From: a virus
Strand: one strand, 5' to 3'
DNA length: 25,337 bases
IMG/VR virus record: IMGVR_UViG_3300004448_000038
Location: 1-25,337 of that record
Shown: positions 1 through 25,337 of the stretch, in pieces
How the letters are laid out: the number at the start of each line of letters is the position of its first letter
Numbering within the stretch: position 1 is the first letter of the stretch
Position numbers and translations under genes: made by a program
Notes under the pieces: model-generated
What the model was told of the DNA's origin: nothing
What the model saw: only the letters and a program-made list of their open reading frames with translations
Databases searched by the model: none

Positions 1-1107
1 GAACTCCATCCGGATGTTGAGTTTGTACAGGGTAAAGGATACCGAGGGACTGGAGCGCCGGTGGTCCGTTGGAAAAATGGATCATTGGTCCGATTTAAAA
101 CGACCAATCAAGGGACTTTGGGATTGGCCAGTGGAAGTGTGAATTTTATATGGGTTGACGAACCTCCACCACCCATGATTTTTGGAGAGTTAAAATCAAG
201 AATCACGAGAACCAAGGGCCGGATGTTATTCACCATGACACCCATTGGAGCGCCGGTGGACTATCTCAAAGAGATGGTCAAGGATGGTGTGATCTCCGAA
301 CATGTTGGAGTGATGAATGTGGCCAATACAACTCCAAAGGGATGTAAGGCCATGATGAGTGAGGAGGAGATTGAGGCGTTGAGGATGTCATATTTGGCAA
401 TAGATAGGGACGCCAGAATGAGTGGAGACTGGGATGGTGGAGTCCCAGAGGGCCGGATTTTCGACAAGTTTAGTGATGACATGATCTCCGATCTCACACC
501 CAATCCAAATCGAGAATACATTTGGACCATTGGGATTGATCATGGTCATGACATCGCGTCTCAAGTTGCTCTCCTTTGTGCTGTGGATGTAACCGACCGA
601 TCAAAACCGGCGGTCTATGTGGTGGATGAATATGTGGCCAGTGGGGCCAAAGCAAGTGTCCACGCCAAATCCATTTTGGCCATGATCAAAAGGAATGGAT
701 TGGAAGTGGCCAATATACAACGTTGGACCGGTGACCGTTCTCATGGTGGCTCCAAACAAAATGGAGGTCGGATGTCCAACACAATGTTGATGAGTGGTTT
801 TGTCCATGTTTTGGGCTATCCCAAAGGTCAACTCCCATTCTCAATCCGTACAGCCTATAAGCCTCGTTTTAGTGTATATTATGGTTGTCAATCCATTCAT
901 GAGTTGATGTGTGATAACCGGTTCCAAATCTTTCCACGTTGTGAGAGGACAATCAAGTCTCTCAAATATTGGGCGTTGAAAAAGTCGGGTGTTATGGATA
1001 CAATGAGTGAATGGAAACATACAATCGACGCGCTGAGATATGCAATCATGGGGACCATTGATGTCCAATACCGCTCTCCAAAAACCTCCAAACTGAGACT
1101 CCGATGA
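1..1107 (+). CDS. terL: Terminase large subunit, C-terminal part (5' end cut by window)
   Basis: The frame is open from base 1, so this is the C-terminal 368 residues of a longer gene; a GTG at 61 is internal and should not be taken as the start. TerL is the ATP-driven motor and nuclease that packages DNA into the prohead. The Walker B motif FIWVDEPPP has its Asp-Glu pair at 157-162. The coupling motif FTMTP follows near 235. The RuvC-like nuclease half starts with IGIDHGHD (near 535), continues with a VVDEY strand and GDRSHGG (near 730), and ends with the metal-binding Asp of HTIDALRYAIMG (near 1030). The Walker A motif and the small subunit must lie upstream of the window. The gene ends by an ATGA overlap with the portal gene, which fits the usual terL-portal order. 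Confidence 0.93.
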   Translation, partial: ELHPDVEFVQGKGYRGTGAPVVRWKNGSLVRFKTTNQGTLGLASGSVNFIWVDEPPPPMIFGELKSRITRTKGRMLFTMTPIGAPVDYLKEMVKDGVISEHVGVMNVANTTPKGCKAMMSEEEIEALRMSYLAIDRDARMSGDWDGGVPEGRIFDKFSDDMISDLTPNPNREYIWTIGIDHGHDIASQVALLCAVDVTDRSKPAVYVVDEYVASGAKASVHAKSILAMIKRNGLEVANIQRWTGDRSHGGSKQNGGRMSNTMLMSGFVHVLGYPKGQLPFSIRTAYKPRFSVYYGCQSIHELMCDNRFQIFPRCERTIKSLKYWALKKSGVMDTMSEWKHTIDALRYAIMGTIDVQYRSPKTSKLRLR

Positions 1108-2561
1108 TCAACCAATCCAACATCCCTCCACTCCCACTCCAAAAAGATCCATCCACACAAAGAAGAATAGAACACACATCCTTGAGAAAAAGGATGTTGA
1201 CTGGGATGTGGTTACAGGATTTAGTTGACTCCATTGGAGATCACATTCCACAATCACGTCAAGCCGCGTGGGGTGTTCCGGATATGTCATCCAACATCTA
1301 CAAAGCCGCCACCCAATCATTGTGTGGATTGTATATGGAACCACCATCAATCGGAGTCCAAGAGACCAATGTTGGTGAGAGTGATGGTTTGGTTGGACGA
1401 GCTGGTTTGATCAATCGTGCTGGTTTGTGGCCTCTCATGCAACGTGTACAATTTTATACACTAGGATTGAGAGAGACATTTTTGAGGGTGGACATCACTG
1501 ATGATGGGATGGGTCTATTGTATCGGATTGTTACTCCAGAGATGGTGGACGCCATGGCCAGCGCTGGAGATCCATCAAGACCACATACAATCAAAGAGAC
1601 TCGATTGAGATACTGTGATTGTAACAAAAAATACGAGTGGACTGTTGACCACCTATCCATTGAGGATCCAGAAAATCCAATCTATGAAGTGTACACACTC
1701 AATCAAAGTGGTGAGAGAGATGAGGATGTGAGTGAGAAGTATTTGGGATCCAATATGAGTGGAACCAACTATCCATATCGTGACTCAAATGATGTCCCTT
1801 TTCTTCCATATTCTTTGTATCATTCGGAGATCCATGGTGGTCTCTTTGATCCATACAATGGGAGAGAAGTTGTGGAGGGTGCTCTCAACGCCGCTGTCCT
1901 TTATACTTACTTCCTCCATTTGGCTCGTGATTGTTCACACCCACAACGTTATCTCATGGGAGCCACATTGGCCGGATTGGATATGATGGACAACAATCTC
2001 GAATCAAGACGCGCCGCCATCGCCAGTGATCCGGCCTCCATTTTGATCTTTTCTCCGGATCCGGATTTGGTAGCCGGTCAAAATCCACAGATTGGACAAT
2101 TCCAAGCTGGTGGAGATGTGGGTGAGATGTTGGAGTCAATCACAGTCTATGAGAGACGTTTGGCCACCTATGCTGGAATCAATCCAGCGGATGTCCAAAA
2201 GATGAGTGGAGATCCTCGGTCTGGTTATGCCATCGCAATATCACGATCATCATTGAGAGAGGCACAAAGAAAATTTGCTCCTTCGTTCCGGATGGCGGAT
2301 GTCCAAACAATCGAGATCAGCGCAAAAATTGCCAATCGTTATTTGGGAACTTCATATCCAGAGGATGGATATCGTATCGAATACCACGCCATCCCACTCT
2401 CACCAACCGAGTCCAAAGAACAGAGAGAGAACATGTTGGCACTATTGGCCGCCGGATTGATCTCCAAAGTGGACGCCATCAAAATCCTCCATCCAGACCT
2501 TGACGATGTGGACGCGCGCAAAATGCTTTTGAAAATCCAACAGGAAAATCTAACTTTTTAA
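1104..2561 (+). CDS. Portal protein
   Basis: A 485-aa protein of typical portal size, directly downstream of terL and overlapping it by ATGA, so the two are probably translationally coupled. Portals form the dodecameric ring at the head vertex through which DNA enters and leaves. Portal-like features are the order wing, clip, stem, crown and a conserved C-terminal helical stretch (ITVYERRLATYAGINPADV near residue 345, then a long region about 365-420 rich in Arg, Ser and Ala). The last 60 residues hold short helices with KVDAIKILHPDLDD, as in SPP1 gp6-type portals. No catalytic motif is expected. The assignment rests on position, length and general sequence character, not on a signature motif. 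Confidence 0.85.
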   Translation: MINQSNIPPLPLQKDPSTQRRIEHTSLRKRMLTGMWLQDLVDSIGDHIPQSRQAAWGVPDMSSNIYKAATQSLCGLYMEPPSIGVQETNVGESDGLVGRAGLINRAGLWPLMQRVQFYTLGLRETFLRVDITDDGMGLLYRIVTPEMVDAMASAGDPSRPHTIKETRLRYCDCNKKYEWTVDHLSIEDPENPIYEVYTLNQSGERDEDVSEKYLGSNMSGTNYPYRDSNDVPFLPYSLYHSEIHGGLFDPYNGREVVEGALNAAVLYTYFLHLARDCSHPQRYLMGATLAGLDMMDNNLESRRAAIASDPASILIFSPDPDLVAGQNPQIGQFQAGGDVGEMLESITVYERRLATYAGINPADVQKMSGDPRSGYAIAISRSSLREAQRKFAPSFRMADVQTIEISAKIANRYLGTSYPEDGYRIEYHAIPLSPTESKEQRENMLALLAAGLISKVDAIKILHPDLDDVDARKMLLKIQQENLTF

Positions 2562-2582
2562 CAACTCACAAAGGGAATACAA

Positions 2583-3236
2583 ATGAGTAAAACCAAAACC
2601 ATCGAGGGTGTTGAGTACATCCAAAAAGATCATGTGGACGAGATAGTCCGACAACGAATAGCCAAATACTCCGAGCGGCTAGCTCAATCGGAGTCGAAGT
2701 TGGGAGAGTATGAGGCCCAATTGGATGAGGCCAAATCCAAAATGGGATTGGTTGACAACCTATCCACACAGGTTGAAAATCTCCAAAGTGAACTCAAAAC
2801 CTCAAACTCCAGATATGAACGCCACACAACGATCTCTCAATTTGGGATCAATGATGGTGATGTGAGAGATATGGTGGAGTGGCAATATGACAGGGCCATG
2901 GGTAGTCTCCCAAAAAAGGACCGAGTTGATTTGGGTCAATGGTTGGAGTCCATCAAAACGGATCCCAACACCGCTCCCTCAACATTGAGACCATTCTTTG
3001 AGTCACAGGTTGAGACACAAACGGACACCAGCCCACAACCACCACAGAGCGTCCAACAACCTCTCTCCCAACCTCCACAACCTCCATCATCCAACAGAGG
3101 TGTCCAGAGCCAATCCACAGCCGCTCCCAATGATCTTTTGACTCGTGCAACGGATCCCACATTTTACGCTCAAAATCGTGACGCCATTCGAGAGGCCTAT
3201 TATTCTCGATTGGGTCAAACACCACACAAGTTTTGA
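2583..3236 (+). CDS. Scaffold-like coiled-coil protein
   Basis: A 217-aa protein behind an AAAGGGA ribosome binding site. Residues about 18-80 form a charged heptad-rich coiled coil (LAQSESKLGEYEAQLDEAKSK, then a Leu/Gln-rich segment). The middle is helical. Residues about 150-180 are a low-complexity Pro/Gln/Ser linker, and the C-terminus is a short basic helical tail (AIREAYYSRLGQTPHKF). Long helices, a flexible linker and a capsid-binding basic tail between portal and capsid genes are the usual picture of a phage scaffolding protein, which guides prohead assembly and then leaves. No protease gene is visible nearby, so the scaffold may exit intact rather than being cleaved. It could also be another head-assembly protein. 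Confidence 0.72.
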   Translation: MSKTKTIEGVEYIQKDHVDEIVRQRIAKYSERLAQSESKLGEYEAQLDEAKSKMGLVDNLSTQVENLQSELKTSNSRYERHTTISQFGINDGDVRDMVEWQYDRAMGSLPKKDRVDLGQWLESIKTDPNTAPSTLRPFFESQVETQTDTSPQPPQSVQQPLSQPPQPPSSNRGVQSQSTAAPNDLLTRATDPTFYAQNRDAIREAYYSRLGQTPHKF

Positions 3237-3246
3237 GAGGTGATCC

Positions 3247-3465
3247 ATGGCTCAGTTTTTATATAGTGATGGCGCTGGGATACCCAACCGCCATGACTTC
3301 ACCAACACCAACTCAATCTCAGTCACCCATGGATTGGGATACACTCCAATGGTTTGGATTGTGATTGATGGTGTTGAGGTATATGGAGAGGTTCACTATA
3401 ACAATCTTTTGACGTTTACTGTCATTTTTGAGACGAGTGAAACAGGGGTGATATATTACAGATGA
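3247..3465 (+). CDS. Small beta-rich protein related to the C-terminal domain of the downstream fibre
   Basis: A 72-aa protein with an AGAGGTG site 6 bases before its ATG. Nearly the whole chain resembles the last ~58 residues of the 451-aa fibre protein that follows. Both contain an NTN-x3/4-TH-x-LG motif (here NTNSISVTHGLGY, in the fibre NTNLVLTHNLGE), then alternating strands and a similar ending. It therefore looks like a free-standing copy of a fibre tip or trimerisation domain, or a small head-decoration protein. Its place between scaffold and capsid favours a head surface role. No database family can be named from sequence alone. The stop codon overlaps a perfect palindrome (3463-3479). 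Confidence 0.7.
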   Translation: MAQFLYSDGAGIPNRHDFTNTNSISVTHGLGYTPMVWIVIDGVEVYGEVHYNNLLTFTVIFETSETGVIYYR

Positions 3466-3479
3466 TCAATGATTGATCA
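3463..3479. repeat. Perfect 17-bp inverted repeat between two decoration genes
   Basis: The sequence is TGATCAAT, one central G, then ATTGATCA: two perfect 8-base arms. It starts at the TGA stop of the 72-aa gene and lies 15 bases before the TAGGAG ribosome site of the fibre gene. There is no T-tract behind it, so it is not a classical terminator. A protein operator or an mRNA structure are both possible. Confidence 0.45.
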
Positions 3480-3508
3480 ATAATAAACTTATTTAGGAGT
3501 CCATCACC

Positions 3509-4864
3509 ATGGCACAAAGATTTTTAGCACAAGAGGCGCTTTTTGAGGGCGTAATCAAACAAAACGGAACAGTTTCTCACGATGATCACGTTGTAACACG
3601 TGCATATCTCCATCAAAATGTTGTAAATGCAATACACCCAGATAGCGCGAACTATGCCAGTATCGTGAGTGATGGTGGTGTTGACAAGTTAAAGATCGAA
3701 CCGGTCACCATCGTTGACACAACGGTTGACTCATCTAACGCAACAATCGCCGCTTTTGTCTCAAATGTGTACACTGGTTCAAACTTCCAAGAGTCTGACA
3801 TTGTGATTTTGACCACAGCTTCTCCAAGTGAGTCGTGGATCCATAATGGTGGAACCGCTGGAACTGCTGCGGATTGGGAACTTCTCAACACTCAATTGAG
3901 TGATGCACAAGTCCGAGCGTTAGTATCTGGTGGAAACGCTTTGACATACAACAGCTCAACAGGTGTTTTTGATGTGGTTGAGGCTGACATCCAAGCGATG
4001 TTCAGCGCTGGAACTGGTTTGGCTTACAATGCTGGACAATTCTCTTTGAGTGCCTCATCTGATCAAATCAGTGAAGGAGTATCAAATCTTTTCTTCACCA
4101 CCGCAAGAGTGGACGCACATCTCACAGCCGGCGCCGGTCTAACGTTTAACGCTGGTGAATACTCATTCACAGGTTCAACGGACGACGTGTCCGAGGGTAG
4201 CGCGTTATACTTCACTCAAGCCCGCGCACGTGGAAGTATCCAAGCAAGTGTTATCAGTGGACCGGATGTTCAACTTTTGACAGTTGATCAATCAACTGGA
4301 AATCTTTCGGTTCCTTTGTCTGGTGTATTTGCACAACTTAGTGCTGGAACCGGATTGGCTTACTCAAATGGTGTATACTCATTGGACGCCAATACTGACA
4401 ACATCCAACAATTGGCCGGTGCTACAAATAAGTTTTACGCTGATTCGTTGGTTGATGCTCATTTAAGTGGTGGAACTGCAATCTCGTACAATGCTGGTGT
4501 AATCGCGTTCAACGGTTCAACGGACGACGTATCTGAAGGGTCCAACCTATACCACACGACCGCTCGCGCTCGAAATAGTATCCAAGCCGATCCAGCCGCT
4601 GGAAACCTTGTTACATTCAATCAATCAAGTGGTGATATTGCTTTGATGTTGTCTAGCCTTCGAAAAGGTTTTGCCAATCAATCATTGACAGCCAACACCA
4701 ATTTGGTATTGACTCACAATCTCGGTGAACGATTGGTCCACGTTTCAGCAATGGATGGAAGTGGTAACGATGTTCAACTTGAAAAGGTTTACACATCATC
4801 AACTCAAGTGACTGTCAAAGCCACAATCAACTTGACTGGTATTGACATCGCGGTCTCAATCTAA
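3509..4864 (+). CDS. Repeat-containing fibre protein, probably head fibre
   Basis: A 451-aa protein behind a strong TAGGAG site. The N-terminus (about 1-130) is a unique domain that may anchor it. From about 145 to 380 it is built of repeats of two linked motifs: a GTGLAYNAG-x-FSL type strand pair, and STDDVSEGS-x-LYFTTARA followed by RxSIQA. This DDVSEG-NLYFT-ARAR repeat is common in phage tail fibres and other virion fibres. The DNA of two repeat units also matches closely (near 4177 and 4515). The last ~58 residues match the 72-aa protein upstream. The gene lies in the head module beside the capsid gene, and its codon choice looks like that of the capsid gene, so a multicopy head fibre is more likely than a tail fibre; that is inference. 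A terminator follows directly. Confidence 0.75.
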   Translation: MAQRFLAQEALFEGVIKQNGTVSHDDHVVTRAYLHQNVVNAIHPDSANYASIVSDGGVDKLKIEPVTIVDTTVDSSNATIAAFVSNVYTGSNFQESDIVILTTASPSESWIHNGGTAGTAADWELLNTQLSDAQVRALVSGGNALTYNSSTGVFDVVEADIQAMFSAGTGLAYNAGQFSLSASSDQISEGVSNLFFTTARVDAHLTAGAGLTFNAGEYSFTGSTDDVSEGSALYFTQARARGSIQASVISGPDVQLLTVDQSTGNLSVPLSGVFAQLSAGTGLAYSNGVYSLDANTDNIQQLAGATNKFYADSLVDAHLSGGTAISYNAGVIAFNGSTDDVSEGSNLYHTTARARNSIQADPAAGNLVTFNQSSGDIALMLSSLRKGFANQSLTANTNLVLTHNLGERLVHVSAMDGSGNDVQLEKVYTSSTQVTVKATINLTGIDIAVSI

Positions 4865-4883
4865 GTCCCTCGACAAGAAAGCT

Positions 4884-4916
4884 GGAGTCACTCATTTGGG
4901 TGGCTCCTTTTGTTTT
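4884..4916 (+). terminator. Rho-independent terminator after the fibre gene
   Basis: A 10-bp stem (GGAGTCACTC with GGGTGGCTCC, two G-U pairs) closes a 4-base loop and is followed by TTTTGTTTT. It lies 20 bases after the fibre stop codon. It also sits just past the end of the minus-strand gene, so the same hairpin may stop the converging transcript, although on that strand the T-tract is poor. Confidence 0.85.
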
Positions 4917-5235
4917 AGCACTTATTAATCGAGATGTGGAGTGTGGATGATCCGGATTGAGTCCCAATCAACAAAACACGATTGGATTGACGACCAATCT
5001 CCATGGGGATTCTCAACATGTTATTGGCTGGGATGAATATGTATTCATTGATTGGATTGTTTGGTCCAAACCCATCACCATCATCTCCAACATTGCCACA
5101 ATACAAAGCGGCTGGAGATCCAAATGAGACCTCAGTGGCTCCGTTTGGGATAATGATTTTGGTGGCGGTGTTATCAATGTCAACGGTTTTGAATGTTGGA
5201 TATGAGTTGACGTTGGTTAGATCATGAGTGGCCAT
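4915..5235 (-). CDS. Minus-strand beta-rich protein inside the head module, possible decoration protein
   Basis: A 106-aa protein read against all its neighbours. The start at 5235 is chosen because AAAGGGAG lies 5 bases upstream on that strand; an ATG 12 codons earlier (5271) has no such site. The chain begins MATHDLTNVNSY and is strand-rich, without membrane segments or Cys pairs that suggest an enzyme. The DLTN-x-NSY opening recalls HDFTNTNS in the 72-aa protein, and the Gly/Asn-rich beta character recalls the 110-aa protein at 7239, so a small virion-surface protein is plausible but not proven. It lies between a terminator and a 197-bp divergent region, and could be a separately transcribed 'moron'. 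Confidence 0.72.
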   Translation of the reverse strand: MATHDLTNVNSYPTFKTVDIDNTATKIIIPNGATEVSFGSPAALYCGNVGDDGDGFGPNNPINEYIFIPANNMLRIPMEIGRQSNRVLLIGTQSGSSTLHISINKC

Positions 5236-5255
5236 GGTGTCTCCCTTTGTAAAAA

Positions 5256-5270
5256 TGACATGTGGTGTCA
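5256..5270. repeat. Inverted repeat TGACA-N5-TGTCA upstream of the minus-strand gene
   Basis: TGACA and TGTCA arms lie five bases apart in the leader of the minus-strand gene. The same layout recurs at 17552-17566. It may be an operator or a weak mRNA hairpin. Confidence 0.3.
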
Positions 5271-5275
5271 ATCAC

Positions 5276-5305
5276 TTATCACCATATCACAAAAATGGCT
5301 ATACT
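5276..5305 (+). promoter_or_regulatory. Candidate promoter for the capsid gene
   Basis: TTATCA (4/6 match to the -35 consensus) and TATACT (5/6 match to the -10) are separated by 18 bases. A terminator closes the upstream transcript at 4884-4916, so the capsid gene needs its own promoter in this gap. The resulting leader would be about 120 bases. This is consensus matching by eye only. Confidence 0.4.
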
Positions 5306-5432
5306 ACCCACAACCACATATCTCCACCCATGGTGGATGATGGGAGTTGGTTATATCGGATAGGTTCACAACCGTTAACAGTGCAATGATCCGACCAATC
5401 CAATATAAACCAAACAAAATGAGAGAAATAAA

Positions 5433-6350
5433 ATGGCTATCACAGATTATTCACAATTAGGCGATTTACGTCTAGCCGCAATGATTGAAAATGAAGTACG
5501 AGCAATTTTGGCTGATCAAGCCTCAATCCGTAACTCCGGAGCACTTTTGTACATGGGAGACGTGGCCGGTATCGGTTCGGATTCTTTACGTATGAGATAC
5601 GCAAATTGGGGAGCGGCTACACCGTTCGCAAGTGCAAGCGATGGAGTGGAAGTATCCGAATCAACATTGACACCATCCACAGTGGACATCACTGTTGGTC
5701 GTAGCGCTTTACGTTATGACATCACAGATTTGGCGGCTATGACTGGACTGGGAATGGACATCGATCCATTTTCATTGGCTGGTAAAATGGCCATGAGTGC
5801 TGAAGCTCGTATCAACTCAATCATCACAGCAACATTCGCAAGCGCTACCAACTCAGTTGGGACATCAGGTGTGGACATGAGTGTTGATGATTTTTATGAT
5901 GCTATGTTCCAACTTGAGAGTGAGTCAAACAATGGTGAATTCTATTGTATACTTCACCCACAACAGTTGAGTGATCTTCGTGACTCGTTACGAAGTGAGT
6001 CAAACAACGCGTTGGCGTTTTCTCCAGCGACTGAGGACATGTTGGCTATCAAAGGTCAAGGTTTCGCGGGTCGTTTTGGTGGTGTTGAGATTTTCAAATC
6101 ATCATACGTAACAGAGGCAACTGGTAACAAAATTGGAGCCATGATGTCTCGTGGTGCTATCGCTTACGCTGTGGGAACTCCACGTCCGTTGGCTGGTGCT
6201 GGTGTTGAGATTCGTCCAGCCGGTACACCAATTGTCATCGGGTTCCAGCGCGATGAGTCAAAAGGTTTGACCGAGGTAGTCGGTAGCCTATATTGTGGAG
6301 CCGCTTTGACGGAAGATGAACGAATTGTCAAAATCGTCACAGACGCATAA
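5433..6350 (+). CDS. Major capsid protein
   Basis: A 305-aa protein with the size, place and character of a major head protein of the HK97 fold. An N-terminal helical segment (LAAMIENEVRAILADQAS) is followed by an Ala/Gly/Ser-rich body. The stretch around residues 145-160 (GTSGVDMSVDDFYDAM) and the following YCILHPQQLSDLRDSLR are typical of phage coat proteins of the P22/N4-like group. The C-terminal part GGVEIFKSSYV near residue 215 and the strand-rich end with GVEIRPAGTPIVIGFQRDES fit the A-domain. No N-terminal delta domain or protease is evident. Codon choice looks more selective than in the neighbours, as expected for the most abundant virion protein. A GAGAG ribosome site lies upstream, and a terminator pair follows. 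Confidence 0.88.
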   Translation: MAITDYSQLGDLRLAAMIENEVRAILADQASIRNSGALLYMGDVAGIGSDSLRMRYANWGAATPFASASDGVEVSESTLTPSTVDITVGRSALRYDITDLAAMTGLGMDIDPFSLAGKMAMSAEARINSIITATFASATNSVGTSGVDMSVDDFYDAMFQLESESNNGEFYCILHPQQLSDLRDSLRSESNNALAFSPATEDMLAIKGQGFAGRFGGVEIFKSSYVTEATGNKIGAMMSRGAIAYAVGTPRPLAGAGVEIRPAGTPIVIGFQRDESKGLTEVVGSLYCGAALTEDERIVKIVTDA

Positions 6351-6356
6351 TCCACC

Positions 6357-6426
6357 GAGGGGATGGAGGGTTTGATCCCTTTGTCCCACCATCCTCTCCC
6401 CTTTTATGGGGGAGGGTGTTCTTTTA
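6357..6426 (+). terminator. Two overlapping, mutually exclusive hairpins after the capsid gene; the second is a terminator
   Basis: Hairpin one pairs GAGGGGATGG (6357-6366) with CCATCCTCTC (6389-6398) and encloses an AGGG/CCCT stem. Hairpin two pairs 6394-6401 (CTCTCCCC) with 6409-6416 (GGGGAGGG) and is followed by TGTTCTTTT. The two share bases 6394-6398, so only one can form at a time. Hairpin one is followed by CCCTTTT and could itself act as a weak terminator. The site would reduce read-through from the highly expressed capsid gene. Confidence 0.65.
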
Positions 6427-6454
6427 ACTTCATATCAACAAAGGGAAAAACGAT

Positions 6455-7081
6455 ATGTCTTTTACTCCAACCACATGGACCGGAAAAACGGCCCAAAACG
6501 AAAATCCAAAAATCAAGATCCTTCCAAACGCACCGTTTTATTTGTTACACCACCCATTCTCATGGGAGTTGGTAGACGTTGGAGAGGGAGATTGGGAATG
6601 GCTCCCAACCTTTGGACACCTTTATGAGATCGCTGGTGTCAATGGTATTGTGGAGACACCTCGTGGACCAGACTCCACAATGAGTCGGATGAGGTTGATG
6701 GAAAATGGACAAACCATCATTGATCGTGAGTTTGGATATGTGGCACGATATGAGACCACATATGGTGGATTTTACTATTGTATGAGATGGGATGTTCCAA
6801 AGGTCATCGGATCAAAAGTATTTTGGAACCATGATAGAGATGGATATAACCAATGGAGACAAGAGCTGATTGGGTTGGGAGTAATCGCCAAACCTGAAAA
6901 CGAAGTCATCCAATCAAAAATTGCATTGTTAGATAGAAAGATTGATCGCCGGTTAAAACTCCAACACATTCCAGAGATCAAAAAAGAGATTGATGGTTTG
7001 TATGGACTCAAAAGACAAATGAGAGAGAGTTTTGAGGCGATGTTCAAACCAACCAAAAAGAAAAAATCAAAAGGGGCCTAA
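6455..7081 (+). CDS. Head-module protein of unknown function with a helical basic tail
   Basis: A 208-aa protein with AAAGGGA before its ATG. Residues about 1-125 are strand-rich and aromatic (WELVDVGEGDWEWLP, a Tyr-rich GGFYYCMRW segment). Residues about 145-190 are a charged helix (IALLDRKIDRRLKLQHIPEIKKEIDG, in two parts), and the C-terminus is KPTKKKKSKGA, strongly basic. I do not recognise the family. Its place directly after the capsid gene and a Lys-rich end suggest a virion or DNA-contacting head protein, but this is inference. The next small gene starts one base after its stop, so the two are probably co-translated. Confidence 0.78.
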   Translation: MSFTPTTWTGKTAQNENPKIKILPNAPFYLLHHPFSWELVDVGEGDWEWLPTFGHLYEIAGVNGIVETPRGPDSTMSRMRLMENGQTIIDREFGYVARYETTYGGFYYCMRWDVPKVIGSKVFWNHDRDGYNQWRQELIGLGVIAKPENEVIQSKIALLDRKIDRRLKLQHIPEIKKEIDGLYGLKRQMRESFEAMFKPTKKKKSKGA

Positions 7082-7082
7082 T

Positions 7083-7229
7083 ATGTCTATTTCCAGAGAA
7101 CAGGTGGAGAGAGTCACCAATCGAATGTATCAAGACGCTAAACAAAGTGGTCGTGATGTCTCCAGAGACCAGGTCCGAAAAGAAATAGTAAAACGCGCTC
7201 AAACCCAAAACATCAAAAAATCCAAATAG
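7083..7229 (+). CDS. Small basic helical protein
   Basis: A 48-aa protein (MSISREQVERV... ending NIKKSK). The start at 7083 has AGGGG in the end of the preceding gene and follows its stop by one base; a longer reading from 7032 would lie inside the preceding gene and has no advantage. The chain is one charged helical stretch, rich in Arg, Lys, Gln and Asp, with a Lys-rich end like that of the 208-aa protein. The repeated S-R-E/D-Q-V pattern (SREQVERV, SRDQVRKE) suggests two similar helices. Function is not recognised. Confidence 0.68.
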   Translation: MSISREQVERVTNRMYQDAKQSGRDVSRDQVRKEIVKRAQTQNIKKSK

Positions 7230-7238
7230 GAGGCTCTC

Positions 7239-7571
7239 ATGGCTTACAATGGAAAACCCTTTTTTAAAATCCCACGTCCACTCTTGTTGGCTGGTGGTTT
7301 AGACGTTCAAACAATCTCAACAGACATCTCATTGGTGGATAAAGATTCTTTGTTCCAAGTGATTGATGGTGGTGGCGCTGATCACAATGTCACACTCCCA
7401 CCGGAAAAAGATGGACGTGTATATTTTATCAAAAATGCTGGAACTACCAACAATTTATTGATCAAAGATGACGCCGCTGGTGGTGTGATCACATTGAGTC
7501 CCAATGAGGTTGTATTGTTAGGATCTTCAGATTCTTTGTGGTATGTTCTTTTGAATGTAAACAACCTATAA
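7239..7571 (+). CDS. Beta-rich head or decoration protein
   Basis: A 110-aa protein behind a perfect GGAGG site (tagGAGGctctcATG). The chain is strand-rich, with PFFKIPRPLLLAG at the N-terminus and a repeating Gly/Asn/Asp turn pattern (VIDGGGADHNVTLPPEKDGRVY, then IKNAGTTNNLLIKDD). This 'D-x-x-VTLP-x-x-x-GR-x-Y-x-IKN' pattern is common in beta-helical or beta-sandwich tips of phage fibres and small decoration proteins, where it reads as a strand-turn-strand unit. It resembles the minus-strand 106-aa protein in size and general character. A role on the virion surface is therefore likely but not proven. Confidence 0.72.
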   Translation: MAYNGKPFFKIPRPLLLAGGLDVQTISTDISLVDKDSLFQVIDGGGADHNVTLPPEKDGRVYFIKNAGTTNNLLIKDDAAGGVITLSPNEVVLLGSSDSLWYVLLNVNNL

Positions 7572-7582
7572 TCTTGAGATAA

Positions 7583-8341
7583 ATGATGTCCACACAACGA
7601 TTGTATAGTCCTAGAATACGTATCCATGAGGTCCTTGAGAGGTCTCGTGGGTGTACTGTTGACCTCCCAATATATCGGGATGGTGCTTTGGTATCGCCAA
7701 CAAGTGCATATTTTAGACTAGAAAATCCAAACGGTGTGGATGTCATATCTCGAACAGCGGTGTCCATTGTGGCCAATGTGGCCACCTATACAATCGCACC
7801 TAGTGAACTACCCACCACAACCCTTTTGGGTGATGGATATGTCCAATGGTGGGAGTTGACGATTGATGGTGTGGTCCACACATTCAAAAAACCAACCGCC
7901 ATCGCGTTGAGTGCTTTGTATCCTGTCATCAGTGATTTGGATTTGGAGGCGGAGTATTCTGATCTCGCTTCCATCCGTCCATCATCATTGGGATCATCAT
8001 ATCAAACGTATATTGATGAGGCATGGGTCCAACTCATCCAACGTGTGAGAGATCAGGGTAACATTGAGTATTTGATCATGAGTCCTCAATCATTGAGATC
8101 ATGTCATAAAAATCTCACCTTTTATCTCATATTCAAGGATATGGACTCCAGTGGATTGGGTGAGGGTCGTTATCTTGATTTGGCCAAAACCCATCGAAAG
8201 GAGATGGAGTTTGACTTCAAGCGGTTGAAGTTTACTTATGATCTCAATCAAGATGGACGAGCTGATAACAAGAACAAAAGACGAGCCAATTTGAGTGTGA
8301 TATACACCAGCGCTCCTCCTATTTGGACTTGGAGACGATAG
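7583..8341 (+). CDS. Putative head-tail connector protein
   Basis: A 252-aa protein; two adjacent ATGs (7583, 7586) are possible and the upstream site (TTGAG) is weak, so it may depend on coupling to the gene before. Residues about 1-110 look like a beta domain (YSPRIRIHEVLERSRGCTV, GDGYVQWWELTIDGVVHTF). Residues about 125-230 are helical, with YIDEAWVQLIQRVRDQGN, and resemble head-tail adaptor helices. The C-terminus carries DLNQDGRADNKNKRRA, a calcium-loop-like DxNxDGxxD segment that may bind a metal ion. Place, between capsid genes and the tail terminator, is what suggests a connector. The family is not recognised with certainty. Confidence 0.65.
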   Translation: MMSTQRLYSPRIRIHEVLERSRGCTVDLPIYRDGALVSPTSAYFRLENPNGVDVISRTAVSIVANVATYTIAPSELPTTTLLGDGYVQWWELTIDGVVHTFKKPTAIALSALYPVISDLDLEAEYSDLASIRPSSLGSSYQTYIDEAWVQLIQRVRDQGNIEYLIMSPQSLRSCHKNLTFYLIFKDMDSSGLGEGRYLDLAKTHRKEMEFDFKRLKFTYDLNQDGRADNKNKRRANLSVIYTSAPPIWTWRR

Positions 8342-8782
8342 ATGTTGGTATCACTTGCCACAATTCGTCAACGATTTGCCACCCAAATCTCCACATTGAG
8401 TGGATTTGATGAGAGTCGTAATCCATATGATGGATATGGCCGGTCACCCAATACGGTGGCTCATCAGAGATTTATGGTTGGGATCCAATCGGTCACGAGT
8501 CGTGACGATGATCGTCAACGTCGTGGAGTGGGTGTCATGTCCTCAACGATTGTGGGTGTAAAATATGCCTATCGAATACGACCAAAAGACCAGCTTATCT
8601 CATTTGACGATGGTTTGGACAGTGCTCAAACCGTTATCAATGCCATCACTGACAGATCACTCCCACTCCATGACAATCTCCAAATCCGTTTTGGTGGAAT
8701 GGACAACGAGTTGAGTGATTCTGGAGAGTGGATGTCAATCACACTCACTTTTGAAGTGTTACACTATTTATATTTAACCTAA
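8342..8782 (+). CDS. Putative tail terminator or completion protein
   Basis: A 146-aa protein whose ATG follows the previous stop directly, with GGAG 7 bases upstream, so it is coupled. The N-terminal helix (LATIRQRFATQIS) starts the chain, followed by a loop rich in Arg and Asp, then strands (STIVGVKYAYRIRP), a helix (AQTVINAITD) and final strands ending in TLTFEVLHYLYLT. This helix-loop-beta layout with a hydrophobic last strand, size and place just before the tail tube gene match lambda gpU-like tail terminators, which cap the tube and join it to the head. The match is by layout, not by motif. Confidence 0.65.
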   Translation: MLVSLATIRQRFATQISTLSGFDESRNPYDGYGRSPNTVAHQRFMVGIQSVTSRDDDRQRRGVGVMSSTIVGVKYAYRIRPKDQLISFDDGLDSAQTVINAITDRSLPLHDNLQIRFGGMDNELSDSGEWMSITLTFEVLHYLYLT

Positions 8783-8808
8783 CCTAACCAAAAATAAAGG
8801 AGGCTATC

Positions 8809-9306
8809 ATGGCCGATTCTGTAGTTGTAGGAACCAGACGAGATGGAAAAATCACCATCACTGATGGAGCCGCCTCAAGTTATGAGGTATCATTCGAAGT
8901 GGGAGACTTCGCGAGTGCCGAGGCTGGAGCCGATCGCGTGGTTATTCGAGATCGTGGCGCCATTGTGGGACTGAGAGAGGGTGATGATCCTGTTTTGGGC
9001 CTATCATTTTCAGTCCACATGAGATCATTGACCGATACAACAGCGGACAATCTTTTGGACCGTTTGTACAATCGAGGATTTCACAGTGGAGCGCCATTGG
9101 CCTCAACTGGTGGAGATGGTTTTGAACAATTCCTCCAGACTGTTGTTTTTGAAGTTGACACCAGCACTATTGGAAGTGGAAAAACCTACACCGCCACATA
9201 CTCCAAGGTATATTTGGAAGTATCCAACCTATCTGAGAGCGCTGATGGTAACACCATCGAAGTGACTGGAGAGGTATATGGTGGCGTTGTTTACGCTCAA
9301 ACCTAA
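8809..9306 (+). CDS. Major tail tube protein
   Basis: A 165-aa protein with a strong AAAGGAGG site. It is strand-rich with a central helix (TADNLLDRLYNRGF near residue 80-95). It begins DGKITITDGAASSYEVSFEVGDF and ends in a strand with DGNTIEVTGEVYGGVVYAQT, as in tail tube subunits, which polymerise into hexameric rings around the tape measure. The place between the tail terminator and the chaperone-tape measure pair is the standard one. Only one tube gene and no sheath gene are visible, which supports a non-contractile tail. Confidence 0.82.
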   Translation: MADSVVVGTRRDGKITITDGAASSYEVSFEVGDFASAEAGADRVVIRDRGAIVGLREGDDPVLGLSFSVHMRSLTDTTADNLLDRLYNRGFHSGAPLASTGGDGFEQFLQTVVFEVDTSTIGSGKTYTATYSKVYLEVSNLSESADGNTIEVTGEVYGGVVYAQT

Positions 9307-9330
9307 TCCATAAGATAAAAGGGGATCAAA

Positions 9331-9693
9331 ATGGAAAAAGTTAAAGTGACAACATTTGGAGAGCTGGAGTTTGTACAACCACCGCTCTCCACATGTTTTG
9401 ATATTGTGTCCATGTGGAGTGATGATCAATCAAGATCGTCAATGGGTCGTTTGTGTTCGATGGCGTTATGTATATCGTTCAATGACTATCGACTCCCAAA
9501 GGTGAGACACCTCACAGACGTCCACAAATATGGCTCAACGTGTTTGGACACTTTGTTGGGTGCTGGAGTCCCAGTCAACGAGATTTTGGAGATTGGGATG
9601 ATGTGTGTTGGTGAGATGGCCAAGGCTCTCCCATCCATGGACGAGGTCAAGGAGACCGAAAATTTTACCGAACCTCCAAAAGTGGAGCCATAG
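9331..9693 (+). CDS. Tail assembly chaperone, zero-frame product (gpG-like)
   Basis: A 120-aa mostly helical protein with an AAGGGGAT site. It lies between the tube and tape measure genes, where siphoviruses encode the chaperone that keeps the tape measure soluble during tail assembly (lambda G and GT). It holds an N-terminal strand region (VTTFGELEFVQPPLS) and then helices to a Glu/Pro-rich end. The zero frame stops at 9693. A slippery heptamer at 9660-9666 lets a share of ribosomes move back one base and make a longer product (see the frameshift entry). Confidence 0.8.
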   Translation: MEKVKVTTFGELEFVQPPLSTCFDIVSMWSDDQSRSSMGRLCSMALCISFNDYRLPKVRHLTDVHKYGSTCLDTLLGAGVPVNEILEIGMMCVGEMAKALPSMDEVKETENFTEPPKVEP

Positions 9694-9881
9694 AGCGTCA
9701 AGGTTTCGCCATCTCCAGATTTTGGAATAAAGAGCCAACGTGGTTCCAATCATTGGACAGTGATCTCCAGACCAGACTTTTTGTGGATTGGATGATGTCT
9801 TTGGAGTCACCAAAGGACTCCAAGAAGAAAAAACAAGCGGCTCAACGGGCCAAAATCAATGAGTGGAGACAAAATGGCTAA
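9331..9881 (+). CDS. Tail assembly chaperone, -1 frameshift product (gpGT-like, join 9331..9666, 9666..9881)
   Basis: After the slip the reading frame is open from 9666 to the TAA at 9879-9881, adding 71 residues to the first 112 for a total of about 183. The new part reads FAISRFWNKEPTWFQSLDSD, then a helix, then a Lys-rich stretch (KDSKKKKQAAQRAK) and ends INEWRQNG. An aromatic, Trp-rich start and a basic helical end suit a T-domain that contacts the tape measure and tube subunits. No start codon with a ribosome site precedes this frame, so the frameshift is the best explanation for 166 otherwise unused bases. Known in this position from lambda and many siphoviruses; the ratio of the two products cannot be read from sequence. 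Confidence 0.8.
9660..9687 (+). promoter_or_regulatory. Programmed -1 frameshift site: slippery heptamer plus hairpin
   Basis: The heptamer A AAT TTT at 9660-9666 has the X XXY YYZ form in the zero frame (codons gaa aat ttt), so both tRNAs can re-pair after a one-base backward slip (AAT to AAA, TTT to TTT). Seven bases later a short hairpin follows: CTCCA (9674-9678), loop AAAG, TGGAG (9683-9687). Spacing of 5-9 bases between slip site and structure is usual for stimulated frameshifting. The zero-frame stop TAG is at 9691-9693. Confidence 0.82.
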
Positions 9882-10308
9882 GGTGTTGAGATATGGTAAG
9901 GGGAGAGGATCCATTGAGATTGGTGGTGGTCAACGTGATCTCATATTGGGCACAATCCGAGCCGCGGATCCATCTATCATCAAGGTTTTGGAGAAACAAA
10001 CCGAGGAACTGGCCAAAAAATCTCGTGATGGTTGGTTGGTACGTCAAAAGAAGTATGGACAATCAAAGGACTCCAAAGACAAACACATCACCGGATTGAG
10101 AATAGTCCCACCATACACCGTTGAGGCTTTTGTTGAGAATACCGCACCTTACGCGTGGGCGATCAAAGTTGGTCCCACCAGCACAACCAATTTGAGAGCT
10201 GGAAAACGTTTGGCCGATGTTGTTTTATGGCAACCAGCCAAAAAGAGCGCTCAAAAGGTAGTTGAGGCCATCGCCAAAGAGACTGTCAAAAGGTTGAGGA
10301 AGTTATGA
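9874..10308 (+). CDS. Tail or connector protein, weakly HK97 gp10-like
   Basis: The start at 9874 is chosen over 9859 because TGGAG lies five bases before it; it gives 144 residues and overlaps the stop of the frameshifted chaperone by a few bases. The chain has an N-terminal region with a Gly-rich turn, a charged helix (IIKVLEKQTEELAKKSRDG), a beta region with AFVENTAPYAWAIKVG, and a basic C-terminal helix. The NTAPYAWAIKVG segment resembles the conserved strand-loop of HK97 gp10-type proteins, which join head and tail or complete the tail. Those genes usually precede the tube gene, so the position here is unusual and the name is uncertain. Confidence 0.6.
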   Translation: MAKVLRYGKGRGSIEIGGGQRDLILGTIRAADPSIIKVLEKQTEELAKKSRDGWLVRQKKYGQSKDSKDKHITGLRIVPPYTVEAFVENTAPYAWAIKVGPTSTTNLRAGKRLADVVLWQPAKKSAQKVVEAIAKETVKRLRKL

Positions 10309-10409
10309 GAGATATGATGGCACGAGTCAAATGTTTTGTGTATGGTGTATTGATCATCATGGCGTTTTTGATTGTATTGATTGGAGAGAGATATGGCCGA
10401 TGTAAATAA
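10305..10409 (+). CDS. Small membrane peptide before the tape measure gene
   Basis: A 34-aa peptide. Its ATG overlaps the preceding stop (ATGA) and has GAGGA four bases upstream. Residues about 10-26 (CFVYGVLIIMAFLIVLI) form one membrane helix, with positive residues on both sides (MARVK before, ERYGRCK after). Its end runs 17 bases into the tape measure gene, so ribosomes leaving it could start there. A structural role in the tail is unlikely for so hydrophobic a peptide; a small holin-like or exclusion-type membrane peptide is possible. It may also serve mainly to couple translation. The coding potential is inferred from frame, start site and clear hydrophobic pattern. Confidence 0.55.
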   Translation: MRDMMARVKCFVYGVLIIMAFLIVLIGERYGRCK

Positions 10410-12636
10410 AAGTGTAGCGATTAACTACAGCGCCTCCACAGAGCAATTGGAAAGAGCACTCAAGAAGATCCCAAAGATCACAGACAAAGAGGCCACCAAA
10501 GCCGCCGGAGAGTTGGACAAAAATTTCAAGAAAATGGAGTCCAGCGCGGACAAGACCTCAAAATCAGTCTCTCAAAAGATGAAGAAAGTTGGAAAGTCCA
10601 TGGCGGCTGTGGGTGCGGCGGCGGCTGTTGCTGTCACTGGTGTTGTGATGTTGTCTCAAAAGTTTGCAGACCTCACCAATGAACTGGTGGACGCCTCCAC
10701 CAAAACTGGGATCGCTGTTGAGACATTGGCCGGATTGAGATTGGCCGCCGAGGGATCCGGTTTGGGTTTTGCCAATCTTGAGGGTGGTTTGATCAAGTTT
10801 CAAGGGTCGATACTTGAGGCGTCCAGAGGTTCCAAAAATCTTGTGGATACGTTTGATAGGTTGGGTGTCAGTGTCAAGGACTCCAATGGAGAGTTGAGAG
10901 ACGCGGATGGTGTATTCAATGAGACTGTCAAATCATTGGGATCCATGGAAAACATGACCGAGCGGAACGCGTTGGCTATGCAAATATTCGGACGTCAAGC
11001 TGGACCGGCTCTCATCCAATCTGGAGCGTTGGAGAATCTCGAATCCATGACCGATTTGGCCACAGAGTTTGGGATCGCTATTGATGAAAATGGTATTCAA
11101 TCTATGGCCCAATTTCAGAGAAGTATGGCCGAGTTTGAGACCGTTGGGATGGGTACACTCCAAAACGTCATTGGAGCCATAGCCGGTCCAAACTCAATCA
11201 ACATGGCTCTCCAAGGAGCCTCCAAAGGTGTTGTGTTTATGGGGTCCATATTTGGGACCGTTTTGGGTGCGATCTCTCAAGGTTTTGAGAATGTTATTGG
11301 ATTGATCAGTGTGGCCACCATGGCGATGGAGGGAGATGTTGATGGCGCTCGAGCTGTCATGGGTGATCTCCAACGTGAAACGGACAGCGCTGTTGGCAAT
11401 TTGGCCAATGTATTTGAGATCGCTGGGAATGAGTTGGACAGGTTCAATGAGTTGTCAAGCGCCTCAACAGGTCCTCAAACAATGACCAACACCGCTCAAG
11501 GTGCTCAAAGTGCTACAAACAACATCACCAAAATGGGAGAGGCTACCAAGGCCCTAATCGAGTACAACAAAGAACTCAACGACCTCAATGATGAGATGAT
11601 GGACACCACAACGGATTTGGCCAATCAAGTGGATGATCGTCTAACCAGTGGATACAAAAAACAATTGGACAGTGTTTTCAAGTTGGGTAACGAGATTCAA
11701 AACCAAATTGCGAATCTTGATTATGAGATGGGAGTCCTATTGGACCAAGCCGGCGCGCGCGCTCTCAGTGTTGAAGAACAAGAGAGACTCAATCTTTTGG
11801 TGGATGAGATCAACACATTGGAAGAACTACACGCGGACAATAGGATTGGAGAGATCATTGAGTTGAGCGCGATGAGACGTGAGGCCAATGAAGAACACAA
11901 AAAAGAGATCCAAGAAAGAAAAGACAAAGAACTTCAAGCGATTGAGGAAACAAAACAAGCATATTTAGACAAAGTGGACTCCATATCTGAGATGGGATCA
12001 ATGGTGTTGGATACTTTTGGATCCATAACGGATACCATTCTCAACATCAATCAATCCAAAATGGATACAATGACATCCAATGTGGAGAAAGAAAGCGCCG
12101 CCATTGATCAAATGGTCAAGGATGGTGTGTTGAGTGCGGAGTTGGGAGCACAACGAAAAAAACAAATCGAACACAATCTCTCTTTGGAACTTCAAGACAT
12201 GAAAATGAGAGAATATCGAATGAATAAGGCCAGCGCGTTGGCTGATATTGCTTTTGGACTCTCTAAAGCCATCGCTCAATCATTGGTCCTCCCACCAGTA
12301 GCCAGAGGGGCCAACATTGCGTTGGTTTCAGCATTGGCCGCCGCTCAAGGAGCCGCGGTCATATCTCAACCGGCTCCCAAGTTTGATGTGGGTGGTATGG
12401 TTGGACAATCGGATGGAGGTCCGGATGTTGTCAACGCCAATCTCCTACGAGGTGAGGCGGTGTTGGATCGTGCCACCGTTGATCGTTTGGGTGGTGAGAG
12501 TGGTGTCCAACAGTTACAAAATGGTGGTGGTGTTGGATCACAAGTCGTGATAATTCAACCATTCAAACACATTGACCGATACAACCGAGCGCGCTCCAAA
12601 AGGATGGCCACTCGTGTTGGGTCTGGAGGATATTAA
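10393..12636 (+). CDS. Tail tape measure protein
   Basis: A 747-aa protein; the ATG at 10393 has GGAGAGAG just upstream, while a TTG at 10381 does not need to be invoked. Tape measure proteins set tail length and are injected first. The N-terminal ~65 residues are basic and helical (LERALKKIPKITDKEATKAAG). An Ala/Val hydrophobic stretch near residues 70-90 could be a membrane segment. The centre carries coiled coils (about 395-530), a long Glu/Lys-rich region (EEHKKEIQERKDKELQAIEE) and a second hydrophobic, Ala-rich segment near residue 620-660. The C-terminus has PAPKFDVGGMVGQSDGGPDVV and LLRGEAVLDRATVDRLGG, a hallmark of many phage tape measures. Length suggests a medium-length tail. Confidence 0.92.
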   Translation: MADVNKSVAINYSASTEQLERALKKIPKITDKEATKAAGELDKNFKKMESSADKTSKSVSQKMKKVGKSMAAVGAAAAVAVTGVVMLSQKFADLTNELVDASTKTGIAVETLAGLRLAAEGSGLGFANLEGGLIKFQGSILEASRGSKNLVDTFDRLGVSVKDSNGELRDADGVFNETVKSLGSMENMTERNALAMQIFGRQAGPALIQSGALENLESMTDLATEFGIAIDENGIQSMAQFQRSMAEFETVGMGTLQNVIGAIAGPNSINMALQGASKGVVFMGSIFGTVLGAISQGFENVIGLISVATMAMEGDVDGARAVMGDLQRETDSAVGNLANVFEIAGNELDRFNELSSASTGPQTMTNTAQGAQSATNNITKMGEATKALIEYNKELNDLNDEMMDTTTDLANQVDDRLTSGYKKQLDSVFKLGNEIQNQIANLDYEMGVLLDQAGARALSVEEQERLNLLVDEINTLEELHADNRIGEIIELSAMRREANEEHKKEIQERKDKELQAIEETKQAYLDKVDSISEMGSMVLDTFGSITDTILNINQSKMDTMTSNVEKESAAIDQMVKDGVLSAELGAQRKKQIEHNLSLELQDMKMREYRMNKASALADIAFGLSKAIAQSLVLPPVARGANIALVSALAAAQGAAVISQPAPKFDVGGMVGQSDGGPDVVNANLLRGEAVLDRATVDRLGGESGVQQLQNGGGVGSQVVIIQPFKHIDRYNRARSKRMATRVGSGGY

Positions 12637-15600
12637 TGGCCAATATAACACCAAACCACATCCGAGGATTTTTGGTTCCATTCAAACTCACAGCCGATCA
12701 TTTTTGGGCTAGTGAGTCCACATTGACTCAAAATGGGTCATTGGCTGGGATCCCAGTCTCCCAAAATGACTCACCATTGGTGGTGACTTCCAAGGGTGTC
12801 CAAACTCAAGACATCGAGATCAAAACCAATCGAGCCGGCCACATTCAAGATGGCGCCGGTTTTGTGTGGAGATATGATGGAGATACCAATTTTTATGGCC
12901 ATGAGACTCCAGCTAAGCTGATGGATGTGAGATCCATCCAAGGTGGATCGGTGTCCACAACATATACACCAAGACACTCAATGAGATTGGAGAGTGGAGT
13001 TGTGTTGGTCACAGTTGAACAGGTGATCACCGGAATCTCAAATCAAATAAGGATATACAAAATTGGATTGGATGGTGTGGTCTCCAATGTGGTTGTCAAT
13101 GTTGTCTCAACCACATCACTCGTGGGTAACAATCGTTATCCAACATTGGTCCAACTTCCAAATGGATTGATCAATTTGGCGATGTGGGAAGTGGATCCAG
13201 TCAAAAAATTGGCCAATATACACATCTATCAATCCAATGATGATGGGTCCACATGGACATTGGTATCATCCAAGGCGCTCCCAAGTGATTTGGATGTGAG
13301 TGGGACTTTTGGAAGTGGATTGGCCGGTGTGGAACTTCAAAACATTGTAATGGCCACCAGTGCTCATCAAGTCCTTTTGTTGGCTGGTTACAATCTCCAT
13401 GATACTGATCCAGCGTTGGGATCCGTTATGAATCAGTACGGAAGTAGCAACAACGGTTTGACTTTTCGATTTGTAGACAAAACGGAGGAGGCTGATAACT
13501 CACAGTTTTATCTTCCAAAGGTGGTGGAGTTTAATGGTGTTTTCATCATTGGGTATATTGCCAGAGTTGATGAAATTCGATTCACAAGAGTCTCAAATGT
13601 ATTCGATTCCATTTTTGACACAATTGATTTGATACCGGCTGATATATTGGCTGGTAATGTGTCCACAGCTCTCAACAATCGTTTAGTGGATGGTGATTGG
13701 ACATTGACATTGGATACCGATGGCCGGATGTATGTCTATGCTGTCAAAACAGACAAAACCATAATCCATGGGGCTTTTAGTGATTTGGCCGGTGTGAGTG
13801 TTGAGGACTATGGAGAAAAGTGGTCATTGTATGGAAATGAGACCAATTTTGACAATACAAAAGTGTTGGATTGTCAATCACCAATCATCTCCGGAAGTGG
13901 TGGCTATAAAAACATCATGGCCGTTTGTGGACAGGGTGAAAATCTTCTTTTTGGTAATTGGGAGAATAATGGAACCAATTTGGACGCCGATGGTGTTCAC
14001 ATCATCACATTGGGTGGATGGTCCTCTCAACAGTATGGAAAACTCCAACCGTTCCCAAATGATAATCAATGGGGAATGGATACTCACTCATGGTGTCCGT
14101 TTGATCTCCCAAATCAAGGATCCATTTGGTCCAAAGTTGGAACCGGATCAGAGACGTTAGGTGGAGATCATATCACACTCAACGCGACTGGGAGTAACGT
14201 CATATATTATCTCCAAGGGATATACGACAAAACAAATGGGGTGACACTTCACACCAGAGTATCAGAGGTAACAGGTGGAACGGTGACACGAGGGACAACC
14301 ATTGGAGTCCAAATCCAAACTCAATCCACAACGGACACATATTATTTGGAGATTGTGATTGGTTCCAATCGTATCCACGTTTATGATGCTCACACATCCA
14401 CTTTGGTTGGAAGTGCCACCGGTTTGACGTTGACCGATGGGATCCAAATCCTTTGTCATTTGGACAACACCAATGGAGATGTGGATGTGTATTTTGGAGA
14501 CGCTGGAAGTCCTAGACAATACCAAAACATCAATGGAACATTGACCACCGATACAAACACAACTCAACAAATTTTCTGGGGTATTCCCACCGCTGGTGGT
14601 GCTGATCGTTTTGCAGACTTCCACTTTTTCTCATATGGTTTGGGGAGTGATGTTGGAGTGTGGAACAGTAATACAATCAACTCCAAACAATACTCATCCA
14701 GAGGATTTGACACCCAAATCAAGGATGGTTTGACCATCTCCACAATTGATGGACCAGCTCGAGAGGGTGACACATATCTTTTGACTCCACAATTTGGATC
14801 TCCAATCCAACGGACTCTCCACATTGTCTCACCATCTCCACAAGTTGGATGGAGATCGGACAGTGTATCAAATCCAGATACTGAGAGTGTGAATGATCAA
14901 TCAATAGCGTGGATGTTAGACACCAATCACATCACAGAGATCACACACACTGAGAGTGAGGCAATTGGAGTCCATTTGACTGGTGTTAACTTCAAACAAT
15001 TCCAAATCCAATATCACAATGGAATAACGTGGGTTAACTATGCAACGATTCAAAATACTGTTGCTGGAATACGTGGAGAGGGATTGGCCGGATTTGAGTT
15101 TGAAAGAACTGGAGCGGCTATTTTCTCCAATGAGTCAAATGGTCCATATCTCCATCTCAATGAGTGTGATGGATGGTCCATTTTGTTGGTCCCAGAGGAG
15201 GGATCATCCGTTCAACGTCGTATCCAATCCAATGGAGATGGAGTATTTGGACAAACAACCTCCAAACGTGCATATCTCACCATGATTGACTCCAAAACAA
15301 CAGATCCAGCGGATGGGACAGCTTATTTGATTCCATCCAGTGTATCGGTAATTATGAACATCAACTCATTGAGTGGATTTAGGATCATCGCGTTGAGTCA
15401 ACCCACATATGAGGGATACTTCGAGATTGGGACAATGGTGGCCGGTCCTTTGGTCATAGCTGGTCCACAATATGGACGAGGTCGAACCATCCAAATTGAG
15501 TCCAATGTGATTGAGAATGTGGCGGCCAATGGGACGTTGTATTCCACATCTCGTGGAAAGGATGGACGTGTTGTGAGAATAGCGTGGACCGATGGTGTGG

Positions 15601-15926
15601 ACACATCATCTCTCAACGCACCTCAAGCGGCTCCCAATCATTATGATTTGTACACTGGTAATCCAATCGCGGTCAATGGTAGCGCTCCCACAGCCATGAT
15701 GGGACTCATCCAATATGTGAAGTCTAGCCAAAACGCCATTGTTTATCTCCCTATGCTCACCACCAATCCCAGTGGTGAAATTGTGCTCAATCGTTATCAC
15801 AATCAAATACTCACCACCATTGGGACCGAGATCCAAATTGATCATGTGATTGGTGACGAGCTGTTGGAGAATAATTTGGGTGAAGTATTCCGAGTCTCCA
15901 CAGTCCTATTGAGAGAGGTGAGATAA
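12636..15926 (+). CDS. Large tail-tip adhesin with sialidase-type repeats and a lectin-like domain
   Basis: A 1096-aa protein, starting by a TAATG overlap behind GGAGGA. Residues about 75-470 show a beta-propeller pattern with Asp-box motifs: SNDDGSTW near residue 200 is a perfect S-x-D-x-G-x-T-W, and SSNNGLTF near 268 is a variant. Such boxes occur in sialidases and other glycan-binding propellers. Residues about 490-670 (GTGSETLGGDHITL to FADFHFFSYGLG) look like a laminin-G/concanavalin-type jelly roll. Further beta-rich modules follow, and the last residues are GEVFRVSTVLLREVR. In siphoviruses the gene after the tape measure encodes the distal tail protein; here its size and glycan-type modules suggest the adhesin. 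Enzyme activity cannot be judged, as I cannot place a full catalytic set. Confidence 0.75.
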   Translation: MANITPNHIRGFLVPFKLTADHFWASESTLTQNGSLAGIPVSQNDSPLVVTSKGVQTQDIEIKTNRAGHIQDGAGFVWRYDGDTNFYGHETPAKLMDVRSIQGGSVSTTYTPRHSMRLESGVVLVTVEQVITGISNQIRIYKIGLDGVVSNVVVNVVSTTSLVGNNRYPTLVQLPNGLINLAMWEVDPVKKLANIHIYQSNDDGSTWTLVSSKALPSDLDVSGTFGSGLAGVELQNIVMATSAHQVLLLAGYNLHDTDPALGSVMNQYGSSNNGLTFRFVDKTEEADNSQFYLPKVVEFNGVFIIGYIARVDEIRFTRVSNVFDSIFDTIDLIPADILAGNVSTALNNRLVDGDWTLTLDTDGRMYVYAVKTDKTIIHGAFSDLAGVSVEDYGEKWSLYGNETNFDNTKVLDCQSPIISGSGGYKNIMAVCGQGENLLFGNWENNGTNLDADGVHIITLGGWSSQQYGKLQPFPNDNQWGMDTHSWCPFDLPNQGSIWSKVGTGSETLGGDHITLNATGSNVIYYLQGIYDKTNGVTLHTRVSEVTGGTVTRGTTIGVQIQTQSTTDTYYLEIVIGSNRIHVYDAHTSTLVGSATGLTLTDGIQILCHLDNTNGDVDVYFGDAGSPRQYQNINGTLTTDTNTTQQIFWGIPTAGGADRFADFHFFSYGLGSDVGVWNSNTINSKQYSSRGFDTQIKDGLTISTIDGPAREGDTYLLTPQFGSPIQRTLHIVSPSPQVGWRSDSVSNPDTESVNDQSIAWMLDTNHITEITHTESEAIGVHLTGVNFKQFQIQYHNGITWVNYATIQNTVAGIRGEGLAGFEFERTGAAIFSNESNGPYLHLNECDGWSILLVPEEGSSVQRRIQSNGDGVFGQTTSKRAYLTMIDSKTTDPADGTAYLIPSSVSVIMNINSLSGFRIIALSQPTYEGYFEIGTMVAGPLVIAGPQYGRGRTIQIESNVIENVAANGTLYSTSRGKDGRVVRIAWTDGVDTSSLNAPQAAPNHYDLYTGNPIAVNGSAPTAMMGLIQYVKSSQNAIVYLPMLTTNPSGEIVLNRYHNQILTTIGTEIQIDHVIGDELLENNLGEVFRVSTVLLREVR

Positions 15927-17554
15927 TGTTGACCAACACCCAATTGATGGGATCAACACCGGTCTTTTGTGTCGAGTTTCTATGGGGTGGACGCGTCCAC
16001 CGTTACGCCACACATGACATCACACTCCAATCCAATGGTGGTCCAATCCACTATCTCCCATCCATCATGGAGTTTGATTTTGTGGAGAGTGCGGATTTGA
16101 CTTCCATTGATCTGGAGGCCAATATTGTGTCCATGGGTCTCATCATGGATGATGTGGATTTGTTGGAGAGGTGGAGTCAAGGTGACACCATGGAAGGATT
16201 GGACGCGGAGTTTTTCTATTTACTGATGAGAGACGATGTGGCCCAACAAGATTTTGAGGATCGTGTTGTGTTATATCGTGGCCAAATCCAAGAGCCTCAA
16301 ATTGGAGATCCAAACCAGTTTTATCAATTTGTGTCCATATCCATTGAGGCTCAACCATATGACTCCAATAGACTGTTGATGGACTCTAACAAATACATAG
16401 ACACCAGATTTGACGATAGAGACACCAACACCAGTGATGGAAAACCATATCCAATCATTTTGGGAAGTGCTGGAGGTGCTATCCGTACAACTGAGGGAAC
16501 AACAAAAAACATTTTTGCTCTCCCCAATTACAATACTCAACGATATGACTCTCATTATGGTGAAATGATGATCGCCGGCCATGAGGTTGAGGCCACTGAG
16601 ATTGTGATCCAAGATGAGAATTTCATGGAAACAACCAAAACCATTGGAGTGAGAGATGATGGACGTGGAAACGTGTTTTCATATGTCCGTTTGGTTCCAA
16701 GTGATAACGTAGCGATCCCAAATTACACTGGAAGTGGAGAATCTCGTCAATGGTGGTACTATTTCACCAATGGAGGTGGGTTGATCAATCCCTTTGGTGA
16801 TGGTGATCTCAAAGGGGCTGGGGATATTTGCCGGTGGGCACTTCAACGATCTGGACAGCTCATTGATGATGGAGCGTGGGCCAATCTCTCACCCATACTC
16901 AACCAATATAATTTTGAGGGATACATCAATGATCCCAAGGTCACAGCTTTTGATTGGCTCAATGGTAACATTTTGCCATTTTTACCAATCACAGTCCGAA
17001 TGGGTCCAAAGGGATTGAGACCGATTTTGATCGAGATGTGGGCGTTGACTCATGTTACTTCGATGGCGTCCATCACTGTTGACAATGACTCCAATGTGGT
17101 TCAAGTATCTCCAATCAACACAATCCGGACCACATCCGAGTTGGTCAATGAGTTGACATTGAGATGGGGGAAACGTGGATTTGATCAATCTTACACATCC
17201 ATGGTGAGAGTCACCAACATCAAATCAGAGGAGTATGATGTTGTGAGTGATTATTCCATTTTGTCGGTCAACAGATATGGAACCAAACCGGCGGCCATGG
17301 ATAGTGATTACATCTATGATCGAGATACCGCCATCAAGGTGGCCATGGATTTGGTCCGGTCCAAATGTCTCCCAATCCAATCCATTGAGGTGGATGTTGA
17401 TATGGAGTTGGGTTGGTTGATGGTTGGAGATGTGTTGGATGTCACAGTCCCAAAATTGTATCTCACCAATCACAAAATGATCATCGTCTCCAAACGATGG
17501 AGAGAGACACATTGGAGATGGGAGTTGGCTTTTGAGATGAATCCAAGACAATGA
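15926..17554 (+). CDS. Tail-tip hub protein
   Basis: A 542-aa protein starting at a TAATG overlap behind AGAGGTGA, so co-translated with the adhesin. The N-terminal part (about 1-140) begins TPVFCVEFLWGGRVHRYATHDI and continues as strands, like the first hub domain of gpJ/gp27-type proteins. A segment near residue 170 (GKPYPIILGSAGGAIRTTEG) is typical of these hubs. The second half (about 355-530) again has strands, including TSELVNELTLRWGKRG and VDMELGWLMVGDVLDVTVPKL, the latter being a common hub closing domain. The hub forms the ring that closes the tube and carries the fibre or adhesin. No lytic domain is seen in it; the lysis genes follow. Confidence 0.78.
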   Translation: MLTNTQLMGSTPVFCVEFLWGGRVHRYATHDITLQSNGGPIHYLPSIMEFDFVESADLTSIDLEANIVSMGLIMDDVDLLERWSQGDTMEGLDAEFFYLLMRDDVAQQDFEDRVVLYRGQIQEPQIGDPNQFYQFVSISIEAQPYDSNRLLMDSNKYIDTRFDDRDTNTSDGKPYPIILGSAGGAIRTTEGTTKNIFALPNYNTQRYDSHYGEMMIAGHEVEATEIVIQDENFMETTKTIGVRDDGRGNVFSYVRLVPSDNVAIPNYTGSGESRQWWYYFTNGGGLINPFGDGDLKGAGDICRWALQRSGQLIDDGAWANLSPILNQYNFEGYINDPKVTAFDWLNGNILPFLPITVRMGPKGLRPILIEMWALTHVTSMASITVDNDSNVVQVSPINTIRTTSELVNELTLRWGKRGFDQSYTSMVRVTNIKSEEYDVVSDYSILSVNRYGTKPAAMDSDYIYDRDTAIKVAMDLVRSKCLPIQSIEVDVDMELGWLMVGDVLDVTVPKLYLTNHKMIIVSKRWRETHWRWELAFEMNPRQ

Positions 17555-17567
17555 CATTGGGTGTCAT
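17551..17567. repeat. Inverted repeat ATGACA-N5-TGTCAT between hub and lysis genes
   Basis: Six-base arms surround TTGGG. The repeat overlaps the hub stop codon. The same TGACA-N5-TGTCA layout lies at 5256-5270. It could be an operator or a small mRNA hairpin; no T-tract follows. Confidence 0.3.
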
Positions 17568-17607
17568 AGTGGATGACCATTGACACATTTTGGAGTATAC
17601 TCATATC

Positions 17608-18174
17608 ATGATCGTATTTCTTGACAGACAACACCATGGAAAACCCAACCGCTGGGATGATTGTGGCGCCTCCAATGATGGTGTCCATGAGACGTGGTTA
17701 ACCGCTCAATATATCCATCACTGTGAGTGGAAGTTGAGAGAATCTGGGATCAGTGTTTGTGTGTTGAGTGATGGATCATACAAAGATCGACACAAACGAG
17801 TGAACGAATACTCCAAGGGCCATGAAAAATCAATTTATGTCTCATGTCATGTCAACGCCGGCGGTGGTGACTATGGATCCGTATTCTATGACCACAGGTC
17901 AACCAGTGGACGTGATTTGGCTCAACATATCAATGGACGCCTCCACCAATGGTGTGATCCACTACACAACAAAACAAAATCCATCGCCTCCAATCCAGAT
18001 GATTGGACTGTGAACGCTTACAACACGATCAAAGGTGTTGGACGTCCGGTGGCCGTTTGTTTTGAACCGTTTTTCATTGATTGCAATGAACACAAAGAAC
18101 TCATGACACCCAATGGATTGGAGTTGGTTGGACTCTCATTGGCTGTGGGTATCAAATCATTTTTAGAGGAGTAA
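17608..18174 (+). CDS. Endolysin: N-acetylmuramoyl-L-alanine amidase (Amidase_3 type)
   Basis: A 188-aa enzyme that cuts the amide bond between MurNAc and L-Ala in peptidoglycan, releasing progeny. Zinc ligands of Amidase_3 fit: His9 or His10 in LDRQHHG after the first strand (the family has DxGHGG here), Glu28 in GVHETW, and His81 in YVSCHVNAGGGD. Glu153 in VCFEPFFIDC fits the catalytic Glu. It is a single domain without an obvious wall-binding module. The ATG at 17608 opens the first strand; a TTG at 17590 adds six residues but has no ribosome site, while GGAG for the ATG is unusually far (about 12 bases). Substrate and catalytic assignment follow the family. Confidence 0.85.
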   Translation: MIVFLDRQHHGKPNRWDDCGASNDGVHETWLTAQYIHHCEWKLRESGISVCVLSDGSYKDRHKRVNEYSKGHEKSIYVSCHVNAGGGDYGSVFYDHRSTSGRDLAQHINGRLHQWCDPLHNKTKSIASNPDDWTVNAYNTIKGVGRPVAVCFEPFFIDCNEHKELMTPNGLELVGLSLAVGIKSFLEE

Positions 18175-18178
18175 AATC

Positions 18179-18385
18179 ATGGACTGGAAAAAAATCAAAA
18201 TGGTGGCCGCTATTCTCAAGGCTATCCAGCCAATCATTTGGGCACTGGTAGACGACATCATTGAGGCCAAAGACAAGGACTCCAAAGGTGGTGAGAAGAT
18301 CACCAAAGAGGAACGTCAACAAATCATACTTGATAACCTGTTGGACATTCCAGAAAAGATCGAACCATTGATCAAAGGTTTGTAA
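18179..18385 (+). CDS. Small protein of the lysis cassette
   Basis: A 68-aa protein behind a strong GAGGAG site, four bases after the endolysin stop. The N-terminus (MDWKKIKMVAAILKAIQPIIWALVDDIIEAK) is an amphipathic or weakly membrane-binding helix, followed by a charged linker (KDKDSKGGEKITKEER) and a second helix ending in EKIEPLIKGL. It is flanked by endolysin and holin-like genes, which suggests a role in lysis, for example as a membrane-associated partner of the holin. No known family is recognised and no full-length membrane helix free of charges is present. Confidence 0.65.
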   Translation: MDWKKIKMVAAILKAIQPIIWALVDDIIEAKDKDSKGGEKITKEERQQIILDNLLDIPEKIEPLIKGL

Positions 18386-18388
18386 GTC

Positions 18389-18709
18389 ATGGGTGAAGAA
18401 CAGCTCTTGTCTCTACTGTTGCAAGGTGGACCAAATGTGGCCTTTGCTGGTTTTCTCTTTTGGCAATACAAAGAGCAACAAAAACGAGCCGATGACAGAG
18501 AGACCAAAAACGAGCAACGTGAGAAAGAGTTAAGAGACCGATATGATAAGGTGATCAGTGATCTCCATACTCGTGAGGACGCTATCCGGACCGAGATAGT
18601 CAAAGAGATCAACGATTTGGACAAACGGATGAGTCTATTGGAGCAAAAATTAGACATCGTCTCCTCAATCGTTGAGGAGATAAAGTCCAAGTTTCAACGA
18701 GTCGTTTGA
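18389..18709 (+). CDS. Holin-like protein of the BhlA/UviB type
   Basis: A 106-aa protein. Residues about 8-26 (SLLLQGGPNVAFAGFLFWQY) form one membrane helix, followed by a long charged coiled coil (about 28-105). BhlA/UviB holins have the same plan: a GPFAVLF-type membrane helix at the N-terminus, then a Lys/Glu-rich helix. Holins form membrane lesions that let the endolysin reach the wall. The ribosome site is weak (AAAGG about 11 bases away), so it may be read by coupling to the gene three bases upstream. The reading frame ends inside a terminator hairpin that also overlaps the converging exonuclease gene. Confidence 0.75.
   Translation: MGEEQLLSLLLQGGPNVAFAGFLFWQYKEQQKRADDRETKNEQREKELRDRYDKVISDLHTREDAIRTEIVKEINDLDKRMSLLEQKLDIVSSIVEEIKSKFQRVV
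18660..18680. repeat. Perfect 9+3+9 inverted repeat inside the holin gene
   Basis: TCTCCTCAA and TTGAGGAGA flank TCG. It is in the last part of the holin reading frame and just beyond the end of the minus-strand exonuclease gene. It may help end the minus-strand transcript, although no T-tract follows directly. Confidence 0.45.
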
Positions 18710-18717
18710 TTTTTTTT
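18694..18717 (+). terminator. Rho-independent terminator at the end of the lysis operon
   Basis: A short stem (TCAACG with CG-T-TTGA, one bulged T, loop AGT) is followed by eight T. It ends the plus-strand late transcript directly at the holin stop codon and overlaps the last codons of the converging exonuclease gene. The stem is weak, but the T-tract is the longest in the window. Confidence 0.72.
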
Positions 18718-19365
18718 GAGGATCTCGATGGTTTTGATGAGTCCCTCCAGTTGGAAAACAGTCAACACCATCTCACTATCCCCTCGAAGTTTGACAATTT
18801 CCACATCATCCTTGAGGGCCTTGAGATTGACACTTTGTCCAATGGTAGTGGTTACACATAGTTTATAGAGTTTGACAAGGTCCTCAACGTCCTTTTGAGC
18901 GGTGTGGGCGTTATGATGGGACCAACCAAAGAGAGTCCGGAGTTTGGACATTGAGGCGCTGGAGGTTGGGATGTGTTCCCAGACCAGTGATTGAGTGTCC
19001 AGCTTCCTCCAAGTGATCTTTTGGCCGGTGGTCGATTTGATATGGTAGTCGAGCCAATACCAATCGAAATTCACATTGTGAGCGCAAAAAATACCATATT
19101 CCAGAATACGATATATTTGGTCACACACATCCACCCAACGAGGAGCGCCGGCCCACTTCTCATCAGTATATCCATTCACCTCCAGAGCGCGTGGATTGGC
19201 TCTCTCAAGGTGTTCCGGTTGGATATATGTGTGATACCGATTGGAGATGGTTTGGCCGCCATCCAATGAGGTCCAAATACACACCTCCACAATCTCACCC
19301 ACAGTCCAATCAAAATGTGTGGTCTCAATGTCCACAAAGTGGAGAGGATAGTTGGAGTTTTTCAT
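18694..19365 (-). CDS. DnaQ-like 3'-5' exonuclease (DEDDh)
   Basis: A 223-aa protein on the minus strand. Exo I motif FVDIETT gives Asp12 and Glu14. Exo II is AHNVNFDWYWLD with Asp101. Exo III is HNAHTAQKDVEDL with His154 and Asp159, so all DEDDh residues are present. The family removes nucleotides from 3' ends, as in the proofreading subunit of DNA polymerase III; in phages it may assist replication, repair or host DNA breakdown. No polymerase domain is fused. After about residue 165 a helical tail follows. It converges with the holin gene by a 16-base overlap and diverges from the early operon across 19366-19570. The ribosome site on its strand is weak. Confidence 0.88.
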   Translation of the reverse strand: MKNSNYPLHFVDIETTHFDWTVGEIVEVCIWTSLDGGQTISNRYHTYIQPEHLERANPRALEVNGYTDEKWAGAPRWVDVCDQIYRILEYGIFCAHNVNFDWYWLDYHIKSTTGQKITWRKLDTQSLVWEHIPTSSASMSKLRTLFGWSHHNAHTAQKDVEDLVKLYKLCVTTTIGQSVNLKALKDDVEIVKLRGDSEMVLTVFQLEGLIKTIEILKKNQTTR

Positions 19366-19570
19366 ATATGCACCACGTCAAAAGGTTGATGAGTGGAGTA
19401 TATCACAAAAAAATCTTTTCTGTTGGAGCGTCGGTTCCATCGGACTTCTTTTGGTATATATGAAAATAAAACAATCAAAGTGTAAATAAAACTAGACAAC
19501 ATTGTAAAGAATACATTACACTTAAGACATGGACAAAACGTTCATAACAACAATAACAACAGGAAACACG
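19366..19570. promoter_or_regulatory. Divergent control region between exonuclease gene and early operon
   Basis: An AT-rich stretch of 205 bases. On the plus strand TAGACA (19493-19498, 5/6) and TACACT (19517-19522, 4/6) lie 18 bases apart. An 8-base inverted repeat, AAGTGTAA (19478-19485) and TTACACTT (19516-19523), has one arm just upstream of the -35 and the other over the -10, as expected for a repressor operator. On the minus strand TATACT (near 19400) is a possible -10, but its -35 is poor. One of the three HTH proteins downstream could be the regulator, which is inference. Confidence 0.5.
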
Positions 19571-20260
19571 ATGGCCAAATCAATCATCCAAACACCAAAA
19601 GAAATGACTCCAGTTTTTACTATCGAGCGCGCTTTTGAAATTCGTCGTCAAATCAACAGTGATCTCTCATATTCCCGTCAAGGTCGAGGATGGAGTCAAT
19701 CAATGAAATTTCAAGCAAAAAAAGAAATTAGTGAAAAACTCAATCAAATCAAAGACGCGCGCCAATGGGAACAATTGAGATTATTGGCCTATACCGCCGC
19801 AAATACCAACATCCAAATGAGTGGATGTGGTTCTACTTCTTTACTCCCAACCGAATATATCGCAACTTTGAACAAAGCGATTGTGTGGAGCCTCCAATAT
19901 AATCGTCCATATCGTCAACGCCGGTCAAACATCTTCACTTTGTCTTATCGTGTCAATCTGGACAAGGTATGGACCAACCGCGGTCGTGAGTACAGTGTGA
20001 GACAATTTATGCCAACCCTAAAAGATTGGAGGATAAATGAGTTGGCTCAAGGTGGTGAGATCAAGTGTAAAGCCGGTTTGATCAATAAGATGGATTACAG
20101 TATGGATCAGTTACAACAGTACCTACCCCAGTGGTTATTTGAGGCGGTGGTTGAGTATCATGACAAAGCAAATCATAATTTCATTACAACATTAAATTGG
20201 TTGCCAACATTAAAATCAAACGTCAAATCAATCAAATGTTATCAAGATTTGACCATATAA
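19571..20260 (+). CDS. First early-operon protein, function unknown
   Basis: A 229-aa protein. The ATG at 19571 has AGGAA five bases before it; an ATG 14 codons earlier (19529) has no site and would lie near the predicted transcription start. The chain is basic and mixed helical. It has an N-terminal helix (FEIRRQINSDLSYSRQGRG), a Gln/Lys-rich helix (MKFQAKKEISEKLNQIKDA), a Tyr/Arg-rich middle (QYNRPYRQRRSNIFTLSYR) and an aromatic C-terminal half. No membrane helix, HTH or nucleotide-binding motif is seen. As the first product after the candidate early promoter it may be a host-takeover or DNA-binding protein. Its codons (more AAA, GAA, GCA and CGT) look unlike those of the genes behind it. 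Confidence 0.78.
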   Translation: MAKSIIQTPKEMTPVFTIERAFEIRRQINSDLSYSRQGRGWSQSMKFQAKKEISEKLNQIKDARQWEQLRLLAYTAANTNIQMSGCGSTSLLPTEYIATLNKAIVWSLQYNRPYRQRRSNIFTLSYRVNLDKVWTNRGREYSVRQFMPTLKDWRINELAQGGEIKCKAGLINKMDYSMDQLQQYLPQWLFEAVVEYHDKANHNFITTLNWLPTLKSNVKSIKCYQDLTI

Positions 20261-20292
20261 AATCGGTAGCTACCAACAAAATCAATCAAACC

Positions 20293-20330
20293 GGAGAGGC
20301 TCCAAAGGGTCTCTCCACTTCAACTGGAGA
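20293..20330 (+). promoter_or_regulatory. Alternative hairpins over the ribosome site of the 35-aa peptide gene
   Basis: Hairpin one is a 10-bp stem (20293-20302 with 20307-20316, two G-U pairs, loop CAAA). Hairpin two pairs TCTCCA (20312-20317) with TGGAGA (20325-20330), loop CTTCAAC, and covers the GGAG ribosome site. They share bases 20312-20316, so forming the first frees the ribosome site. No T-tract follows, so hairpin one is not a standard terminator. Confidence 0.45.
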
Positions 20331-20336
20331 AACAAC

Positions 20337-20444
20337 ATGAAACAATCAATCAAAAATAACATCATAGGGACACTCATTGTGGGTGTCGTTATCATGGCCG
20401 GTCCTCTTTTCATGGCCATCATTTGTCACGTGCTGGAGGTGTAA
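20337..20444 (+). CDS. Small membrane peptide in the early operon
   Basis: A 35-aa peptide with GGAG seven bases upstream of its ATG. Residues about 9-30 form one hydrophobic helix (NIIGTLIVGVVIMAGPLFMAIIC) after a basic start (MKQSIKNN). The next gene starts one base after its stop. Early phage membrane peptides can act in superinfection exclusion or in host membrane modification; nothing here decides between them. The ribosome site can be hidden in an alternative hairpin (20312-20330). It is similar in size to the late membrane peptide at 10305, but they share no clear sequence. Confidence 0.6.
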   Translation: MKQSIKNNIIGTLIVGVVIMAGPLFMAIICHVLEV

Positions 20445-20445
20445 A

Positions 20446-20688
20446 ATGACAACCTATGGACAACGAATCAAAAAATACATGGATGAGATTGGATGGACTG
20501 TGGTGGATCTCAGTCGTGAGACATTGATCCATTTTGTGGAGTTGGAGGCCATCATCAATCATGGTCAACTCCCAACCACCAATCAGCTCATGATCATCGT
20601 CAACAAAATCAATCTCAAGTATCCAAAATCACGTCATTGGGAAATTTTCCATGACATCACATTTCACACAATCCTCAAAGGTGAGTAA
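20446..20688 (+). CDS. Small HTH protein, XRE/Cro-like
   Basis: An 80-aa protein; the ATG at 20446 has GGAGGTG upstream, ending inside the preceding peptide gene. Residues about 4-55 resemble the five-helix XRE fold: YGQRIKKYMDEIGWTVVDLSRET as helices one and two, then the recognition helix HFVELEAIINHGQLPTTNQL and a closing helix LMIIVNKIN. Such proteins act as Cro- or CI-like repressors or as early regulators. The C-terminal tail (SRHWEIFHDITFHTILKGE) is short. The likely operator is the inverted repeat at the early promoter, but this is inference. Confidence 0.65.
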   Translation: MTTYGQRIKKYMDEIGWTVVDLSRETLIHFVELEAIINHGQLPTTNQLMIIVNKINLKYPKSRHWEIFHDITFHTILKGE

Positions 20689-20689
20689 C

Positions 20690-21181
20690 ATGACAACACA
20701 ATCAACCAAAATGACACCCAACACCAGATCATATATCAAACAATATGGACGCGTCTCACATCGCAACCAAACACCACAGCTCGAACAAATCACCCATGAT
20801 GGTGAAGTCATTGGAGAGGTGTCAATCATTTGGGAGTGTGATTGGGTTTTCAGTGCCAAAGTGTTCTCAAAGGATGGAGCGTTCAAAATCAATCTCCAGC
20901 GCTATGAGGACGCTGTGAGGTGGATATGGATCCGTACTCTGGAAGTCAACCGCCACAAGTCTTTTGGAGCCTATTTGACGTACTTTTTGAGTGAGGTCAA
21001 TATGTCCAAAACCTCATTGGGTGTCAATCTCAATGTGTCACGTCAAACAATATATGATTGGCTCAATGATGTGAGTCTCCCAAATACACCAACATATCTC
21101 AAGTTTGCTCGATTGGTGGCCAAATGGACTCGCTGTGATTTAGCCACAACATTGGTGGACATATCGGACTCAATCCATTAA
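20690..21181 (+). CDS. DNA-binding protein with C-terminal HTH
   Basis: A 163-aa protein behind AAAGGTGAG, one base after the previous stop. The N-terminal half (about 1-80) is beta-rich with ITHDGEVIGEVSIIWECDWVF and does not match a family I know. Residues 92-148 form an HTH domain: SFGAYLTYFLSEVNMSK, then SLGVNLNVSRQTIYDWLND with the turn around NVSRQT, then LKFARLVAKW. This is the XRE-type arrangement. A regulator with its own sensory or dimerisation half is the likely role. A hairpin with A-rich upstream sequence follows at 21193-21219. Confidence 0.68.
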   Translation: MTTQSTKMTPNTRSYIKQYGRVSHRNQTPQLEQITHDGEVIGEVSIIWECDWVFSAKVFSKDGAFKINLQRYEDAVRWIWIRTLEVNRHKSFGAYLTYFLSEVNMSKTSLGVNLNVSRQTIYDWLNDVSLPNTPTYLKFARLVAKWTRCDLATTLVDISDSIH

Positions 21182-21192
21182 CAAAAAAGAAA

Positions 21193-21219
21193 TGGGAGAA
21201 CGCTGGCCAGCCTCTCCCA
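21193..21219. repeat. Hairpin between HTH gene and primase gene
   Basis: TGGGAGA (21193-21199) pairs with TCTCCCA (21213-21219); inside, GCTGGCCAGC can pair with itself. Plus-strand sequence behind it is CTTCAAACAAC, with no T-tract, and CAAAAAAGAAA lies before it, so the minus strand would see a T-rich tail. The CTCTCC(C)ACTTCAA end is shared with the hairpin at 20293-20316. Confidence 0.5.
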
Positions 21220-21257
21220 CTTCAAACAACATAACAATCAAAAACATTGGAGTAACA

Positions 21258-22142
21258 ATGTTCGAGTACAGTATAACACTATTCGACAACATCCACCAAC
21301 GAAGTGGACGATCAATCACCATGGATGTGGACAGAATATGTCAAGGTCTATCCACACCAATCCACACGTCCATTGAGGACAAATCACGACTCCCATTGTG
21401 GAGTCCCACCACCTTTGATGGAACTAGATCAACCAAAAACGCTCAATCCATCTCAATGTTGGTGTACGACATGGATGATGGAGACAGCTCGTTTGATGTG
21501 TGGTGTCTATTTGCTCAACGAGGGTGGACAACCATAGCCCACACCAGCGCCTCACACTCTCCCAACCATCACAAGTATCGTGTGATCATCCCATTGGCCT
21601 CTCCACTTCCAAAAAGTGATTGGGACCGAGTTTGGAGGGCCTCCTTTGAGTTGTGGATGGATGTGGTTGGGATTGGAGTCCCAGACACCAAAGCCATCAA
21701 AGATTTGGCTCGTGTTTACTTCCGTTATGGATGGACTCGTGATTCCAAATTGGAGATGATGGATGGGTCCAAAGTGTGGCCACAATCTCATCCATGCTCT
21801 CCAGCCCAATATCATAGGAGTGGATATTGGATTGGACGTCCATTGGAGTTGAAGTATGACCACATCCAACTCCCAAAGCCCAAACCGCGTCCAAAGTTTG
21901 ACCGGACAAAATCTCAAACGTTGGATAGTGCTATGATGGATCCACAGTTGAGAGAGCGTGTTGGGATCAACGCTGGTGGACGTATCGTTGGAGATTATAT
22001 CAAACACATCCAATGTCCCTCATGTGGTCAAAAATCGGTATTTTATTCCATTGATCCATCAATGGGAAACTCAACAAAATGGCCATCATGTAACCGGATC
22101 AATAAATGTGGTTGGTGGGGTAAGCTGGAGACATTGTCATGA
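21258..22142 (+). CDS. Replication primase of the AEP/RepB-like type with zinc-ribbon end
   Basis: A 294-aa protein; the ATG at 21258 has GGAG five bases before it. An Asp-rich active-site strand is seen as MLVYDMDDGD (Asp71, Asp73, Asp74). THTSASHSPNHHKYRVIIPLASPL follows in parts (AHTSASH at 95-100, KYRVIIPL at 107-113), with His and Arg in the places used by archaeo-eukaryotic primases. A further Asp lies at 143. The C-terminal zinc ribbon has CPSC (253-256) plus Cys278 and Cys284. Such proteins make RNA or DNA primers at the phage origin. The next genes are a methyltransferase, an HTH protein and a helicase, a normal replication module. Confidence 0.72.
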   Translation: MFEYSITLFDNIHQRSGRSITMDVDRICQGLSTPIHTSIEDKSRLPLWSPTTFDGTRSTKNAQSISMLVYDMDDGDSSFDVWCLFAQRGWTTIAHTSASHSPNHHKYRVIIPLASPLPKSDWDRVWRASFELWMDVVGIGVPDTKAIKDLARVYFRYGWTRDSKLEMMDGSKVWPQSHPCSPAQYHRSGYWIGRPLELKYDHIQLPKPKPRPKFDRTKSQTLDSAMMDPQLRERVGINAGGRIVGDYIKHIQCPSCGQKSVFYSIDPSMGNSTKWPSCNRINKCGWWGKLETLS

Positions 22143-22777
22143 GTACATATCAAATGGATAAAATCACACTTCACCATCAAGATTGTGTGGAGGCCATGAG
22201 AGAGATGGAGACCAACACCTTTGATTTGGCCATAGTAGATCCACCATATCAATTGGGTACTCCCAGCGCTTACAGTGGAGCCGGTAAATTGGCCAAAAGA
22301 GTCCTCAACCAATCGGACAAAATCTCCAAATGGGATGTGGCTCCCACAGTGGAGTATTTTGAGGAGTTGATGAGAGTCTCCAAAAATCAAATCATATGGG
22401 GTGGGAATTATTTTGATCTACCTCCCACACGTTGTGTCATTGCATGGGATAAGTGCCAACCATGGACCAACTTTTCTCAGTGGGAGATGGCGTGGACATC
22501 CTATTCCAAACCGGCCGCGCTGTTCAAGTTTGACAACCGGACTGGAGGAAAAATCCATCCAACTCAAAAACCTGTCAGATTATATGAATGGATTTTGGAA
22601 CGATTTGCAACCAAAGGAGACATGATTTTGGATACTCATTTTGGAAGTGGTTCCAATGGTATAGCGTGTCATAACATGGGATATGAGTTGACATCATTTG
22701 AGATTGATGGTGATTATGTCTCCAGAGCGGTTGATCGTATCCGGAGACATCAACTTCAACTCTCATTCAAATGGTGA
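22139..22777 (+). CDS. DNA methyltransferase (adenine-N6 or cytosine-N4 type)
   Basis: A 212-aa enzyme, read by an ATGA overlap with the primase gene. The catalytic motif IV is DPPY (34-37). Motif I, which binds S-adenosylmethionine, is FGSGSNG (168-174), and HPTQKP (140-145) precedes it. The order IV then I places it in the beta class. No restriction endonuclease gene is near, so it is probably an orphan methyltransferase that protects the phage genome against host restriction or marks origin DNA. The target sequence cannot be read from the protein. Confidence 0.87.
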   Translation: MSTYQMDKITLHHQDCVEAMREMETNTFDLAIVDPPYQLGTPSAYSGAGKLAKRVLNQSDKISKWDVAPTVEYFEELMRVSKNQIIWGGNYFDLPPTRCVIAWDKCQPWTNFSQWEMAWTSYSKPAALFKFDNRTGGKIHPTQKPVRLYEWILERFATKGDMILDTHFGSGSNGIACHNMGYELTSFEIDGDYVSRAVDRIRRHQLQLSFKW

Positions 22778-22781
22778 AACA

Positions 22782-23090
22782 ATGTTAACCAATATAAGTA
22801 TCCCAAAAGGAGCCGGCCAATTTGGAGAGTGGGTGATCAAACTCATGGCCAAACAAGACATGACCAGAGATGATGTGGCCAATCTCATGGAAGTGACACC
22901 GGCCACCGTTAGACGTTGGATGGTACAACCTCGAAAGATGAAGATTGAGACATTGATGGAGATGGCCAAAATCATTGTGGGTGATGATGATGTGATGGTG
23001 GACTCATTCATCTCTCAAGCGATGACGAAAATAATGAACAACAAAAACACGACAATCAAACAACACAAAAACCGGAGTATCAAATCATGA
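22782..23090 (+). CDS. Small HTH protein
   Basis: A 102-aa protein; the start at 22782 lies four bases after the methyltransferase stop and has only GGTG as a ribosome site, so it may be coupled. Residues 14-66 form an HTH domain: FGEWVIKLMAKQDMTRDDVANLM as helices one and two, then TPATVRRWMVQP as recognition helix, and KMKIETLMEMAKII as a closing helix. The C-terminal part is a basic Asn/Lys-rich tail (MNNKNTTIKQHKNRSIKS). It may regulate the replication genes or bind origin DNA. It is the third HTH protein of this operon. Confidence 0.72.
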   Translation: MLTNISIPKGAGQFGEWVIKLMAKQDMTRDDVANLMEVTPATVRRWMVQPRKMKIETLMEMAKIIVGDDDVMVDSFISQAMTKIMNNKNTTIKQHKNRSIKS

Positions 23091-24403
23091 CAACAGACAA
23101 ACAAAGAGAGGCCAGAGAGAGACTATTGGAGATGGCCAAAACATTGGGGATCCGATTGGTGGAGGACGTTGAGTCCACAGTTGATCCAACCATCCCAATG
23201 GGAGCCGATCCAGCAACGTGGGAGCGCCTCGACAAACCAAAAGCCCAATACGATGAACATGGACACCTCAAAAAACCTGTCATTCCCAAAACGAGTCGAA
23301 TCAATACCAATCTCATATTGGAGACCGATCCAAAATACTCATCATTGGTGTTTTGGGAGCATGCTGATCAAATCCTTTGGAGGGGGAAAATGGTCAGTGA
23401 CGCCATCATTGAGGACATCGCGTTGGATATGGAGGTCCGTTACAGATACCGAGTATCCAACAAACTGTTGGAGGGTGCGGTGTTGAGAGTGGCCAATCAA
23501 CGGATCCACACACCAATCAAAGATTGGTTGGGGTCATTGGACCCATGGGATGGGACTCCGAGGATTGAGAATCTGGCCGAAAATGTTTTGATGTGTGAGA
23601 CAACGGATGAGTATAGACCATTGATCCAAAGGATGACAGCTTTGATGTGGATCTCTTTTGTGGCTCGAATCTTTGAGGCTGGATGTCACGTTCACACACT
23701 TCCAATCTTTGTCGGTCCAAAAGGAGTGGGAAAATCCATGACGATGGAGATCATGTGTGAGCAATACTTCACACGAGCTGATCTTCCGATTGGTAAAAAG
23801 GACGCACTGGAGAAAATCCATCAAGCGGGGATGTGGGTTTGGGAATTGGCCGAACTCAAAGACCTACAAGGAAAATCCGCCGATGTGGCCAAACAATTTC
23901 TCTCCACCAGTGAGGATTTGTATCGTCCATCCTATGGCAAACTTCCAGTCAAGCGAAAACGGAGGACGTGTTTTGTTGGTACAACAAACAATTATCATTT
24001 CATGGATGATGGTCCAGAGCGTCGGTTTTGGGTGTTCAAAATCCTCAAAAAGATCAACATCCAGTATCTCCAAACTCATAGAGAACAGATTTGGAGTGAG
24101 GCGGTCCACTTCTACAAACAAGGGATCTCGTGGTGGTTGGATCCGGAGTTTGAGGACATGTTGAAAGATTACCAAACCGCGTTTTTGGTGGATGATCCTT
24201 GGGCTTTTAAGGTACACAAAATCATGATCCAACGTGATGAGGGGACCATTGACACATCCACTGGAGACATCATTGAGGCTTTGGAATTGCCAATGCACAT
24301 CTCCCACACTGGGAACGCCAAACGGATAGCCGCCATCATGACTCAACTGGGATACGAGTCCAAACGACGTGGATCAAGACGAGTTTGGAAAATGGCAAAA
24401 TAG
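23087..24403 (+). CDS. VapE-family replicative helicase/ATPase
   Basis: A 438-aa protein, starting at an ATGA overlap. The Walker A motif GPKGVGKS is at residues 210-217, and an acidic motif VWELAEL near 248 serves as Walker B. FVGTTNNYHF near 297 fits the sensor-1 region, with GPERRFWVF behind it as the arginine-finger area. This is the layout of virulence-associated E (VapE) proteins, which in phages act as superfamily-3-like helicases at the origin, often with a primase in the same operon. The N-terminal ~150 residues match the usual VapE N-terminal region, including DWLGSLDPWDGTPRIENL near 145. DnaA-box-like repeats start at the stop codon. Confidence 0.82.
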   Translation: MTTDKQREARERLLEMAKTLGIRLVEDVESTVDPTIPMGADPATWERLDKPKAQYDEHGHLKKPVIPKTSRINTNLILETDPKYSSLVFWEHADQILWRGKMVSDAIIEDIALDMEVRYRYRVSNKLLEGAVLRVANQRIHTPIKDWLGSLDPWDGTPRIENLAENVLMCETTDEYRPLIQRMTALMWISFVARIFEAGCHVHTLPIFVGPKGVGKSMTMEIMCEQYFTRADLPIGKKDALEKIHQAGMWVWELAELKDLQGKSADVAKQFLSTSEDLYRPSYGKLPVKRKRRTCFVGTTNNYHFMDDGPERRFWVFKILKKINIQYLQTHREQIWSEAVHFYKQGISWWLDPEFEDMLKDYQTAFLVDDPWAFKVHKIMIQRDEGTIDTSTGDIIEALELPMHISHTGNAKRIAAIMTQLGYESKRRGSRRVWKMAK

Positions 24404-24424
24404 TTATCCACAGACTTATCAACA
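24404..24424. repeat. DnaA-box pair, start of cluster 1
   Basis: TTATCCACA at 24404-24412 and the variant TTATCAACA at 24416-24424, three bases apart (GAC). The first begins at the base after the helicase stop codon. Same strand and same 12-base step as the boxes at 24460-24504. Confidence 0.85.
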
Positions 24425-24457
24425 GGTCTCCAACTTCGATGAGTTGGGGGCCTTTTT
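24425..24457 (+). terminator. Rho-independent terminator of the early/replication operon
   Basis: An 11-bp stem (GGTCTCCAACT with AGTTGGGGGCC, two G-U pairs), loop TCGATG, then TTTTT. It lies 21 bases after the helicase stop codon and inside the DnaA-box cluster, between its first two and last five boxes. It is the strongest terminator in the window. Confidence 0.9.
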
Positions 24458-24459
24458 AC

Positions 24460-24515
24460 TTATCCACAAAGTTATCCACAGACTTATCCACAAAGTTATC
24501 CACAGGTGTTGATAA
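24460..24515. repeat. DnaA-box array, main part of cluster 1
   Basis: Four exact TTATCCACA boxes at 24460, 24472, 24484 and 24496, spaced exactly 12 bases apart with AAG, GAC, AAG between them. After two bases an inverted TTATCAACA follows (TGTTGATAA at 24507-24515). TTATCCACA is the highest-affinity box of E. coli oriC and is widely conserved. Five boxes in 56 bases is far beyond chance and points to binding by host DnaA or a phage protein of similar specificity. Confidence 0.9.
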
Positions 24516-24533
24516 GTATGATACATTCAAATC

Positions 24534-24881
24534 ATGAGTGACAAATCAATTACACAGCTCGTGAGAATGATGTTGAGAGGTATTGAGACCGCGGTACCAA
24601 TAGATCCTATTCAAGCGGCTCAACATTTTGAGACAACCATCAAAGAGATGGGGTTGTTTTATGCTCATCATGATGGTGTTGGATATGTGTTGGATGATGA
24701 TGATGAGGTGATGATGGTCCACTTCAAGGATGATGGGGTTGATTTTGATGAACACCATGAACATCCACAAACACTCAAGGTCATCCAATGTGTCCTCAAC
24801 AGTCTCACCCATATGGAAAATCAATACTTATTTGGTTCAGATGAGACCGATGATGATAGTGATGATTTTGATTGGGTTTGA
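24534..24881 (+). CDS. Very acidic small protein between DnaA-box clusters
   Basis: A 115-aa protein. No ribosome site precedes its ATG, and a possible -10 (TATGAT, 24517-24522) would place the transcript start only a few bases before it, so a leaderless mRNA is possible. The N-terminal part (about 1-50) is helical (ITQLVRMMLRG, IQAAQHFETTIKEMG). The second half has acidic runs: VLDDDDEVMMVHF, DDGVDFDEHHEH, and a C-terminus DETDDDSDDFDWV. Such charge is seen in DNA-mimic and single-strand-binding tails; the DDFDWV end resembles the acidic, hydrophobic tip by which SSB-type proteins bind partners. I do not recognise the family. Its place inside the origin suggests a replication role. Confidence 0.72.
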   Translation: MSDKSITQLVRMMLRGIETAVPIDPIQAAQHFETTIKEMGLFYAHHDGVGYVLDDDDEVMMVHFKDDGVDFDEHHEHPQTLKVIQCVLNSLTHMENQYLFGSDETDDDSDDFDWV

Positions 24882-24883
24882 AG

Positions 24884-24915
24884 TTATCCACAGACTTATC
24901 CACAATTGTTGATAA
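24884..24915. repeat. DnaA-box cluster 2, downstream of the acidic gene
   Basis: Exact TTATCCACA at 24884 and 24896, with GAC between, followed after two bases by inverted TTATCAACA (TGTTGATAA at 24907-24915). The end copies the end of cluster 1: box, two bases, inverted variant. It starts three bases after the acidic gene stops. Confidence 0.88.
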
Positions 24916-24974
24916 GTTGTCTTTTATTGATATATCACGTCTAAAATTGGTATATCTGGACACAACTGGCCAAA

Positions 24975-25040
24975 AATCACACCAGTTTCACGCCAATTTC
25001 ACACCAGTTTCACACCAGTTTCACACTAGTTTCACACCAA
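24975..25040. repeat. Tandem 11-bp iterons (TTTCACACCAG), left array
   Basis: Six units in direct repeat with an exact 11-base period: a partial first unit (AATCACACCAG, 24975), TTTCACGCCAA (24986), TTTCACACCAG (24997 and 25008), TTTCACACTAG (25019) and TTTCACACCAA (25030). Eleven bases is about one helical turn, so bound proteins would line up on one face. This is the classic form of an iteron array for a replication initiator. Confidence 0.88.
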
Positions 25041-25234
25041 CAAAAATCTCTACAATGTCCACAATGTCGAACCTATAGAGAAAATACACTCTAAAAACAC
25101 ACTTTTTTTAGTCTAAACTTTTATATACCCTTTGAGATATGGGTCTATGAGTCCAAGACAACATTTTTGATCAAATGTGGAGTCATATTGGTGAAGTACT
25201 CCACCAGTGTCGATGGGATACCATATTTGGTGAC

Positions 25235-25263
25235 GTGTGAAACACGTGTGAAAACAGTGTGAA
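25235..25263. repeat. Inverted 11-bp iterons (GTGTGAAA), right array
   Basis: GTGTGAAA at 25235 and 25246 and GTGTGAA at 25257, exactly 11 bases apart. The core is the reverse complement of the TTTCACAC core of the left array. The two arrays face each other across about 195 bases that include the AT-rich stretch. Confidence 0.8.
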
Positions 25264-25305
25264 GTTCTACGACCACAATGGATGGGATTGTGTTATGTTG
25301 TGGCT

Positions 25306-25337
25306 ATGAAACGACACCACACATTTGGTGATTGGAT
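25306..25337 (+). CDS. Possible start of a further gene, cut by window end
   Basis: An ATG at 25306 opens a frame (MKRHHTFGDW) that runs off the window. Only ten codons are visible and no good ribosome site is seen (TGTTGTGG), so this is a weak call. If real, it would be the first gene to the right of the inverted iterons and could be a replication initiator. Confidence 0.2.
   Translation, partial: MKRHHTFGDW

Follow-up and report, generated by a model that had tools for sequence, protein, structure and literature searches.

The window, by which we mean the whole stretch of DNA that was analysed, comprises 25,337 bp and forms a virus record in IMG/VR. It encodes a portal, a major head protein and a tape measure protein, as well as a terminase large subunit detected by tblastn. 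The terminase search returned weak relatives only (near 25% identity) and no host was indicated. Because the element has head, tail and terminase genes of its own, we ruled out that it is a SaPI (Staphylococcus pathogenicity island) or another phage satellite. Towards its right end, the window contains the following features:

21192-22142, plus strand: primase-like protein of 316 aa with a C-terminal zinc ribbon (PHROG 9765 "DNA primase", E 8e-9; the zinc-ribbon match is weak)
23087-24403, plus strand: VapE-like SF3 helicase of 438 aa (Pfam PF05272, E 7.8e-56), the proposed initiator and iteron reader
24194-24394, plus strand: predicted C-terminal winged helix of the helicase (residues about 370-436), the proposed iteron-binding domain
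24404-24515, no strand assigned: first DnaA-box cluster, with TTATCCACA or TTATCAACA at 24404, 24416, 24460, 24472, 24484 and 24496 and an inverted box at 24507
24424-24453, plus strand: terminator-like hairpin, from a consensus scan only, downstream of the helicase gene and within the first DnaA-box cluster
24534-24881, plus strand: acidic ORF of 115 aa between the helicase gene and the iterons, exchangeable
24884-24915, no strand assigned: second DnaA-box cluster, with boxes at 24884 and 24896 and an inverted box at 24907
24975-25040, plus strand: left iteron array, six 11-bp units with the consensus TTTCACAC(CA/GT)(G/A)
25041-25234, no strand assigned: spacer of about 197 bp, 64% AT, the presumed melting zone
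25235-25264, minus strand: right iteron array, three units of the left-array iteron with cores at 25235, 25246 and 25257
25306-25337, plus strand: start of a small HTH-like protein, cut by the window end (complete in the related contig L006 at 7441-7689, 82 aa)

The primase-like protein is a probable partner of the helicase, and a DNA methylase (N6/N4) gene at 22139-22777 sits between the two genes. A stretch of about 65 bp that precedes early genes has a single copy in the window (20280-20450) but three in L006 (1435-1496, 1750-1815 and 2521-2695), which suggests that it is a promoter or regulatory element repeated upstream of these genes.

A preliminary description of this DNA had reported two facing 11-bp arrays across an AT-rich segment, and we confirmed both, with six units on the left, three on the right and a period of 11 bp. 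The left units read, in order, AATCACACCAG, TTTCACGCCAA, TTTCACACCAG, TTTCACACCAG, TTTCACACTAG and TTTCACACCAA, in exact 11-bp register. On the right, the cores also follow one another in 11-bp steps; those at 25235 and 25246 are GTGTGAAA, whereas the third, at 25257, had been given as a further copy of this core and is actually GTGTGAAG, which differs by one base. The two arrays represent one iteron on opposite strands, and their 32-nt arms pair at 81%. Thus, iterons in opposite orientation surround an AT-rich stretch at 24975-25264. The AT richness of the spacer is genuine but moderate relative to the window (about 55% AT), with a peak of 76% and the best conservation near 25080-25139 (AAAACACACTTTTTTTAGTCTAAACTTTTATATACC).

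We compared the arrays with several chance expectations. One 8-mer occurs exactly four times at an 11-bp period in the window, compared to a maximum of two in 60 simulated 25-kb sequences. The facing-array score at the site was 4.24, whereas the highest score among 98 other window segments was 3.46 and the maximum in 40 dinucleotide shuffles was 3.17. A blastn search of the region against phage records yielded a single 47-bp microvirus match, which we judged to be due to chance.

To find relatives, viral contigs were scanned for the pattern, and nine IMG/VR contigs with both arrays were recovered, of which L006 is the closest to the window and eight are more distant. Single-array pattern matches (L008, L009, L012, L015 and L016) had neither a VapE match nor an opposed array and were regarded as unrelated. 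None of the nine relatives deviates from six in-register units on the left, whereas the right array has between two and four. Counting the window, ten sequences can be compared for their core-to-core distance (last left core to first right core): it amounts to 205 bp in all but one, where it is 206 bp. Spacer identity to the window nevertheless drops to 53%, with indels in the alignment that cancel out. Since this distance is fixed although the spacer diverges, we interpret the region as a structure of fixed geometry rather than as drifting repeats. The possibility, raised earlier, that the arrays vary freely among relatives was not borne out, as both are kept in each of the nine relatives that span the region.

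Six of the relative contigs (L006, L013, L018, L011, L019 and L007) share an end point about 2.15 kb past the right array, and two contigs of about 30 kb start and end with a common short sequence (GTGCTGAC or TGCCGAC) before a small terminase gene. These observations were made at L006:9477-9537, at the ends of L013, L018, L011, L019 and L007, and at L061:1-60. The shared ends and the short terminal sequence look like a cos site and fixed genome ends.

According to the preliminary description, no initiator was visible in the window. This is incorrect: a VapE homologue lies upstream of the arrays, and helicases of the self-loading SaPI type are known to read facing iterons (PMC7581432, PMC9894130). 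The match of this protein to PDB chain 7pds ("similar to D. nodosus vapE"), which we take to represent the structure of SaPI Rep published by Qiao et al. (2022), has an E value of 2e-23 by phmmer and of 1.3e-29 by profile. Together with the Pfam assignment and a Walker A motif (GPKGVGKS) that is invariant among relatives, this identifies the protein as a VapE-family AAA+/SF3 helicase and as a candidate initiator. The helicase is 80-97% identical among relatives, with 97% identity to the window in L006 and 80-84% in the more distant relatives containing the gene (the sequence of L019 stops short of it). Querying genome contigs with an alignment of the helicases returned no relative.

A model of the whole helicase had low confidence (mean pLDDT 38), and the C-terminal domain was therefore modelled alone. 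The fold predicted for its last 70 residues has the order H-H-H-strand-strand with a local pLDDT of about 77-90, and the winged-helix core, with the motif HISHTGNAKRIA...GYESKRRG..RVW, is invariant in 10 relatives. The best PDB structural matches of this domain are generic winged-helix DNA-binding proteins (Z up to 6.8, none strong), and 7pds is not among the 50 structural matches listed for it, an absence that carries no weight.

A Rep gene beyond the window, where the preliminary description had advised looking for one, was not found in the next gene, at the right end of L006 or at the left end of L061. Similarly, we detected no RepA/RepE/Rep_3-type initiator in the replication region, the gene after the origin or the genome ends (L006, L061), and no other initiator family in the window or at the L006 right end or the L061 left end. 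The two arrays and their 11-bp period also recall a centromere-like partition site such as parC of plasmid R1, in which two sets of 11-bp direct repeats are bound by ParR. However, the arrays described here are inverted and adjoin a replication module, and no ParA, ParM, TubZ or ParR match was found in the scanned proteins (those of the window, the L006 right end and the L061 terminase small subunit), so that a partition function is extremely improbable. Given that the partner genes were not found in the regions scanned, we reject both the P1-type and the partition-site readings.

Several other proteins had been put forward as readers of the iterons. Two of the HTH proteins are weaker candidates because they diverge while the repeats stay unchanged; in the more distant relatives, identity is about 35% for the protein at 22698-23090 and about 42-51% for that at 20651-21181. 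The acidic protein is also a weaker candidate, as it has no match in L006, L013 and L018, all of which keep both arrays. The gene just beyond the window, also proposed, does not encode a Rep; its product, the small HTH-like protein, is the best rival to the helicase. It is 75-87% identical and in the same position in all nine relatives, has no Pfam or PHROG match, and its gene starts about 41 bp after the end of the right array. This conserved neighbor could be an alternative reader of the same repeats. The arrays would then be operators through which this or another phage HTH protein regulates its own gene or operates a switch, with an origin function perhaps existing alongside. Six plus three facing units held 205 bp apart at fixed spacing would be unusual for an operator, however, and the region contains no promoter above chance. 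Moreover, the other HTH proteins fall to 35-50% identity beside unchanged repeats, and distant VapE phages with facing arrays have no annotated HTH gene next to them. We thus consider the operator explanation unlikely.

Between the helicase stop and the arrays, which start about 0.57 kb further downstream, lie one ORF and the DnaA boxes. The boxes are spaced 12 bp apart, and both clusters, which flank the acidic ORF, end in an inverted box. Seven exact copies of TTATCCACA are present, all within 24404-24904, whereas simulated sequences contained 0.7 per 25 kb on average. The region 24404-24883 is an exchangeable cassette bordered by the DnaA-box clusters; it holds the acidic ORF in the window, an unrelated 66-aa ORF in L006 and other content in L013 and L018.

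The number of exact boxes, their regular spacing and the presence of clusters in most relatives could indicate that host DnaA is the true initiator, acting at the TTATCCACA clusters, and that the site formed by the iterons has a regulatory function (handcuffing or incompatibility). Against this, both the number and the position of the clusters vary. The first cluster is absent from L006 and L011, and the second is kept in L006 but absent from L011, L013 and L018; in L013 and L018, about 440 bp separate the sole cluster from the first exact core downstream of it. L011 keeps both arrays, yet no DnaA box, even with one mismatch allowed, occurs in the 700 bp upstream of them, and its 30,388-bp record has no tandem DnaA boxes. 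A DnaA-driven origin is therefore very unlikely. As the boxes are not due to chance but are inconstant among relatives, we regard them as an optional addition.

We then examined 22 distant VapE phages and satellites. In each, a facing-repeat score was computed for the 400 bp that follow the stop codon of the helicase gene and was compared with the scores of 52-79 control segments taken from that locus. Nine of the 22 loci outscore every control segment, where about 0.3 would be expected. These are Synechococcus phage S-LBS1, Enterococcus AE4_2, Lactobacillus LfeSau, Staphylococcus QT1, the Streptococcus satellite Javan292 and Paenibacillus GIW2016 and Pd_22F, along with a Christensenellales phage and a Gardnerella phage that pass narrowly and with lopsided counts. 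In Pseudomonas U5, facing TGTCCCAC arrays occur one small ORF further downstream, and this locus passes when the real gap is used. The other 12 loci showed nothing clear in the facing-array test.

The iterons differ between phages (TGCCTAACC, TGTCCCACC, TGTTACACC and ACTGCAACA, compared to TTTCACACC in the window), and in most distant loci the strand ending in AC(A/C)C is on top on the helicase side, as judged by eye. The common neighbor of the arrays is the helicase gene. No annotated HTH gene adjoins them, and the next annotated gene encodes a nuclease, a resolvase or a hypothetical protein. The sharing of the helicase beside arrays of differing sequence is a correlation, and it is the strongest argument that the helicase, rather than another protein, is the reader. 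Based on sequence comparisons, the protein that reads the iterons is thus most likely the phage's own VapE helicase.

The assignment of 24975-25264 as an origin that combines iterons with a melting zone and DnaA boxes, as first proposed in the preliminary description, is well supported by these sequence features, although the family to which it had been referred (P1-type or theta-plasmid origins) is wrong. We consider it probable that the site is the core replication origin, at which VapE binds the iterons and forms two rings across the spacer, with DnaA as an optional helper. This origin would belong to a tailed phage of roughly 30 kb. VapE subunits would bind the 11-bp iterons via their C-terminal winged helices, and two helicase rings (hexamers) would self-load. 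Because the arrays are inverted copies, the rings would point at one another across the AT-rich spacer, which they would melt before departing in opposite directions. The separate phage primase (21192-22142) would supply primers and start synthesis, and host DnaA bound to the upstream TTATCCACA clusters may assist.

Some findings count against the VapE reading. The 12 distant VapE phages without a clear signal fail the facing-array test on both counts, the arrays of the window are not directly downstream of the helicase gene, and the match to 7pds spans helicase residues 69-366, ending before the winged helix. In addition, the GC skew of the window has no clear switch at the arrays. A more elaborate role for the DnaA boxes is conceivable, if doubtful. 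The origin could be doubly gated, by DnaA at the 12-bp-spaced boxes and by VapE at the facing iterons, so that firing would be tied to host DnaA status; alternatively, the boxes could withdraw DnaA from the host chromosome, and the phage origin would rely on its own helicase.

With VapE as the proposed reader, the orphan origin of these uncultured phages acquires a specific candidate protein and a precise target, namely a 290-bp site with a fixed inter-array distance of 205 bp and a 438-aa helicase. The survey of distant loci suggests that SaPI-type, SV40-like facing arrays after a VapE gene may be widespread in the ordinary phages that infect Cyanobacteria, Pseudomonas and Gram-positive bacteria. 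If so, these phages, each with its own iteron, would form a ready-made collection in which to study site selection by self-loading helicases.

Among known systems, the iteron theta plasmids and P1-type origins share iterons, an AT-rich zone and DnaA boxes with the window. However, their initiator (RepA/RepE) is a non-helicase Rep, and the arrays of the window, unlike theirs, face each other. In SCCmec, the self-loading helicase Cch2 binds direct repeats downstream of its own gene via its C-terminal domain (PMC7581432). This system differs from the window in that its iterons, located downstream of cch2, are no more than three short direct repeats (AAGTG), and its helicase, unlike VapE, is of the D5/Primase_Cterm branch. 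Phages with a fused primase-VapE protein (S-LBS1, U5, LfeSau, GIW2016, Pd_22F and Javan292) resemble the window in their facing short repeats and AT-rich center; in their candidate origins the arrays are directly after the gene, with another iteron sequence and a period of about 8-11 bp.

The closest parallels are with SaPIs, whose self-loading helicases are VapE- or D5-like. The C-terminal domain of SaPI Rep helicases is described as recognizing an iteron origin directly downstream of the helicase gene (PMC7581432), and the repeats of this origin as opposed, directing two head-to-head hexamers as in SV40 (PMC9894130). The SaPI Rep origin and the window have in common a homologous VapE helicase (7pds) with a C-terminal DNA-binding domain (predicted in the window), a separate primase and, downstream of the helicase gene, opposed repeats on either side of an AT-rich stretch. 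The window differs from SaPIs in being a complete tailed phage rather than a satellite, in the 0.57 kb between gene and arrays, and in its 11-bp period, fixed 205-bp core-to-core distance and added DnaA-box clusters. Overall, judged by testable features, the best reading of the site is that it belongs with the origins of VapE/SaPI-Rep-type self-loading helicases.
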